From: Paracrocinitomix mangrovi
Lineage (GTDB): Bacteria > Bacteroidota > Bacteroidia > Flavobacteriales_D > Crocinitomicaceae
Length of the DNA stretch: 64,000 nucleotides
Reading direction: 5' to 3'
Assembly: GCF_019740355.2 (NCBI RefSeq)
Contig: NZ_CP091819.1
Coordinates: forward strand, 620,001-684,000
Shown here: positions 1 to 64,000 of the stretch, in pieces
Position numbering within the stretch: the stretch's first letter is position 1
Layout: each line of letters begins with the position of its first letter
The notes under the pieces: generated by a model
What the model was told of the DNA's origin: nothing
What the model saw: the letters and a program-made list of their open reading frames with translations, nothing else
Databases searched by the model: none
Translations under genes and position numbers: made by a program

Positions 1-162
1 CTATCATGTTCCATAAAAATCAGTAAATTCGTTTAAGTTCTTTTAAAATAAAGAGACACTGTTATTTTTAAAACAATGGTATTGAAATTTTAAATTGACT
101 TTAAACCATTTACCTATCACAGGCGCTGGATGAACATCCGGACAAAAGCTTTAAACAAACAT

Positions 163-954
163 ATGATTACCAAAGACGAAATAGTAAAAGATTGGCTTAC
201 TCGATACACAGGAACACCATTAGAGGATTTTGGAAGTTACATTCTACTTACCAATTTTAGTGGATACCTTGAAATTTTCTCAGAATTATATAATGTTGAA
301 ATACAAGGTAAAGACAAGGCAATGCCCACTGTTTCTCATGACGGAATTACAATGATTAATTTTACAATGGGTTCTGCTAATGCTGCCACAATAATGGATT
401 TATTAAGCGCTATTAGTCCAAAAGCTTGTTTGTTTTTAGGAAAATGTGGGGGACTTAAAAAGAAAACTGAAATTGGAGATTTAATATTACCTATTGCCGC
501 TATTAGAGGTGAAGGTACATCCAATGACTACTTCCCACCTGAAGTTCCTGCATTACCTGCATTTACCTTACAAAGAGCGGTATCTACAACTATTCGTGAA
601 TTTGATAAAGATTATTGGACAGGTACAGTTTATACCACAAACAGAAGGGTTTGGGAACATGATGAAGAATTCAAAGAATATTTAAGAAAGATCAGAGCCA
701 TGGCAATTGACATGGAAACTGCCACTTTATTTTCAACAGGTTTTTATAATCAAATTCCTGTGGGTGCTCTATTACTTGTTTCAGATCAACCAATGATTCC
801 GGAAGGAGTTAAAACTTCTAAAAGTGATGCCAAAGTATCCGCCAATTATGTTAAAGAACATATTGAGATTGGTATCAGATCACTTGAAGAAATTAAGAAT
901 AAAGGTAAATCCGTTAAGCACCTTAGATTCCCTTATTCTGAAGGTGAATTTTAA
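163..954 (+). CDS. amn: AMP nucleosidase
   Basis: Hydrolyses AMP to adenine and ribose 5-phosphate in purine salvage; cytoplasmic. The protein (263 residues from this start) belongs to the nucleoside phosphorylase/AMP nucleosidase family of short Bacteroidota type. Visible signatures are the glycine-rich FLGKCGGL segment, the AIDMETATLF motif that binds ribose, and SDQPMIPEG near the C-terminus. An ATG at 130 would add 11 residues, but family members begin near the MITKDEIVKDW segment, so I prefer 163; the 130 start cannot be excluded. It is monocistronic as far as visible, with 49 bases before the formate dehydrogenase locus. The first 162 bases of the window hold no gene or clear promoter that I can see. 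Confidence 0.9.
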   Translation: MITKDEIVKDWLTRYTGTPLEDFGSYILLTNFSGYLEIFSELYNVEIQGKDKAMPTVSHDGITMINFTMGSANAATIMDLLSAISPKACLFLGKCGGLKKKTEIGDLILPIAAIRGEGTSNDYFPPEVPALPAFTLQRAVSTTIREFDKDYWTGTVYTTNRRVWEHDEEFKEYLRKIRAMAIDMETATLFSTGFYNQIPVGALLLVSDQPMIPEGVKTSKSDAKVSANYVKEHIEIGIRSLEEIKNKGKSVKHLRFPYSEGEF

Positions 955-1003
955 AAGCACTTTTTGTTATATTTAAAACCAATAGTTTTTAAAACCTATA
1001 TCA

Positions 1004-2653
1004 ATGTCAAAAAACCTTAGTGAGTTAGCAGGTAGAAAAGGAATGCAAGAAAACCTTTTTGAAGAATTAGGAGTAGCTTCAAAAAATACCGGAACACCTT
1101 CAAAAGAAGAATTACAAGCTTTAGCTGATAAGTTTTTGGTTGGTCTATCTACAACGTATGGTACGGCTACTTTTTATGATTTCATGAAACCTGAAAACCA
1201 AAACAAAAAGGTTTATGTGTGTAATGGAACAGCATGTTTGTGTGCAGGCACTCAGGATGATGTACATAAATCATTGAGCCAGCATTTCAAAGAAGATGAA
1301 ATTGGTCATATGACTTGTTTAGGAAGATGCCATGAAAACAGTGCTTTTAATTATAATGGCAAAAACTACTCTGGAAAAGCATCTACCCAAATAGCTGAAA
1401 TCATTAAGGATAGTAATGGCAACAATGACAGTTACAATGTGGCTGCTGATGGAAAAGCGATTCTTACTGCAGACTTCCCTGGTGTTGATGAATTTTATAG
1501 CCCATTGAAGAGTTATTTAGACAAAGGTAGACAAGCAATATTAGATGAGATTAAAAAATCAAATATAAGAGGGCGTGGTGGAGCAGGTTTCCCAATGGGA
1601 TTTAAGTTAGAATCATGTATGAACATGGAATCTGATCAAAAATTCATTATCTGTAATGCAGATGAAGGAGATCCGGGGGCTTATTCAGATAGATATTTAT
1701 TAGAAGAAAAACCGCATGCTGTTCTACTTGGAATGATGATGGCTGGTTTTGTCACAGGTGCTAATTGGGGAATCTTATATATTAGAGCAGAGTATCCTGA
1801 AGCTGCAGATATCGTTCAAGAAGCCATTGACACCTTGCATAGCAAAAACTTATTAGGAGAAAATATTCTAGGATCCAACTTTAACTACAATTTTAAAATA
1901 ATTAGAGCCCAGGGAGCTTATATCTGCGGAGAAGAAACAGCCTTAATAAATTCAATTGAAGGACAGAGAGCTGAAGTAAGAACTCGCCCTCCCTATCCTA
2001 CTCAAGCAGGATTATTTAATAAACCTACAATTGTAAACAATGTTGAAACTTTAGCTGCTGTTCCTTGGATATTAGCTAATGGTGGAGAACAATACAGTTC
2101 ATTGGGTACAGAAAAATCAACCGGAACCAAACTAATTTGTTTGGACAGCTTCTTTAATAAGCCAGGAATCTATGAAGTTGAAATGGGTACATCACTTGAA
2201 AAAGTGATCAACCAACTTGGTGGAGGTTTCAAAAGTCCAGTAAAAGCAATGCAGATTGGAGGTCCATTAGGAGGTTTAGTACCTGTTAATAAGATCAATG
2301 ATTTATCAATTGACTTTGAAACATTTCAAAAAGAAGGTTTTCTTTTAGGTCATGGATCAGTGGTAGCTGTTCCTGAGTCTTTTTCTATGATTAAGTTCAT
2401 TGAGCACCTATTTGATTTTGCTGCATTTGAAAGTTGTGGAAAGTGTTTCCCTTGTAGACTAGGAACCAAAAGAGGACACGAAATGTTTGAGAAAGCGGCA
2501 AATGGAACATCCAAATTAAACAAAGAATTAGTAAATGATTTGTTGCACACACTAGAAACAGGATCCTTATGCGCTCACGGTGGCGGAATTCCACTTCCTG
2601 TAAAAAATGCATTGCAATATTTTGAAGAAGAACTAAAACCTTATTTCGGCTAG
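1004..2653 (+). CDS. NAD-dependent formate dehydrogenase, NuoE-NuoF fusion (diaphorase) subunit
   Basis: Passes electrons from the molybdenum subunit to NAD+ through iron-sulfur clusters and FMN. Residues ~1-140 are a NuoE-like thioredoxin-fold [2Fe-2S] domain with C73, C78, C105 and C109 (C-x4-C and C-x3-C). Residues ~160-549 are NuoF-like: the glycine-rich IRGRGGAGFPMG loop, the FMN-site NADEGDPGAYSDR, GAYICGEETALI, and the C-terminal [4Fe-4S] motif C478, C481, C484 with C523. Fusion of the two complex I-like modules is known for soluble NAD-linked formate dehydrogenases and hydrogenases; the catalytic subunit at 4991 decides for formate. A weak -7-like box TAGTTTTT lies at 983-990. The histidine kinase gene begins 1 base after the stop, implying one transcript. 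Confidence 0.88.
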   Translation: MSKNLSELAGRKGMQENLFEELGVASKNTGTPSKEELQALADKFLVGLSTTYGTATFYDFMKPENQNKKVYVCNGTACLCAGTQDDVHKSLSQHFKEDEIGHMTCLGRCHENSAFNYNGKNYSGKASTQIAEIIKDSNGNNDSYNVAADGKAILTADFPGVDEFYSPLKSYLDKGRQAILDEIKKSNIRGRGGAGFPMGFKLESCMNMESDQKFIICNADEGDPGAYSDRYLLEEKPHAVLLGMMMAGFVTGANWGILYIRAEYPEAADIVQEAIDTLHSKNLLGENILGSNFNYNFKIIRAQGAYICGEETALINSIEGQRAEVRTRPPYPTQAGLFNKPTIVNNVETLAAVPWILANGGEQYSSLGTEKSTGTKLICLDSFFNKPGIYEVEMGTSLEKVINQLGGGFKSPVKAMQIGGPLGGLVPVNKINDLSIDFETFQKEGFLLGHGSVVAVPESFSMIKFIEHLFDFAAFESCGKCFPCRLGTKRGHEMFEKAANGTSKLNKELVNDLLHTLETGSLCAHGGGIPLPVKNALQYFEEELKPYFG

Positions 2654-2654
2654 A

Positions 2655-3878
2655 ATGGGTTTGTTAACTCCTTCTAAGATTCAAATCACCGATCATCTTG
2701 ATCGAGCAAAATTTTTATTTCTTTGGAGACTAACATTACTGTTTGTTCTGCTCCTATCCTTACTGGCGGTATTATTTTTCTTTTTAGAGAATAGCTATAC
2801 TTATATCACCTATATGGTGGGTGATTTAATCGCCATTTCAGGATTAGTGTATCTCTATTACACCCAAGATTTTCGTAGAATTTTCATTGCGTTTGGAACA
2901 TTAGGAAGTGTTATTGTACAACTTGATCTTTTCTTAATCCAAGACTCTCACCACTATCCCGGATTCTTATGGATGACCATGTTAATAATCCTGGCTTTTT
3001 ATGGCATTGGTAAAATATGGGGAGTTATCATTTTAATAGCAAATATTGTTGGTACAGTTGTATTCTTTTTAACCACTTTGTATGATCATTATGATGCAAT
3101 TGTTATTACAGATCATAACTCCGCATTATTGATTGCTATTGAATTACCAGTAATAATGATCATTATTAGTTATCTGGTGTTTTTGGATGAAAAAGCACAT
3201 GAACAAATTCAAAATGACTTAATTGAAGCAAATAAATCTCTAGAAGCCAATAACCGTGAGATCTCTAGGAGAGATCAAGAAAAAACGATCCTAGTTAAAG
3301 AAATACATCACAGAGTTAAAAACAATTTGCAGATCATAATTTCACTTTTGAGATTGCAAATGACAGACATTAAAAACCATGAATCCCGACAACACTTTTC
3401 TGAAGCAATTAATAGGGTCATGGTAATGTCATCAATCCATCAAAAATTGTACAAAGAGCAAGATTTAACTGAATTTAGCCTTGTATCTTATATTGAAGAT
3501 TTGTCCTCAGAACTTAAATTGTTTTTTCTGGAAGAATTTCCAGTCGATATTACTGTAGAGTCGGATTATCGAATAATAGATCTCAAAACCGTTGTTCCTG
3601 TTGGTTTAATTATGAATGAGCTGTTATCCAATTCATTTAAATATGCATTTGAATCTTCAGAATCGGGAAAAATTAGCATATTTATTAAGGATCAAGGTGA
3701 ATATTTTGATTTGATATATTTTGACAACGGTACTTGGAAAGAGACCACAGATGAAAACGCCGGATTTGGCCTGGAATTAATCAATACACTTGCTGAACAA
3801 TTGAATGGTACAGTTGAATTCAAAACAGGAAAAGAAGGCACCTTTTACAAGTTTCATTTGCAAAAACTAACCGACTAG
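2655..3878 (+). CDS. membrane sensor histidine kinase (HisKA_2 type)
   Basis: Autophosphorylating sensor kinase of 407 residues. The first ~180 residues contain about six hydrophobic segments with no obvious extracytoplasmic domain, followed by a short coiled coil (~190-215). The phosphoacceptor helix has the HisKA_2 motif EIHHRVKNNLQIIISLL (~220-236), then a HATPase_c domain with the N-box NELLSNSFKYAFE and the glycine motif NAGFGLELI. No response regulator is adjacent, so its partner is elsewhere. The start codon lies 1 base after the diaphorase stop and the next gene starts 2 bases after its own stop, so it is translated as part of the formate dehydrogenase operon. A role in sensing membrane or redox state for that operon is inference only. 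Confidence 0.85.
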   Translation: MGLLTPSKIQITDHLDRAKFLFLWRLTLLFVLLLSLLAVLFFFLENSYTYITYMVGDLIAISGLVYLYYTQDFRRIFIAFGTLGSVIVQLDLFLIQDSHHYPGFLWMTMLIILAFYGIGKIWGVIILIANIVGTVVFFLTTLYDHYDAIVITDHNSALLIAIELPVIMIIISYLVFLDEKAHEQIQNDLIEANKSLEANNREISRRDQEKTILVKEIHHRVKNNLQIIISLLRLQMTDIKNHESRQHFSEAINRVMVMSSIHQKLYKEQDLTEFSLVSYIEDLSSELKLFFLEEFPVDITVESDYRIIDLKTVVPVGLIMNELLSNSFKYAFESSESGKISIFIKDQGEYFDLIYFDNGTWKETTDENAGFGLELINTLAEQLNGTVEFKTGKEGTFYKFHLQKLTD

Positions 3879-3880
3879 CT

Positions 3881-4885
3881 ATGAAAAATAGAAGACAATT
3901 TTTGAAAGTATCTGCATTGGGAAGTGTAGCTGTATTAACCAATACTGCTTGCAACGGACAAGAGTCAGCTGACAATCAAAAAGATACGAACGAAATAATA
4001 AATATTGAAGTTAAAAAACCCATTGTTGTCTCTACCTGGAATCATGGAATGGATGCAAATAAAGCGGCATGGGAGGTATTGTCCAACAAGGGTTCAGCAT
4101 TAGATGCTGTTGAAGCCGGAGTTAGGGTTACTGAATCTGATGCAGATAACATGTCTGTAGGTCTTGGTGGATTGCCCGATAGAGATGGCATTGTCACTTT
4201 GGATGCCTGTATTATGGATCACAAAAGTAATTGCGGCGCCGTAGCCTTTTTACAGAATATAGAAAATCCCATTTCTGTTGCGCGTAAAGTAATGGAAGAC
4301 ACCCCTCATGTGATGCTTGCTGGAGAAGGAGCTTTAATGTTTGCTAAAGACAAAGGTTTCAAAGAAACCAATTTACTTACAGATAATGCAAAAAAGGCCT
4401 GGGAAGAATGGATGAAAGATGCTGAATACAAACCAGTAATTAATATTGAAAATCACGACACAATAGGTATGTTAGCTTTGGATGAGGAAGGTAATTTATC
4501 TGGAGCGTGCACAACCAGTGGATTAGCTTATAAAATGCACGGCCGAGTTGGAGATTCACCAATTATTGGAGCAGGTTTATTTGTGGATAATGAAGTTGGA
4601 GCCGCATGCGCCACAGGTGTAGGTGAAGCTGTAATAAGAACTGCTGGATCGGCAATGGTTGTTGAACTTATGAGACAAGGGAAGACACCTGAAGAAGCAT
4701 GTAAGGAAGTAATTGGAAGAATCATCAGTAAACACGAAAATATTGAAAATATTCAAGTAGGATTTATTGCGCTTAACAAAAATGGAGAATTTGGATGCTA
4801 TGGTGTTCATAGCGGTTTTAACATAGCCTTGCGTGATAATGAAAATGAGAAAATGGTGGATGCCAAATTTGAACTTAACAAATAG
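3881..4885 (+). CDS. exported N4-(beta-N-acetylglucosaminyl)-L-asparaginase (Ntn hydrolase)
   Basis: Family T2 Ntn hydrolase that cleaves the GlcNAc-asparagine bond of glycoasparagines or related amides. The N-terminus has a twin-arginine-like signal, RRQFLK, followed by a hydrophobic stretch ending near TNTAC, so export by Tat and perhaps lipidation is likely (the lipobox is imperfect). The autoprocessing site is NHDTIGMLA, with the Thr expected to become the nucleophile; GRVGDSPIIGAG and the TGVGEAVIR loop are family motifs. Length (334) is normal. It sits between the two formate dehydrogenase subunit genes, 2 bases after the kinase stop. That position has no evident biochemical logic and may simply reflect operon insertion. 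Confidence 0.85.
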   Translation: MKNRRQFLKVSALGSVAVLTNTACNGQESADNQKDTNEIINIEVKKPIVVSTWNHGMDANKAAWEVLSNKGSALDAVEAGVRVTESDADNMSVGLGGLPDRDGIVTLDACIMDHKSNCGAVAFLQNIENPISVARKVMEDTPHVMLAGEGALMFAKDKGFKETNLLTDNAKKAWEEWMKDAEYKPVINIENHDTIGMLALDEEGNLSGACTTSGLAYKMHGRVGDSPIIGAGLFVDNEVGAACATGVGEAVIRTAGSAMVVELMRQGKTPEEACKEVIGRIISKHENIENIQVGFIALNKNGEFGCYGVHSGFNIALRDNENEKMVDAKFELNK

Positions 4886-4926
4886 AAAGTCACTATTTTC
4901 TGTTGAAATATTTAATTAGTCTGAAT

Positions 4927-4950
4927 TGAAGTTGTCACTTCATTTTTCTT
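4927..4950 (+). terminator. weak hairpin plus T-run
   Basis: A 6-bp stem (4927-4932 with 4937-4942, loop TGTC) is followed by TTTTTCTT. It lies after the asparaginase gene and before fdhA, so it may attenuate or end the upstream transcript. The stem is short and AT-rich; partial read-through is plausible. Confidence 0.35.
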
Positions 4951-4990
4951 ATATTTAGAAAGATAATTTATTGCCTTAAAACACACCTTA

Positions 4991-7735
4991 ATGAAAGTCG
5001 CTTACATCAATAACGTTCCTTTTGAAATTGAAGAAGGAGAAACAATTCTCAACTTTCTTAAAAGAAACCACACCAACAAAGTACCCACACTTTGTGATGC
5101 TCCTAATTTAGATCCATTTGGGTCATGTAGAGTTTGTAGTGTTGACGTGGCTATGGAAATGGATGGAAATACCAAAACATTTGCATCATGCCATACTCCT
5201 ATTATGGAGGGGCAATACATTTATCCTGAATCTGATAATATCAGAAAACTTAGAAAAAATATTTTGGAATTGGTTTTAACTGACCATCCATTGGATTGCT
5301 TGACTTGTGAGGTAAACGGAAATTGCGAATTGCAAGATGTTGCAGCTGAAGTTGGAATAAGAGATGTGCGTTATGAGGCTGGCGCAAATCACCTTGATAA
5401 AAAGAAAGACTTGTCTCACCCTTATATGACTTCAGACTTTTCAAAATGCATCAACTGTTATCGTTGTGTTAGAGCATGTGATGAAGTTCAAGGTGAGTTT
5501 GTACTTAATATGGCCGGTAGAGGTTTTGATAGCCACATTGTAAAAGGAAATGATGTTTCATTTATGGACTCAGATTGCGTTAGCTGTGGAGCTTGTGCTC
5601 AAGCATGTCCTACTTCGGCTATTTCAGACGTATTTGAATCAAAAGCTATTACAAATGCAGAAGTTACAAGAACAGTTTGTACTTATTGCGGTGTTGGTTG
5701 CAACTTGGAAGTATCCAGTATAAATAACGAAATTTTATCCATTAGAGCTCCTTATGAAGCTGAAGCTAATGGTGGACATACTTGTTTAAAAGGTAGATAT
5801 GCCTTTAAATTTTACAATCACCCTGATCGATTAACTTCTCCATTAATTAAACAACCAAATGGAGAATTTAAAGCTGTTAGCTGGGACGAAGCTTATGATT
5901 TCATTGTTGCTGAATTAAAAAGAATAATGAAAGATAGCGGTCCGGATGCGATAGCAGGAATTTCTTCAGCAAGAACTCCGAATGAAGAGAATTACTTGAT
6001 GCAAAAGTTAATGCGTGCTGTTGTAGGTACAAATAACATTGATTGTTGTGCACGTGTTTGCCACTCTCCTACTGCTTTAGGTATGCAAAGAGCTTTTGGA
6101 ACAGGAGCTGCAACAAACTCAATAGAAGATCTTAAATACACAGATTGTATTTTAGTGATTGGTGCCAACCCTACTGCTGCTCACCCTGTAACTGGAGCTA
6201 AAATAAAGCAGAGAATGATGAAAAATGTTACGGGTATCGTAATTGATCCTCGTAAAATTGAATTAGCAAAATATGCCAAATATCATCTTCAATTAAAACC
6301 TGGAACTAATGTAGCCTTGTTGAATATGATGCTTTACTACATTATCTCAGAAGGAGTTGAAGACAAAGAATTCATTGCAAGCAGATGTGAAGGATATGAA
6401 GAAATGAAGGCTGAAATTCTAGCCTTAGATATAAATGAATTAGAAAAAATCACAGGTGTTGACAAAAACCTTGTCCGTGAAGCGAGTTTAGCTTATGCTA
6501 ATGCAAAAGCAGCTATGGAATTCCACGGATTAGGTGTTACGGAGCATTTGCAGGGAACATTCACCGTGCAGTTAATTGCTGATTTAGCCATGATTACAGG
6601 TAATATTGGTAAAAAAGGAGCAGGTGTAAATCCTTTAAGAGGTCAAAACAATGTTCAGGGAGCGGCCGACATGGGTGCTCAGCCTCACCAAGGAGCAGGA
6701 TATTTAGATGTAACTAATCCTGACATCAACGCAAAATACAAGGCCTTTTATGGTTCAGATGTAGTTCCTTCACATATTGGATATAAAATCCCTGAAATGT
6801 TTGAAGCAGCAATTGATGGTAAATTAAAAGCACTTTGGATTATTGGTGAAGATGTTGTACAAACTGATCCTAATACTTTAAAAGTAATGAAGGCCATGGA
6901 TAGTGTTGATTTACTTGTCGTTCAGGAGTTATTTATGACGGAGACAGCTAAACATGCTACTGTTGTTTTACCTGGTGCATCATTCCTTGAAAAAGATGGA
7001 ACATTTACCAATGGTGAAAGAAGAATTCAGCGAGTAAATAAAGTTGTTGAGCCATTAGAAGGTACAAAATCTGACGGTCAAATTATTGTTGACGTTATGA
7101 ACAGATTAGGATACAATCAACCTGACTACACTGCCGAAGGAGTTCTTGAAGAAGTATCTCAAATTGTTCCATTCTTTAGAGGAGTTGTTTGGGATGAGTT
7201 GGGAGATAACGGTAAACAATGGCCTGTTGCTGCAGATGGTACAGATACTCAAATGTTGCACATTGAAGAATTTAAACGTGGTAAAGGTAAATTCTCTTTC
7301 TTCCCATATGAAGAATCACATGAGGTTGCTGCTCACGGAAAAGACTATCCATATATTATCACTACCAACAGAGAGTTAGAACATTACAATTGTGGTGCTA
7401 TGACTAGAAGAACTGGTAATGTGGAAATCTTAAAAGAAGATGTATTAATGATTCATCCTGATGATGCTGCTGCAAATGGAATTGCTGATGGTGATTTTGT
7501 ATGTGTAGAATCACCTAGAGGGAAAGTAGACATTAAGGCTTACATCACAGATGAGATGAAGCCGGGAATTTTAAGTTCAACTTTCCACTTCCCTGAAATC
7601 ATGTTGAATGTTATTACTTCTGATGAACATTGTTCAGAGTCATTATGTCCCGAATACAAAGTGGTTTCCTGCAGAATTAGAAAATCTAAAGGAAAACACA
7701 AAGCAATGGCAGAAGCAACCACTGAAGCACACTGA
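4991..7735 (+). CDS. fdhA: formate dehydrogenase catalytic (molybdopterin) subunit
   Basis: Oxidises formate to CO2 at a bis-MGD cofactor. Domain order over 914 residues: an N-terminal [2Fe-2S] ferredoxin domain (CDAPNLDPFGSCRVC, ~35-49), an HxxxCxxCxxxxxC NuoG-like cluster site (~100-113), two [4Fe-4S] ferredoxin motifs (CINCYRCVRAC and CVSCGACAQAC, ~155-210), the CTYCGVGC cluster of the Mo domain (C230, C233, C237), then the molybdopterin domain and a C-terminal dinucleotide-binding domain. The Mo ligand is Cys357 in CARVCHSPT, encoded by TGC, so this is a cysteine and not a selenocysteine enzyme. The NuoG-like N-terminus and the diaphorase gene at 1004 point to an NAD-linked soluble complex. 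FdhD for cofactor sulfuration is encoded at 57437. Confidence 0.93.
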   Translation: MKVAYINNVPFEIEEGETILNFLKRNHTNKVPTLCDAPNLDPFGSCRVCSVDVAMEMDGNTKTFASCHTPIMEGQYIYPESDNIRKLRKNILELVLTDHPLDCLTCEVNGNCELQDVAAEVGIRDVRYEAGANHLDKKKDLSHPYMTSDFSKCINCYRCVRACDEVQGEFVLNMAGRGFDSHIVKGNDVSFMDSDCVSCGACAQACPTSAISDVFESKAITNAEVTRTVCTYCGVGCNLEVSSINNEILSIRAPYEAEANGGHTCLKGRYAFKFYNHPDRLTSPLIKQPNGEFKAVSWDEAYDFIVAELKRIMKDSGPDAIAGISSARTPNEENYLMQKLMRAVVGTNNIDCCARVCHSPTALGMQRAFGTGAATNSIEDLKYTDCILVIGANPTAAHPVTGAKIKQRMMKNVTGIVIDPRKIELAKYAKYHLQLKPGTNVALLNMMLYYIISEGVEDKEFIASRCEGYEEMKAEILALDINELEKITGVDKNLVREASLAYANAKAAMEFHGLGVTEHLQGTFTVQLIADLAMITGNIGKKGAGVNPLRGQNNVQGAADMGAQPHQGAGYLDVTNPDINAKYKAFYGSDVVPSHIGYKIPEMFEAAIDGKLKALWIIGEDVVQTDPNTLKVMKAMDSVDLLVVQELFMTETAKHATVVLPGASFLEKDGTFTNGERRIQRVNKVVEPLEGTKSDGQIIVDVMNRLGYNQPDYTAEGVLEEVSQIVPFFRGVVWDELGDNGKQWPVAADGTDTQMLHIEEFKRGKGKFSFFPYEESHEVAAHGKDYPYIITTNRELEHYNCGAMTRRTGNVEILKEDVLMIHPDDAAANGIADGDFVCVESPRGKVDIKAYITDEMKPGILSSTFHFPEIMLNVITSDEHCSESLCPEYKVVSCRIRKSKGKHKAMAEATTEAH

Positions 7736-9012
7736 TGAAAAAGTTAATCCTGATAGTATTTTTACTATGGTCAGGATTTATACTGGCTCAAATTGACAAG
7801 GAATCAACTCCTTTGCAATCATTAAAAGGTATGAACGTAAGATCGTTTAGTAGTCTTAATGAAGATGCAAAGGAACTGTTAATAGGAACCAAAGGAAAAG
7901 CTGGTGAAGCCAAAGTATTTTATTCAGATGATTTTGGTACAAACTGGACTTCTTTAAATCAAGACAAATCTATCTGCGCAAATTGCGAGGACATCCAGTC
8001 TGTATGCTTTTTGGATGAAAAAACCTTTTTAGTAGGCACAAAAGCCAATGGACTTTACATCACACAAGACAAGGGAAATTCTTTCAAAAAAGTTGACAGC
8101 TATAAGGATAAAGAAGTTCGATCAATTGTAAGGTCTCCTATTGGAACAACTTACATAGCAACCGGAACAATGGGTGTTGTCAAGTCAGAGGATAATGGTA
8201 AAAGCTGGAGTGAGCCTCTTACCAAAAGTTTAGACTTTATAAAACTAAAATTGCCACCGCGTTCTAACTTAATTATTTACGGTATAACCAAATCTCATGG
8301 TATTCATAAAAGCTATGACGGAGGTAAAAACTGGAAACAAGTATTGATTGATAAAGAAATAAATATTCTGGACATGGAATTCATTCAAAATGAAATCTAT
8401 GCTGTTGGAAATAATGGCAAGGAAAACTTTCTTTTTAAAAGCTACATGGGAGATAAGAACTGGAAAACTTATAAGTTGGATATGTTTGGTTTGGTTAACA
8501 ACATGCATATTGTTCAGACATTTAATGATTACATCTTGTTTTTCGGAACTGAATCAAACGGAATACAGAAATCTGTAGCAATTGAATATTCACTTAAAGG
8601 ATTTAAATGCACTGAAATTATAGAAGATGACGAATCTAAATCAAGCAATGTATTTTCTAACAAAGAATACATCTACCATTTTAGTTCTAATGATGGTGTA
8701 TTTAGATTTAAAAGAGAAAAAGAATGTGGTGTAAAAGTGCCCATTTTTGTAGCGCCCGGTTCAGAAAAATTTGATCCATTTGCTATTGAGAGCACCTGTT
8801 CCCTCTCCTATTTTTACTTTAGAATCTACGATAAATATGGGAAAGAAGTATTGGTTGATAGTACAGGACTCAATACAGCCAATCAAAAACTAAACGATAA
8901 AACGTATTTTCAAAAATCTGACAACTACGTTTATTGGTTAAAGGGCAATTTTGAGAGTCAAGTTGACACTTTTAATCTCAAAGGACACATTCGTGTAATG
9001 GTGCAACAATGA
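7735..9012 (+). CDS. secreted Asp-box (BNR/Vps10-like) repeat protein
   Basis: A 425-residue exported protein. A signal peptide (MKKLILIVFLLWSGFILAQ) is followed by repeated Asp-box motifs typical of sialidase/BNR and photosystem-stability-factor propellers: SDDFGTNW, TQDKGNSF, SEDNGKSW and SYDGGKNW. The C-terminal ~90 residues include IYDKYGKEVL, resembling the region seen at the end of gliding-associated surface proteins, but I see no full sorting signal. The start ATG overlaps the fdhA stop by one base (TGATG), so it is translationally coupled to a cytoplasmic enzyme, which is odd for a secreted propeller. Sialidase catalytic residues are not evident; the function is unknown. Confidence 0.8.
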   Translation: MKKLILIVFLLWSGFILAQIDKESTPLQSLKGMNVRSFSSLNEDAKELLIGTKGKAGEAKVFYSDDFGTNWTSLNQDKSICANCEDIQSVCFLDEKTFLVGTKANGLYITQDKGNSFKKVDSYKDKEVRSIVRSPIGTTYIATGTMGVVKSEDNGKSWSEPLTKSLDFIKLKLPPRSNLIIYGITKSHGIHKSYDGGKNWKQVLIDKEINILDMEFIQNEIYAVGNNGKENFLFKSYMGDKNWKTYKLDMFGLVNNMHIVQTFNDYILFFGTESNGIQKSVAIEYSLKGFKCTEIIEDDESKSSNVFSNKEYIYHFSSNDGVFRFKREKECGVKVPIFVAPGSEKFDPFAIESTCSLSYFYFRIYDKYGKEVLVDSTGLNTANQKLNDKTYFQKSDNYVYWLKGNFESQVDTFNLKGHIRVMVQQ

Positions 9013-9034
9013 TTTTGACTATCTTCATGCCTGT

Positions 9035-10294
9035 ATGAAATTTAGTGAGTTAGAACTTGAAGAGCAATTGTTAGATGCCATCTCTTATATGGGATTTGAA
9101 AATGCCACCCCAATACAAGAAAAAGCCATCCCTGAAATACTAGCCAATAAAGATCTTTTGGCATGTGCACAAACCGGCACAGGTAAAACAGCAGCTTTTG
9201 TCCTACCAATATTAAACAAACTGATTAACAAATCAGACAACTCAATTAACACTTTAATTATTGTTCCAACAAGAGAACTAGCTATTCAAATAGAACAGCA
9301 AATTCAAGGAATATCTTACTTTACAAGTGTAGGTTCACAAACAGTATATGGAGGTGGTGACGGAAAAGATTGGGAAATTCAAAAGGCAGCATTAAAAAGT
9401 GGAACAGATATAATAGTCGCAACCCCGGGAAAACTTATTTCTCACTTAAAATTGGGCTACGTAAACTTTAAAAATTTACAGCACTTGGTGTTGGATGAAG
9501 CTGATAGAATGCTGGACATGGGATTTATTGATGATATTAAAAAAATCATTTCTCACATTCCAAAAAAGAGACAAACATTAATGTTTAGTGCTACAATGCC
9601 TGATCAAATTAGAAGTTTGGCCAAACATATTCTTCATCAACCTGTTGAAATTTCGCTCTCAATCTCTAAACCTGCTGAAGGAGTGACACAAAAAGCATAT
9701 TTGTGTCATGATGATCAAAAATTAAAAATTCTTGACTTCATTCTAAAAGAAAGAGAGGATTACGATAGCATTATTATATTCTCCTCTACCAAGCAAAAAG
9801 TGTTTGACATAGTGCAATCACTCAAAAGAAGAAATTATATGGCTGAAGGAATATCTTCTAATTTGGAGCAATCTGATAGAGAAGAAGTTTTGAGAGGTTT
9901 TAGATCTAAACGAATCAGAATACTTGTAGCGACAGATGTGATGAGTAGAGGAATTGATATTAAAGGTATCAATATGGTGATCAATTATGACACACCTTCT
10001 GATGCAGAGGATTATGTGCACAGAGTTGGTCGTACAGCCAGAGCAAAATCTGAAGGAGAAGCATTTACTTTGATCAACAGTAAGGACATGGTAAAGTTTT
10101 CCAGAATTGAAAAGCTTATAGGAATGGAAATAGAGAAACTTGCTCCACCTACAGATTTTGGTGAAGGTCCTGAATGGAAAGTACCAGAAAGAAATAAGAA
10201 CAAGAAGAGAAACTTCAAGCATAAGCACAAGTCAAAAAATCACAAGCATAAAAATTCAGGCAAGAAGGGAAATAATAATCCTAAAAAAACGTAA
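9035..10294 (+). CDS. DEAD-box ATP-dependent RNA helicase (RhlE-like)
   Basis: Unwinds structured RNA, probably in ribosome assembly or mRNA decay. All core motifs are present: AQTGTGKTAA (Walker A), PTRELAIQ, TPGKL, DEAD at motif II, SAT at motif III, and ATDVMSRGID and HRVGRTARA in the second RecA domain. The last ~45 residues form a lysine/histidine/asparagine-rich low-complexity tail, common in RhlE-type proteins for RNA binding. Total length (419) is typical. It starts 22 bases after the Asp-box protein gene and may be read from that operon. The 116 bases downstream hold no gene I can support. Confidence 0.92.
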   Translation: MKFSELELEEQLLDAISYMGFENATPIQEKAIPEILANKDLLACAQTGTGKTAAFVLPILNKLINKSDNSINTLIIVPTRELAIQIEQQIQGISYFTSVGSQTVYGGGDGKDWEIQKAALKSGTDIIVATPGKLISHLKLGYVNFKNLQHLVLDEADRMLDMGFIDDIKKIISHIPKKRQTLMFSATMPDQIRSLAKHILHQPVEISLSISKPAEGVTQKAYLCHDDQKLKILDFILKEREDYDSIIIFSSTKQKVFDIVQSLKRRNYMAEGISSNLEQSDREEVLRGFRSKRIRILVATDVMSRGIDIKGINMVINYDTPSDAEDYVHRVGRTARAKSEGEAFTLINSKDMVKFSRIEKLIGMEIEKLAPPTDFGEGPEWKVPERNKNKKRNFKHKHKSKNHKHKNSGKKGNNNPKKT

Positions 10295-10410
10295 AAACCT
10301 TTCAAATAATAAAAGAATACCCATTTAAGAAAGACAAAGGCGTTACTTTTACAATAATCCTTCTTATTTTAGTGATACTATTATAACTCAAAACTATTTT
10401 ATCTTGACCT

Positions 10411-13400
10411 ATGCTGCGATTTTTAGTCACAACCATTTCGATATTATCTATAGTCAACCTATCATTTGCACAAAAAAAATACCAGGGATTACTTTGGGAA
10501 ATTAGTGGAAATGGACTTTCTGAACCAAGTTATTTGTATGGAACAATGCACGTTTCAAACAAACTTGCTTTTAATGTAAGCGACTCATTTTACCATTGTT
10601 TAAGCGGAGTTGATGCCATTGCTTTAGAATCATCTCCTGAAACCTGGATGGATGAATACAGAGAAATGGGCTCGTTTGGTGGCTGGGGCGGTTTTAATTA
10701 TGGATCCGATTTCTATAAGAAGGCTTTTAGTGTAGAAGAACCGGGAAATGAATTCATTTATGGTTTACTAGAGAATAAAAATGGATTGATGAACCAAATA
10801 TTATACAGATTCCATCCCGGAAATGAAGATTATCAAGAGAATACATATTTGGACATGTTCATCTTCCAGGCAGGCGCTAAAACATCCAGACCAATTCACA
10901 GTTTAGAAACTTTTGATGAAGTAAACGAATTGTCTGTTAAATCAATGACTCCGGATAAAGAGAAAAAACGTGATAACAGCAACAACAGTTATTTGGAAAA
11001 CAATGGTAAAAGAAAATATGTTTTACTTGAAGAAGCCTATAGACGTGGAGATTTAGATCAAATAGACTCACTGAGTAAGGCAAATAATCCAACCTCTGTT
11101 TATCACAAATACTTCATTGTTGAGCGAAATAAAAACATGATGAACCGATTGGATTCAATCATGAAAACCCAATCAGTATTTACTGGAATTGGAGCAGCAC
11201 ATTTACCAGGAGAAGAAGGAGCTATTGAATTATTGAGAGATAAAGGATACACGGTAAGACCTGTATCTAACAAGAGTACTAGCAAATCGCATAAAATGCG
11301 TAAAAAAATGGAGAGCTTGTATAGAGCTGTAGATTTCAAAAAAGTAGTTACTACAGACGGATTTATTGAAGTAAATGTACCAGGTAAGTTATATGAAATG
11401 CCAACCTATAGAAGAGGAAGATTAGAGTATTTATGCCCTGAGCCTATTAATGGTGGTTATTTCAGTGTTATTAGACTTTTTACTTTCGGATCAATCTATA
11501 ACAAAGAGCCTGAATATTATAAAGAAACCTTTGATAGCTTATTATACATTGCTACGCCGGGAGAAATTATGAAGAAGGATGAAATCAATGTCAATGGTCA
11601 CTTTGGTTACAACATCTTAACTAAAACTTCAAAGAATGCATTTGTAAATTATAACGTCTTCTTCACTCCTACCGAGATCATAGTATTTAAAGGATCAGGA
11701 ATTGGTGAATACATTGAAAAATCTGAACCTCAGTCATTCTTTAATAACATCAAACTTGCGCCTTTAAGCAGTGATTGGAAGACCATCTCTCCAAAATTTG
11801 CAGGTGCAAGCTGGTCAATGAAAGGTATGGTGTCAGGGCAAGATATGATTGAAGAAATGGATGAAACCTCAATAGATCCACTTTACCAATCTTATGATGC
11901 AGAAACCAAAGCTTATTTTCAGGTAATGAGATATCACTACAATGATCTTGATTACATTGAAGAAGATTCATTTGACCTTTATTTCCTTGGAAAAAAATAT
12001 GCAGATCAATTGGGATATGAAATCTACAACTCTACATATAATCATAACGGCACCTACGCTTATGTTACTCAGCAATTAAAGAAAGATGAAGATCATCCTG
12101 AAATGGCTGATCAATTAAGAATTAAAATTCTTACAAAAGCAGGTGCTTATTATATGATGTCCACTACTGCTGAAGATGCGGATGCCAATAAATTCTTTGA
12201 CAGCTTCAATTTTACAGCATATGATTTAAATGATGAATACGAAGTTTGGGAGGATACCAATCTATTTTACTCGGTTAACACCATTAAGAAGGATGATAAA
12301 CCGAATATGAGAAATATGGGATATGGCTACTTTAATTACCGTGAAGATGATGAGGAAGACAAATCATATTTGAGTGATACAAAATCAAAAAATCACTTTT
12401 ATCATAAAACAAATGAGTCTGTTTGGGTTGGATATGTAAAATTCCATGATTATGAAGGTGCTGATTCTTTAGAGCAGTTCTGGGATTATAGAACCGAAAG
12501 ATTAACTGATGAGAATGGTTTTATTGTATCTAGAAAAAAAGAAAGCAATAAAGATGGAGATTTGGTATTGGACTTTATGCTTTCAGATACAGGAAGTGCA
12601 AAAGGAATCTTAACCAAGTTTAGATTACATCATGGTGTACTTTACACCCTACAAACATTAATCGACACAATTGAAGGCCCATCAGCTTATCAGCAGAAGT
12701 TTTTTGATTCTTTCTCTCCTAAAGACACGTTGATTGGTAGAGATATCTTTGAAGATAAGGCTCAAGTTTTTATTGAACACGCGCTTGGAGAAGATAGTCT
12801 TCAAAAGGTAAACTCAATGAAATCAATTAACAAAGTTGACTTTCAGGACAAAGATGTAAGCGGCATTATTAAAATTTATAATGAGTTTGAATTTGATGAA
12901 GAAGAAGAAACTGATCAGAAAGAAGATTTGATAATGGCTCTAGGAAATAGAGAAGTTGAAGAGGCTTATGACTTTTTATATGAAGTATATGATTCAAACA
13001 ATTTCAATTCAGACCTTCAAATGATTGTATTAAAGTGTTTCTCTTATACTGAGACTCAACATGCCTATGATGCAATACAAGATTTATTAATTGAAAAAAC
13101 TCCTTTTACTGAAAAGAAAAGCAAGCTTTCTTTCTTCAATAATTTGTATGATTCACTTGAGTTAGCCACAGGTTATTATCCTGAAATGCTTGATTTGGTT
13201 GTTTATCCTGAATACAAACCATATGTAGTTGAATTACTTGCAGATGGATATAAGGACAAAATATTTGATTACAAACACTTTGCTCCGCGTAAAAATATCA
13301 TTTTCAGAGACGCTTACATTGAATTGAAAAGAACTGTTGCTAATCAAGAACAAGGTAAAAAGAAAGGGAATTACTACAATATCTCTCAAACTGCTAAATA

Positions 13401-14019
13401 TCACACTTTGTTTATGGATTACTACGCGTTAATGTGTGGATTTAAGAAAAATGGAGTACAAGAAACTGACAAGTTCTTTAAGGATATATACCGCATTAAA
13501 AACAAAAAGTTTTTACTTGAAGCAGAAATCATTCATCATCAATTGGGCTTAGATGTTGATACAGCAAAAATTAATGAGGTTGCAAATGACCTTGACTACA
13601 GAGTATGGGCCTATAACAGATTGGATGATGAAGAAATGTTAGAATTCTACACTCCTACTATCACACAGGAAGATATGGCATTTGCTTTATTGTATAATAA
13701 AGGCTATGATGAAGAAGAAGATACTGTTGTTTTTGTCAGAAAAGAATATGTAGACAATGGTAAAGACCAGGGTTATGTTTATTTCTTCAAGAGAAAAACT
13801 GAAGACACTAAAAACTGGATGATTGATTATGTAGGATTAATGCCGGCTGAAGAAAATGAAATGGATACACATGTAGACACTAAGAAAGGATTGTCGGTTA
13901 AAAATGATGAAGAAATTGAGCTTACAATAGAAAAAACCCTGGAGATCTATGAATACGAACACCGTAAAAGAGTGGTTGTAACAGGATATGACTGGGGAAG
14001 TTGGGGTGGTCTCTTCTAG
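10411..14019 (+). CDS. secreted TraB/GumN-domain protein with very long unknown C-terminal region
   Basis: A 1202-residue protein with a signal peptide (cleavage near SFAQ). Residues ~25-300 match the TraB/PrgY/GumN fold: WEISGNGLSEPSYLYGTMHVS at the front (GT-x-H motif), an ALESSPETW glutamate segment, and FTGIGAAHLPGEEG at the end of the domain. The remaining ~900 residues carry no domain I recognise; they are rich in acidic and aromatic residues, and the ~850-1000 region may be helical repeats. TraB-like domains are proposed metalloproteases. A -7-like TATCTTG sits just 4 bases before the ATG. The GTG-start lipoprotein gene follows 19 bases after its stop, probably in the same transcript. 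Confidence 0.75.
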   Translation: MLRFLVTTISILSIVNLSFAQKKYQGLLWEISGNGLSEPSYLYGTMHVSNKLAFNVSDSFYHCLSGVDAIALESSPETWMDEYREMGSFGGWGGFNYGSDFYKKAFSVEEPGNEFIYGLLENKNGLMNQILYRFHPGNEDYQENTYLDMFIFQAGAKTSRPIHSLETFDEVNELSVKSMTPDKEKKRDNSNNSYLENNGKRKYVLLEEAYRRGDLDQIDSLSKANNPTSVYHKYFIVERNKNMMNRLDSIMKTQSVFTGIGAAHLPGEEGAIELLRDKGYTVRPVSNKSTSKSHKMRKKMESLYRAVDFKKVVTTDGFIEVNVPGKLYEMPTYRRGRLEYLCPEPINGGYFSVIRLFTFGSIYNKEPEYYKETFDSLLYIATPGEIMKKDEINVNGHFGYNILTKTSKNAFVNYNVFFTPTEIIVFKGSGIGEYIEKSEPQSFFNNIKLAPLSSDWKTISPKFAGASWSMKGMVSGQDMIEEMDETSIDPLYQSYDAETKAYFQVMRYHYNDLDYIEEDSFDLYFLGKKYADQLGYEIYNSTYNHNGTYAYVTQQLKKDEDHPEMADQLRIKILTKAGAYYMMSTTAEDADANKFFDSFNFTAYDLNDEYEVWEDTNLFYSVNTIKKDDKPNMRNMGYGYFNYREDDEEDKSYLSDTKSKNHFYHKTNESVWVGYVKFHDYEGADSLEQFWDYRTERLTDENGFIVSRKKESNKDGDLVLDFMLSDTGSAKGILTKFRLHHGVLYTLQTLIDTIEGPSAYQQKFFDSFSPKDTLIGRDIFEDKAQVFIEHALGEDSLQKVNSMKSINKVDFQDKDVSGIIKIYNEFEFDEEEETDQKEDLIMALGNREVEEAYDFLYEVYDSNNFNSDLQMIVLKCFSYTETQHAYDAIQDLLIEKTPFTEKKSKLSFFNNLYDSLELATGYYPEMLDLVVYPEYKPYVVELLADGYKDKIFDYKHFAPRKNIIFRDAYIELKRTVANQEQGKKKGNYYNISQTAKYHTLFMDYYALMCGFKKNGVQETDKFFKDIYRIKNKKFLLEAEIIHHQLGLDVDTAKINEVANDLDYRVWAYNRLDDEEMLEFYTPTITQEDMAFALLYNKGYDEEEDTVVFVRKEYVDNGKDQGYVYFFKRKTEDTKNWMIDYVGLMPAEENEMDTHVDTKKGLSVKNDEEIELTIEKTLEIYEYEHRKRVVVTGYDWGSWGGLF

Positions 14020-14038
14020 CCTAATACATCTTTGCTGA

Positions 14039-14776
14039 GTGAAATACTTTTTACCATTCGTGCTGTTGTTGCTTTTTGTGGCTTGCGATTCAAATAACAA
14101 TGAAATTGATATTGACAATCAAGAACAAAAACAAGATGAAGTTAATCTTCAAATCACGCAATGTTCTATAAAATGGGATAATTTCACAGATCAATTGGAA
14201 ATAGAATCTGCTGATACAGATTATCAAAAGGAACAAGATTCCTTGAGAAAAGTATTAATGGAATTAAAAGAAAGTACAGCTTTAAAAGAAAGTATTTTAC
14301 AAGAACTGTATTTGAGATCTAATGCAGAAATTGAAGGAGATCTGGTAAAAGTAGGGATAGATTTTAATTTACATGGCTTTGACTGCGGCGCACCAGATTG
14401 CTATTCTACCAGCCTTAGTTTTTCGTTTCCGCAAAGTGAATTGAAGCAAATGCCGGATAAAATTGAAGTAACCATTTCAGAAACCGGATGCGTTGATAAA
14501 GAATATAACACTATCTCTAAATTCCATAAAAAAGCCTTTCAAAAAGAGTTTGTGATTTATGGAAATAACAAAAATCAATATCTGGTTATATATAACTATG
14601 ATCCTGAAATTGTTGATTATGCTCTTTTCTTTGACAATCTTGATACCCAACCTACAAAAGAAAATGCAATGCATGTACTTTCTTTATTTGAAGAAAGTGA
14701 AGAATATGAAGACGTACCCTACAGGAGTAGAAACTTGTCTTTTGTTGAATACGAGTTTATGATTCCTTCAAAATAG
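14039..14776 (+). CDS. lipoprotein of unknown function
   Basis: A 245-residue protein with a clear lipobox, VALVCD-like LLLLFVAC|DSNN, so it should be lipidated at Cys16. The start is GTG at 14039; no in-frame ATG precedes the signal. The mature part has an asparagine/aspartate-rich linker, a short coiled coil (~55-95) and then a compact domain with several cysteines (DCGAPDCYS and ETGCVD). I recognise no family. Its stop is 5 bases from the stop of the convergent flavoprotein gene. Confidence 0.65.
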   Translation: MKYFLPFVLLLLFVACDSNNNEIDIDNQEQKQDEVNLQITQCSIKWDNFTDQLEIESADTDYQKEQDSLRKVLMELKESTALKESILQELYLRSNAEIEGDLVKVGIDFNLHGFDCGAPDCYSTSLSFSFPQSELKQMPDKIEVTISETGCVDKEYNTISKFHKKAFQKEFVIYGNNKNQYLVIYNYDPEIVDYALFFDNLDTQPTKENAMHVLSLFEESEEYEDVPYRSRNLSFVEYEFMIPSK

Positions 14777-14781
14777 AACAA

Positions 14782-15732
14782 CTATTTACCTACCAACCTT
14801 TTAATAATGGCAGCAACTGGCTCTATCTTTGTAGTATTTTCAATAGTTGGACCTGCACACCAAACAGTTTTATAAGTTGCACTAAATGCTGATTTTTCTA
14901 AGGCTTTCATTCCCTTTACAAATGTCAACATCTTCACCCATTTCTTTAAACGTTTGTTTTTTGAAAGTACACGCTCAAACCAGTTTTGCTTTGTTCCTAT
15001 TTTTTGAACATACGGTGTATTGATAACAGTGCATGGAGTTCCTGAGACTTTAGTACTCATTACAATATCATCCTTACCAAAATCTACACAAGCTTGTTTG
15101 TATTCATCTGACACATCAGATTCTTCTGAGGCTATAAAGATACTTCCAACAGATACGCCACAAGCACCTAATGACATGATGTAATCTAAATCCTCTTTAT
15201 TACCAACACCTCCTGCAGAAATAATAGGAATAGCACAATTTTCATTTAAGAGTGGTATCAATTCTTCAGGACTCATATTTCCTGCATGCCCTCCTGCCCT
15301 ATTGTTTACGGCAATTACGGCATCAGCACCTAATTCCTCTACTTTTTTTGCGTATGCTAAATCTACAACATCACAAAATACTTTTATGCCAGCTGGTTTA
15401 CAGGCTTCAATGACTTCTTTAGGATTACCCAATGATGTTATAATGAAATCTACTTTTTTATCCAGACATGTTTTTAACTGAGTAGCAACTTTAGGGTTGG
15501 ATTTATTTACAATTAAATTAATTCCAATGGCACCATCAGTTTTAGAGCGAATTTCATCTAAAGCTGCTCTAAATTCTTCATCCGTTCTATAATTCAAAGC
15601 AGGAATACAAGTTGCAATCCCATTATTGGCTCCGGCAATCAACATTTTAGCATTTGATACTAAAAACATTGGCGCCATAATAATCGGATATTCAATATTC
15701 AGTATTTCGGTAAGAGATGGTTTTGCACTCAT
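14782..15732 (-). CDS. nitronate monooxygenase / FabK-like FMN oxidoreductase
   Basis: A TIM-barrel flavoprotein of the 2-nitropropane dioxygenase/FabK family (316 residues). Family motifs are IIMAPM at the N-terminus, the NNRAGGHAG loop and ISAGGVGNKEDL with GVSVGSIF for FMN phosphate binding. These proteins detoxify nitronates or, in the FabK branch, reduce enoyl-ACP; the sequence alone does not decide between them. It reads leftward from its own promoter region (see 15762-15790) and converges on the lipoprotein gene. Confidence 0.85.
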   Translation of the reverse strand: MSAKPSLTEILNIEYPIIMAPMFLVSNAKMLIAGANNGIATCIPALNYRTDEEFRAALDEIRSKTDGAIGINLIVNKSNPKVATQLKTCLDKKVDFIITSLGNPKEVIEACKPAGIKVFCDVVDLAYAKKVEELGADAVIAVNNRAGGHAGNMSPEELIPLLNENCAIPIISAGGVGNKEDLDYIMSLGACGVSVGSIFIASEESDVSDEYKQACVDFGKDDIVMSTKVSGTPCTVINTPYVQKIGTKQNWFERVLSKNKRLKKWVKMLTFVKGMKALEKSAFSATYKTVWCAGPTIENTTKIEPVAAIIKRLVGK

Positions 15733-15761
15733 GTGTTTAATTTATTGAGATGAAACTAATG

Positions 15762-15790
15762 TAAATGTACAATATTTTATGCATGCATAA
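15762..15790 (-). promoter_or_regulatory. promoter -7 box with adjoining 14-bp palindrome
   Basis: Read on the minus strand, TACATTTA (15762-15769) fits the Bacteroidota -7 element and lies 29 bases before the flavoprotein start. Just upstream is a perfect 14-bp palindrome, TTATGCATGCATAA (15777-15790), in the spacer between the -7 and the expected -33 region. A repressor dimer bound there would block RNA polymerase, so it is a candidate operator. Confidence 0.45.
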
Positions 15791-15803
15791 CATTGTATAG
15801 CAT

Positions 15804-15842
15804 AAAAAAATTCCAAACCTTCGTATTAGATTTGGAATTTTT
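15804..15842 (-). terminator. intrinsic terminator of the 16908-15868 gene
   Basis: Perfect 12-bp inverted repeat (15806-15817 with 15831-15842, 13-base loop). On the minus strand the second arm runs into seven T residues. It lies 25 bases past the stop of the minus-strand lipoprotein gene and before the next minus-strand promoter, exactly where a terminator is needed. Confidence 0.75.
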
Positions 15843-15867
15843 ACAAGTATCATGTGTGATCTAAGTC

Positions 15868-16908
15868 TTATTCGTCTAGATCTTTACGCATTTGATTTTG
15901 CTCAAATTTTCTAATTCTCTCTCTCAACAATCTTGCGTAATCTTTTCCATCTTTAATTCTATAATCTGTGTATGATTTTTCAGCCCATTCTAAGGCACCA
16001 TAAATATCTCCATTGATTTCAGAATATACAGCCATATTGTAACAAGCTTTACCTGCTACTTTTCTTTTAGGACTTTTGGTAGCTAATAACCATTTTTCAG
16101 CAGCTCCGTCAAAATTGTTAACCTGAGCTCTTCTATGCCCCATTTTTATTTCAGGACTTCCCCCTTTAAAGTATTCTCTCCATACTCTAAATCTCTGATC
16201 TTCAAATCTTCCACCATAATATCTACCGATTTGTGTTCCCAATTGCTTTACAGCTTGTCCTCTTTTAAGGATTGTACTTGCTGCTTTAACTGGGTTAATT
16301 CCAGATCCTGTAGAAACTATTTGATCTCTCCACCAAAATTCATCTCTGATCCATTTGTTTTTTGGATCATAAATTCTCCATCCTGTTTTTATCCAGGTTC
16401 TACTTGTAGCAGTATGTCTAAGTACAGGAACATTTCCTAATGGTGTTGATTGATTAACTGTTTCAGTGCTATAGCTAATTTTAGTATCTGTATCAAATAC
16501 TTCTAACACAACTAAAATTTGAACTTCGTTAGAATCACAAATTCTTTGAACTTCATCCCATGGAAGTTGAGCAGGAAAAATATCCATTCCTCCCCCTTTT
16601 ACAGTCATGCTATCCAGCATTAACACTTTTTTAAATCTAGGATTTTGCGTCAATTCTGAAAATGCTCCTTCCACAGCAGCTTTTGATCCTTCTTGATCTA
16701 CATTTCCTTCAAGCGTAAGTGCATTATCGATTACATCTAAAACTTTAGCAGCTCCTGCAGAGTAACTTCTATTAATCACTCCTACCGTTTCAAATTCTTT
16801 TTCAAGAAAAACTGGTGCTGGTTCAGTTACTGTTGTATAAATGCGATTTTTGCAGGCACTTAACGCTCCTACAAATACTAAAACTAGTAACAGGTATAAA
16901 CTTTTCAT
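15868..16908 (-). CDS. lipoprotein of unknown function (possibly DUF6340)
   Basis: A 346-residue protein with a lipoprotein signal ending VGALSAC|KN. The middle part (~45-240) resembles the Bacteroidota DUF6340 family as I remember it: VGVINRSYS at the front, a conserved LPWDEVQRICDSN segment and a GWRIYDPKNKWIRDEFWW strand region. The C-terminal part has TPR-like helices (AGKACYNMAVYSEINGDI, ALEWAEKSYT). An outer-membrane periplasmic-facing anchor is likely; no enzymatic motif is visible. It is followed by a strong terminator and preceded by a 52-base gap to the iron-sulfur gene. Confidence 0.6.
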   Translation of the reverse strand: MKSLYLLLVLVFVGALSACKNRIYTTVTEPAPVFLEKEFETVGVINRSYSAGAAKVLDVIDNALTLEGNVDQEGSKAAVEGAFSELTQNPRFKKVLMLDSMTVKGGGMDIFPAQLPWDEVQRICDSNEVQILVVLEVFDTDTKISYSTETVNQSTPLGNVPVLRHTATSRTWIKTGWRIYDPKNKWIRDEFWWRDQIVSTGSGINPVKAASTILKRGQAVKQLGTQIGRYYGGRFEDQRFRVWREYFKGGSPEIKMGHRRAQVNNFDGAAEKWLLATKSPKRKVAGKACYNMAVYSEINGDIYGALEWAEKSYTDYRIKDGKDYARLLRERIRKFEQNQMRKDLDE

Positions 16909-16960
16909 TACGTGTAATTTGGGGTTTGCTTTGGCAAACTTGGTTTCTAATTTCCCTACA

Positions 16961-17749
16961 CTACAAATCTGATGCCGAACTTATCATTTCAGCAATATCT
17001 AAAACTTTTATATCGTTTTCTTTATTGAAATTTTTAACTCCATCAGTCATCATTGTATTGCAAAATGGACATCCTGTAGCAATAATGTTGGCATTGGTAG
17101 CCAAGGCATCTTCAGTTCTTTCAATATTTACTTCCTTATCTCCTTTTTCAGCTTCCTTAAACATCTGAGCTCCACCTGCTCCACAACATAAACCTTTAGC
17201 CTTGCAACGTTTCATCTCAACCAATTCAGCATCTAATTTTTTCAATACTTCTCTTGGTGCTTCATATACTTCATTGGCACGACCTAAATAACAAGGATCA
17301 TGGAAAGTGATTTTTTTACCTTTAAAAGCTCCACCTTCTACTTTCAATCTTCCTTCTTTAAATAGGCTCTCTAAAAGTTGAGTATGGTGAACCACTTCAT
17401 AATTCCCTCCCAATCCGGGATATTCATTTTTAAGTGTATTAAAACAATGAGGACAAGCAGTTACAATTTTCTTCACTTCATAACCATCAAGCACCTGAAT
17501 ATTCATCATGGCTTGCATTTGAAATAAGAATTCGTTACCTGCTCTTTTTGCCGGATCACCAGTACAAGATTCTTCAGTTCCCAAAACTGCAAACTTAACG
17601 TTGCATTGGTTTAAGATCTTTACAATTGCCTTGGTGATCTTTTTAGCTCTATCATCAAAACTACCTGCGCATCCTACCCAAAACAAAATTTCCGGTGTTT
17701 CTCCTGCGGCCATCATTTCGGCCATTGTTGGAACTTTTAATTCACTCAT
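16961..17749 (-). CDS. CCG-domain iron-sulfur protein (HdrB/GlpC C-terminal type)
   Basis: A 262-residue soluble protein made of two cysteine-rich CCG domains: GCAGSFD..., SCTGDP..., ACPHC in the first half and HDPCYLGR..., CCGAGG..., TGCPFC in the second. These bind a noncubane or [4Fe-4S] cluster and act as the electron entry or exit module of heterodisulfide-reductase-like or ETF:quinone oxidoreductase-like complexes. Its natural partner is the membrane iron-sulfur protein at 19034-20365; in many organisms the two halves form a single polypeptide. It lies 9 bases downstream of the DUF1015 gene, in the same minus-strand operon. Confidence 0.85.
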   Translation of the reverse strand: MSELKVPTMAEMMAAGETPEILFWVGCAGSFDDRAKKITKAIVKILNQCNVKFAVLGTEESCTGDPAKRAGNEFLFQMQAMMNIQVLDGYEVKKIVTACPHCFNTLKNEYPGLGGNYEVVHHTQLLESLFKEGRLKVEGGAFKGKKITFHDPCYLGRANEVYEAPREVLKKLDAELVEMKRCKAKGLCCGAGGAQMFKEAEKGDKEVNIERTEDALATNANIIATGCPFCNTMMTDGVKNFNKENDIKVLDIAEMISSASDL

Positions 17750-17758
17750 CTTTTTCTC

Positions 17759-19009
17759 TTATTCTGAAATATCATGTACAAATAATCCACTTCTAAGTTT
17801 AGGCTCAAACCATGTTACTTTTGGTGGCATTATCATATCGTTATCCGAAATATCAATTAACTGTTGCATACTTACAGGGAACATTGCAAAAGCAACTTTC
17901 ATTTCTCCACTGTCTACACGTTTTTCTAATTCACCTAATCCTCTAATACCTCCAACAAACTCAATTCTATTGTCTGTTCTCAAGTCTTTGATACCTAAAA
18001 TAGGCTCTAGTACTTGATTTGATAAAATTGTTACATCTAAAACTCCTACAGGATCCTTATCGTCAAATGTTCCATCTTTAGCTGACAATTTATACCAGCT
18101 TCCATTTAGATACATTCCAAACTCGTGTAATTTCCCTGGTTTGGCTTGTCCACTTACTTTTTCTACATTAAAAGATGCTTCAATTTTACCGATAAACTCT
18201 TCTTCTGATAAATCATTTAAATCTTTTACAACTCTGTTGTAATCTATAATCTTTAATTCGTTATCCGGGAAAAGCACAGCCATAAAATAGTTGTATCTCT
18301 TTCCATTATTAGAAGTACCACTATCTTTTTCTCTAAATTCTTTTCCTACAAGTGCTCCGGCAGCTGTTCTGTGATGTCCATCTGCTATATATATACTTGG
18401 AACTTTCTTATCAAAAAGTAACTGAATGCTATCAATATCTTCTTGTCCATCAATTACCCATAATTTATGTCTGATACCATCAATTGTTGTAATGTCATGC
18501 AAAGGCTGATTTTGCTTGTATTTATTGACAATTACATTAATATCATCTACATGTGGATATGAAAAAAACACAGGCTCATAATTTACCTGACTATATCTAA
18601 CGTGATTTTTTCTATCCTCTTCTTTATCCGGACGAGTTAATTCATGTTTCTTAATGTTATTATTGAAATAGTCATCAATTGCACAACATCCTACTAAACC
18701 TGTTTGGACATGATCGCCCATTTTAATCTCGTAAGCGTAGAAATTCTCTTTATCATCCTGAACCATTACACCTTGATCCATCAATGATTTAAAGTTTTCA
18801 GCTCCTTTTTGATAAACCTCAGTTGCGTGTTCATCATGACCTACAGGAAAATCTATTTCAGGCTTAATAACCCTGTAAAAACTGATTGGATTTCCTTCTG
18901 CTTCTGCTCTAGCCTCTTCAGAGTTTAAAACATCATAAGGTCTTGAAACAATTTTTTCTGCTTTATCTGCTTGTGGACGTATTGCTTTAAATGGTACTAA
19001 AATTGACAT
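17759..19009 (-). CDS. DUF1015 family protein
   Basis: A 416-residue cytoplasmic protein of the DUF1015 family. Family hallmarks are the N-terminal IRPQADKAEKIVSRPYDVL block and the YIADGHHRTAAGA motif (~220-232), which is like a ParB/sulfiredoxin nucleotide-binding site. The biochemical function is unsettled; in other bacteria the family often neighbours serine-biosynthesis genes. Here it is inserted between the two iron-sulfur electron-transfer genes, with gaps of 9 and 24 bases, which suggests co-expression. Confidence 0.88.
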   Translation of the reverse strand: MSILVPFKAIRPQADKAEKIVSRPYDVLNSEEARAEAEGNPISFYRVIKPEIDFPVGHDEHATEVYQKGAENFKSLMDQGVMVQDDKENFYAYEIKMGDHVQTGLVGCCAIDDYFNNNIKKHELTRPDKEEDRKNHVRYSQVNYEPVFFSYPHVDDINVIVNKYKQNQPLHDITTIDGIRHKLWVIDGQEDIDSIQLLFDKKVPSIYIADGHHRTAAGALVGKEFREKDSGTSNNGKRYNYFMAVLFPDNELKIIDYNRVVKDLNDLSEEEFIGKIEASFNVEKVSGQAKPGKLHEFGMYLNGSWYKLSAKDGTFDDKDPVGVLDVTILSNQVLEPILGIKDLRTDNRIEFVGGIRGLGELEKRVDSGEMKVAFAMFPVSMQQLIDISDNDMIMPPKVTWFEPKLRSGLFVHDISE

Positions 19010-19033
19010 TCAATAAATGGTTTGTGTAATAAA

Positions 19034-20365
19034 TTAATCTTCGTCTTTCCAGTTCAATCTATCTGAAGGAGAGAACTGCCAAGGAGCCTGATTGTTTTCA
19101 ATGTTTGTATTCATTGTCATTAACTCAGCGGGTATTTTTGATTCTTCCATCACTAAATACCTTCTTAAATCAACAATAATTGACAATGGATCAATATTTA
19201 CAGGACACTCTTGAACACAGGCGTTGCAAGATGTACAAGCCCAAACTTCTTCTTCTGTGATGTAATCACCTAAAAGTGATTTACCATCATTAAAATCTTT
19301 GTTTTTTCTTAAGCCTTTACCTACCTCTTCTGCTCTGTCCCTTACATCCATCATGATTTTACGAGGAGACAACTTTTTACCTGTAATATTAGCTGGGCAA
19401 GATGATGTACATCTACCACACTCTGTACAGGTGTAAGCATTCATTATGTTCACCCAAGTAAGATCTGTAACGTCTTTTGCTCCAAACTTCTGTGGCTCAG
19501 CATTTTCATCAGCCGGTGGAGCCGCAAATGGATCTGCATTTGGATCCAACATCAATTTCACCTCATTAGTAACAGCTTCCATATTAGTAAACTGTCCTTT
19601 AGGATTAAGGTTTGAGAAATACACATTAGGGAATGCCCATAAAATGTGCAAATGCTTTGAAAATGGTAAATAACATAAGAATGCCATTACTACAGCAAAG
19701 TGTCCCCACCATCCAATTCTTTCCAATAAATGAAGTGTACCGGTTTCCATACCACCAAAAATGGCATCACCTGTAAATGAACTAATGGCAAATCCAAATG
19801 AACCTGAACCGGCAGCATGGCTTTCGCCTCTTAATCTTAAAGCTTCATCAGCTCCATTCATTGTAAAAATGCAGATTACAAGCAAAAACTCAAGGTATAA
19901 TATAATATTACCATCTAGTTTAGGCCATCCTGTCATTTCACTTTTAACAAAACGAGGAATCTTTAATAAATTTCTTCTGGCTAAAAATGAGAAAGTTGCA
20001 ATTAAAGCTAACAATGACAACACTTCAATTAAACTGATGACAAAAGTGTAAAAACCACCTAATGGCTCTGAAAAAATTCTATGATTTCCAGTTGCACCAT
20101 CAATAATAATTTCAATTAACTCTACTTGCGTGATAACAAATGCTACATAAATAAAGATGTGTAGGATTCCGGCTATTGGTCTTGTTACCATTTTTGATTG
20201 TCCTAAGGCAACTCTAATCATGGTTTTCATTCGCTCACCTTTATTGTCAGAGCGATCCAAAGACTTTCCTAATTTGATGTTATCAATGATCTGTTTTACT
20301 TTGATTCCAAAAAAAGTTGCAGAACCTAAGAAAATGAGAATAAAAATAATACTTCCTATCTCCAT
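19034..20365 (-). CDS. membrane iron-sulfur protein (NarI-like/HdrE-like with two [4Fe-4S] sites)
   Basis: A 443-residue protein. The first ~250 residues contain five or six hydrophobic helices of the NarI-like cytochrome b type with several membrane histidines. Residues ~310-400 carry two ferredoxin motifs, CTECGRCTSSCP and CTSCNACVQECP. With the CCG protein at 16961 this gives the parts of a quinone-linked iron-sulfur oxidoreductase, comparable to the EtfD/HdrDE architecture but split into two genes. Direction and donor (for example ETF from fatty-acid oxidation) are inference. It is 18 bases downstream of the MlaD-like gene. Confidence 0.85.
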   Translation of the reverse strand: MEIGSIIFILIFLGSATFFGIKVKQIIDNIKLGKSLDRSDNKGERMKTMIRVALGQSKMVTRPIAGILHIFIYVAFVITQVELIEIIIDGATGNHRIFSEPLGGFYTFVISLIEVLSLLALIATFSFLARRNLLKIPRFVKSEMTGWPKLDGNIILYLEFLLVICIFTMNGADEALRLRGESHAAGSGSFGFAISSFTGDAIFGGMETGTLHLLERIGWWGHFAVVMAFLCYLPFSKHLHILWAFPNVYFSNLNPKGQFTNMEAVTNEVKLMLDPNADPFAAPPADENAEPQKFGAKDVTDLTWVNIMNAYTCTECGRCTSSCPANITGKKLSPRKIMMDVRDRAEEVGKGLRKNKDFNDGKSLLGDYITEEEVWACTSCNACVQECPVNIDPLSIIVDLRRYLVMEESKIPAELMTMNTNIENNQAPWQFSPSDRLNWKDED

Positions 20366-20383
20366 TAAATATGAATTAGCTTG

Positions 20384-21460
20384 TTATTGATATTGAATTT
20401 TTTTGCCGACTTCTACTGAATCAAGCACATCATCAAGTAATTGTTCTCTATCACTTGTGGTTTGATATCCTTTAGTTTTTCTACCAAAGAGGGAGAAGTG
20501 CACAAATTTGTTTGGATTCTGATCAAAGTCGTTTAACAATGATTGAAGGGCAATATTAGTTTCAATTAATTCTTGATGCAGACTATCTGTATACAACAAC
20601 TTACCTAAAGTTCCGGTACCTTTATTCAATTCTGTCAGTGTAATATTGAGCTGTTCTAAATTTTCTTTGGTGGAAATAAAGATAGTATCCAAATCTGCAT
20701 CTGAAAAATCTTGTGTTACAGAAGCCAGATTACTTAAGATAGTATTAATTGTATCATTTTGTTCAACCAAATTAGATGAGATATCTTTCAAATTTTTCAA
20801 AATCACATCAATATCATTTGTCGAATTTGAAATAACTACAGAAAGATTGTTCGCTAAATCACCGAACTTAGCAACGGCATCTCTTACTTCGTATAAGCTT
20901 TGATCAATTGTTACTGCAGCAGAGGTATCCCAGAATGCATTAACAGAAACGATAATTTGCTCTACAGATCCAATTAGTTCCTCTGTTTTCTTTTTAAGTG
21001 GTAAGATTTCTTGCTCTACTCTGTCTTGAATATCTTGCTGAGCATAAACATGATTAGGATCTATTTCATCACCATCATTGTAATAGGCAATATTTGATCT
21101 GGCTATTGTATCTGAAGGAATTCTAAGCTCTAATGCTTTTGTACCAAGGATATCCGAACTTATCAACCAGATTTCTGAATCTGTAGGCAATAACAACTCT
21201 TCTTTCTCAATGGTAAATCTAACCACAACTCTTGAAGCGTTATCTTCTTTCAAATCAACCTCAGTTACCTGACCAACTCGAACTCCGTTTAACTGTACTT
21301 CATTGGATGGTTGTAATCCGGCAGAGTTAGCAAACTCAGCTACAAACTCTCTGTCCTTACCAAAAATACTACTCCCCTTAAGGAAATTGGTTCCTACAAA
21401 TAGCAGCAGCAAGCCTAACACTACTAGTAATCCTACTTTAAATTCTTTAGACACTTTCAT
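20384..21460 (-). CDS. MlaD-type MCE domain protein, copy 1
   Basis: An inner-membrane-anchored lipid-transfer protein. One N-terminal transmembrane helix (FKVGLLVVLGLLLLFVGTNFL) is followed by a single MCE/MlaD domain (FVAEFANSAGL..., VQLNGVRVGQV) and a long coiled-coil C-terminus. I place the start at the Met aligned with MRVSREFK of the neighbouring paralogue, which drops nine residues from the longest frame. Both copies end with a matching motif (FSLFGRKTKGYQ here, FSIFGLKNEGYQ there), so they are tandem paralogues. MlaD proteins bind phospholipid for transport between membranes, normally with an MlaE permease and MlaF ATPase, which are not in this window. Confidence 0.85.
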   Translation of the reverse strand: MKVSKEFKVGLLVVLGLLLLFVGTNFLKGSSIFGKDREFVAEFANSAGLQPSNEVQLNGVRVGQVTEVDLKEDNASRVVVRFTIEKEELLLPTDSEIWLISSDILGTKALELRIPSDTIARSNIAYYNDGDEIDPNHVYAQQDIQDRVEQEILPLKKKTEELIGSVEQIIVSVNAFWDTSAAVTIDQSLYEVRDAVAKFGDLANNLSVVISNSTNDIDVILKNLKDISSNLVEQNDTINTILSNLASVTQDFSDADLDTIFISTKENLEQLNITLTELNKGTGTLGKLLYTDSLHQELIETNIALQSLLNDFDQNPNKFVHFSLFGRKTKGYQTTSDREQLLDDVLDSVEVGKKIQYQ

Positions 21461-21557
21461 GGATAAATCCAGGATTTTGTTTAACAATCGCTAAAATAGT
21501 GGAAATAATCTGAAGCAATCTCATAATGAAAGATTAATTCAAATCACTTTTCCACAA

Positions 21558-22646
21558 TCAATTTTTATATTCTATAGTTTTACCGGCATCAGTTGAATCT
21601 TCTATCTCTTTCAACAACTTGTCCAGCGTTTGTTTTTGGTTTTTATCCGGTTGATAACCTTCATTTTTTAAACCAAAAATTGAAAAACTAAAAAAGTCAT
21701 CCGGCTTAGCTGTCAAGTGATTCAACAAATTAACCACCAAAGAATCTATTTTCTTTGTTTCCTCTTTAATTACTCCGGTATATGCCCATTTACCAATTGA
21801 ACCTTCTCCTTTTTGAACATTAGCTAACTGATCATTTAAATCATCAAAGCTATCACTTAATTCAGCTGAAGTTCCCTTTAAATCTATTCTGCCAATGCGT
21901 TTTGTGAAATTGGAAATATCCGTAGAAATCTGACCAAACCTACCCATCATTGTTTTATACTGTCCGGTAGCATTGGCTAAAGAGCTTTTAATACCATCCA
22001 CCCTTTTCTTTTCCATTTGAGTTAACATGGTTAAGTTATGAGACATTTCATTATACCTGTTAACAGCTCCTCTTACATCATACATACTAGCATCAATGGT
22101 ATATGAAGCTGATGAATCCCAAAAAGCTGAAACTTTTACAATGATCCCCTGTACTCTTTCAACTAATTCTGTTGTCTTGTCTTTAATTGGAATAATTTGT
22201 CTTTCAAATTGATCATCCATCCCCATGGCAACATGAACATTTTCATTCCAGAAATAATCCCCATCTTCATAATAACCTGAAGACGCTTTTACTGAATCTG
22301 GCGGCAATCTTAATTCCAATACCTTAGTACCTACCACATCTTCACTAATCATCCATAATTCAGTTTCTTTGGGAATTTTTAAATCCTCTTTATAAATTGA
22401 AAAGGCAACAACTACTTTATGTGCATCTCCCGGTTTTAAGTCAACATCTTTGATTTGTCCAATCACAATTCCGTTCAACAAAACATCATTCGTTGCACTC
22501 AAGCCATTCACCTGATCAAACTCGGCATAAAAAGTTCTGGATGATTTAAAAGGTCCTGTGTTTTTGACAAAGTTGTACCCTATAAAAAAGAATAGCGCAG
22601 ACAGCACTACTAAAATTCCTATTTTAAATTCTCTGGATACTCTCAT
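21558..22646 (-). CDS. MlaD-type MCE domain protein, copy 2
   Basis: 362 residues with the same plan as copy 1: transmembrane helix (FKIGILVVLSALFFFIGYNFV), MCE domain (FYAEFDQVNGL, VLLNGIVIGQI), a helical region around KVSAFWDSSASYTIDASMYDVRG and a closing FSIFGLKNEGYQ motif. It lies 97 bases upstream of copy 1. A -7-like TATATTTA on the minus strand at 22683-22690, 36 bases before the ATG, may give it a promoter in addition to read-through from the amidase gene. Confidence 0.85.
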   Translation of the reverse strand: MRVSREFKIGILVVLSALFFFIGYNFVKNTGPFKSSRTFYAEFDQVNGLSATNDVLLNGIVIGQIKDVDLKPGDAHKVVVAFSIYKEDLKIPKETELWMISEDVVGTKVLELRLPPDSVKASSGYYEDGDYFWNENVHVAMGMDDQFERQIIPIKDKTTELVERVQGIIVKVSAFWDSSASYTIDASMYDVRGAVNRYNEMSHNLTMLTQMEKKRVDGIKSSLANATGQYKTMMGRFGQISTDISNFTKRIGRIDLKGTSAELSDSFDDLNDQLANVQKGEGSIGKWAYTGVIKEETKKIDSLVVNLLNHLTAKPDDFFSFSIFGLKNEGYQPDKNQKQTLDKLLKEIEDSTDAGKTIEYKN

Positions 22647-22711
22647 CTATGCTAATCAATAATCCTATTGAATTATTGACTGTAAATATAAGATGTTCAA
22701 TGATGAATTCG

Positions 22712-23821
22712 TTAGTTTTCCACTAATTTAATTGCCTTATTAAGGTCAATCCTTTCGCTTCCTTGAAAAGCAACTACAAATGCATGTTCAAAGCCTTTCT
22801 TTCTAAGCTCTGCCTTTAATTTGTTTGCACTATCAATGTCTCTAAACAGTCCAACCGTGTATTTGTACAAGCCTCCGGATTGATACATTTTAACAGGCAT
22901 ATTCTGAAATCTTTCTGCCGTAACATCCAAAGGAGTTTCAGAAGTTTCAATTTGCACTTTAAAAATAACCTCTTCTTTCTTTACTTCAGCTTCTTCTAAT
23001 CCATAAAGTGTGGTATCAATACCATTGATTGTTGAATTGACAGACAAATCAGCACCTTCATATTCTACTTTATACTTTTTAAATGCTTCAAATAATGAAC
23101 TAGCCATTAAAGTTTGCGAAGCAGTATCAGCAAGAAAATTCTCTTCTTTTGGATTTGTTAAAAAACCTGTTTCAATTAACACACTTGGCATGGTTGTTTT
23201 ATAAAGCACTAAAAAACCGGCTTGTCTAACACCTCTATTGTGTCTTTTTAATTTCTCAAATTCATCTTGTATTTTTACAGCCAGATTGATACTGTGATCT
23301 AAATAAACACTCAATTGTAGTGACCTAGCGATAATCGCATCTGCCGTTAATTCCTCATAATCATCAGCATTTTCAAATTCAATTACAGAGTTTTCACGTT
23401 CTGCAATTTTTCTCTGTGCTTCAGTTCTGTGTAATCCTAAAACATAAGTTTCTGCTCCAAAAGCTGCTTCAGGCCCTGAATTGGCATGAATACAAATAAA
23501 AAGATCTGCATTATTTTTATTGGCAATAGCTGCTCTTTCGTTTAACTCTACAAAAACATCAGTTTTTCTGGTATAGATAACGTTGATATCAGGAAAACTC
23601 TTTTCAATTGCCTTTCCTAACTTCAATGCGATATTGAGCGTAACTGTTTTTTCGTTTGAATGCTTTCCATGGCATCCCGGATCCTTACCTCCGTGTCCTG
23701 CATCTATAACTACAGTTTTAATTCCCTTCACCAAATCGTCAGTTTGTCCGTATATAGCAAAAGAAAAAAAGACAAAGAGAAACAATAATAATGGTTGTCT
23801 TATGTTAATATGCGATAGCAT
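22712..23821 (-). CDS. N-acetylmuramoyl-L-alanine amidase with SPOR domain
   Basis: Periplasmic Amidase_3 zinc enzyme that cuts the bond between MurNAc and the stem peptide. A signal peptide (ending AIYGQ) precedes the catalytic domain: VIDAGHGGKDPGC with the first zinc His, the zinc Glu in SNEKTVTLN, the zinc His in FICIHANSG, and a late catalytic Glu in VLIETGFLTN. The C-terminal ~75 residues are SPOR-like (FKVQIETSETPL ... YKYTVGLFRDIDSANKLKAELR), which targets denuded septal glycan. It heads a minus-strand set with the MCE genes and is divergent from lptD. Confidence 0.9.
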   Translation of the reverse strand: MLSHINIRQPLLLFLFVFFSFAIYGQTDDLVKGIKTVVIDAGHGGKDPGCHGKHSNEKTVTLNIALKLGKAIEKSFPDINVIYTRKTDVFVELNERAAIANKNNADLFICIHANSGPEAAFGAETYVLGLHRTEAQRKIAERENSVIEFENADDYEELTADAIIARSLQLSVYLDHSINLAVKIQDEFEKLKRHNRGVRQAGFLVLYKTTMPSVLIETGFLTNPKEENFLADTASQTLMASSLFEAFKKYKVEYEGADLSVNSTINGIDTTLYGLEEAEVKKEEVIFKVQIETSETPLDVTAERFQNMPVKMYQSGGLYKYTVGLFRDIDSANKLKAELRKKGFEHAFVVAFQGSERIDLNKAIKLVEN

Positions 23822-23837
23822 GATCTGATAATTGTTT

Positions 23838-23877
23838 TAGTTTTGTTGGCTTTTTTCACAGACTTATAACAAAGTTA
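23838..23877. promoter_or_regulatory. divergent promoter pair for amidase and lptD
   Basis: The 66-base gap holds two perfect TANNTTTG -7 boxes facing opposite ways: TAGTTTTG on the plus strand (23838-23845) toward lptD and TAACTTTG on the minus strand (23870-23877) toward the amidase. Leaders would be about 40-50 bases. No clear -33 element is visible for either. Confidence 0.5.
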
Positions 23878-23887
23878 AGACCAAAAG

Positions 23888-26512
23888 TTGCTGAAAGGGG
23901 TAAAAATATCGCTAGTTATCAATTTAGTATTGTTGATAAACACCATGTTTTGGGCAAATTCCACCTATGCTCAATCGGGTATGAATGGTCCTGTAAAATA
24001 TGAAGCAAGAGACTCTATTGTTGCTGATATCCCTAATGAAAAAGTGATTTTATATGGCGAAGCCCATGTAGATTATGAAGGAATAGAACTTACAGCAGAT
24101 TACATTGAAATAGGATTGACAAATAATGAAGTTTTAGCTACATACTCGCTAGATAGCTTAGGAAATCCTGTTGGGAAACCTGTATTTAAGGCTGAAGGTG
24201 AAGAATCTCAATGTGAGTATGTCAAGTATAATTTTGAAACAAAAAAAGGATACATAAGAGAAGTAAGAGCACAGCAGGATGAAGGTTATATTCATATGGC
24301 AGAAGCTAAATTTCATCCTAATGATCAAATTCACTTAAAGAACGGAAAATTCACTACCTGTGAAAATGACACACCTCATTACCATTTTAGATTATCCAAG
24401 GCGGTTATAGTTCCGGATGAAAGAGTAGTAACGGGACCTGTATACATGAAAATTTTTAAAGTCCCTACTCCACTAGCTGCTCCATTTGCTTTCTTTCCTA
24501 ATTCTGACAAGAAAAAACATGGATTGATTTTACCGTCAGGCTTTCCTTACCAGCAAAAATATGGATTTGGTATTGATGGACTTGGTTACTACATTCCTTT
24601 AGGTGAACGCTGGGAGACACAGTTTTTAGGAACCATTTTTACATCAGGAAGATTTGCTATTGAAAACACCACCAATTACTATATGCGCTATAAATACAGA
24701 GGTGGATTTTCATTGAGATTTGAACGTTTTAAAGGATATTTTTATGATGAGGATATCAATAATAAAATATCAGTTAAATGGAACCATTCACAAGACGCAA
24801 AGGCAAATCCAAGTTGGAAATTTAGTTCAGATGTCAACTTTCAATCTGACAACAATGGTAAAAACAGCTTAAAAGTTGAAAATGAAGATTACTTTTCTAA
24901 TCAGTTTAACTCTTCACTAAAAGTCTCTAAAAACTGGAAAACCAAGAAATTCAGAGGTTCAGCTACAATGAACACCAGTTTAAGACAAACTTCGAGCACC
25001 AGTAGATATCAAATCAATTTACCGGATTTTAATTTTTCAGTGAGTCAGTTTGATTTAGGCGTAATGAGAAAGCAAAAAATCGGAAAAAAATGGTACGAAG
25101 AAATTAAAGTGACATATGGTTTAAGTGCCGCTAATTCATTAGATATCCCAGATAGTGTGTTCAACAACGGCAACATCCAGGAAATCAACAGTTTTTCTAG
25201 AAATGGGGTTAAGCAAAATGCTGTAGTCAATGCTAACCTTAAGTTATTCGGAAGCCGAATTACCTTAAGTCCTTCTGCTACATACAATGAAGTATGGAAT
25301 TTTCAATATGATGACCATGCATTGAATTATGCAGACACCTTATTGGATACTACAAGGGTTAATGGATTTGGTACAGCAAGAAACTTGGTGTTTTCAGCTA
25401 GAATGGGAACCCAATTTATTGGATTAATTAGATACAAAGGACCAAGAGAAACCAGATTTAAGCACACTGCCACTCCGTCTTTTACTGCATCATACGCACC
25501 TGAAATTATTAATACAGACATCATTAATGATACGGCTAATGCACTAAGCTACAATGTAAATAAATACACAGATAGTAAATATCCTATTTCAGATTCAAGA
25601 GCATCCGGAAAACTATCCTGGAATTTAACCAATGTGGTTAAAATGAAGACCAAAAACATGAAAGACACGGTTAATAACAGTGACAAAAGCTTTAATATTA
25701 TAGATGCCTTGAATTACTCCTCAGATTATGACTTTTTGAAGGATACCAATAAAATGGGGAATCATTTGTTTCAATTTAGAACGGCTAAAATGTTTAATAT
25801 CCTGAGTTTTCAGAGTGATGCAACGGTTAGTCCTTATGCTTTTGACGCATACAACAACCTAACTAAAGATTATGCCTGGGAAGCCAATCAAGGGTTTGGA
25901 AGGTTAACCAGATCAAATATTACTGTCAATGCTAATTTTACTAGTAAAACGGGGAGAAAAAAACAAGCTGAATTGAACGATTTAACTGCAAATACAGCCA
26001 ATCAAAACCAGAAAGTCACTGATCCTAATTCTACTACCTTTGACATTCCATGGCAGTTAAATGTGGCTTACAATTTAAATCACACACTTATTACAGATAA
26101 AGACTCGCTTACCGGACCCAATTATAAAGTTGTGCAAACCGTTGTATTGGGAGGAGACTTTAGTATAAACTCAAAATGGAAATTCAAGGGAGGAATAAGC
26201 TTTGACTTACAACAGTTTAATGATCTGTATCAGGATTTAACTTACAGTAGACCATATGAAGACCTTGTTAGCACCTATAATTTTGAAATTTGGAGAGATT
26301 TACATTGTTGGGAAGCCATGTTGCAATTCAGACAATACGGTGCTGTAGCTAAAGACCAAGCCACAGGTCAATGGGTAACTCAAGATAATTTTGGTAATAA
26401 CATCCATCACTGGCAAAACACCAATTGGACATTTTTATTCAGAATCAACATCAAGGCGTCTATGTTCCAAAGTATTAAATTGGAATACAACCAACCGCCA
26501 TTTATATTCTAA
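23888..26512 (+). CDS. lptD: LPS-assembly outer-membrane protein LptD (OstA-like)
   Basis: Outer-membrane beta-barrel that inserts lipopolysaccharide into the outer leaflet. 874 residues: a signal peptide ending STYAQ, an OstA/LptA-like beta-jellyroll (~35-150, VILYGEAHVDYEGIELTADYIEI), then a large barrel with repeated aromatic beta-strands and a C-terminal strand ending in Phe (QPPFIF). No ATG precedes the signal peptide and an in-frame stop lies at 23876, so TTG at 23888 is the best start. The Bacteroidota LptD usually sits beside the amidase and MCE genes, as here. Its end overlaps the convergent pqiA gene by 4 bases. Confidence 0.85.
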   Translation: MLKGVKISLVINLVLLINTMFWANSTYAQSGMNGPVKYEARDSIVADIPNEKVILYGEAHVDYEGIELTADYIEIGLTNNEVLATYSLDSLGNPVGKPVFKAEGEESQCEYVKYNFETKKGYIREVRAQQDEGYIHMAEAKFHPNDQIHLKNGKFTTCENDTPHYHFRLSKAVIVPDERVVTGPVYMKIFKVPTPLAAPFAFFPNSDKKKHGLILPSGFPYQQKYGFGIDGLGYYIPLGERWETQFLGTIFTSGRFAIENTTNYYMRYKYRGGFSLRFERFKGYFYDEDINNKISVKWNHSQDAKANPSWKFSSDVNFQSDNNGKNSLKVENEDYFSNQFNSSLKVSKNWKTKKFRGSATMNTSLRQTSSTSRYQINLPDFNFSVSQFDLGVMRKQKIGKKWYEEIKVTYGLSAANSLDIPDSVFNNGNIQEINSFSRNGVKQNAVVNANLKLFGSRITLSPSATYNEVWNFQYDDHALNYADTLLDTTRVNGFGTARNLVFSARMGTQFIGLIRYKGPRETRFKHTATPSFTASYAPEIINTDIINDTANALSYNVNKYTDSKYPISDSRASGKLSWNLTNVVKMKTKNMKDTVNNSDKSFNIIDALNYSSDYDFLKDTNKMGNHLFQFRTAKMFNILSFQSDATVSPYAFDAYNNLTKDYAWEANQGFGRLTRSNITVNANFTSKTGRKKQAELNDLTANTANQNQKVTDPNSTTFDIPWQLNVAYNLNHTLITDKDSLTGPNYKVVQTVVLGGDFSINSKWKFKGGISFDLQQFNDLYQDLTYSRPYEDLVSTYNFEIWRDLHCWEAMLQFRQYGAVAKDQATGQWVTQDNFGNNIHHWQNTNWTFLFRINIKASMFQSIKLEYNQPPFIF

Positions 26513-27447
26513 GCTTCTTCCAATTCCTTTTGATTCATTGCATTTATCACGGTTCTCTTTAAAAAGATGCCGGACACTATTGAGAATACTACAAAAGCAG
26601 TAAAGAAGTACAATCCAATCAAGGTTGATGAGCCTGTTTCAATGGCAAGTTCAGTATTAGCAAAAGAAAAATAAGCCAGATATGAAGCAGCAACAAAAAC
26701 ATCTGCCATACTCCATTTTCCTAATTTATCTATCAAGGTAATTGCCTTTTTACCTGCCTTGGCAGTCGGATTCAAAAAGATGATAAAAGAAGATGTCAAC
26801 TTAATAATTGGGAATAAAATAGAGAATACAATTACTGCTATTGCCACAAAGTAATTACCGCCATTGTACAGCAATTTTATCAACGTTAAAACAGATTTGT
26901 TTTGATAGAAGAAATAAGCTCTTCCTTCCATAGTAATTTTTGTGTCCATTCCCATAATTGGAACTTGAATTTGCATGTCATCTTTATAGGCTTCTATCTC
27001 TAAAAATGGTTCATTTAATCCCAAATAAAGAAAACAACAGGATGCTATAACCAATGACAAACCAATAGCTTGATTGCGCACAAGCTTGTCTTTATATAAT
27101 AGATTCACAGCAATCATAAAAACTACTACAATGCCCAGAAAAATTAAACCATGTTTGACAGCAGAATTATACCATTTATTTGCCTCAGTATCTAAGTCAT
27201 AAGACAATTCCATTACATCCTCTTTACCTGTCAACCAATCTGTAAACCATTTTGAAAGAGGAATATCTTCCATTTCAATATCCCATTCCCAAATATTCCC
27301 CATTCTAGCTTCAGCATTTAATAATTCATGCTTCTCCATTTTTTTAGCTTCATACTTATTGAGCTTTGTGGTGATGCTAAAAGTAAAAAACAGGGTAGCC
27401 GCAACTACCGGAATCATTAATAGAAAGAGGATCTTTAACTTTTTCAT
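26509..27447 (-). CDS. PqiA-like integral membrane protein
   Basis: A 312-residue protein with an N-terminal transmembrane helix, a ~90-residue soluble segment and about five further helices. The KLGKWSMADVFVAA motif near the fourth helix is characteristic of the paraquat-inducible protein A (PqiA) family. PqiA proteins are partners of MCE proteins (PqiB/YebT) in lipid trafficking, which matches two MCE genes 5 kb away. Its start overlaps the preceding lipoprotein gene by 4 bases, so the two are translationally coupled. Confidence 0.8.
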   Translation of the reverse strand: MKKLKILFLLMIPVVAATLFFTFSITTKLNKYEAKKMEKHELLNAEARMGNIWEWDIEMEDIPLSKWFTDWLTGKEDVMELSYDLDTEANKWYNSAVKHGLIFLGIVVVFMIAVNLLYKDKLVRNQAIGLSLVIASCCFLYLGLNEPFLEIEAYKDDMQIQVPIMGMDTKITMEGRAYFFYQNKSVLTLIKLLYNGGNYFVAIAVIVFSILFPIIKLTSSFIIFLNPTAKAGKKAITLIDKLGKWSMADVFVAASYLAYFSFANTELAIETGSSTLIGLYFFTAFVVFSIVSGIFLKRTVINAMNQKELEEA

Positions 27448-27992
27448 TGTGCTTGTTCTTCTAAACGAATATTATGCTGTTTTGCAAATTTATCTTGCTC
27501 CTCTATCACCTTTTCAAACATAGCTTTTTCTCTTTTAGCAAATGCTAAGTCGTAAGCGTCTAACTGATCTAATTCAGCTGAAGATAAATCTGCTTTTTTT
27601 AACAATGGCATTATCTCCTGGAATTCACCATTCATCTCTTCTTTGTAAAACTCTACTAAGTCAGTCATAGCGTTAACAAACGGAGTTTCGGTTCCATCAA
27701 AAGACATTTTGCTTAATTTATCTAATTTGATATCAATTTCAAACAAAATATTGCTGTAATTAGCTTCAATATTAGCACTGTCTGATTGAAATAATTCTGA
27801 AACCAAAGACAACATATCGTGCTGCATGAAAGTCAATTCGTTATTAAACTCAACAGCAGAAACTCTTTCCTGATCAATTATGATTTCAGAATTTGAATTG
27901 GTATCAATATTTTCTTCAGTAGTTTCTGCAGTTTCATTTCCACCACAAGAAACAATTAACAATGTAAGAATTGGGATGTATTTTTTAAGCAT
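27444..27992 (-). CDS. small lipoprotein coupled to PqiA
   Basis: 182 residues with a lipobox ILTLLIVSC|GGNE and an acidic Thr/Glu/Asn-rich linker, then an all-helical domain. I recognise no family for certain. The minus-strand box TACCTTTA (27997-28004) is only 4 bases before the ATG, so the mRNA is probably leaderless or nearly so. The 4-base overlap with pqiA suggests a partner role in envelope maintenance (inference). Confidence 0.65.
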   Translation of the reverse strand: MLKKYIPILTLLIVSCGGNETAETTEENIDTNSNSEIIIDQERVSAVEFNNELTFMQHDMLSLVSELFQSDSANIEANYSNILFEIDIKLDKLSKMSFDGTETPFVNAMTDLVEFYKEEMNGEFQEIMPLLKKADLSSAELDQLDAYDLAFAKREKAMFEKVIEEQDKFAKQHNIRLEEQAQ

Positions 27993-28043
27993 GCCCTAAA
28001 GGTATGAAATGAGCCGCTTTAAATTCCTAAATTTTGTGAAAGC

Positions 28044-30392
28044 TTAAATTTTAACGATTCGCTTAGAGTCAATTTTTTGATTGTTCTCATCAAAAATTGA
28101 AAGGATGTAAACTCCTTTTTCTAAGCCAGAAACATCTATTTGGTCAGCAAAGGCAGTTTTAAGCACAATTTTACCGCTAACATCCAATATTTCAACAGAT
28201 TCACCTGTTTTAGCATAAATATTTAAAACGTTTTTAAACGGGTTTGGATAGATTTTTATCTCGTTTTGATCAGTTATTTCATCCTCACTTGCCATTGAAA
28301 AATTAGTTACTCTAAAATGATCAAATGCGGCTTCACAAATATTTACAGTTTCTACATAATCACTAATTGTTAAAATCAATTGCATATTAGATGTCATCTG
28401 AATTAATCCACCAACAGGAATTGAATATGGATACCATAAACTAAGTGGTGTATTATCTAAATGAAATTTTGCAATGTCTACAGTTTCGGTACCATTAAAC
28501 AATGTCACAAACAAGGTATCATTAGGATAAAAAGGTCCCACAAAATTGTAATAAAAAAGCTCGAAATTTATATGTGGATCACTGTATGAAGTCAAATCAA
28601 AAACGGGTGAAACCAAAGTTGTTTGACCATTCTCCACTTCATCTGTGTTACCTGCAGTAGAACCATTACCTGTAATGAAAGCGGTACTTCCGCAATCAAA
28701 TAAACCATCTTTAAAAGGATTCTCAACAACCCCATTCACATCTACTCCAACTGGCACCTCTCTTTCCCACATTCCTTTTTGAGCATCTCCAAATACTGAC
28801 CAACCATAGTCAAAGGTAAAATCGTCATAAATTCCTTCATTCACATAAAGTGTAATGTTTGAAACAGAATTATTAATCAAAGTATCTACAAAGCAATCTG
28901 AAATATATCCCCATTTACCTCCAATCACTTCATAATTATCTTGATAATACAAGTCAATTACCGCTTCCCCGTTTACATCTGTGATACCATTGTGAGACAC
29001 CAAAGTATGATTCAATACCACCTGAGCACCTTCAACTGGATTAAGCGTTTGCGCATCCAATACAGTAACGGTAACATTATACTGCGGTATTTTCACCAAC
29101 TCAACGTCCTGAATCAAGACATTTCCTTCTGTTAAAGTGGTTGAAATTGTTTGCGGATAATAAAGTACTTTGCTGTATGTTATATCATACGTTCCGGAAT
29201 TAACAATCCCTGTAGCATAATCACCCAAAACATTAGAATTGTCATAAATGTTTTGATTATCTATTGTGACATCCACATTGTTAATTGGGTTTCCTAATCC
29301 AAATTCAGTAATCGTTCCTTCTACAAATGCACCTGCATGAACATTATCACCTAAAACAAAAACACCTTCTTGTCTATCTGTGGCAATAATATTACCTGAA
29401 GGTAAAAATGGATAAACTCCCCAACAACCGTTTGTATTTGGAGTACTTAAAGGTGAAGTATCATAGTTTCCTACTTCTACCAAATTATTTGGATGTGTTA
29501 TATCGTGTACTACTACACCATCTGTATAATAACTGGTGTACAAATAATTTCCTTTCACATGTACATTGTGCGGTACAATTCCAGCTCCGGGAGAAGATTG
29601 AATCTTATCCAAATATTTAATATTAGCGGGATTTGAAACATCATAAGCTCCAATATAACCACCAGAAACTTCATCAGAAGTAAAAGCATAATCACCATTA
29701 GCAGAGGTCCATATATTGTGCGTAAAAGTTGAAGGAGTTGCAAAAGTTTCAATAAGTGCAGGGTTTGCTTTGTCTGTAAGATCTACTATTGAAAAGAAAC
29801 CATCATTGATATGTGCAAAGTATCCTGTATCATTGAGTACATATCCATCATGGGCATACCAGGTGTCAAATGTTCCTACTTCTATAGGATTCATTGGATC
29901 AGTGGTTACATCCAATATAATCACTCCACCATTTCCTCTTCCTGATCCAAAAACATAGACATATCCGTCAGCAGCATATAAATTATGCGCAGTATGCCAT
30001 TCATTTCCAACAGGTCCGGTATAATGAGTAGATGCAAGTGAAGTTGAAGATGGCAGTGGTTCTAAATCTATTATCAACAATCCTTCTTCTGCTTCTGTAG
30101 TAACGTATACGTAATCTCCTACAGTTTTTAAATCTCTCCAAATTGAATTCATGCCATCAATCCAGAAAATCTCCGCTGGATTCGCAGCATCAGTAACATC
30201 TACAATACTCACTCCATCTTCTGTACCCACTAATGCATATTCATTGTTTGACTCGTCAGTATAGCCCCAGATATCATTACAAAAAGTTGCATGTGTGGTG
30301 GGAACATCAAGTTGTCCCAATTGTGACATGTTTAATTGACTCATTCCTGTAAAAGAAAGGGCAACTAAAACTGTGAGTAGTAGAATTTTCAT
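28044..30392 (-). CDS. choice-of-anchor B family LVIVD-repeat protein with T9SS sorting domain
   Basis: A secreted 782-residue protein. After the signal peptide come LVIVD-type propeller repeats (VSIVDVTDAANP, VIILDVTTDPMNP, FSIVDLTDKANP, VVVHDITHPNNL) over ~30-340, the pattern of the choice-of-anchor B family. Two carboxypeptidase-regulatory-like beta domains follow (~355-530), then a jellyroll-like region and a type A T9SS sorting domain (IYPNPFKNVLNIY ... GVYILSIF). Export through the type IX system to the cell surface or medium is expected. A minus-strand -7-like box TAAATTTA (30413-30420) lies 20 bases before the ATG. The ligand is unknown. Confidence 0.88.
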   Translation of the reverse strand: MKILLLTVLVALSFTGMSQLNMSQLGQLDVPTTHATFCNDIWGYTDESNNEYALVGTEDGVSIVDVTDAANPAEIFWIDGMNSIWRDLKTVGDYVYVTTEAEEGLLIIDLEPLPSSTSLASTHYTGPVGNEWHTAHNLYAADGYVYVFGSGRGNGGVIILDVTTDPMNPIEVGTFDTWYAHDGYVLNDTGYFAHINDGFFSIVDLTDKANPALIETFATPSTFTHNIWTSANGDYAFTSDEVSGGYIGAYDVSNPANIKYLDKIQSSPGAGIVPHNVHVKGNYLYTSYYTDGVVVHDITHPNNLVEVGNYDTSPLSTPNTNGCWGVYPFLPSGNIIATDRQEGVFVLGDNVHAGAFVEGTITEFGLGNPINNVDVTIDNQNIYDNSNVLGDYATGIVNSGTYDITYSKVLYYPQTISTTLTEGNVLIQDVELVKIPQYNVTVTVLDAQTLNPVEGAQVVLNHTLVSHNGITDVNGEAVIDLYYQDNYEVIGGKWGYISDCFVDTLINNSVSNITLYVNEGIYDDFTFDYGWSVFGDAQKGMWEREVPVGVDVNGVVENPFKDGLFDCGSTAFITGNGSTAGNTDEVENGQTTLVSPVFDLTSYSDPHINFELFYYNFVGPFYPNDTLFVTLFNGTETVDIAKFHLDNTPLSLWYPYSIPVGGLIQMTSNMQLILTISDYVETVNICEAAFDHFRVTNFSMASEDEITDQNEIKIYPNPFKNVLNIYAKTGESVEILDVSGKIVLKTAFADQIDVSGLEKGVYILSIFDENNQKIDSKRIVKI

Positions 30393-30469
30393 CTGTTGAA
30401 GATTGTCTACTGTAAATTTACGCTTTTTAAATGGAGTATAAAAGATTGTTTATTGATCGGTTGAATCAC

Positions 30470-31072
30470 TTATCCTTTATCATTTTTGATTGATTCCCAG
30501 GTGTCGTATAATGAATCTTGTGAAGGACGATTGGCCTCAATTTTTCTTAGTGGCTCAACTTCTCTTAGCGTTTCATGACACTCTTTTGGCAAAGCCTGAT
30601 ACAATTGAGTTCCTTTTGTTTTCCATTCAATCATTTCATCTGTTACTTCCTTGATAATTTTTGCAGGATTACCCACCACCAAACTTCTTTTTGGAATTTT
30701 CATTTTGGCAGATACAAAGGAAAGCGCACCGATTATTGACTCATCTCCTATTTCAGCATCATCCATCAAAACAGCATTCATTCCTATCAAACAGTTTTTT
30801 CCAAGATTTGCACCATGTACAATAGCGCCATGACCAACATGCGCACCTTCTTGTAATACAATTGATTTTCCAGGGAACATATGAATGGTGCAATTCTCTT
30901 GAACATTGCAACCATCTTCAATGATAATTTGCCCCCAATCACCTCTTAAGGCACAGCCAGGACCTATGTACACATTTTTACCAATGATAACATTTCCGGT
31001 CACCGTTGCTTGTGGATGAACAAAAGCTGTTTCATCAATTACGGGAATAAAACCTTTGAATTCAAAAATCAT
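30470..31072 (-). CDS. gamma-carbonic-anhydrase-like hexapeptide protein (PaaY type)
   Basis: A 200-residue left-handed beta-helix protein. Hexapeptide repeats run through ~15-150 and the zinc-site histidines of the gamma-carbonic anhydrase family are visible in NCTIHMFPG and HVGHGAIVHG. The C-terminal extension (KGTQLYQALPKECHETLREVEPLR) is like PaaY/CaiE, some of which hydrolyse thioesters as well as hydrate CO2. The gene is 3 bases downstream of the 7-TM gene, which follows accA, so a link to CO2/bicarbonate supply for acetyl-CoA carboxylase is attractive but unproven. Confidence 0.82.
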   Translation of the reverse strand: MIFEFKGFIPVIDETAFVHPQATVTGNVIIGKNVYIGPGCALRGDWGQIIIEDGCNVQENCTIHMFPGKSIVLQEGAHVGHGAIVHGANLGKNCLIGMNAVLMDDAEIGDESIIGALSFVSAKMKIPKRSLVVGNPAKIIKEVTDEMIEWKTKGTQLYQALPKECHETLREVEPLRKIEANRPSQDSLYDTWESIKNDKG

Positions 31073-31075
31073 GTA

Positions 31076-31795
31076 TTAAAGATAAGCATCCTTATTGAAT
31101 CCACCAGCATACAGCTTTTTAACACCTATATAGAAATAAGTGATACCGGCCATCATCAATACATGACTCAAGTCGTTTTTATCAAACCATGGATGCAAAT
31201 TGATCTTCAACAAAAACACAAATGCAGAAGGCAACATGACAAGTACACCAAAAACAAAGTATTTATAGATTGGTGTCAGTCCTTTTTTAACATAAAATCT
31301 AGCTAAAACCCCGGCTGTTAATGAAACTCCAACTATAGTATTTATAGCTACAGGTAAAAAACCTTTACTTGGATTATCACTTAAATCAACCAAACTAAGA
31401 ATCAAAGTAAACACTATCAACACCAGCATCAACTTCCAAAATGACAATATTTTAAGTGTTTGAAAAGATTTTCTGTTAGGATGGACAGATATCATTGCCT
31501 GCTCCAGAAAATAAACGGATGTTGGACCCGAAATCCATGAAGGAATTTTACCAACAAATCCCCAGTAATTATACATTACGTGCCCGATTCCACCTAACAA
31601 TGAACCAAAACCGAAAATCAGGTAAAACCAAATCCAATATTGATAAAATGGATGATCTCCATTTAATTTCTTTAGCCTGTAAGCGAAATAAATACTGAGT
31701 GCTCCCATTACAGTATCTGTAACAAGTGCCATGGGTTCTACAAGATCTAATCCGAAAAGCTCAAAGTGAATCTTTTCAAAGTCTGCTCCAATCAT
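31076..31795 (-). CDS. seven-helix membrane protein of unknown function (possibly DUF6962)
   Basis: 239 residues with about seven hydrophobic helices. Notable polar residues inside the membrane part are a His in GGIGHVMYN (third helix) and the WFDKNDLSHVLMM segment before the last helix. The Asp and His placement recalls the CREST superfamily (alkaline ceramidase, PAQR), but this is a pattern impression only. It lies between accA (14 bases) and the carbonic-anhydrase-like gene (3 bases) in one operon, which hints at a lipid-related role. Confidence 0.6.
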   Translation of the reverse strand: MIGADFEKIHFELFGLDLVEPMALVTDTVMGALSIYFAYRLKKLNGDHPFYQYWIWFYLIFGFGSLLGGIGHVMYNYWGFVGKIPSWISGPTSVYFLEQAMISVHPNRKSFQTLKILSFWKLMLVLIVFTLILSLVDLSDNPSKGFLPVAINTIVGVSLTAGVLARFYVKKGLTPIYKYFVFGVLVMLPSAFVFLLKINLHPWFDKNDLSHVLMMAGITYFYIGVKKLYAGGFNKDAYL

Positions 31796-31809
31796 ACGAA
31801 TTCAACCCT

Positions 31810-32769
31810 CTACTTTCCTTTAAAAACTCCCATTTGACAGAATTTGTCAATTCTCTCATCCATTCGTTTGCGGGCATCCATTTTGCTCAATGATTCAAGA
31901 TTTTTAATGATTGAATCTTTTACATTTTTAAAAGTTTCTTCTCTAAATCTGTGAGCACCACCAATAGGTTCTTTGATGATTTCATCAACTATCTTAAGCG
32001 CCTTCATGTCAGTAGATGTCAATTTTAAAGCTTCAGCCGCTTTTTCTTTGAAATCCCAACTTCTCCACAAAATAGTTGAACAGTTTTCAGGAGAAATTAC
32101 AGAATACCATGAATTCTCTAACATGATGACCTTATCTCCTACTCCAATTCCCAATGCTCCTCCAGAAGCTCCTTCTCCAATAATGATACAAATCACAGGC
32201 ACCTTAAGATTCATCATCTCATAGATGTTTCTTGCAATTGCTTCACCTTGTCCTCTTTCCTCTGCTTCTAAACCAGGAAATGCACCCGGAGTATCAATTA
32301 AAGTAACAATTGGTTTATTGAATTTTTCAGCTAATCTGAATAATCGTAATGCTTTTCTATATCCTTCAGGATTAGGCATCCCAAAGTTTCTGTATTGACG
32401 CATTTTGGTATTGGTTCCTTTTTGTTGTCCAACAAACATTACAGTTTGTCCATTGAACTGACCAAAACCACCTACCATAGCTTTGTCATCTTTCACATTT
32501 CTATCTCCATGTAATTCAATAAAAGTTCCATCAGTTAAATAATTGATGTACTCTAATGAATAAGGTCTGTCTGGATGACGTGAAAGCTGAACTCTTTGCC
32601 AAGGCGTAAGTTTCGCGAAAATATCTTTAGTAGTATCTTTTAATTTCTTTTCTAGATCTTTAACCATTTTAGAAGAGTTAACACCAGAATTAGCCTCAAT
32701 TTCTTTGGCTTTTTCAATCTCTTCTACGATTTTTGCAATCGGTTCTTCAAAAGGTAAATAATTCGACAT
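31810..32769 (-). CDS. accA: acetyl-CoA carboxylase carboxyltransferase subunit alpha
   Basis: Transfers carboxyl from biotin carboxyl carrier protein to acetyl-CoA, the first step of fatty-acid synthesis. 319 residues, the usual length. Family segments include the N-terminal helical part, [44 protein letters not shown] and [14 protein letters not shown]. The minus-strand -7 box TAAATTTG at 32807-32814 gives a leader of about 35 bases. It is the first gene of a three-gene operon. Confidence 0.95.
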
Positions 32770-32806
32770 CTATATTATGTTTTATCCTTTTATCGGGTTT
32801 GGGGGT

Positions 32807-32814
32807 CAAATTTA
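32807..32814 (-). promoter_or_regulatory. accA promoter -7 box
   Basis: TAAATTTG on the minus strand, an exact TANNTTTG match, 37 bases before the accA start. The -33 element is not clear. Confidence 0.45.
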
Positions 32815-32884
32815 ATCTTTTTTCAACAGTTATAAAAAATCATAGCTTCGTATTTTTAACAGTAGATTTAAAAAAAATAGAGAC

Positions 32885-33652
32885 TTGATACTTTTCCCAA
32901 ATGCAAAAATCAATATCGGACTGCATGTAACAAGCAAGCGTTCAGATGGCTTTCACAATATTCACAGTGAATTCTATCCGGTAGATTTATTCGATATTTT
33001 GGAAATTGTTCCAAATAAAACTCAGCAGTTCACATATTCAGGAATTGAGATAAATGAAAAAGAAAACTTGCTTACCAAAACTTTTTCATTGATAAAAAAA
33101 CATTTTCCTATAGAGAATTACTGGATTCACCTACACAAGCAAATCCCTTTGGGTGCAGGACTTGGAGGAGGCTCTTCTGATGCTGCTTTTTTAATTATGG
33201 GGATCAATAAATTAGCTGATTTAAAATTGTCGATTATAGAAATGGAAGAATTGGCTTTGCAAATAGGCTCAGACTGTCCTTTTTTCATTGAAAACAAACC
33301 AAAATTAGTGAGCGGAAGAGGCGAAATACTAAGTCCGCCTATGTTGGATTTAAAAGGGAAGTTCATTTATCTAATCAATACTGGTATTCACATCTCTACA
33401 CAGGAAACATTTGGATCTGTAAAACCTTTTGACAGGCCTTTTCCAAAGCAATTATCTGCTCTAAAAAATGATTTTGAAGAAGGAATCTTTGACAAGTATC
33501 CATCTTTAAAAATAGTAAAAGAAGAACTGTTAAATTATGGAGCATTTTACGCCTCAATGACAGGAACCGGATCTACTATTTATGGATTATTTGATAGTAA
33601 ACCGAAAAAAATGAACCAGTATGAATTTGAATTTATCTGTGAGTTAAAATAA
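32885..33652 (+). CDS. ispE: 4-diphosphocytidyl-2-C-methyl-D-erythritol kinase (MEP pathway)
   Basis: GHMP kinase that phosphorylates CDP-methylerythritol, the fourth step of the MEP route to IPP and DMAPP. 255 residues. Motifs are NAKINIGLHV at the N-terminus (catalytic Lys8), the ATP loop PLGAGLGGGSSDAA (88-101), the catalytic Asp in IGSDCPFF, and the MTGTGSTIYGLF motif near the end. The start is TTG at 32885: no in-frame ATG precedes the conserved N-terminus. Its presence is notable because mevalonate-pathway genes lie at 61.8-64.0 kb. The 3' end overlaps the convergent glycosyltransferase gene by 9 bases. Confidence 0.9.
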   Translation: MILFPNAKINIGLHVTSKRSDGFHNIHSEFYPVDLFDILEIVPNKTQQFTYSGIEINEKENLLTKTFSLIKKHFPIENYWIHLHKQIPLGAGLGGGSSDAAFLIMGINKLADLKLSIIEMEELALQIGSDCPFFIENKPKLVSGRGEILSPPMLDLKGKFIYLINTGIHISTQETFGSVKPFDRPFPKQLSALKNDFEEGIFDKYPSLKIVKEELLNYGAFYASMTGTGSTIYGLFDSKPKKMNQYEFEFICELK

Positions 33653-34621
33653 CCATAGATTTTGTCCAAACACTAATTCCTTACGCTTTAAAAATTTACT
33701 AATGTCTAATTGCGTTTTTTCATCAGTTGGCCAATTTGACAAAATAGTAAGACGTTTCTCCAGGTCCAGTACAGATTGATGTTTGCCTTCAGTTGGTTTA
33801 AGATCATACCATTTAAATGCAACTCCGGCCTCAGTTAATAAATCTGCTATTAACTTACCTTTTTGTCCTTTTCCAATTAATTGAACACCATCAATATCTT
33901 CACTGAATTTATCTATAAACCTGGCTGTTTTTAGCCTAAAAAATGAAGGCTGTTGGTAATATGCGCAATTTCTTGAAGTTCTATCCTCATGCTCTCTCCA
34001 TAAGTGAGTTGTTTTATTTATGCCCTCCAATTTATATCCAAATTGAATCCATTTAAAAACAAGATCATAATCTTCAGGATACACTAAGTCTGAAAAAGAA
34101 AAATCATCTTCAAAACAACTTCTGTGAACCATCCAGTTGGGAGAAGCTACAACACATTCTCTAAATAGTTGTGATTCGAAACTTTCTGTTGTCACCACTT
34201 CATTTAACCAATTTTCATAACGCACATACCCCTCAGAAACTCCTTTATCTGAAAAGTACTTTACCCTTCCGGTAACAATCACTTTCTTACGATTATTCAA
34301 AGCATTATAAAAAGTAGCTATTTTGTTAACGGGCATGATATCGTCAGCATCCATTCTAGTGATAAATTCTCCGGTACTTAAATTAAAAGCATGATCTAAA
34401 GCATCAATTATTCCTTCACCGGGATTATTTGAGATAATAAAACGTTCGTCTTTGTCTTCAAAGTCACCTAAAACATCAATGGTATTGTCAGTAGAATTAT
34501 CATCTACAATGATCATTTCCCACTCAAAAAAATCTTGAGATAATACTGAATCCAGACATTGATCCACGTAATCCGCTCCATTTTTAACGGACATTAGTAT
34601 TGAAACCTTTGGTTTACTCAT
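33644..34621 (-). CDS. family 2 glycosyltransferase
   Basis: A cytoplasmic GT-A fold sugar transferase. Motifs: VSILMSVKNGADYVDQCLDS at the front, IIVDDNSTDNT, the metal-binding TRMDADD (DxD) and VYPEDYDL in the acceptor domain. I start at ATG 34621 and not at the in-frame ATG at 34660: the family begins at KVSILM, and a minus-strand TAATTTTA box (34628-34635) sits inside the longer frame, 6 bases before this start, suggesting a leaderless mRNA. Acceptor and sugar are unknown; no polysaccharide cluster surrounds it. Confidence 0.85.
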   Translation of the reverse strand: MSKPKVSILMSVKNGADYVDQCLDSVLSQDFFEWEMIIVDDNSTDNTIDVLGDFEDKDERFIISNNPGEGIIDALDHAFNLSTGEFITRMDADDIMPVNKIATFYNALNNRKKVIVTGRVKYFSDKGVSEGYVRYENWLNEVVTTESFESQLFRECVVASPNWMVHRSCFEDDFSFSDLVYPEDYDLVFKWIQFGYKLEGINKTTHLWREHEDRTSRNCAYYQQPSFFRLKTARFIDKFSEDIDGVQLIGKGQKGKLIADLLTEAGVAFKWYDLKPTEGKHQSVLDLEKRLTILSNWPTDEKTQLDISKFLKRKELVFGQNLWLF

Positions 34622-34744
34622 TAGCAATAAAATTAAGTAAACATAGGTTTGAGAGGACACATAAAGTACAAATTATTTCTATTCAAGTCAAGAGTTTTAT
34701 TCGGTTCTTTTAGTACATTTAGAAACTTATAAACCTATTAGTAC

Positions 34745-37700
34745 ATGAAAAATATTTTCCTTGCAGCTAGTCTGTTATTTTGCGGATATTCTTTTGGACA
34801 ACCTTTATGGATGCGTTATCCAAGTATCTCTCCAGATGGAAATAACATTGCATTTTCATACAAAGGAGATTTGTTTGTAGTTAATGCAAAAGGAGGAAAT
34901 GCACATCAAATAACTTCCCATAAAGCACATGACTTTATGCCTGTATGGTCACCGGATAGCAAATCAATCGCTTTTTCTTCAGACAGACACGGAAATTTTG
35001 ATGTTTTCATTACTTCGGTTGATGGAGGAGCACCTAAAAGACTTACCCATCATAGCTCAAGTGATTATGTTTACTCTTTTACCGCAGATGGTAAAAATTT
35101 ACTCTACGGTTCAACAAGAACTGATGATGTAAACTCAGTTCAATTCCCAACCTGGGTATTAAGTGAATTATACTCTGTACCTGTAGAAGGAGGAAGAGAG
35201 ACACAGTATCTCACAATTACAGCTGAAGATGTTAGTTTCAATAAAAGTGGAACTAAAATGCTTTTTCATAATCGCAAGGGGTATGAAGATCCTTGGAGAA
35301 AGCACCACACATCTAGCGTAACAAGAGACATTGTAATGTATGATGTTGAAAATAAATCATACAAAATGATCACAGATTGGTCTGGCGAAGACAGAAATCC
35401 GGTTTGGATTGATGATAACAACTTTTACTTCCTAAGCGAAAAATCAGGTTCATTTAATATTTGGAAAGGAACTTTGGACAATCCTTACGGTCAACAAATA
35501 ACCAACTATAAAAACAATCCGGTTAGGTTTTTAAGCATAGCATCTAACGGAACGCTTTGTTACGGATTTGATGGAGAAATTTATACCTACGCTAATGGTA
35601 CTTCAACTAAGTTGAATATTGATATTAAGAAGGATGATGTGCACAATGAAAGTAAAATTCAGCATGTAGCTTCTGCAGGTCAATTTGATGTTTCATCTAA
35701 CGGAAAAGAAATTGCCTTTATATACAGAGGTGAGGTATTTGTTACTTCTATAGAGTATGGTACAACTAAAAGGATAACAGACACCCCTGAAATGGAAAGA
35801 AACGTAAGTTTCAGTCCTGGTGGAGAAGCCTTATTATATTGTGGAGAAAGAAATGAAAGTTGGAATATTTACCAGACAAAACACAAACGAGAAGGTGAAA
35901 AATATTTTTACAACGCTACTCTTTTAGAAGAGGAAGTATTAGTTAATAACGGAGAAGAAACTTTTCAACCTAAATACTCACCTGACGGAAAAGAAGTTGC
36001 CTTTTTAGAAAATAGAGTAACACTAAGAGTGATCAATCTTGAGTCAAAAAAGATTAGAACCGTATTACCTGCGGAGTACAACTATTCTTATGCAGACGGA
36101 GATCAATATTATACATGGTCGCCAGATTCAAAATGGTTGGCAGTTGAGTTTTTTGAGTTCAGCAGATGGTCAACTGATGTCGGCCTGGTAAATGCATCTG
36201 GAAAAGAAAAGCCTATCAATTTAACTAAGAGTGGATATGGAAGTGGTGGTCCTAAATTCGCTATGGATGGTGAAATGGTTTATTATGCTAATGGTAAACA
36301 TGGATTAAGAGCTCATGGTGGATGGGGCAATGAAAATGATGTTGAAGCCGTATTCTTAACAGAAGAAGCATACCAAAAATTCAAGCTTGACAAAGAAGAG
36401 TTTGAATTGTGGCAAGAAGAACAAAAAGACAAGAAGAAAAAAGAAGCAAAAGAAGATGAGGATAAGAAGAAGGATGACAAAGAAGACAAAGAAGAGACTG
36501 CCAAAGAGCTTAAAATTGAACTAGAAGGATTAGAAGATCGTAAAGTAAGACTTACAATTCATTCTTCTCAGATGTCTGATTTCCTTGTAGATAATGAGGG
36601 AACTCAACTTTTCTATTTTGCTCGATTTGAAAAAGGATTTAACATTTGGACTACAAAATTCAAGGAGAACGAAACCAAGATGCTAGCAAAATTAAATTCT
36701 AGTGGCGGAGGAATGCAATTTTCAAAAGACGAAAAAACCATTTACTTCAATAAAAGTGGTGCTTTGATGAAAATTGATGCAAAAGGTGGAACTCCTGAGC
36801 CAATAGCTATTTCATCTGAAATGACTTTAAGACCTAGTGAAGAAAGATCATACATGTTTTACCATGCATGGCGTCAATTGAGAGAGAAATTTTACGTTGA
36901 AGACCTACACGGTGTAGATTGGGATCTTTACAGAAAGACTTACGAAAAGTTTTTACCTCACATCAACAATGGATATGATTTTGCTGAAATGTTGAGTGAG
37001 CTACTCGGAGAAGTAAACGCATCACATACTGGTGCTCGTTATCGACACAGAGATACTAACGGAGATCAAACAGCATCACTTTGTGCTTTTTATGATGAAT
37101 CATTTAAAGGAGATGGATTGAAAATAGTTGAGATCATGAAAAAGGGTCCTTTATCAAAAGGAAGTGATAAGGTAAAAGCAGGAGTAATAATTGAAAAAAT
37201 TGATGGAGAAACCATTGAATCAAACCAAAATTTTTACCCAATGCTTAACAGAAAAGCGGGTAAAAAACTATTACTCTCTTTCTACGATCCATCAACCAAA
37301 GAAAGATGGGATGAAATTATTGAGGCTGCATCTATTGGTCTTGAGTTTGAATTGCTTTACCAACGTTGGGTTAAAATATGTGAAACTACTGTGGACGAAT
37401 TGTCAAATGGAGAACTAGGATATGTTCATATCAGAGGAATGAGCTCAGGCAGCTATAGAGATCTATTTGATAAGGCACTTGGTGAATACCATGAAAAGAA
37501 GGCCTTAATTGTAGACACCAGATTTAATGGTGGAGGTTGGCTTCATGATGATTTGGCTACTTTCTTAAGTGGTAAATTGTATATGAGTTTTGAACCAAGA
37601 GGACAGAAAAACATGGGTGGAGAGCCTATTTTCAAATGGCAAAAACCTTCATGTGTGTTGATGTCAGAAGGAAATTATTCTGACGCTCACTTATTCCCTT

Positions 37701-37960
37701 ACACCTACAAAGCATTAGGAATTGGTAAATTGATTGGTATGCCTGTTCCGGGAACAGGAACAGCCGTTTGGTGGGAAACAATGATAGATGGCAAAACTGT
37801 ATTTGGAATTCCGCAAGTAGGAATGAGATCGCAATCTGAAGGGTTCCTGGTTGAAAATCATGATTTGGAACCAGACATCAAGGTTAACAATGAGTATGGA
37901 GCATTCACCAAAGGAGATGATCAACAATTGAAAGCTGCAATTACAGAAATGATGAAATAA
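34745..37960 (+). CDS. secreted Tricorn-like S41 protease
   Basis: A 1071-residue exported serine protease of the Tricorn type. A signal peptide ends YSFGQ; TolB/PD40-type propeller repeats follow (SPDGNNIAF, SPDSKSIAFSSD, SPDGKEVAFLE) over ~25-540. A highly charged Lys/Glu/Asp linker (~558-590) leads to a second propeller part, a core helical domain, a PDZ domain (~810-880) and the S41 catalytic domain. The nucleophile is Ser979 in NYSDAHLFP and the His is His761 in GEVNASH, both aligned with the Tricorn triad. It likely degrades peptides in the periplasm. A TACATTTA -7-like box is at 34714-34721. Confidence 0.88.
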   Translation: MKNIFLAASLLFCGYSFGQPLWMRYPSISPDGNNIAFSYKGDLFVVNAKGGNAHQITSHKAHDFMPVWSPDSKSIAFSSDRHGNFDVFITSVDGGAPKRLTHHSSSDYVYSFTADGKNLLYGSTRTDDVNSVQFPTWVLSELYSVPVEGGRETQYLTITAEDVSFNKSGTKMLFHNRKGYEDPWRKHHTSSVTRDIVMYDVENKSYKMITDWSGEDRNPVWIDDNNFYFLSEKSGSFNIWKGTLDNPYGQQITNYKNNPVRFLSIASNGTLCYGFDGEIYTYANGTSTKLNIDIKKDDVHNESKIQHVASAGQFDVSSNGKEIAFIYRGEVFVTSIEYGTTKRITDTPEMERNVSFSPGGEALLYCGERNESWNIYQTKHKREGEKYFYNATLLEEEVLVNNGEETFQPKYSPDGKEVAFLENRVTLRVINLESKKIRTVLPAEYNYSYADGDQYYTWSPDSKWLAVEFFEFSRWSTDVGLVNASGKEKPINLTKSGYGSGGPKFAMDGEMVYYANGKHGLRAHGGWGNENDVEAVFLTEEAYQKFKLDKEEFELWQEEQKDKKKKEAKEDEDKKKDDKEDKEETAKELKIELEGLEDRKVRLTIHSSQMSDFLVDNEGTQLFYFARFEKGFNIWTTKFKENETKMLAKLNSSGGGMQFSKDEKTIYFNKSGALMKIDAKGGTPEPIAISSEMTLRPSEERSYMFYHAWRQLREKFYVEDLHGVDWDLYRKTYEKFLPHINNGYDFAEMLSELLGEVNASHTGARYRHRDTNGDQTASLCAFYDESFKGDGLKIVEIMKKGPLSKGSDKVKAGVIIEKIDGETIESNQNFYPMLNRKAGKKLLLSFYDPSTKERWDEIIEAASIGLEFELLYQRWVKICETTVDELSNGELGYVHIRGMSSGSYRDLFDKALGEYHEKKALIVDTRFNGGGWLHDDLATFLSGKLYMSFEPRGQKNMGGEPIFKWQKPSCVLMSEGNYSDAHLFPYTYKALGIGKLIGMPVPGTGTAVWWETMIDGKTVFGIPQVGMRSQSEGFLVENHDLEPDIKVNNEYGAFTKGDDQQLKAAITEMMK

Positions 37961-37962
37961 AA

Positions 37963-38733
37963 GTGAAAAATCAAAGCATCAAATATGCCCTAATTGGAGT
38001 ACTGCTGCTTATTGGTTTATCTATTACTGTTTCATCTTGTAAATCGGGAAAAGTTAAATCTTATCACAACATTGGTGACCCAAGATTAGACTTGAGCAGG
38101 AAGTATCTCAAAGAAGTTCCTGAATTTGTTTTTAGCAGGAAGGATTTAAAAGTATTGAACCTGCATAACAACAAGCTCAATACCCTTCCACCTGAAATTG
38201 GTCAACTTACCAACTTGGAAAGACTGATTGTATCAAGAAATGATTTAGTCTCCATTCCTAAAGAGATAGGACAACTTAAAAAACTGAGAAAGTTATCTTT
38301 AAAAGCTAACAAACTAACTGTTATTCCTCCTGAAATTGGTCAATTGGATAGTTTGGAAGAACTTTGGCTCAGCTTTAATAATTTAAAGCAATTGCCGGAT
38401 GAAATTTGCAATCTAAAAAATCTTAGTCATTTATATCTTGAATACAATGAACTCCAAAAGTTGCCGGATAGTCTGGGGAAACTAAACGGAATGATTCATT
38501 TAGTTGTAGGCAGAAACCAATTAACTGAACTTCCTGCTTCATTTTACAATTTGAGAAAACTAAATATTCTAGACCTATCTATGGCGGGCCCACAACTTAG
38601 AATAGATCAAGCTATTTGTCAAATGTGGAAGTTAGAAACCTTGTACATTGACAGACCCAATTTGGATTTTGCTCCCAGATGTCTTGAAATAAGATCAAGA
38701 TCTAATCCAAGGTTCACTATAATAATTAAGTAA
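37963..38733 (+). CDS. leucine-rich-repeat lipoprotein
   Basis: 256 residues starting at GTG two bases after the protease stop. The signal ends in ITVSSC|KSG, a plausible lipobox. Residues ~45-225 are about seven leucine-rich repeats of the 23-residue bacterial type (LPPEIGQLTNLERLIVSRNDL and similar, with LxxLxLxxN). Such repeats bind proteins. Tight linkage to the Tricorn-like protease suggests joint expression; whether it is an inhibitor, adaptor or surface adhesin cannot be told. Its stop codon abuts the stop of the convergent gene with no gap. Confidence 0.8.
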   Translation: MKNQSIKYALIGVLLLIGLSITVSSCKSGKVKSYHNIGDPRLDLSRKYLKEVPEFVFSRKDLKVLNLHNNKLNTLPPEIGQLTNLERLIVSRNDLVSIPKEIGQLKKLRKLSLKANKLTVIPPEIGQLDSLEELWLSFNNLKQLPDEICNLKNLSHLYLEYNELQKLPDSLGKLNGMIHLVVGRNQLTELPASFYNLRKLNILDLSMAGPQLRIDQAICQMWKLETLYIDRPNLDFAPRCLEIRSRSNPRFTIIIK

Positions 38734-39276
38734 TCAGATGTTTTTAGTTCCGGGTGTGGATTGATTTGTATATACCCATTTATCAGCACCATCTTCTTCC
38801 CTACACTTGCAATTCGAATCTTCTGATGTAGAGTCATACACATGCTGATCTATTAATTTTCCGTCATAATATATACTAATGGATTCACCTTTGGATGACA
38901 ATTTAAAATTGGTGTGAATTTCATTTGAAAAAGTATCCTTTCCATCACAGAATATCACAATATGTTCACCAGATTCAATTTTAACCTCCGGTAATATGTA
39001 TTTTTCAATCTTAGTTGGATTATCGGTTAAGCTCCACTTGCCTTCTGTTAAATAGATATCATTTTCTGTTGGATTATAGATCTCAAACCAATCTGACTTT
39101 TTACCAAATTCATTTTCCAAATCAGATTTGTAGCACAATTCATTAATTACCAAACTACCAGAATCAATGTGTTGTTCAACCAGCTGTTTGGTTTCAACAG
39201 GAACGTTTTTATCTTCTTCACAACTTAAAAACAATAGGTTTCCTAAGGCAAGCACAAATATTAACTTCATTTTCAT
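38734..39276 (-). CDS. lamin-tail-domain lipoprotein
   Basis: 180 residues with a lipobox (LGNLLFLSC|EED) followed at once by acidic residues, as in surface-exported Bacteroidota lipoproteins. Residues ~40-165 form a lamin tail domain (LTD): SLVINELCY, DWFEIYNPTENDIYL and WSLTDNPTK are the diagnostic strands. LTD modules occur in secreted nucleases and surface proteins, but no catalytic domain is attached here. A degenerate box GAACTTTG ends 4 bases before the start. Confidence 0.75.
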   Translation of the reverse strand: MKMKLIFVLALGNLLFLSCEEDKNVPVETKQLVEQHIDSGSLVINELCYKSDLENEFGKKSDWFEIYNPTENDIYLTEGKWSLTDNPTKIEKYILPEVKIESGEHIVIFCDGKDTFSNEIHTNFKLSSKGESISIYYDGKLIDQHVYDSTSEDSNCKCREEDGADKWVYTNQSTPGTKNI

Positions 39277-39335
39277 AAAGCAAAGTTCCAGCCTTTGTGT
39301 TAACCATATATGAAGTGATTTTTACGAAATCGAAA

Positions 39336-39980
39336 TTATTTCGCAGTATCTTTTAACATTGGAACAAATCTGAATTTACCATAAGATCTCCTACTAACTT
39401 CTCCGTTTGAATCTTTCGTAAGTAGAATCATTTCCTGGGTATTGCCGGCTCCTAATGGAATAACCATCTTCCCTCCTATTTTTAATTGTTCTACCAATTT
39501 TTCAGGGATATGTGGTGCTCCACATGTGATCAAAATTCTATCAAACGGTGCATAAACTTCCCACCCTTCAAATCCATCACCATACTTCAATTTGGGATTA
39601 TAACGCAACTTTTCAATAAGCGGCTTTGCTTTCAGAAAAAGCTCTCTTTGTCTTTCTATTGAAAAAACCTTTGCTCCTAATTCACATAATACGGAAGTTT
39701 GAAAACCAGAACCGGTTCCAATTTCCAGTACTTTCATTCCTTTTTGAACATCTAATAATTGCGTTTGAAAAGCAACTGTATAGGGTTGAGAAATAGTTTG
39801 TCCTGCTCCAATTTGAAAGGCAATGTCAGAATAGGCTTGTTGCACAAATGAGGTATCTAAAAAATAGTGTCTTGGTATAACCATGAAGGCATCCAATATT
39901 CTTTCATCAGTAATATCCTTTGAACGCAATTCATCAACTAACTGCTTTCTTAAACCCTTATGTCTGAAATTATCTTCCAT
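39336..39980 (-). CDS. pcm: protein-L-isoaspartate O-methyltransferase
   Basis: Repairs isoaspartyl residues in aged proteins using SAM. 214 residues from this start. Motifs: IPRHYFLD, the AFQIGAGQTISQPYTVA segment of the active site, SAM motif VLEIGTGSGFQT, and GKMVIPLGAG near the end. The in-frame ATG at 40007 would add nine residues, but the exact -7 box TACTTTTG on the minus strand (39986-39993) lies inside that extension, 5 bases before ATG 39980. The transcript is therefore probably leaderless from 39980, where the family also starts. Confidence 0.92.
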   Translation of the reverse strand: MEDNFRHKGLRKQLVDELRSKDITDERILDAFMVIPRHYFLDTSFVQQAYSDIAFQIGAGQTISQPYTVAFQTQLLDVQKGMKVLEIGTGSGFQTSVLCELGAKVFSIERQRELFLKAKPLIEKLRYNPKLKYGDGFEGWEVYAPFDRILITCGAPHIPEKLVEQLKIGGKMVIPLGAGNTQEMILLTKDSNGEVSRRSYGKFRFVPMLKDTAK

Positions 39981-40121
39981 TACTGCAAAAGTAGCAGCTA
40001 AACACATTAATTCATTTCAAAACTTCATTGATTAATTAACAATTTAATTTTAGCATTTTAAATTTTTCTCAACGACTAAACATTTGAGATCGTCTTCATG
40101 ATATATTTATTATCTTAGATA

Positions 40122-43100
40122 TTGATGCATCTTAAATCTAAACTGCTACTCTATTTTACTATTGTCTCACTGTTGGTTTTTACCTCATGTGGAAAAGGTG
40201 CGTCAAATCAAAATGATTCATTGATAGAAGAATCAGAACTTGTTTCAACAGTCATTAAAAATGATTCCTTAATATCTATTAAACCATTTTTAATAGACAA
40301 TGATTCAATACCTCCAGTTAAAATTGTGAAGGCTAATGAACCACATTACAATAAGGCTCATAAAAACATAGTTGCGGTAAACGAACCTATTTTACAGGTA
40401 CTTTCTACCTCTCTTCCCCATTTTTCTATTGGTCAAGATGGTGTACTAGAACCTGAAGTTGAAAAGGCTGACGGTAAAATGGTTAAGGGAGGATACAATA
40501 GACCACAGGCTGCATCACAGTTTGATTACAAAGACGCAGCTTCATATAACATCAAAGGAATAGATGTAGATCAAGGATTGAACTCTTCTTATATCATGGA
40601 TATTATTGAAGATAAAAGAGGAAACATTTGGTTTGCTACATGGACAGCCGGAGTAACAATGTATAATGGAAGGTCTTTCATCATGTTTGATGAAAACAAA
40701 GGAATGGTATCAAACTACATTTGGTCAATTTTTGAAGACAGAGAAGGAAATATTTGGTTTGGTTCAGATGGTTCAGGGGCTTCTGTTTATAATGGACACG
40801 ATTTTATAAAGTTTAATTACAACTCTCCGCTCAATCAACGATTAGTTTTTGATATCACTGAAGATAAGGATGGAAATATATGGATGGCAACGAATGATGG
40901 GCTCACCAAATTTGATGGAGAATATTTTTACACTTATCGAGAAGAGCAAGGTTTAGGCGGTAATACAGTAACAAATGTCATTGTAAGTGAAAAAGGTGAC
41001 ATATGGGTTACGGTTGATGGTGCCGGTGTAAACCGCTTTGATGGAGAAGGTTTTACTCATTACACTACTAATGAGGGATTAATTTCAGATAACACCACCG
41101 TAATTTTTGAAGATGATGAAGAAAATATTTGGATAGGAACTTCTGATGCCGGTTTGTGCAGATATGATGGATATACATTCATAACTTACCAAGAGGAGAT
41201 GGGGCTTCCTAATAATTTTGTAAAGTCAATTACTCAGGATAGTCAAGGTAATTTATGGATTGGAACAGAAGGTGGTGGGGCTTGTAGATTCAATCGTTTT
41301 GACTTTAAACATTTTACAAAATCAGAGGGAATGAGTAACAATTCTATCTGGTCTATTCTAGAAGATTCTGATGGTAACATTTGGTTCGGAACTTTTGGAG
41401 CGGGAGCAAATGTTTACAATGAAAGCTCCTTTGAAAACTATACAGAATATCAAGGCCTCAATAATCACCTGGTTAGATATATTGTTCAAGACAGAAAAGA
41501 CAATTTATGGTTTGCATCTAACAGAGGAATCAGTAAATATGATGGAGATAGTTTTTGGCATTACACTGAAGAGCAAGGCGTTCCGCTAAATCATGTGCGT
41601 AACATGTTGATTGATAAAAATGGAGATTTTTGGTTGGGAACCGGAGGAAATGGAGTTGCCCGTTTTGACGGCACCAATTTCTATCATTATAATTCTGAAA
41701 ATGGCTTGTGTGGCGATTTTATCCTGGCTCTCTTTGAAGATAGAACTGGTAATATTTGGATTGGAACTGCGGAAGGTGGAGTTACTAAATTTGATGGTGA
41801 ACACTTTTCTCATATTACAGAAGAACAAGGCTTAGCCAATAACACAGTTCATTCTATTACTCAAGATACTGCAGGCAACATGTATTTTGGTACCAAAATA
41901 GGTGGTTTGGATGTCTATGACGGTAAAAACATCCGCAATATATCTGCTAAAGATGGTCTGGTTGAAAACTCAGTGATCTCATTACATGTGGCCCATGATG
42001 GAAGTATATGGGCAGGTTCAGAAGGATATGGAATAAATCATATAATTGGTGACACCATTTACCAATATGTGATGGAAGGTGGAAATAGCCATAATATTAT
42101 TTGGTCAATAGTTGAAGACAACAATAACAATTTGTGGTTAGGTACAGAAAGAGGATTAAATAAACTCAGTTTTGATGATGAAAATCACGTTTCAATAACC
42201 AATTACGGCAAAGAAGATGGATTAAAAGGATCTGATTTTTACCCTGCTTCAGCATACCTAGATGCTCAAAATAGAATTTGGTGGGGAACAGGTAAAGCCA
42301 TGGCAATGTTAGATCTTAACAAGTTTGAAGAAAACAAAAAAGCCCCTAGAGTATTACTTACAGATCTACAGCTAGAACAGACTTTTGTAGATTTCAGAAG
42401 ATTGGAAGATTCTATAGATCAGGGCAAAAGCTATTTTATTGATAAAGAAAGAGAACTTGATTTAAGCAAAATCTCATTTACGGATGTAGAAGCTTTTTCA
42501 AACTGTCCTAAAAAACTTGAGTTACCTTACTACTTAAATCACTTAACCTTTTACTTTTCAGGTATAGATTGGTCCGCTCCTCATAAAGTGAAATACCAAT
42601 ACATGCTACAAGGCTTGGACAATGGATGGAGACCCATTACTTCTAACAACTGGGCAGTTTACAGTAATACTCCGAGTGGTGAATATATTTTCAAGGTTAG
42701 AGCAATTGGAGATGCAAACGAATGGAGCGAAATTTCTTCCTATGCAGTGATAATCCATCCACCATGGTGGAATACCAAATGGGCATATATTTTATACTTC
42801 TTGCTAGGTTTATTCTCTATTTATATGGTAATAAGATACAGAACCCAATCCTTATTGAAGAAAAAGGAAGTTCTTGAACGTCAGGTTACCATCAGAACAG
42901 CAGAGGTGGTTCAACAAAAAGAAATTGTAGAAAAGAAAAACAAAGAGATTACCTCTTCAATCACTTATGCAAAAAGGATTCAAAATGCTATTCTACCATC
43001 AAAGACTTTGATTGATCAAAATATTCCAAATTCATTCTTTATCTACATTCCTAAGGACATTGTGGCAGGAGATTTTTATTGGTTGGATGCCATTAATGAG

Positions 43101-43694
43101 GACGAAATTCTTGTTGCCGCCGCCGACTGCACAGGCCATGGTGTACCGGGAGCAATGGTATCCGTAGTTTGTAACAACGCATTAAATCGTGCAGTAAGAG
43201 AGTTTAAGCTAAGTAGCCCTGCTGATATTTTAAATAAAACCAGAGAATTGGTAATAAAAACGTTTGAAGCTTCTGTAACTGAAGTTAATGACGGAATGGA
43301 TATTGCCTTGGTTAAATACAACAAGAAAACAAAAGAATTGGCTTATTGTGGAGCGAATAATGACATGTATTTAGTTCGCGCAAACAAAACCTTGGAGATT
43401 ATACCTTCCAATAAAATGCCGGTAGGTAGATACCTTAAAAACAAAGATTTTATTGAGCATTCAATTCAATTAGAAAAAGGAGATACATTCTACCTATTCA
43501 CTGATGGATATGCAGATCAATTTGGCGGACCACACTACAAGAAATTCAAGTATTCTGCATTTAAGGACACTATTGTAGAAATGAATGAATTGCCTTTAGA
43601 AAAGCAAGCAGAACATTTAGTAAACACACTCAAAGATTGGATGGGAACCTACGATCAAATTGACGACATATGTGTAATTGGAGTGAAAGTATAA
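40122..43694 (+). CDS. two-component-regulator-propeller sensor with PP2C (SpoIIE) phosphatase output
   Basis: A 1190-residue membrane sensor. The N-terminus is a lipoprotein-like signal (LLVFTSC|GKG). Residues ~150-740 hold about 14 Reg_prop repeats (pattern NIWFGT..GG...Y.G..F), enough for two seven-blade propellers. A Y_Y_Y domain follows (~800-885), one transmembrane helix (KWAYILYFLLGLFSIYMVI), a coiled coil, then a SpoIIE-type PP2C Ser/Thr phosphatase (GDFYWLD, DCTGHGVPGAMVS, FTDGYADQFGG, DDICVIGVKV at the end). Most relatives end in a histidine kinase; here the output is a phosphatase that would act on an anti-sigma antagonist or similar partner. A TATATTTA box at 40102-40109 implies a very short leader. 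Confidence 0.88.
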   Translation: MMHLKSKLLLYFTIVSLLVFTSCGKGASNQNDSLIEESELVSTVIKNDSLISIKPFLIDNDSIPPVKIVKANEPHYNKAHKNIVAVNEPILQVLSTSLPHFSIGQDGVLEPEVEKADGKMVKGGYNRPQAASQFDYKDAASYNIKGIDVDQGLNSSYIMDIIEDKRGNIWFATWTAGVTMYNGRSFIMFDENKGMVSNYIWSIFEDREGNIWFGSDGSGASVYNGHDFIKFNYNSPLNQRLVFDITEDKDGNIWMATNDGLTKFDGEYFYTYREEQGLGGNTVTNVIVSEKGDIWVTVDGAGVNRFDGEGFTHYTTNEGLISDNTTVIFEDDEENIWIGTSDAGLCRYDGYTFITYQEEMGLPNNFVKSITQDSQGNLWIGTEGGGACRFNRFDFKHFTKSEGMSNNSIWSILEDSDGNIWFGTFGAGANVYNESSFENYTEYQGLNNHLVRYIVQDRKDNLWFASNRGISKYDGDSFWHYTEEQGVPLNHVRNMLIDKNGDFWLGTGGNGVARFDGTNFYHYNSENGLCGDFILALFEDRTGNIWIGTAEGGVTKFDGEHFSHITEEQGLANNTVHSITQDTAGNMYFGTKIGGLDVYDGKNIRNISAKDGLVENSVISLHVAHDGSIWAGSEGYGINHIIGDTIYQYVMEGGNSHNIIWSIVEDNNNNLWLGTERGLNKLSFDDENHVSITNYGKEDGLKGSDFYPASAYLDAQNRIWWGTGKAMAMLDLNKFEENKKAPRVLLTDLQLEQTFVDFRRLEDSIDQGKSYFIDKERELDLSKISFTDVEAFSNCPKKLELPYYLNHLTFYFSGIDWSAPHKVKYQYMLQGLDNGWRPITSNNWAVYSNTPSGEYIFKVRAIGDANEWSEISSYAVIIHPPWWNTKWAYILYFLLGLFSIYMVIRYRTQSLLKKKEVLERQVTIRTAEVVQQKEIVEKKNKEITSSITYAKRIQNAILPSKTLIDQNIPNSFFIYIPKDIVAGDFYWLDAINEDEILVAAADCTGHGVPGAMVSVVCNNALNRAVREFKLSSPADILNKTRELVIKTFEASVTEVNDGMDIALVKYNKKTKELAYCGANNDMYLVRANKTLEIIPSNKMPVGRYLKNKDFIEHSIQLEKGDTFYLFTDGYADQFGGPHYKKFKYSAFKDTIVEMNELPLEKQAEHLVNTLKDWMGTYDQIDDICVIGVKV

Positions 43695-43804
43695 TTTCAT
43701 TGGAGGAAATTCACGGGCGCCTTTGAAAATGAACAAGTATGGCTCGATAAATCGACGACATTTGCGTCATTGGAGTGAAGGTATAATTTCAAAGGAGGAA
43801 ATTT
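43695..43804 (+). pseudogene. 3' remnant of a second PP2C phosphatase gene
   Basis: Downstream of the sensor-phosphatase stop, 43754-43786 again encodes DDICVIGVKV and a stop, but with different codons (ATT/ATA, TGC/TGT, GTC/GTA, AAG/AAA). The identity continues past the stop (both copies have ATAATTTCA..GGAGGAAATT). Upstream of it, 43717-43740 reads GAFENEQV, the usual PP2C pre-terminal sequence, but about 14 bases disrupt the frame between EQV and DDI. I read this as the eroded end of a former tandem paralogue, left by deletion or recombination. Confidence 0.6.
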
Positions 43805-43856
43805 AAGAACATAATTTTAAAACAGTTCTATTGTAATGTATCTTCAGTCTTTTCTT

Positions 43857-43864
43857 TAATTTTG
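43857..43864 (+). promoter_or_regulatory. EamA gene promoter -7 box
   Basis: Exact TAATTTTG, with a TTG at 43831-43833 as possible -33 element (23-base spacer). It ends 7 bases before the GTG start at 43872, so transcription should begin at or next to the start codon (leaderless mRNA). Confidence 0.55.
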
Positions 43865-43871
43865 CCGTCCT

Positions 43872-44786
43872 GTGTACAAAGGGATATTATACATGTTGTT
43901 GTCTTCGTTCTGTTTTGCGTTGATCAACATTTGCGTCAAAATTTTATCCAATTCAAACCACGCTTTAGATAAGTTTGGAGATGTTTTTAGCAACATCCAG
44001 GAATACCCTCCACAGGAATTGGTATTATTTAGATCTATCATTTCATTAACCATTTGTATTGCTATCATTAGAGCTAAAAAAATCCCGTTTTTCGGAAATA
44101 ATAAAAAATGGCTCTTAATAAGAGGTGCAGCAGGAGCAACGGCATTGACTTTGTTTTTTGTAACACTTCAAAATCTACCATTAGCCATTGCTACAACAGT
44201 TCAATATCTTTCTCCTGTTTTTACAATCATTTTCGCCATTTATCTGCAAAAAGAAAAAGTTTTTCCTGTTCAGTGGTTATTTTTTTTAATCTCCTTTTCT
44301 GGGATAGCTATAATTGGTTTTGTAAAAGAAAGTGATTTGTCTGTAAATCCTTTATGGGTATTGGTTGGATTAACTTCTGCTGTAATTTCCGGAATCGCTT
44401 ACAATGCAATAATGAAATGTAGAGATACAGACCAACCTATCACCATTGTTATGTATTTTCCACTGGTAGCAACACCGGTTATGCTTATCTTATGTCTTAC
44501 TTTAGGATATGTTATACCACAAGGTATTGAATGGGTGCTGTTGATCGCAATCGGAATTTTAACTCAAATTGCACAAGTCACCATGACAAGAGCTTTTCAT
44601 GCAGATTCTGCAGCTCGAGTTTCACCAGTTAAATATGTGGGAGCGATTTATGCTGTAGCTGCAGGATTCTTCATATTTAATGAAGAATTAGGACTTATAT
44701 CCAGCATTGGAATAATCTTGGTGCTAACAGGAGTTTTGCTGAACACTTTCGTAAAACTAAAGCGTCAAGAGAAATTTAGTTCATAA
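43872..44786 (+). CDS. EamA/DMT-family transporter
   Basis: A 304-residue inner-membrane protein with about ten hydrophobic helices in two EamA halves (the second begins near LVGLTSAVISGIAYNAIMK). Such proteins export or import small metabolites; the substrate is not predictable. The start is GTG at 43872: the family-typical KGILYMLLSSFCFALINI begins at once, and the promoter box ends 7 bases upstream. The 3' end overlaps the convergent ABC transporter gene by 22 bases. Confidence 0.85.
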   Translation: MYKGILYMLLSSFCFALINICVKILSNSNHALDKFGDVFSNIQEYPPQELVLFRSIISLTICIAIIRAKKIPFFGNNKKWLLIRGAAGATALTLFFVTLQNLPLAIATTVQYLSPVFTIIFAIYLQKEKVFPVQWLFFLISFSGIAIIGFVKESDLSVNPLWVLVGLTSAVISGIAYNAIMKCRDTDQPITIVMYFPLVATPVMLILCLTLGYVIPQGIEWVLLIAIGILTQIAQVTMTRAFHADSAARVSPVKYVGAIYAVAAGFFIFNEELGLISSIGIILVLTGVLLNTFVKLKRQEKFSS

Positions 44787-46582
44787 AGCTTTTTATACTG
44801 TCCGCCTTTATCTAGTAACTCCTGGTGAGTACCACTCTCCAATATTTTACCATCATTGATTACAACAATTTTATCAGAGTTAACGATCGTTGATAATCTA
44901 TGAGCAATTATTATTGAAGTTCTTCCTTTTTGAAGTTCAGAAGTAGCTTTTTGAATCATTTCTTCTGACTCAGAATCAACACTGGCAGTAGCTTCATCCA
45001 GAATTAAAATTTTAGGATCATAGACATATGCACGAATGAAAGAAATCAACTGCTTTTGACCTACAGATAAAACTCCTCCTCTTTCTCTCACATTATAATC
45101 GTATCCACCAGGTAAACTCATAATAAAATCATGTGCACCAACCTTTTTTGCTGCCTCTTCTACCCTTTCTCTACTTATACTCTCATCTCTCAATGTAATG
45201 TTATTGTAGATGGTATCCGAGAATAAAAACACATCTTGCAAAACAACAGCTACACTTTTACGCAATGTATTTAGCTCAATGTCTCTAATTGAATGATCAC
45301 CGATCTTAAGTTCTCCTTTTTGGAATTCGTAAAACCTTGTTAAAAGATTAATAATTGTTGACTTCCCTGCCCCAGTTGCTCCTACAAGTGCAACAGATTG
45401 ACCAGGCTCAACTCTCATTGTAATCCCTTTCAATACCCAATCTTCATCATTATAAGCAAACCAAATATCATTGAAGTCAATTGGCACTGCAAAGTCAACA
45501 TCAGTCAAGGTTCCGTTATCATCAATATGCTCTTGTCTATCCAGGATCTCAAAAACTCGCTCTGCCCTTACCATTCCTCTTTGAAGAATATTAAACCTAT
45601 CCGCCATTTGCCTAATTGGGCGATACAATTTGTAGATTAATAAAATGAATGCGAAAATCACACCGTAGGTTCCTGCAATTGCCTCTTTTCCTCCATCTAA
45701 TTGAAGAATTGACCAAAATATCACTGCAGCTATTGATAATGAAGCCAAAAGCTCAACTACAGGAAAGAAAATTGAATTGGCTAAAATAGCATCTAAATGA
45801 GCCTGCCTATGATCTGCATTAATTACCCTAAAAGTAGCTGCTTCTCTCTTTGACCTACTGAACAATTGCACGATCGTCATTCCGGAAATGTGCTCTTGAA
45901 CAAATGTGTTAAGTTTGGTTACCTGCGTTCTTTCTTTTTGGAAAGAAAGTTTCATGGCTCTGGCAAAAATTCTAGTAGAAATAATGAGTAACGGTATCGG
46001 AATCAGGGTCAATAAAGTTAACTCCCAACTCATAGCTAACATGGCACCCAAAATGACAATCAATCTTATCAAATCACCAAGAATATTAATAAAACCTGTA
46101 GAAAATACTTCTGCTACAGCTTCAATATCACTTACCATCCTTGTTACTACAACTCCATTTGGTGTTCTGTCAAAGTACTTTAGGTTAAAAGAATTGAGAT
46201 GTTTGTAAAGTCTGATACGCATATCTCTAATAATGGATTGCCCCAATAAAGCCCCTAAATATGTTGAGAAAAAGGTTAAAAAACCCTCCAAAAACAAAAG
46301 GATAATCACAAATATTGTCCAGGTCCAAAGTTGTTTTGAAACATCTGTATCCGGCTGAATAGTGTACATAAACTGCTGCACTCCATCCCATGAAGCATCT
46401 GCTCCTTCCCCAATCACAAATCTATTCACCATCTCTTTAATCATTAATGGTTGCGCAACACCAATAAAAGCCATTAAAACTATTATTATCAGTGATGAAA
46501 TAGATACAGTGGGATGCTCTTTAAAATAGTTAAAGAGTCTTTTAGCCAGATCAAAATTAAATTTCTTCTTTTCTTCAGACAT
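44765..46582 (-). CDS. ABC-type exporter (MsbA/SmdA-like half-transporter)
   Basis: 605 residues: a six-helix ABC transmembrane domain (~20-330) with the TPNGVVVTRMVSDIEAV coupling segment, and a nucleotide-binding domain with Walker A GATGAGKST, Q-loop VVLQDVFLFS, signature LSVGQ (in place of LSGGQ), Walker B ILILDEATASVD and the switch AHRLS. It would act as a dimer to export lipids or drugs. The LSVGQ form is common in one branch of these exporters. The -7 box TAATTTTG on the minus strand (46590-46597) ends 7 bases before the ATG, implying a leaderless mRNA. Confidence 0.92.
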   Translation of the reverse strand: MSEEKKKFNFDLAKRLFNYFKEHPTVSISSLIIIVLMAFIGVAQPLMIKEMVNRFVIGEGADASWDGVQQFMYTIQPDTDVSKQLWTWTIFVIILLFLEGFLTFFSTYLGALLGQSIIRDMRIRLYKHLNSFNLKYFDRTPNGVVVTRMVSDIEAVAEVFSTGFINILGDLIRLIVILGAMLAMSWELTLLTLIPIPLLIISTRIFARAMKLSFQKERTQVTKLNTFVQEHISGMTIVQLFSRSKREAATFRVINADHRQAHLDAILANSIFFPVVELLASLSIAAVIFWSILQLDGGKEAIAGTYGVIFAFILLIYKLYRPIRQMADRFNILQRGMVRAERVFEILDRQEHIDDNGTLTDVDFAVPIDFNDIWFAYNDEDWVLKGITMRVEPGQSVALVGATGAGKSTIINLLTRFYEFQKGELKIGDHSIRDIELNTLRKSVAVVLQDVFLFSDTIYNNITLRDESISRERVEEAAKKVGAHDFIMSLPGGYDYNVRERGGVLSVGQKQLISFIRAYVYDPKILILDEATASVDSESEEMIQKATSELQKGRTSIIIAHRLSTIVNSDKIVVINDGKILESGTHQELLDKGGQYKKLYELNFS

Positions 46583-46589
46583 TGAGGTG

Positions 46590-46712
46590 CAAAATTAATC
46601 AAAGTCTTGCTCAACCCATCTAAAATTTCTTAGCTCTTTAATAATCGGCTCGATTATTCCCATAATTGTGCCCTTTTTTGTTGTACACTATCAAAAGTTC
46701 TCCCTACTTTTG
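46590..46712. promoter_or_regulatory. divergent promoter region with inverted repeat
   Basis: Between the ABC exporter and the aminotransferase lie two exact -7 boxes: TAATTTTG on the minus strand (46590-46597) and TACTTTTG on the plus strand (46705-46712), the latter with TTTG/TTG at 46677-46683 as -33 element (21-base spacer from the TTG). A perfect 8-bp inverted repeat AATAATCG-GCT-CGATTATT (46640-46658) sits between them and could be an operator serving both genes. Confidence 0.5.
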
Positions 46713-46730
46713 TAGAAAATAATAAAGCCT

Positions 46731-47966
46731 ATGCCGTCTATATCAAAAAAAGGAATAAACATGCCGTCTTCACCAATTAGAAAATTGGTGCCTTTTGCAG
46801 AAAAAGCTGAAGCTGAAGGAAAAACGGTTTATTACTTAAATATTGGTCAACCTGACATCAAAACACCTGAAGTTGCTTTTGATGCTTTGATGATCATGGA
46901 TAGAAAGAACATTGCTTACAGTCACTCAGCTGGTGGAGCAAATTATCGCAAAGGTTTATCAGATTATTATAAATCAGTAGGTATTGATGTTTCAGATGAT
47001 GAAATAATGGTAACCACTGGAGGTTCAGAGGCGCTATTGTTTAGCTTTTTAAGCACACTAAATCCTGGTGAAGAAATAATTATTCCTGAACCGTTTTACG
47101 CTAACTATAATGGTTTTGCACAATATGCAGGAATCAATATTACTCCGGTAACTGCAAACATTGAAGATGGATTTGCTTTACCTCCAATTGAAGCTTTTGA
47201 AGAAAAAATAAATGCAAATACAAAAGGTATTGTTATCTGTAATCCTGGTAATCCAACAGGGTATTTGTATTCAAAAGAAGAATTAGAAAGATTAAGAGAT
47301 ATCGTTAAAAAGCACGACTTGTATTTATATGCAGATGAAGTATATAGAGAGTTTTGCTATGACGGAGCTGAGCCTTTTTCAGTTATGAATCTTGAGGGCA
47401 TTGAAAACAATGTTATACTTATTGATTCTGTTTCAAAAAGATATTCAATGTGTGGTGCCAGAATTGGAGCACTTATCACAAGAAATAAAGAGGTATTTGA
47501 CACCGCTATGAAGTTTGCTCAAGCAAGATTATCTCCTCCTACATTAGGACAAGTTGTTGCAGAAGCTGCTCTTAAAACTCCTCAATCTTATTTTGATGAA
47601 GTAATTTCAACTTATGTTGACAGAAGAAATGCTTTGGTGGAAGGATTGAACAGTATTGATGGTGTTTTTTGCCCAATGCCAAAAGGAGCTTTTTATTGTG
47701 TAGCAAAGTTACCGGTTGATAGCACTGAAAATTTTTGCCAATGGTTATTGGAAGAGTTTGATTATCAAGGCAAAACAGTTATGATGGCTCCGGCTAGTGG
47801 ATTTTACGCTTCTCCAGGTCTTGGTACTCAAGAAGTAAGATTAGCTTATGTACTTGAAAAATCAGCTTTATTAAATGCTGTTGAAGTGATTCGTGAGGCC
47901 CTAAAAGTTTATCCCGGGAGAATCCAGCAGGAAGTAAACGTATCAGAAAAAGAGAATTCTATTTAA
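46731..47966 (+). CDS. PLP-dependent class I aminotransferase
   Basis: A fold-type I aminotransferase of 411 residues, close to aspartate or aromatic aminotransferases. Visible are the substrate loop YLNIGQPDIKTP, VTTGGSEALLFSF, NPGNPTGYLYS, ADEVYREFCY and the PLP Schiff-base lysine Lys236 in DSVSKRYSMCGARIG, with the substrate carboxylate Arg in VRLAYVLE. The exact amino acid cannot be assigned. The ATG lies 18 bases after the -7 box. A second Met ten residues in is possible but the first fits the promoter spacing. Confidence 0.87.
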   Translation: MPSISKKGINMPSSPIRKLVPFAEKAEAEGKTVYYLNIGQPDIKTPEVAFDALMIMDRKNIAYSHSAGGANYRKGLSDYYKSVGIDVSDDEIMVTTGGSEALLFSFLSTLNPGEEIIIPEPFYANYNGFAQYAGINITPVTANIEDGFALPPIEAFEEKINANTKGIVICNPGNPTGYLYSKEELERLRDIVKKHDLYLYADEVYREFCYDGAEPFSVMNLEGIENNVILIDSVSKRYSMCGARIGALITRNKEVFDTAMKFAQARLSPPTLGQVVAEAALKTPQSYFDEVISTYVDRRNALVEGLNSIDGVFCPMPKGAFYCVAKLPVDSTENFCQWLLEEFDYQGKTVMMAPASGFYASPGLGTQEVRLAYVLEKSALLNAVEVIREALKVYPGRIQQEVNVSEKENSI

Positions 47967-48016
47967 TCTTTTTTCTCTCTACTTAATTTTCATTGCATAA
48001 TTTCGTTATTGTGTCA

Positions 48017-49639
48017 ATGAGGTTTTTTATACTCCATATTTTCTTGATGACATGCATTTCTGTGCATGCGCAGGAAAACTCATACTTCCATATTGATAAA
48101 ATCACCATAAAAGAGAAAACAGTAAAAGACTCTACCAATTATCAACGCTACAAATCAAAAGCTCTTCAACAATTTCAGTTAAATGGATATGTAGGTATTC
48201 ATCTTAAGGATTCAACTTTGAAAAATAATGGTTGGCACTTTTACTACGATTACAAACATAAATTCTCAAAAATCACACTTGAAACTATAAGTGGAAAAAA
48301 GCTAAAAACAAAAACTACAACCAATAAAAATTTTGTTCAAGCACTGACTCAGATAGACAAAGAAGTGCGGAATCTAGAAAACAACGGATATCCTTTTGCC
48401 AATGTTCAATTCATTGAGCAAATTGAAGAAAAAGAACAATTAAAATTGATTTATAAAATTGACTCTGGAGACTTTTTTGTAATTGATAAAATCCATTTAA
48501 AAAGTCAGGATAAGTTTCACGAAAAAACTGTATTAAACCTCATAGGATTAGATGTTGGACAAAAATACAATGAAGAAAAAATAGCCACAGTCAAAGACTT
48601 ACTGAGCGCATCAAAATTATACAGACTAGAACGTCCAATTGAAGTTATTTTCAGACAGGGCAAAGCAGAATTATTTTTGTTCTTAAAAAAAGAAAAATCT
48701 AGTAATGCAGATGGTTATATTGGATTTCAACAAGATCAAATAACCTCCAAATTAGTGCTAAATGGATTCATCAATCTTGCGCTCAACAATGCTTTTAACA
48801 GAGCAGAACAACTTGAATTGCACTGGAAAAGTAATCCCGATAAAACTCAAAATGCAACTGCTAATTTTTCATACCCCTTTTTATTTCATTCACCATTGGG
48901 TTTTGGAGGTGATATTAATTTAAGAAAGCAGGATTCTACCTTCTTTAGAACAGATCTTTCTATTTCATTGAAATATTATCATCCCTATGCCAGATTTAGC
49001 ATTTTTAATCAGTTTGAAAGCTCTTCTACTTTGAGAGAAACAGCTCCGGCTGATTATAGAAATTATCAAAAAAATACCATAGGTGCTACTGCACAATTTA
49101 TTGCTCCTACTATCAAATCAATTCCTTTTTACCATCCCGAATTATTCATTTCAGGAGGGTTTTACAATTATAGAAACGATACAATTGATGATAACAAACA
49201 AAAAATAGCCAACAGCAAATACAGTTTTAGATATAAACACACGCTAGATTTTTTTAAGTTCTTTCATCTTAATAACACCATCCAATTTGAAGGATTAACG
49301 TCAAACATAGCGCTATCAAGAAATGAGTTTATTTACTTTGGAGGATTAAGGTCAGTAAGAGGATTTTATGAATTGGAATTATCCGGAAAAGACATTTGGA
49401 TGATGTTGAATGAAGTTGAATTTAGACCTATAGAAGTGTTTTCAATTTTTGTCCTTTATGATAGATCAACATTCCACAACAATAGTGGCTTTCATTTTAC
49501 CAACAGCATTGGTTTTGGATTTGCCTTCAATACAGGAGGATCAGCATTACAAATTATTATTGCCAATGGTGTTTTAGACAATAATCCACTTCAATTATCC
49601 AACACTAAAATACATATAGGATTTAGTGCTAACTTTTAA
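48017..49639 (+). CDS. Omp85-family outer-membrane protein (BamA/TamA-like)
   Basis: An outer-membrane barrel with periplasmic POTRA domains (540 residues from this start). A signal peptide (MRFFILHIFLMTCISVHAQ) is followed by at least two POTRA-like beta-alpha-beta units (~70-240) and a C-terminal 16-strand-type barrel with the GGLRSVRGFYE motif, the VRGF loop that lines Omp85 pores, and a terminal Phe. A TTG at 47993 would add eight residues before the signal peptide; the ATG at 48017 gives a cleaner signal and follows a TAATTTCG box at 47998-48005. It probably helps insert or secrete proteins; it is shorter than BamA and has fewer POTRA domains. Confidence 0.8.
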   Translation: MRFFILHIFLMTCISVHAQENSYFHIDKITIKEKTVKDSTNYQRYKSKALQQFQLNGYVGIHLKDSTLKNNGWHFYYDYKHKFSKITLETISGKKLKTKTTTNKNFVQALTQIDKEVRNLENNGYPFANVQFIEQIEEKEQLKLIYKIDSGDFFVIDKIHLKSQDKFHEKTVLNLIGLDVGQKYNEEKIATVKDLLSASKLYRLERPIEVIFRQGKAELFLFLKKEKSSNADGYIGFQQDQITSKLVLNGFINLALNNAFNRAEQLELHWKSNPDKTQNATANFSYPFLFHSPLGFGGDINLRKQDSTFFRTDLSISLKYYHPYARFSIFNQFESSSTLRETAPADYRNYQKNTIGATAQFIAPTIKSIPFYHPELFISGGFYNYRNDTIDDNKQKIANSKYSFRYKHTLDFFKFFHLNNTIQFEGLTSNIALSRNEFIYFGGLRSVRGFYELELSGKDIWMMLNEVEFRPIEVFSIFVLYDRSTFHNNSGFHFTNSIGFGFAFNTGGSALQIIIANGVLDNNPLQLSNTKIHIGFSANF

Positions 49640-49712
49640 CACTTAAATCAAAAAATCCAACCTTTTAGTCTTTCAATAAGTTTATAACTAAAGGATTCCC
49701 TAACTTTACAAT

Positions 49713-49720
49713 TACTTTTG
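49713..49720 (+). promoter_or_regulatory. subtilase gene promoter -7 box
   Basis: Exact TACTTTTG ending 8 bases before the ATG at 49729, again predicting an mRNA with almost no leader. Confidence 0.5.
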
Positions 49721-49728
49721 AAATTGAA

Positions 49729-52329
49729 ATGAAATATCTATCTCTACTGTTATTACTATTGGCCAACTTCACTTATTCTCAACAACTAAAGTGGGTTCCC
49801 GGTGAAATACTTGTACAATTCAGTCCAAAAACGGACATCCATCAATTGATCAGGGATTTTGAAACCGCGACAGACGTGGATATTTCGGATTTTGAATTAT
49901 TATCTGTTAATGCTAACATTTATAAGGTTTCATTTACAGAAAAGAACGTTGATTTAGATGAGCAATTGAAGAATTTCTTTGATTTACCAACTGTTTATAA
50001 TGTTCAAAAAAACCACTACTTAACTCAAAGGGAAACATTACCAAATGACCCTCAATTTAACGACCAATGGTTTCATAAAAACACTGGACAAACTGGAGGA
50101 ACGGTAGATGCAGATATTGACACACCTGATGCTTGGGATATCACTACCGGTGGGTTAACTTCTCATGACGACACCATTGTAGCATGTATCATTGAAAGCC
50201 AAGGAGTGGATATCACTCATGAAGATTTGGTTGACAACATTTGGCACAATTATGCTGAAATCCCGGATAACGGAATTGATGACGACAACAATGGCTATAT
50301 AGATGATTATGATGGCTGGAATGTAGTTGATTTGAATGATAATGTTGGCGCCGGTTCACACGGAACCAGAGTAGCCGGAATGATTGGAGCTGTTGGCAAC
50401 AACAACATTGGTGTTTCAGGAGTGAACTGGAATGTAAAAATGATGATTATAAAAGGACAAAGCGCAGTTGAATCTTCACTAATAGCTGCTTACGACTATC
50501 CATTAACCATGCGTAAAAAATACAATTCAACTTACGGAGCAGAAGGTGCCTATGTAGTTGTTACTAATCTATCATGGGGAATAGACAATGGTGACCCTGC
50601 AGATATGCCGTTATGGTGCGCTATGTATGACACATTGGGCATACATGGTATTTTAAACGTTGCCGCTACTACCAATGATAATGCTAATGTTGATGTTGTA
50701 GGAGATCTTCCTACTACATGTACTTCTCAATTTTTAATTGCGGTAACTTCCTCAGATGATAATGATGTTAGAGATGGATCAGGATACGGCACAACACATA
50801 TTGATTTAGCTGCACCCGGAAGTGCAGTTAAATTGACATTCCCGGCCAATTTGTACACAACAACAAGTGGAACATCCTTTGCATCTCCATGTGTTGCAGG
50901 GGCAGTGGCTTTAGCCTACTCAACTCCATGCCCTGAATTTATTGCTTTTAGTAAAGGAGATCCTGAGGGAGCAGCTTTAGCCATGAGAGGTTATATCCTT
51001 AATAATGTAGATGCTGTTACCGCCTTAGCATCTGAGGTAGCAACAGGTGGAAGATTGAACGTAAATAATACTATTACAGATATTTTGGCAAATTGTACAA
51101 TTACAGCTTGTGATCAACCTTATAATGTGCATGCATCTGCTTTCGTTGATACAACTGCTACATTTGAATGGAATGGATTTTCAACTGATTACTTATTCTA
51201 TATTCAAGAAGGTAATAATCCAGTAGTTGAAATACCTGTTACAGCCCAAACATCTATTTCCTTTGATACACTTGTGGCATGTACGGATTATACAATCTGG
51301 GTAAAAGGCATTTGTGGTTCAGACACTTCAAATTTTTCATTCCCTTACACCTTCACTACTGATGGATGTTGTACAAACCCTGCTTTAAACCTTGACGGTT
51401 TCGGTACAAATGAGTTAACAGTTTCATGGAATTCAATTTTATACGCAAGTGGGTATGAACTGAGATATAAACCAGAAGGTGCGGCTGAATGGATTGACAC
51501 CTTAATTGGAATATCTAGCCCACTAAACATAACTGGTTTAGATACTTGTACAACTTATGAATTACAGATAAAAACCATTTGTACAGATAGTACGCAAGGT
51601 TTTGGTAACTCTCATTTATTTCAAACCTCAGGCTGTGGCGCATGTTACGACTTAACTTATTGTGATGTTGTTGGGGCTAATGCAAGTTTAGAATGGATTG
51701 ACAGCATAGTTGTAGGTTGGAATACAAATGTTTCGGGTGCAGATAATGGATGGCTTCAATCAACTGACATCATCTCAACTTTTAAACCCGGACTCACCTA
51801 TCCTATTGCACTTAAGCCGGGATATTCTGGAACTGCTTACACCGAGCATTTCACAGTTTGGATAGACTTTGATCAAAACGGCGTATTTGATGCAACAGAC
51901 ACTGTCTTTGTTAATGAAACAACTACAACTGTCCTTCAAGAAAGTATTTACATTCCAACAAATGCAGTGCACGGAATAACAAAAATGAGAATTGCCATGA
52001 ACGGAACTTCAAGTCCGGTTGCATGTCCTACTGGAAGCTTCTGGGGTGAATATGAAGACTACTGTGTTTATATTGGTGAAGATGCTGGATTTGATGAAAA
52101 TCAAATAGAATTCAGTCTGTATCCTAATCCTGCAGAAAATATTTTAAACATTATCTGTAATGCCGAAATTGCTGAAACCAAGGTTTTTGATCAATCAGGA
52201 AAATTGATCATTTCAATGCAAAGTAATAATTCCAAAACCATAGACATTTCTGCATTAAGTTCAGGTTTTTATTTATTACAAATAACTACAGAAAAAGGTA
52301 TCTATGTTCAAAAATTCATTAAAGAATAA
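49729..52329 (+). CDS. secreted S8 subtilisin-like protease with GEVED and T9SS sorting domains
   Basis: 866 residues. After the signal peptide (ending FTYSQ) comes an inhibitor-like propeptide (WVPGEILVQFSPK, ~20-100), then the S8 domain (~105-465). His211 (GSHGTRVAG) and Ser383 (SGTSFASP) are in place, but the position of the first catalytic residue reads IIESQGVDITHEDL: Glu156 instead of Asp, with one extra residue. Two fibronectin III-like domains follow (~465-645), a GEVED domain (~645-785) and a type A T9SS sorting domain (LYPNPAENILNI ... GFYLLQI). It should be exported to the surface or medium. The DUF5522 gene starts on its stop codon. Confidence 0.88.
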   Translation: MKYLSLLLLLLANFTYSQQLKWVPGEILVQFSPKTDIHQLIRDFETATDVDISDFELLSVNANIYKVSFTEKNVDLDEQLKNFFDLPTVYNVQKNHYLTQRETLPNDPQFNDQWFHKNTGQTGGTVDADIDTPDAWDITTGGLTSHDDTIVACIIESQGVDITHEDLVDNIWHNYAEIPDNGIDDDNNGYIDDYDGWNVVDLNDNVGAGSHGTRVAGMIGAVGNNNIGVSGVNWNVKMMIIKGQSAVESSLIAAYDYPLTMRKKYNSTYGAEGAYVVVTNLSWGIDNGDPADMPLWCAMYDTLGIHGILNVAATTNDNANVDVVGDLPTTCTSQFLIAVTSSDDNDVRDGSGYGTTHIDLAAPGSAVKLTFPANLYTTTSGTSFASPCVAGAVALAYSTPCPEFIAFSKGDPEGAALAMRGYILNNVDAVTALASEVATGGRLNVNNTITDILANCTITACDQPYNVHASAFVDTTATFEWNGFSTDYLFYIQEGNNPVVEIPVTAQTSISFDTLVACTDYTIWVKGICGSDTSNFSFPYTFTTDGCCTNPALNLDGFGTNELTVSWNSILYASGYELRYKPEGAAEWIDTLIGISSPLNITGLDTCTTYELQIKTICTDSTQGFGNSHLFQTSGCGACYDLTYCDVVGANASLEWIDSIVVGWNTNVSGADNGWLQSTDIISTFKPGLTYPIALKPGYSGTAYTEHFTVWIDFDQNGVFDATDTVFVNETTTTVLQESIYIPTNAVHGITKMRIAMNGTSSPVACPTGSFWGEYEDYCVYIGEDAGFDENQIEFSLYPNPAENILNIICNAEIAETKVFDQSGKLIISMQSNNSKTIDISALSSGFYLLQITTEKGIYVQKFIKE

Positions 52330-52505
52330 TGTTCAATAGTAAACTGGCAGATCTTGATCCTGAAGATTATTATAAAACTCCGGAAGGATATATAGTCTTT
52401 ACTGAAAAATATCATCTAAAACGCGGATATTGCTGCAAAAGTGGTTGTAAGCACTGTCCTTATGGTTATGATAAAAAAACCGGAATGATAAAACCCAAGA
52501 ATTAA
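52329..52505 (+). CDS. DUF5522 small cysteine-rich protein
   Basis: A 58-residue protein whose ATG overlaps the subtilase stop by one base (TAATG). It has the pattern of the DUF5522 family: an N-terminal DPEDYYKTPEGYIVFTE segment and the motif CCKSGCKHCPYGY, four cysteines and a histidine that could bind zinc. It is small and soluble, of unknown function. Coupling to a secreted protease is probably accidental, because the family is usually linked to other genes. Confidence 0.8.
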   Translation: MFNSKLADLDPEDYYKTPEGYIVFTEKYHLKRGYCCKSGCKHCPYGYDKKTGMIKPKN

Positions 52506-52516
52506 GGACTTTAGAT

Positions 52517-52524
52517 TACATTTG
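52517..52524 (+). promoter_or_regulatory. threonylcarbamoyladenylate synthase gene promoter -7 box
   Basis: Exact TACATTTG, 16 bases before the TTG start at 52541. It supports both the non-ATG start and independent transcription from the upstream subtilase unit. Confidence 0.45.
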
Positions 52525-52540
52525 CCCAAATTTTCAAGGT

Positions 52541-53155
52541 TTGATAATAGAAATTAACGAACAAAATCCTGATCAAAGAAAGATTGATCAAGTAGTAAAA
52601 ATCTTAAACAAAGGTGGGGTAATTATTTACCCAACGGATACTGTTTACAGCTTTGGTTGTAGCATTATGCATAAACGCGCCATTGAAAAATTGGCATGGC
52701 TTAGAGGGTTAAAACTCAAAAAGGCTAACTTTTCGTTGATTTGTTTTGATCTAAGTACATTATCTGAACACGTTAAGTTTATTGATCGACCTACCTACAA
52801 AGTCTTAAACAAAAATCTACCTGGCCCATTTACCTTTATATTACCGGCTTCCAACAAAATTCCTAAACTTTTTGATAGCAATAAAAAAACTGTTGGTATC
52901 CGTATACCTGACAACAACATTGCTCGCGAAATTGTAAGAGAATTAGGACATCCATTAGTAACAACTTCATTGCATGATGATGATGATATTGTTGAGTATA
53001 CCACAGATCCTTACAAGATTCAGGAAAGGTGGGAATCACAGGTTGATGCTATAGTTGATGGTGGTTTTGGTAAAAATGAGCCATCTACTGTGGTTGATTT
53101 TTCTGAAGGAGAAGTTGAAATCGTACGTCAGGGTATCGGAGAACTTATTTACTAG
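52541..53155 (+). CDS. L-threonylcarbamoyladenylate synthase (Sua5/YrdC/YciO family)
   Basis: Makes the threonylcarbamoyl-AMP used for t6A modification of tRNAs reading ANN codons. 204 residues. Motifs: GGVIIYPTDTVYSFGCS at the active site, the KR-rich strand WLRGLKLKKANFSLIC, PGPFTFILPAS, VGIRIPDN and the STVVDFS motif near the end. The start is TTG at 52541, since no ATG precedes the conserved N-terminus and the -7 box lies 16 bases upstream. Assignment to Sua5, YrdC or YciO subgroups is not possible from motifs alone; YciO-type function is the main alternative. Confidence 0.85.
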   Translation: MIIEINEQNPDQRKIDQVVKILNKGGVIIYPTDTVYSFGCSIMHKRAIEKLAWLRGLKLKKANFSLICFDLSTLSEHVKFIDRPTYKVLNKNLPGPFTFILPASNKIPKLFDSNKKTVGIRIPDNNIAREIVRELGHPLVTTSLHDDDDIVEYTTDPYKIQERWESQVDAIVDGGFGKNEPSTVVDFSEGEVEIVRQGIGELIY

Positions 53156-53230
53156 TCTATTGTTGATTACTTCTTTGCAATAAGTTTTCTTCATTGCTGA
53201 TCATTCTTAAATTCGTAAAAAACATTTATA

Positions 53231-54802
53231 GTGGTCCTTAATTATATCTGGATAGGATTCTTTTTAATTGCACTTGTTGTAGCACTGGTTAAAACCTTTG
53301 GTGGTGATGCTGCTGTATTTGGCGATATGGTTAACTCTACCTTCAGCATGGCTGAAACGGGTTTTGAAATCTCTCTTTACTTAACCGGAGTATTGTGCTT
53401 ATGGCTAGGTATTATGAAAATCGGAGAAAATGGAGGTGCGGTCCAGGCTTTGTCGAAGCTTGTAGGTCCTTTCTTCAACAAATTATTTCCTGATGTTCCG
53501 GAAAATCATCCTGCAAGAGGATCAATGCTAATGAATTTTTCTGCCAATATGCTTGGCTTAGACAATGCAGCTACTCCAATGGGATTAAAAGCCATGAATG
53601 AGTTGCAGGAGTTGAACAAGGAAAAAGATCGTGCCACTAATGCCATGATCATGTTTTTGGTTTTAAATACTTCAGGACTTACAATCATCCCTATAACAGT
53701 AATGGCTTACCGAAGTCAATTTGGTGCAGAAAATCCGGCAGATGTTTTTATACCAATTTTGATAGCCACTTTTTGCGCTTCTTTGGTTGGATTAATTGCT
53801 GTAGCTCTTTATCAAAAAATCAATCTCTTTGACAAAGTCATTTTAGCTTATTTAGGAGGAATGAGCCTTATCATTTTCGGATTAGCCTATTATTTCTCAT
53901 CCCTACCTCCTGAAGAGCTAAACACTCAGTCTTCATTAGCCTCAAACATAATACTTTACGGCGTCATTTGTCTTTTTATAATAATGGCTATTAAAAAGAA
54001 GGTAAACGTTTATGAATCGTTTATAGATGGTGCAAAAGGAGGTTTTGATATAGCTATTAAAATTATTCCTTACCTGATTGCCATTCTGGTTTCTATCGGC
54101 GTTTTTAGAGCTTCAGGCGCTATGGATTTAATGCAAGAAGGTTTTCAACTTTTCTTTGGATTATTTTTTGAAAACACTGAATTCACCAATGGAATTCCTA
54201 CTGCATTAATGAAACCATTAAGTGGATCAGGAGCAAGAGGAATGATGATTGAATCATTTGGTCCAAATGGAGAATATGTAGACTCATATGTTGGTAAACT
54301 TAACTCTACCTTACAGGGAGCAACAGATACAACTTTCTACATAATTGCAGTTTATTTTGGTGCAGTAGGAATCAAAAAAACGCGATATGCTGTAAAAGTT
54401 GGCCTATTAGCTGATTTAGCGGGAGTTATTGCAGCTATGGTTGTTGCTACTTTGTGGTTTGGAGGAGATAAAACTGTTTATCAATCACCTCAAGAGGTTG
54501 TTGAATCATTCGGTAATGCCTGGCAAAGTTCCAACCAGGAATCCATGAAAAATTTACTTTCAGATAATTGTGTATTATATGATCAAGCTTATGATACACT
54601 TTATACAAATAAATCAAAAGTTGTAGATGAATATTTTAGTCAAAATACCTTTTTTAGAGCAGTCAAAACAACAAAAGTAATGGTAAACGAAGTTTACCTT
54701 AAAATAAATAAAGGTGTGGATTCGTCTTTTGTATTAGAAACCTATGCAATTGGAGTTAAAAAAGGAAAAATTCAGTATTTCAGGTATTTAGGCAATTTAT
54801 AA
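53231..54802 (+). CDS. SpmA-SpmB type Gate-domain membrane protein fused to a SnoaL-like domain
   Basis: 523 residues starting at GTG. Residues ~1-410 are two nucleoside-recognition (Gate) units as in spore maturation proteins A and B, here in one chain, with many helices and the conserved NFSANMLGLDNAATPMGLKA and KPLSGSGARGMM segments. Such proteins are putative transporters, found also in non-sporulating bacteria. The last ~105 residues (from QSPQEVVESFGNAWQSSNQE) form a soluble SnoaL/NTF2-like domain, an unusual addition. The next gene starts on its stop codon. Confidence 0.82.
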   Translation: MVLNYIWIGFFLIALVVALVKTFGGDAAVFGDMVNSTFSMAETGFEISLYLTGVLCLWLGIMKIGENGGAVQALSKLVGPFFNKLFPDVPENHPARGSMLMNFSANMLGLDNAATPMGLKAMNELQELNKEKDRATNAMIMFLVLNTSGLTIIPITVMAYRSQFGAENPADVFIPILIATFCASLVGLIAVALYQKINLFDKVILAYLGGMSLIIFGLAYYFSSLPPEELNTQSSLASNIILYGVICLFIIMAIKKKVNVYESFIDGAKGGFDIAIKIIPYLIAILVSIGVFRASGAMDLMQEGFQLFFGLFFENTEFTNGIPTALMKPLSGSGARGMMIESFGPNGEYVDSYVGKLNSTLQGATDTTFYIIAVYFGAVGIKKTRYAVKVGLLADLAGVIAAMVVATLWFGGDKTVYQSPQEVVESFGNAWQSSNQESMKNLLSDNCVLYDQAYDTLYTNKSKVVDEYFSQNTFFRAVKTTKVMVNEVYLKINKGVDSSFVLETYAIGVKKGKIQYFRYLGNL

Positions 54803-55272
54803 TGTTTTTTAAAAAGAAGAAAAAAAACGCAGACATCAGTGGAGTGGTTAAATTAAAGCCACTTAAATACCCACCTAAGATTCTTATAGGTTGGGCTGAA
54901 GCTATTAGTGGCAATACTGATTTGAGAGATTGGTTTTTGGCTAGTGAACAATACACTGAACTAGGAATGGCTGTACATGCTATTATGCTAAAAGATGATG
55001 CAAGAGATTGGTTATTACAGAATGGTTATGCCCATTTAATGGCAATGATCAATGGCGTTGAAGGAAATCAAGAAGCACTTCATTGGTTAGAAAAAAATAA
55101 GTTTCATGTACTTAAACATGTAGCCTTGGCAGCTGACGGAAATGAAGATTCCTTGAAATGGTTAACTGACAATAACCACAGAGAATTCGCACTAATATCT
55201 CAAAGAATTAAAGCTGTAAAGGATGAAATAGAGGACGATCACAATGACGTCCATAAGTTTGGAAGAGACTAA
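54802..55272 (+). CDS. conserved hypothetical protein
   Basis: 156 residues, soluble, starting FFKKKKKNADIS with a very basic N-terminus that could touch the membrane. The rest is helical with repeated short units around ARDWLLQNGYAHLMAMI, EALHWLEKNKFHVLK and SLKWLTDNNHREFAL, suggesting three degenerate helical repeats. I recognise no family. The start overlaps the previous stop by one base, so it is translationally coupled to the SpmAB-like membrane protein. Confidence 0.65.
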   Translation: MFFKKKKKNADISGVVKLKPLKYPPKILIGWAEAISGNTDLRDWFLASEQYTELGMAVHAIMLKDDARDWLLQNGYAHLMAMINGVEGNQEALHWLEKNKFHVLKHVALAADGNEDSLKWLTDNNHREFALISQRIKAVKDEIEDDHNDVHKFGRD

Positions 55273-55676
55273 TCTCTCACCATCACATACTCATAGATTT
55301 TTCCATCTATCGTTTGAGTAAGGGTAAAGTTTATGTTATCGAATGTGTAATTATAAACAGTATCTAGATAATAATTTGGATTATAACCTGAATAAGCTGT
55401 ACTAAAAACTGCTGTTGTAGCATTATTGGTGTACCACTCGCCCTTATGAGTTGGAGGTGAAAAATTAACAGAGTCTCCACTCAATTGATAAGTCGAATTA
55501 TGCGTAAAAAGAGCCAGCACAAAACTCCCTTGGGCTAATGGGTTTCCAGTACTATCATACTCAGTGAACATTCCGTTATAAATTCCTGCATTAGGAACAG
55601 TAACAGGTTTTTTCTTACAAGAAATCAGTAAAACACTGAATACTAAAGTAATAAGTAGTTTCGTTTTCATCTTCAT
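55269..55676 (-). CDS. small lipoprotein
   Basis: 135 residues with a strong lipobox VLLISC|KKKP. The mature part looks like an all-beta lipocalin-like fold with YNGMFTEYDS, GSFVLALFTH and FTLTQTIDG strands. No family is recognised. It converges on the preceding gene with a 4-base overlap. Confidence 0.6.
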   Translation of the reverse strand: MKMKTKLLITLVFSVLLISCKKKPVTVPNAGIYNGMFTEYDSTGNPLAQGSFVLALFTHNSTYQLSGDSVNFSPPTHKGEWYTNNATTAVFSTAYSGYNPNYYLDTVYNYTFDNINFTLTQTIDGKIYEYVMVRD

Positions 55677-55754
55677 ATAGGTAAGCTACAAGCAACAAAC
55701 ATTTTTCAGCCCGAAAAATTTGTTATATTGCTTCTCAAATTTACTAAAAAAATC

Positions 55755-57437
55755 ATGGCAACAAAAGTACAATCTGATATTGAAATAGCGCAAGCCGCAA
55801 AATTACAGCATATTCGTGATATAGCTGCTAAACTAAACATAGGTGAAGATGACATTGAGATGTACGGAAAATATAAGGCTAAAATCCCTTTAAAATTCAT
55901 CAATCAAGATAAAGTAAATCAAAATACTTTAATCCTTGTAACGGCCTTAACTCCTACTCCTGCTGGAGAAGGAAAGACAACAACTTCTATTGGATTGACT
56001 GAAGGACTGAATAAAATTGGAAAAAAAACAACTGTAGTTTTAAGAGAGCCTTCTTTAGGACCTGTATTTGGAATAAAAGGTGGAGCTGCTGGTGGAGGAT
56101 ATGCACAAGTTGTACCAATGGAAGATATCAATTTGCATTTTACAGGAGATTTTTCTGCTATTGAAAAGGCTAATAATCTTTTAAGTGCGTTGATTGATAA
56201 TAATTTACAAAGCAAAACGAATAATTTAAATATTGATCCTAGAACCATTGCGTGGAAAAGAGTAATGGATATGAATGATCGCTCACTCAGAGACATAGTT
56301 ATTGGTTTAGGAGGAACAGGTAATGGTATCCCTAGAGAAGATGGTTTCAATATTACTCCCGCTTCAGAGGTTATGGCCATTTTATGTATGGCAGAAGATT
56401 TTGAAGACCTTAAATCTAGATTGGGAAATATTTATGTTGGAATGACTTTCGACAAAAAACCAATCTATGCAAGAGATTTAAAAGCTGAAAATGCAATGGC
56501 CATTCTACTAAAAGATGCTATTCAACCTAATTTGGTGCAAACTTTAGAAGGAAATCCTGCCATTATTCATGGCGGACCATTTGCTAACATAGCACAAGGA
56601 ACTAACACAATAATCGCAACTAAAATGGGACTTTCTTTGTCTGATTATGTGGTTACAGAAGCCGGATTTGGAGCCGATTTAGGTGCAGAGAAATTTTTAG
56701 ATATCAAATGTGTTTCTGGTGGATTAAAACCAAAAGCTACTGTATTGGTTGCTACAATTAGAGCTCTTAGACATCACGGAGGAGCAACAAAAGATGAATA
56801 CAACACGCCAAGTGCAGAACGTGTATCTAAAGGATTAGAAAATCTTGAAAAGCACATTGAAAACATGCAGAAATTTGGTTTAAACCCTGTTGTTGCAATC
56901 AATGCTTTTCCTACAGATACTGATGAAGAAGTTCAATTAATAAAGAATAGATGTTCAGCTAAAGGAGTTCAAGCCATTCTTGCAAGAGGTTGGGCTGATG
57001 GAGGAAACGGAATGACCGATCTTGCTGAAGCTGTTGTTGCTGAAGTAGAAAAAGGTCAAAACAACTTTAAAGCTTTATACGACTGGAACATGTCAGTTAA
57101 GGATAAAATTGAAACTATTGCAAAAGAGATCTACGGCGCAGATGGAGTTGAGTACTCTAAAAAAGCATTAACTGATCTTAAAAAAATTGAAGAACTTGGT
57201 CTAAATAAATTGCCTGTATGTATGGCAAAAACACAAAAGTCATTCTCAGATAATGATGCTTTACTAGGAAGACCTACTGGTTTTATGGTAAATGTTAGAG
57301 AGTTTGAATTTGCAGCCGGAGCAGGCTTTGTAATTCCTATTTTAGGTGTTATGATGAGAATGCCGGGATTACCTGCAGTACCAGCTTCAGAAGGCATGTC
57401 AATTGATAACAATGGTGTTATTTCAGGATTATCTTAA
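55755..57437 (+). CDS. fhs: formate-tetrahydrofolate ligase
   Basis: Converts formate, ATP and tetrahydrofolate to 10-formyl-THF. 560 residues from this ATG, the normal length. Motifs: P-loop TPTPAGEGKTTTSIGL (~66-81), LREPSLGPVFGIKGGAAGGGYAQV, and the FTGDFSAIEKANNLL and VVTEAGFGADLGAEKF segments. A TTG at 55728 would add nine residues, but a -7-like TATATTG covers that spot (55724-55730), so the ATG is preferred. The fdhD gene starts on its stop codon, tying formate assimilation to formate dehydrogenase maturation. Confidence 0.95.
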   Translation: MATKVQSDIEIAQAAKLQHIRDIAAKLNIGEDDIEMYGKYKAKIPLKFINQDKVNQNTLILVTALTPTPAGEGKTTTSIGLTEGLNKIGKKTTVVLREPSLGPVFGIKGGAAGGGYAQVVPMEDINLHFTGDFSAIEKANNLLSALIDNNLQSKTNNLNIDPRTIAWKRVMDMNDRSLRDIVIGLGGTGNGIPREDGFNITPASEVMAILCMAEDFEDLKSRLGNIYVGMTFDKKPIYARDLKAENAMAILLKDAIQPNLVQTLEGNPAIIHGGPFANIAQGTNTIIATKMGLSLSDYVVTEAGFGADLGAEKFLDIKCVSGGLKPKATVLVATIRALRHHGGATKDEYNTPSAERVSKGLENLEKHIENMQKFGLNPVVAINAFPTDTDEEVQLIKNRCSAKGVQAILARGWADGGNGMTDLAEAVVAEVEKGQNNFKALYDWNMSVKDKIETIAKEIYGADGVEYSKKALTDLKKIEELGLNKLPVCMAKTQKSFSDNDALLGRPTGFMVNVREFEFAAGAGFVIPILGVMMRMPGLPAVPASEGMSIDNNGVISGLS

Positions 57438-58243
57438 TGAAAGATATTAGCGAATACGACGCATATAAATTTGAAAAAGGGTCGGTTACGAAAGTAACTG
57501 ACCCTTTAAGTATTGAATCACCTCTTCAAATATCAATAAATGGTGAATCATTTACAGTGGTAATGCAAACTCCGGGAGATGAACAATTATTAGCTACAGG
57601 TTTACTGTATGCAGAAAATGTGATTTCAGATTTTAATCAAGTTAAATGTTCATTCAAAGAAGATGATCATGGTTTTATAAATGAAGTCAACCTTACAACT
57701 CCTACATCAAATTTGGCTGATGGATATTTAAGTTCAAGAAGTTTATTAAGTGTTTCTTCCTGTGGGATTTGTGGTAAAAAAGAAATTGAGGAATTACTGC
57801 CTAAAGAAGAAAAATTAACTTCAAGCACTACCCTATCCTTTACATCTCTTTTCCAGATGTTTGAAACTATGAATCAGCATCAAAATGCCTTTAAAATTAC
57901 AGGAGGATGTCACGGAATTGCGGCTTTTGATAATGAAGGCAACTTATTAAGTATAAAAGAAGACATAGGAAGACACAACGCATTGGACAAAGTTGTTGGA
58001 GATTTAATCAGTAAACAACTCATCAAAAAAGCTACTGTTTTAACTTTAAGTGGGCGCGTTTCATACGAGATGGTATCTAAAGCTTTTAGAGCTAAAATTC
58101 CTGTAATTGCAGCAGTTTCTGCACCAAGTAGTTTAGCGGTTGATTTTGCCAAAGAATATGGGATGACTTTGATAGGCTTTTCTCGAAACGAAAAAGGCAC
58201 ATGTTATTCCGGCATTAATCGTTTAGATGAATTGAAAAAGTAA
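57437..58243 (+). CDS. fdhD: formate dehydrogenase accessory sulfurtransferase
   Basis: Transfers sulfur from a cysteine desulfurase to the molybdenum cofactor, which formate dehydrogenase needs for activity. 268 residues. The catalytic cysteine motif is CGIC (109-112); other family segments are GGCHGIAAFD, IKEDIGRHNALDKVVG and LSGRVSYEMV. The ATG overlaps the fhs stop (TAATGA). Its client is presumably FdhA at 4991-7735, some 50 kb away. Confidence 0.93.
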   Translation: MKDISEYDAYKFEKGSVTKVTDPLSIESPLQISINGESFTVVMQTPGDEQLLATGLLYAENVISDFNQVKCSFKEDDHGFINEVNLTTPTSNLADGYLSSRSLLSVSSCGICGKKEIEELLPKEEKLTSSTTLSFTSLFQMFETMNQHQNAFKITGGCHGIAAFDNEGNLLSIKEDIGRHNALDKVVGDLISKQLIKKATVLTLSGRVSYEMVSKAFRAKIPVIAAVSAPSSLAVDFAKEYGMTLIGFSRNEKGTCYSGINRLDELKK

Positions 58244-58334
58244 AATCCTCTTCTCAATTGATACAGGTTTAAACTTCTTGAAAAAAAACTAACAATTCTG
58301 CCCTTTTTATTCTGACGTTATCCTTATTAATCAC

Positions 58335-58342
58335 TAATTTTG
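58335..58342 (+). promoter_or_regulatory. gap gene promoter -7 box
   Basis: Exact TAATTTTG, 16 bases before the ATG at 58359. The leader would be about ten bases. No convincing -33 element is visible. Confidence 0.45.
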
Positions 58343-58358
58343 TCTAAAAATTTTGCGG

Positions 58359-59351
58359 ATGTCAGTAAGAGTTGCAGTAAATGGATTTGGACGTATTGGA
58401 CGCTACTTTACAAGAGTAGCTGCAAACAACCCTCAGATAGAATTAGTTGCTATCAATGATCTTGCAGACAGTCAAACATTAGCACATCTCTTCAAATATG
58501 ATTCTGTTCACAGAAAATTTCAGGGAACTGTCAGTGCCGAAAGTGATGCATTAATTATCAATGGTAAAAAAGTGCAGCTATTTGCTGAAAAAGCACCAGA
58601 GAATCTTCCATGGAAAGACCTGAATATTGACGTAGTTTTGGAATCTACAGGTATTTTCAGAACTGAAGAATTAGCTTCAAAACATTTGTTGGCAGGTGCA
58701 AAAAAGGTTGTTCTCTCTGCACCTCCAAGTGGCGGAAATATCAAATCAGTGGTTTTAGGTATTAATGAATCAATCCTGGATGGTTCAGAAAAAATTATTT
58801 CTAATGCCTCTTGTACCACCAATAGTGCTGCACCTTTAGTTAAAGTAATGAAGGAACTTGGTACAATTCAAAGTGCTTACATAACAACTATACATTCTTA
58901 CACATCCGATCAAAAACTTCATGACGCTCCTCATAAAGATTTAAGAAGAGCAAGAGCTGCCGCAGAATCAATTGTTCCTACAACAACTGGTGCTGCTAAA
59001 GCAATCACAAAAATCTTCCCTGATCTTGACGGAAAAATGGGAGGTTGTGGTATCCGTGTACCTGTTCCGGATGGTTCTTTAACTGACATGACATTCATCA
59101 TGGATAAGGAACTGACTGTAGAAACAGTGAATAAAGCCTTTTTGGATGCTTCAAAAGGAACTTTAAAAGGAATTTTGGATTATGTTGAAGACCCAATTGT
59201 ATCTTCAGATATCATTGGAAATCCTTTTTCTTCAAGTTTTGATGCCCAACTTACTTCTATCATTGGAAACATGGTTAAAGTAGTTGCATGGTATGACAAC
59301 GAAGCCGGATACTCAAACAGATTAGTTGAACTTGTAGCAAAATTAGGATAG
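58359..59351 (+). CDS. gap: glyceraldehyde-3-phosphate dehydrogenase
   Basis: Glycolytic and gluconeogenic oxidoreductase, 330 residues. NAD-binding GFGRIGR at the N-terminus, catalytic Cys152 in SNASCTTNSAAPL, and the WYDNEAGYSNR motif near the end. A TTG six bases upstream is in frame, but ATG 58359 gives the standard N-terminus and promoter spacing. The squalene synthase gene begins 61 bases downstream with only a doubtful promoter between, so read-through into the isoprenoid genes is possible. Confidence 0.95.
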   Translation: MSVRVAVNGFGRIGRYFTRVAANNPQIELVAINDLADSQTLAHLFKYDSVHRKFQGTVSAESDALIINGKKVQLFAEKAPENLPWKDLNIDVVLESTGIFRTEELASKHLLAGAKKVVLSAPPSGGNIKSVVLGINESILDGSEKIISNASCTTNSAAPLVKVMKELGTIQSAYITTIHSYTSDQKLHDAPHKDLRRARAAAESIVPTTTGAAKAITKIFPDLDGKMGGCGIRVPVPDGSLTDMTFIMDKELTVETVNKAFLDASKGTLKGILDYVEDPIVSSDIIGNPFSSSFDAQLTSIIGNMVKVVAWYDNEAGYSNRLVELVAKLG

Positions 59352-59412
59352 TTTGATTTCAAGAATTTTATATTATTCTCAAAGACCGCAGGAGGTTCAG
59401 TACCTTTTTAAA

Positions 59413-60471
59413 ATGAAAAAGGAATTCAGTCATTTCAAACCTTCTGAAAAAAGGTTGACTGAACTATCTAAAGAAACTGATGACCTAGAATTCTGCTATG
59501 AAGCTTTGAAAAAAGTATCAAGATCTTTTGCAGTTGTAATACAGCAATTACCTAAAGAATTACAAGATCCGGTTTGCCTTTTTTACCTTATACTTAGAGG
59601 ACTTGACACTGTTGAAGATGACATGCAAATTGACCAAATAGAAAAAGAAAAACTGTTGACGTCTTTTGCAGAGCGAATGAACAAAGAGGCATTTACGCTT
59701 AAAAATATTGGTGACACTCAGGATTATCAGGATTTGATGTTGCACTTTGATAAAGTGTTGCGTGTTTATCATGGTTTAGCTCCTCAGTACAAAGAAGTAA
59801 TCACAGAAATCACTGATGAAATGGCACATGGCATGAATAAATATGCCCATGAAAAAGTTATTTCATATGCTGATTGGGATGATTATTGCTACTACGTAGC
59901 CGGCTTGGTTGGAATAGGATTAAGTAAATTATTCTTAGCCTCTGATCTTGAAAAAAGTGAAAAATTAGCAGACAAAGCACTTTCTAACGAAATGGGATTG
60001 TTTTTGCAAAAAACCAATATCATTCGTGATTTTGCTGAAGACCTGGAACAGGACAGAGTATTTTGGCCTGAAGAAGCCTGGAAAGGAAGAGTGGAAAAAT
60101 TGGAAGATCTTCAAAAAAATGAACAAACCGGTTTAAATGTTCTCAACGAAATGGTGATTAATGCCTTGAACCATGTTCCTGCATGTATGGATTACTTAGA
60201 ATCATTGGAGGATAAAATGGTATTCAGATTTTGTGCAATCCCACAATTGATGGCAATTGCAACACTAGCCGAACTATATAACAATGAAAATGTTCTACAT
60301 AAGAATGTTAAAATTAGAAAAGGTAGAACTGCAAGGTATTTTATGTCAATTAATACCTTTGAACAAACAAAAACAGAATTTGTAAAAATTTTACAATCAC
60401 TCTCTAAGCAAGACCCTAGTCAAAAGGTTAATAATATCTTGACAAAAGTGAACGCTTATGAAAACGTTTGA
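59413..60471 (+). CDS. squalene synthase, eukaryotic (FDFT1/ERG9) type
   Basis: Condenses two farnesyl diphosphates, via presqualene diphosphate, to squalene with NADPH. 352 residues from ATG 59413; an in-frame TTG at 59353 would add a non-conserved 20 residues. The first Asp-rich motif is DTVEDD (65-70), the second is RDFAED (205-210). The segments SRSFAVVIQQL, DDYCYYVAGLVGIGLSKLF, MGLFLQKTNIIRD and FCAIPQLMAIATLAELYNN match the eukaryotic enzyme nearly residue for residue as I recall it, and not bacterial HpnC/HpnD or CrtB. The C-terminal membrane anchor of the eukaryotic enzymes is absent. It overlaps the squalene monooxygenase gene by 14 bases. Confidence 0.92.
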   Translation: MKKEFSHFKPSEKRLTELSKETDDLEFCYEALKKVSRSFAVVIQQLPKELQDPVCLFYLILRGLDTVEDDMQIDQIEKEKLLTSFAERMNKEAFTLKNIGDTQDYQDLMLHFDKVLRVYHGLAPQYKEVITEITDEMAHGMNKYAHEKVISYADWDDYCYYVAGLVGIGLSKLFLASDLEKSEKLADKALSNEMGLFLQKTNIIRDFAEDLEQDRVFWPEEAWKGRVEKLEDLQKNEQTGLNVLNEMVINALNHVPACMDYLESLEDKMVFRFCAIPQLMAIATLAELYNNENVLHKNVKIRKGRTARYFMSINTFEQTKTEFVKILQSLSKQDPSQKVNNILTKVNAYENV

Positions 60472-61774
60472 TTACGACATAATAGTAATTGGTGCAGGAG
60501 TAGCAGGGGGAGTCTTTGCTGCTTCGCAAAACAAGGATAAAAAAATCCTTGTAATAGAAAGAGATTTAACTGAACCTGACAGAATTATCGGTGAACTAAT
60601 GCAACCCAGAGGCCTTCAAGCACTTGAAGAAATGGGTTTAGCTCATTTAGTTGAAGGATTTGACGCTCAAGTTGTAGAAGGTTATAAACTCATCAAGGGA
60701 GACGAAACATTTACCATTCACTACAAAGATGTTGATAATGGCATCAAGGGAATTGGTTTAAGAAATGGTAAGTTCCTTACAGCTATCCGAAACGATATTA
60801 AATCCAAAGAAAACATTGATCTTGTTGAAGGAAATGTAACAGACCTTATTGAAGAAAACAATGTGGTTACTGGCGTTTCTTATACCAATGCGCAAGGTGA
60901 AGAATGTAAAAGTTCAGCAGCCATGGTGGTAGTTTGCGACGGCCCAATGTCTTTCTTCAGAAGCAAGTTGAGTAAACCAAACAAAAAGGTTACTTCTTAC
61001 TTTATGGGATTGGTGCTTAGGGATTTGGATTTAGAACATCCTTCTTTAGGACACATGATTGTTACAGGTGATGCACCTGTACTGGTTTACCCTATTCATT
61101 CTAACGGATATAGAATCTTAATTGATTATCCGGGAGAAAAACCTCCTAGAATTGGAACCAAAGCGATTGAAAAATTTAAGGAAGAGATTTCAGCAGTACT
61201 TCCAAAAGAAATGGTTCCTTCATTCGTGAATGCAATTGAAAATGATCAGTTGAAAGTAATGCCTAACCACAGTATGAAAGCTCAAGCTTTTAGAAAAAAA
61301 GGTGTTGTGCTACTTGGAGATTCATTAAACATGCGTCATCCGTTAACCGGTGGAGGAATGACTGCCACGTTTAATGACATCATCAGCTTGAACAAGGCTT
61401 TAGATGGCGTAGATGTGCACAATTCAGAAGCTTTAGAAAAAGCTGTCGAATCATATTATGAAAATAGATCAGAAGAAGTTGAAACAATCAATATTTTGGC
61501 AAACGCTTTGTATAAAGTGTTTAGAGATGCTGATTTGAAAGAGGCTTGTTTTGAATATCTCCAAAAAGGAGGTGAACAATCAACTGGTCCACTTTCAATT
61601 TTAGCAGGAATAAACAGAAATAAAAAGTATTTACTAAAGCATTTCTTTAAGGTAGCCATGCAACATCCTTTGCATTTTGTTACCAAACCTAAAAAGCAAA
61701 TGCGACTTTATAAAAATGCGGTAGGCATCATACGTCCTATTCTTAAAGATGAGGACCAACCTGCCATTGTGTAA
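60458..61774 (+). CDS. squalene monooxygenase (squalene epoxidase)
   Basis: FAD enzyme that turns squalene and O2 into 2,3-oxidosqualene, the committed step to sterols. 438 residues. FAD-binding GAGVAGG (12-18) with ERD after it, RIIGELMQPRGL (42-53), VEGFDAQVVEGY (65-76) and, decisive, GDSLNMRHPLTGGGM (287-301), a motif special to this family. The C-terminal hydrophobic helices (SILAGINRNKKYLLKHFF) are present; the long N-terminal regulatory region of animal enzymes is missing. A geranylgeranyl reductase assignment is excluded by the NMRHPLTGGGM block. Its start lies within squalene synthase and its stop overlaps the isomerase start, so the three are strictly coupled. Confidence 0.92.
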   Translation: MKTFDYDIIVIGAGVAGGVFAASQNKDKKILVIERDLTEPDRIIGELMQPRGLQALEEMGLAHLVEGFDAQVVEGYKLIKGDETFTIHYKDVDNGIKGIGLRNGKFLTAIRNDIKSKENIDLVEGNVTDLIEENNVVTGVSYTNAQGEECKSSAAMVVVCDGPMSFFRSKLSKPNKKVTSYFMGLVLRDLDLEHPSLGHMIVTGDAPVLVYPIHSNGYRILIDYPGEKPPRIGTKAIEKFKEEISAVLPKEMVPSFVNAIENDQLKVMPNHSMKAQAFRKKGVVLLGDSLNMRHPLTGGGMTATFNDIISLNKALDGVDVHNSEALEKAVESYYENRSEEVETINILANALYKVFRDADLKEACFEYLQKGGEQSTGPLSILAGINRNKKYLLKHFFKVAMQHPLHFVTKPKKQMRLYKNAVGIIRPILKDEDQPAIV

Positions 61775-62796
61775 TGGAGAAGATAGAACATGAATCGTTA
61801 GAAGCGGCTGACAATCGTAAGCAAAGTCACCTTGATTTAGCATTTGAATCACAAAGTGCCAAATTAGATGATAGATTTTATTACGAACCAATGTTATCAG
61901 GACATCCTACAGAAGATGAAAGTATGTCCGTTAAGCTGGGGAATAAAACAATGAAGTATCCTATTTGGATTTCTTCAATGACGGGGGGAACATCTAAAGC
62001 CGGACCATTAAATAAAATGTTAGCTAAAACAGCTGCCAAATATGGTTTTGGAATGGGATTGGGTTCATGTCGAATCATCTTAGAAGACAATACCTATTTT
62101 GAAGATTTCAATTTAAGACCCATTTTAGGAGACGAAGTACCATTTTATGCCAATGTTGGTATAGCCCAAATTGAACGAATTTTACAAGAAAATAAAGGTG
62201 ATCTTCTTAAGAAATTGGTAGAAAAGCTGAGTGCTGATGGTTTGATAGTTCACGTAAACCCTTTACAGGAGTGGCTTCAACCAGAAGGCGATTTGATTCA
62301 GCAATCTCCTTTAGTAACAATTCAACAACTTTTAAATGAATTTGACAAGCCTATTATCGTAAAAGAGGTTGGACAAGGATTCGGTCCTAAAAGTATGGGT
62401 GAATTGTTGAAACTCCCACTAATGGCGGTAGATTTCGCAGCTAATGGAGGTACTAATTTTTCAAAGCTTGAGTTAATTCGTAACAAAAAATTGCAAGATT
62501 TTTACGGTGATGTTGTAGCTTTGGGACATTCAGCGGAAGAAATGGTTACTTTTTTGAACGATACCGTTGATAAACTAGCTAGCTTAAGAAAGTGCAATCA
62601 CGTAATCATCAGTGGAGGTGTAAAAAACTTCCTAGATGGGTATTATCTGATTTCAAAATCTGAACTTGATGCAGTATATGGTCAGGCTGCGCCTTTTCTT
62701 AAATATGCTAACGAATCGCAAGAAGCATTGGATGAATTTGCTGCGTTTCAAATTAAAGGCCTACAAATGGCACAAAGATTATTAAGAGTAAAGTGA
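61774..62796 (+). CDS. fni: isopentenyl-diphosphate delta-isomerase, type 2 (FMN)
   Basis: Interconverts IPP and DMAPP with FMN and NADPH. 340 residues on a TIM barrel. Typical motifs are NRKQSHLDLAF at the N-terminus, SSMTGGT (67-73), HVNPLQEWLQPEGD (160-173) and AANGGTNFSKLE for FMN binding. The isomerase is essential in the mevalonate route, which makes only IPP. The ATG overlaps the squalene monooxygenase stop by one base (TAATG), and the HMG-CoA reductase gene follows after 15 bases. Confidence 0.93.
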   Translation: MEKIEHESLEAADNRKQSHLDLAFESQSAKLDDRFYYEPMLSGHPTEDESMSVKLGNKTMKYPIWISSMTGGTSKAGPLNKMLAKTAAKYGFGMGLGSCRIILEDNTYFEDFNLRPILGDEVPFYANVGIAQIERILQENKGDLLKKLVEKLSADGLIVHVNPLQEWLQPEGDLIQQSPLVTIQQLLNEFDKPIIVKEVGQGFGPKSMGELLKLPLMAVDFAANGGTNFSKLELIRNKKLQDFYGDVVALGHSAEEMVTFLNDTVDKLASLRKCNHVIISGGVKNFLDGYYLISKSELDAVYGQAAPFLKYANESQEALDEFAAFQIKGLQMAQRLLRVK

Positions 62797-62811
62797 TTGA
62801 ATAAGTAAGTG

Positions 62812-64000
62812 ATGGATAAATTTATTGAAGGGTTTTCGAAAAAGGAAAGAGAAGATAAGATTAGAGCCATAGCTCAGTTCTTCAAAGATTCCGACAAGGC
62901 AGTTTCTACTTTTAAAAGTTTTAATCATCCTGATGCCAAAATTCAGGAGATGATAAATGAGTTTAGTGAGAATACAATTTCAAATTTTCACTTACCCTAC
63001 TCTATAGCACCTAATTTTTTAATCAATGGTAAAACTTATGCAATACCAATGGTTATTGAAGAAAGTTCAGTTGTAGCTGCAGCTTCTAAAAGTGCTAAAT
63101 TCTGGCACAAATTAGGTGGATTCAGAACAGAAATCATTGACACAGAAAAAGTAGGTCAAGTTCACTTTGTTTGGAAAGATGATGTCAATAAATTGAAAGC
63201 CAGATTTGAGGAGTTGAAAGAATTGTTGATTGAAGGATCAGCTGACATCACTAAAAACATGCAAGCCAGGGGCGGAGGAATCAAAGATATCGTTTTGAGA
63301 GATCTATCTGATAAAGAACCGGGAGCTATGCAGCTTTTTGTGACTTTTGAAACAGTTGATTCAATGGGAGCCAACTTCGTAAATTCTTGCTTAGAAAGAT
63401 TTGCTGACCTATTCAGAGACTGGCATAAGGATCAAGATGAATTTACTCCTAACGGATTAGAAATCATCATGTCTATCCTTTCAAACTTAACTCCTAACTG
63501 TATGGTAAAGTGTTGGGTTGAAACTGAATTGGAAAACATGAACGACATTGTTCCTGGTATAACAGGAGAAGAATTTGCTAATAAATTCAGACGTGCTGTA
63601 CGAATTGCACAAATAGATCCATACAGAGCAACTACACATAATAAAGGAATTTATAACGGAATTGATGCTGTTGTTTTAGCAACTGGTAACGATTTTAGAG
63701 CAGTAGAAGCGTGCGGACATGCATATGCTAGCATGAATAAAGACGGTTACACTTCTTTAACTCATTGCGAAATTAAAGATGGTAAGTTCAGATTTGAGCT
63801 TAACCTTCCAATTGCATTAGGTGTAGTTGGTGGTTTAACTAATCTCCATCCTTTGGTAAAATTGTCACATGAAATTTTAGATCATCCTTCGGCTAGAGAA
63901 TTAATGAGTATTGCTGCAGCTGCTGGATTAGCAAACAATTTTGGAGCGGTAAAATCATTGACTACAACCGGTATCCAACAAGGACATATGAAAATGCACC
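62812..64000 (+). CDS. class II hydroxymethylglutaryl-CoA reductase (3' end outside the window)
   Basis: Reduces HMG-CoA to mevalonate, the committing step of the mevalonate pathway. 396 codons are visible and the frame is open at the last base, so the gene continues. Class II features: IPMVIEESSVVAAAS (catalytic Glu at ~83), GGGIKDI, the HNKGIYNGIDAVVLATGND segment with Lys278 and Asp294, and the GHMKMH motif at the window end that leads to the catalytic His region. It is the fourth gene of the squalene operon. Lower genes of the pathway (mevalonate kinase and others) would be expected downstream or elsewhere. Confidence 0.93.
   Translation, partial: MDKFIEGFSKKEREDKIRAIAQFFKDSDKAVSTFKSFNHPDAKIQEMINEFSENTISNFHLPYSIAPNFLINGKTYAIPMVIEESSVVAAASKSAKFWHKLGGFRTEIIDTEKVGQVHFVWKDDVNKLKARFEELKELLIEGSADITKNMQARGGGIKDIVLRDLSDKEPGAMQLFVTFETVDSMGANFVNSCLERFADLFRDWHKDQDEFTPNGLEIIMSILSNLTPNCMVKCWVETELENMNDIVPGITGEEFANKFRRAVRIAQIDPYRATTHNKGIYNGIDAVVLATGNDFRAVEACGHAYASMNKDGYTSLTHCEIKDGKFRFELNLPIALGVVGGLTNLHPLVKLSHEILDHPSARELMSIAAAAGLANNFGAVKSLTTTGIQQGHMKMH

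Follow-up and report, generated by a model that had tools for sequence, protein, structure and literature searches.

Sterol synthesis in the family Crocinitomicaceae (Bacteroidota) is already known, and the sterols of bacteria bear both on the reading of steroid biomarkers and on the origin of eukaryotic sterols. A described producer of the family is Fluviicola taffensis RW262, in which cycloartenol and no other sterol is detected by GC-MS, no downstream sterol genes are found, and the squalene monooxygenase (SQMO) and oxidosqualene cyclase (OSC) are Fluta_3221 and Fluta_3214, respectively (Wei et al. 2016, PMC4919349). The product of an OSC has been linked to the residue at position 453, with valine leading to lanosterol and isoleucine to cycloartenol, and this rule holds for all bacteria tested (PMC4919349). 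In bacteria, natural cyclases with a Y,H,V triad are regarded as lanosterol synthases (PMC5101207), and Gemmata obscuriglobus is listed as making lanosterol and parkeol (Table 3 of PMC4919349). When the corresponding change is introduced into plant cycloartenol synthase, the resulting I481V mutant produces a mixture of cycloartenol, lanosterol, and parkeol (PMC8617677).

The genome of Paracrocinitomix mangrovi (NZ_CP091819.1), a single contig of 4,365,762 bases, encodes a system of this kind. The window, the 64,000-base stretch analyzed here (bases 620001-684000), carries the front of a nine-gene operon that, with a probability of roughly 85%, takes HMG-CoA to a mainly lanosterol-type C30 sterol with a dedicated mevalonate supply. 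The first gene (59413..60471, + strand) encodes a 352-aa eukaryote-type squalene synthase (SQS/ERG9 family), which scores 390.9 bits against TIGR01559 (cut-off 286.75) in profile searches and only 56.8 and 38.8 bits against HpnD and HpnC, with the HpnD, HpnC, and CrtB models all well under cut-off. Its best matches among solved structures are the squalene synthases of Trypanosoma cruzi and human (E ~1e-77), and it is predicted from sequence to form squalene from farnesyl diphosphate (FPP). The second (60458..61774, +), overlapping SQS by 14 nt, encodes a 438-aa squalene monooxygenase (squalene epoxidase), which reaches 257.6 bits against PF08491 (cut-off 20.1), matches human squalene monooxygenase (6C6N) with E = 1e-78 compared with 4e-10 for the next FAD monooxygenase, and retains the motif GD(S/A)(L/Y)NMRHP(L/V/I)TGGGM in alignment with human SQLE. 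The signature motifs quoted for these two proteins in the original prediction, DTVEDD, RDFAED, YCYYVAGLVGIGLS, and GDSLNMRHPLTGGGM, are all present.

Next come the genes for a type 2 isopentenyl-diphosphate isomerase (IDI2; 61774..62796, +, 340 aa) and a class II HMG-CoA reductase (HMGR; 444 aa), the latter starting at 62809 (GTG) or 62812 (ATG) on the + strand and ending at 64143, 143 bases past the window edge at 64000 (full gene L003:17810-19144). IDI2 scores 188.6 bits against TIGR02151, below the model cut-off of 281.3, and is 75-88% identical to the copies of syntenic relatives; HMGR scores 294.5 bits against PF00368 and 283.7 bits against TIGR00532. These four genes had been predicted to overlap or nearly overlap and to couple precursor supply directly to epoxidation, with a cyclase perhaps lying next to the window, and all of this is borne out. 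They share the + strand with gaps of -14, -1, and +12 nt, and the series continues beyond the edge, in a segment (L002) numbered from window base 63500 as base 1, with a GYDIA-family GHMP kinase (L002:641-1558, +; NF040656, 299.7 bits), which we infer to be the phosphomevalonate kinase, a diphosphomevalonate decarboxylase (MVD; L002:1559-2614, +; PF22700, 122 bits), a mevalonate kinase (MVK; L002:2621-3562, +; TIGR00549, 85.1 bits, below cut-off), and a short-chain prenyl diphosphate synthase, the putative FPP synthase (FPPS; L002:3566-4543, +; PF00348, 242 bits). MVK and MVD, like IDI2, score below the NCBIfam cut-offs. The last gene, whose start lies about 4 kb outside the window, is the suspected cyclase, a 763-aa OSC with a DCTSE motif (L002:4549-6840, + strand, equivalent to window positions 68048-70339); it is the only triterpene cyclase, and the sole PF13249 match, in the genome.

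The order is therefore SQS-SQMO-IDI2-HMGR-GYDIA kinase-MVD-MVK-short-chain prenyl synthase-OSC, with eight intergenic gaps of -14, -1, +12, -4, 0, +6, +3, and +5 nt. Because of this tight spacing (-14 to +12 nt), the nine genes are read as one operon and are probably co-transcribed, which places mevalonate genes, SQS, SQMO, and OSC in a single predicted unit. In the route proposed for it, HMGR, MVK, the GYDIA kinase acting as phosphomevalonate kinase, MVD, and IDI2 would provide IPP and DMAPP, from which the prenyl synthase, whose chain length is a prediction, would make FPP. SQS would then join two FPP into squalene, SQMO would use O2 to convert squalene to 2,3-oxidosqualene, and OSC would close the rings via the protosteryl cation to yield a four-ring sterol skeleton. 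The locus is a compact, testable unit, with one operon predicted to take HMG-CoA all the way to a sterol. Downstream of OSC on the same strand lie two further small genes, an ORF without a family and one for a CYTH protein; they have no match in syntenic relatives and, for this reason, are left outside the operon core.

The nine-gene order is identical in all intact loci of three genera of Crocinitomicaceae, namely the window's own genus, Fluviicola, and Taishania, and loci split between contigs (in genus g18 and genomes G042 and G132) are consistent with it. An order repeated in every intact related locus examined is far beyond chance. F. taffensis RW262 carries the same nine-gene operon, with SQMO and OSC 68% and 74% identical to those of P. 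mangrovi, and the spacing between Fluta_3221 and Fluta_3214, the tags given in PMC4919349, exactly matches that between SQMO and OSC here. The operon is hence not new in kind and is ordinary for the family. Elsewhere, the same parts occur in other arrangements. In genus g4 of the same family, IDI2-HMGR-GYDIA-MVD-MVK-FPPS stand at one locus (L174, L175), while OSC is divergent from SQS-SQMO at a separate locus (L057, L058), and genomes G021 and G023 have HMGR-GYDIA-MVD-MVK with no sterol genes adjoining. The operon of the window looks like a mevalonate string to which SQS-SQMO has been added at the front and OSC at the end. Among other Bacteroidota and the Chlorobiota, a divergent orientation of OSC and SQS-SQMO is the usual one, and some of the loci (L072, L074, L075, L105, L110, and L119) have a prenyl synthase or mevalonate genes in the vicinity. 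The loci of Methylococcales likewise have SQMO adjoining a sterol-type OSC; however, they contain neither a eukaryote-type SQS nor mevalonate genes within 10 kb, and the triads of their OSCs are mostly Y/Q/V or Y/N/V instead of Y/H/V.

Several features place the cyclase in the sterol-type class. Its catalytic motif is VTDCTSEG, of the DCTAE type, not the DXDD of squalene-hopene cyclases; it matches human lanosterol synthase (1W6K) with E = 1.2e-205 and 46.5% identity, compared with E of about 4e-36 for squalene-hopene cyclase, an identity that is consequently rejected; and it falls with the sterol-type cyclases in the tree. Eudoraea adriatica, another member of the Bacteroidota in which SQMO stands beside OSC, is reportedly an arborane producer, raising the alternative that the P. 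mangrovi enzyme makes arborane triterpenols and not sterols. The two share V453, and the Eudoraea SQMO is of the Bacteroidota type, but identity between the two cyclases is only 33.5%, and that of Eudoraea carries F/N/V in place of Y/H/V and forms a separate, very long branch, with neither SQS nor mevalonate genes encoded within 10 kb of it. Given the identity, the triad, and the tree placement, an arborane-type cyclase is ruled out for practical purposes, its likelihood being only a few in a hundred.

In alignment with human lanosterol synthase as reference, the cyclase of P. mangrovi has Y381, H449, A450, V453, and D455-C456. The active site is thus like that of cycloartenol synthase in Y381 and H449 but has V453 and A450, so that it departs from the cycloartenol-synthase pattern Y381/H449/I453 and agrees with the V453 rule for lanosterol. 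The combination Y/H/I with G450 occurs in F. taffensis and the Fluviicola closest to it, and Y/H/V with A450 in Taishania, g18, part of Fluviicola, and the genus of the window. On the basis of V453 and A450, a lanosterol-type product is predicted rather than pure cycloartenol, mainly lanosterol, possibly together with parkeol and cycloartenol, and hence a product different from that of F. taffensis. The product of an OSC is not settled by one residue or even by three. It is conceivable, if rather improbable, that V453 and A450 are without effect and that cycloartenol is made as in F. taffensis, whose OSC shares 74% identity, the same operon, and Y381 with H449; an I-to-V change in cycloartenol synthase still leaves some cycloartenol (PMC8617677). 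Against this, residue 453 fully tracks the product among the bacteria tested by Wei et al., and every cyclase of the set with H449 and V453 also has A450, including one from a separate bacteroidote lineage (L102).

With a lanosterol-type product remaining the preferred prediction, the enzyme shares its active-site triad with the bacterial Y,H,V lanosterol synthases but, unlike them, belongs among the Y/H/I cyclases of Bacteroidota, in an alignment whose scope does not extend to Gemmata. The best OSC tree places the I453 Fluviicola within the V453 sequences, with two changes in all, but V453 cyclases forming one clade are compatible with the AU test (p-AU 0.18), so that either direction of change between V453 and I453 is conceivable. 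As V453/A450 and I453/G450 cyclases occur in one family and in the same gene context, the single-residue rule for lanosterol and cycloartenol becomes directly testable.

Besides the mevalonate genes, the genome encodes both MEP enzymes that were searched for, Dxr (TIGR00243, 469 bits) and IspG (TIGR00612, 471 bits). In Streptomyces, mevalonate clusters lie beside terpenoid genes, on top of the MEP pathway. The arrangement in P. mangrovi is alike in being a second, apparently dedicated IPP pathway tied to a terpenoid branch; it differs in that the branch is that of sterols and that HMG-CoA synthase is undetected. Across 40 genomes of the family scored for SQMO, HMGR, and IspG, HMGR is present in all seven with SQMO compared with 3 of the 33 without (Fisher p = 6e-6, uncorrected for kinship), and IspG accompanies SQMO in all seven as well. 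Because MEP enzymes are also encoded and HMGR co-occurs with SQMO, the mevalonate genes are read as sterol-dedicated. On the simplest reading, housekeeping falls to MEP, and the mevalonate module would serve as a precursor supply, and direct flux, to the sterol branch beside it; such a co-occurrence atop MEP suggests a second IPP pathway set aside for a membrane lipid.

It has to be considered whether the mevalonate genes are instead a general isoprenoid supply to which the sterol genes are merely adjacent. The free-standing mevalonate strings of g4, G021, and G023 speak for this, as does G013, with HMGR present and IspG undetected. Two of the three genomes with HMGR and without SQMO have no detected IspG, one genome being only 59% complete. 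However, P. mangrovi itself encodes Dxr and IspG, all SQMO-bearing genomes (7 of 40) have HMGR and IspG while 30 of the 33 others are without HMGR, and a Fluviicola relative without SQMO and OSC (G030) is also without HMGR. A general supply is consequently judged unlikely, and a dedicated one is favored.

Where the HMG-CoA comes from is a separate question. No match to HMG-CoA synthase (PF01154) is found in the genome, and none of the 40 family genomes has one above cut-off, while control genomes gave matches, so the mevalonate pathway as recognized in P. mangrovi is incomplete at this enzyme. A literature search on HMG-CoA synthase in flavobacteria gave nothing useful. HMG-CoA may be derived from leucine breakdown or made by a divergent synthase. 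The fuller scheme, in which MEP does the housekeeping and the operon makes lanosterol/parkeol-type sterols from leucine-derived HMG-CoA, is a tentative proposal with the odds well against it; if true, it would mean a bacterial membrane sterol built from an amino acid. A coupling of sterol genes to mevalonate genes is not described in the available part of PMC4919349, nor in other literature retrieved by a search mostly outside subscription journals. What is new here is the triad with A450 and the product change that it predicts, the apparently dedicated mevalonate supply, HMG-CoA synthase that is undetected, and CYP51 that is unrecognized.

SQS and SQMO were held to be eukaryotic in type. By family membership they are; by descent, in trees where eukaryotes are represented by human and T. 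cruzi only, both have bacterial neighbors, most of them from Bacteroidota. The operon clade of Crocinitomicaceae includes neither the SQS of human and T. cruzi nor human SQLE. The SQMO clusters with bacterial SQMOs and human SQLE, apart from a PqsL-like outgroup, and, as the original prediction required, neither protein lies within CrtB or generic FAD-monooxygenase clades. A recent transfer from eukaryotes to bacteria finds no support in these trees, and, with so few eukaryotes in them, the direction of any ancient transfer is beyond their reach.

As for the fate of the product, a sterol demethylase, for which the original prediction proposed a genome search, is not recognized: the two P450s of the genome, compared with solved structures, best match CYP102- and CYP97-type enzymes, and a CYP51 identity is rejected for both. 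Since CYP51 is unrecognized, a C30 sterol is expected, and the end product probably keeps its methyls at C-4 and C-14 (4,4,14-methylated). F. taffensis RW262 is similar in having no recognized gene for C-14 demethylation. Two PF04116 proteins were considered as C-4 methyl oxidases and dismissed, ornithine-lipid hydroxylase being the best match. An HpnC/D/E route was likewise considered and rejected for this genome: besides the SQS of the operon, it encodes only one other SQS_PSY protein, which is presumed to be a phytoene synthase from its position between CrtI-like and CrtD-like genes.

HMG-CoA synthase (PF01154) scored above the cut-off in 0 of 40 genomes of the family Crocinitomicaceae (that of P. 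mangrovi and 39 others), with no such match even among those that carry the mevalonate-pathway HMG-CoA reductase (HMGR), including G013, a genome in which HMGR is present and the MEP-pathway enzyme IspG was not detected. Away from the sterol operon, the P. mangrovi genome has a carotenoid gene cluster (L059:3567-7787, corresponding to about 1963566-1967786 of G000:C1) composed of CrtI-like, phytoene-synthase-like (SQS_PSY family) and CrtD-like genes.

The oxidosqualene cyclase (OSC) of an uncultured bacteroidote (L102, CAKZQD010000200.1) has the triad Y/H/V together with A450, and it adjoins the Methylococcales clade, separate from Crocinitomicaceae; its combination of V453 and A450 is apparently a separate one. 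At another locus, a PF04116 membrane hydroxylase is fused with rhodanese domains in a single open frame of 602 aa (L145:226-2031).

The sterol operon of CP034120.1 (L066) groups with Fluviicola, and genome G095, placed under the Fluviicola genus code g10, is 4,606,342 bp long, equal to CP034120.1. On the basis of this identical length and the operon grouping, CP034120.1 appears to be a misnamed record. Its GenBank title, 'Glaciecola amylolytica strain THG-3.7', uses a name from the Gammaproteobacteria.
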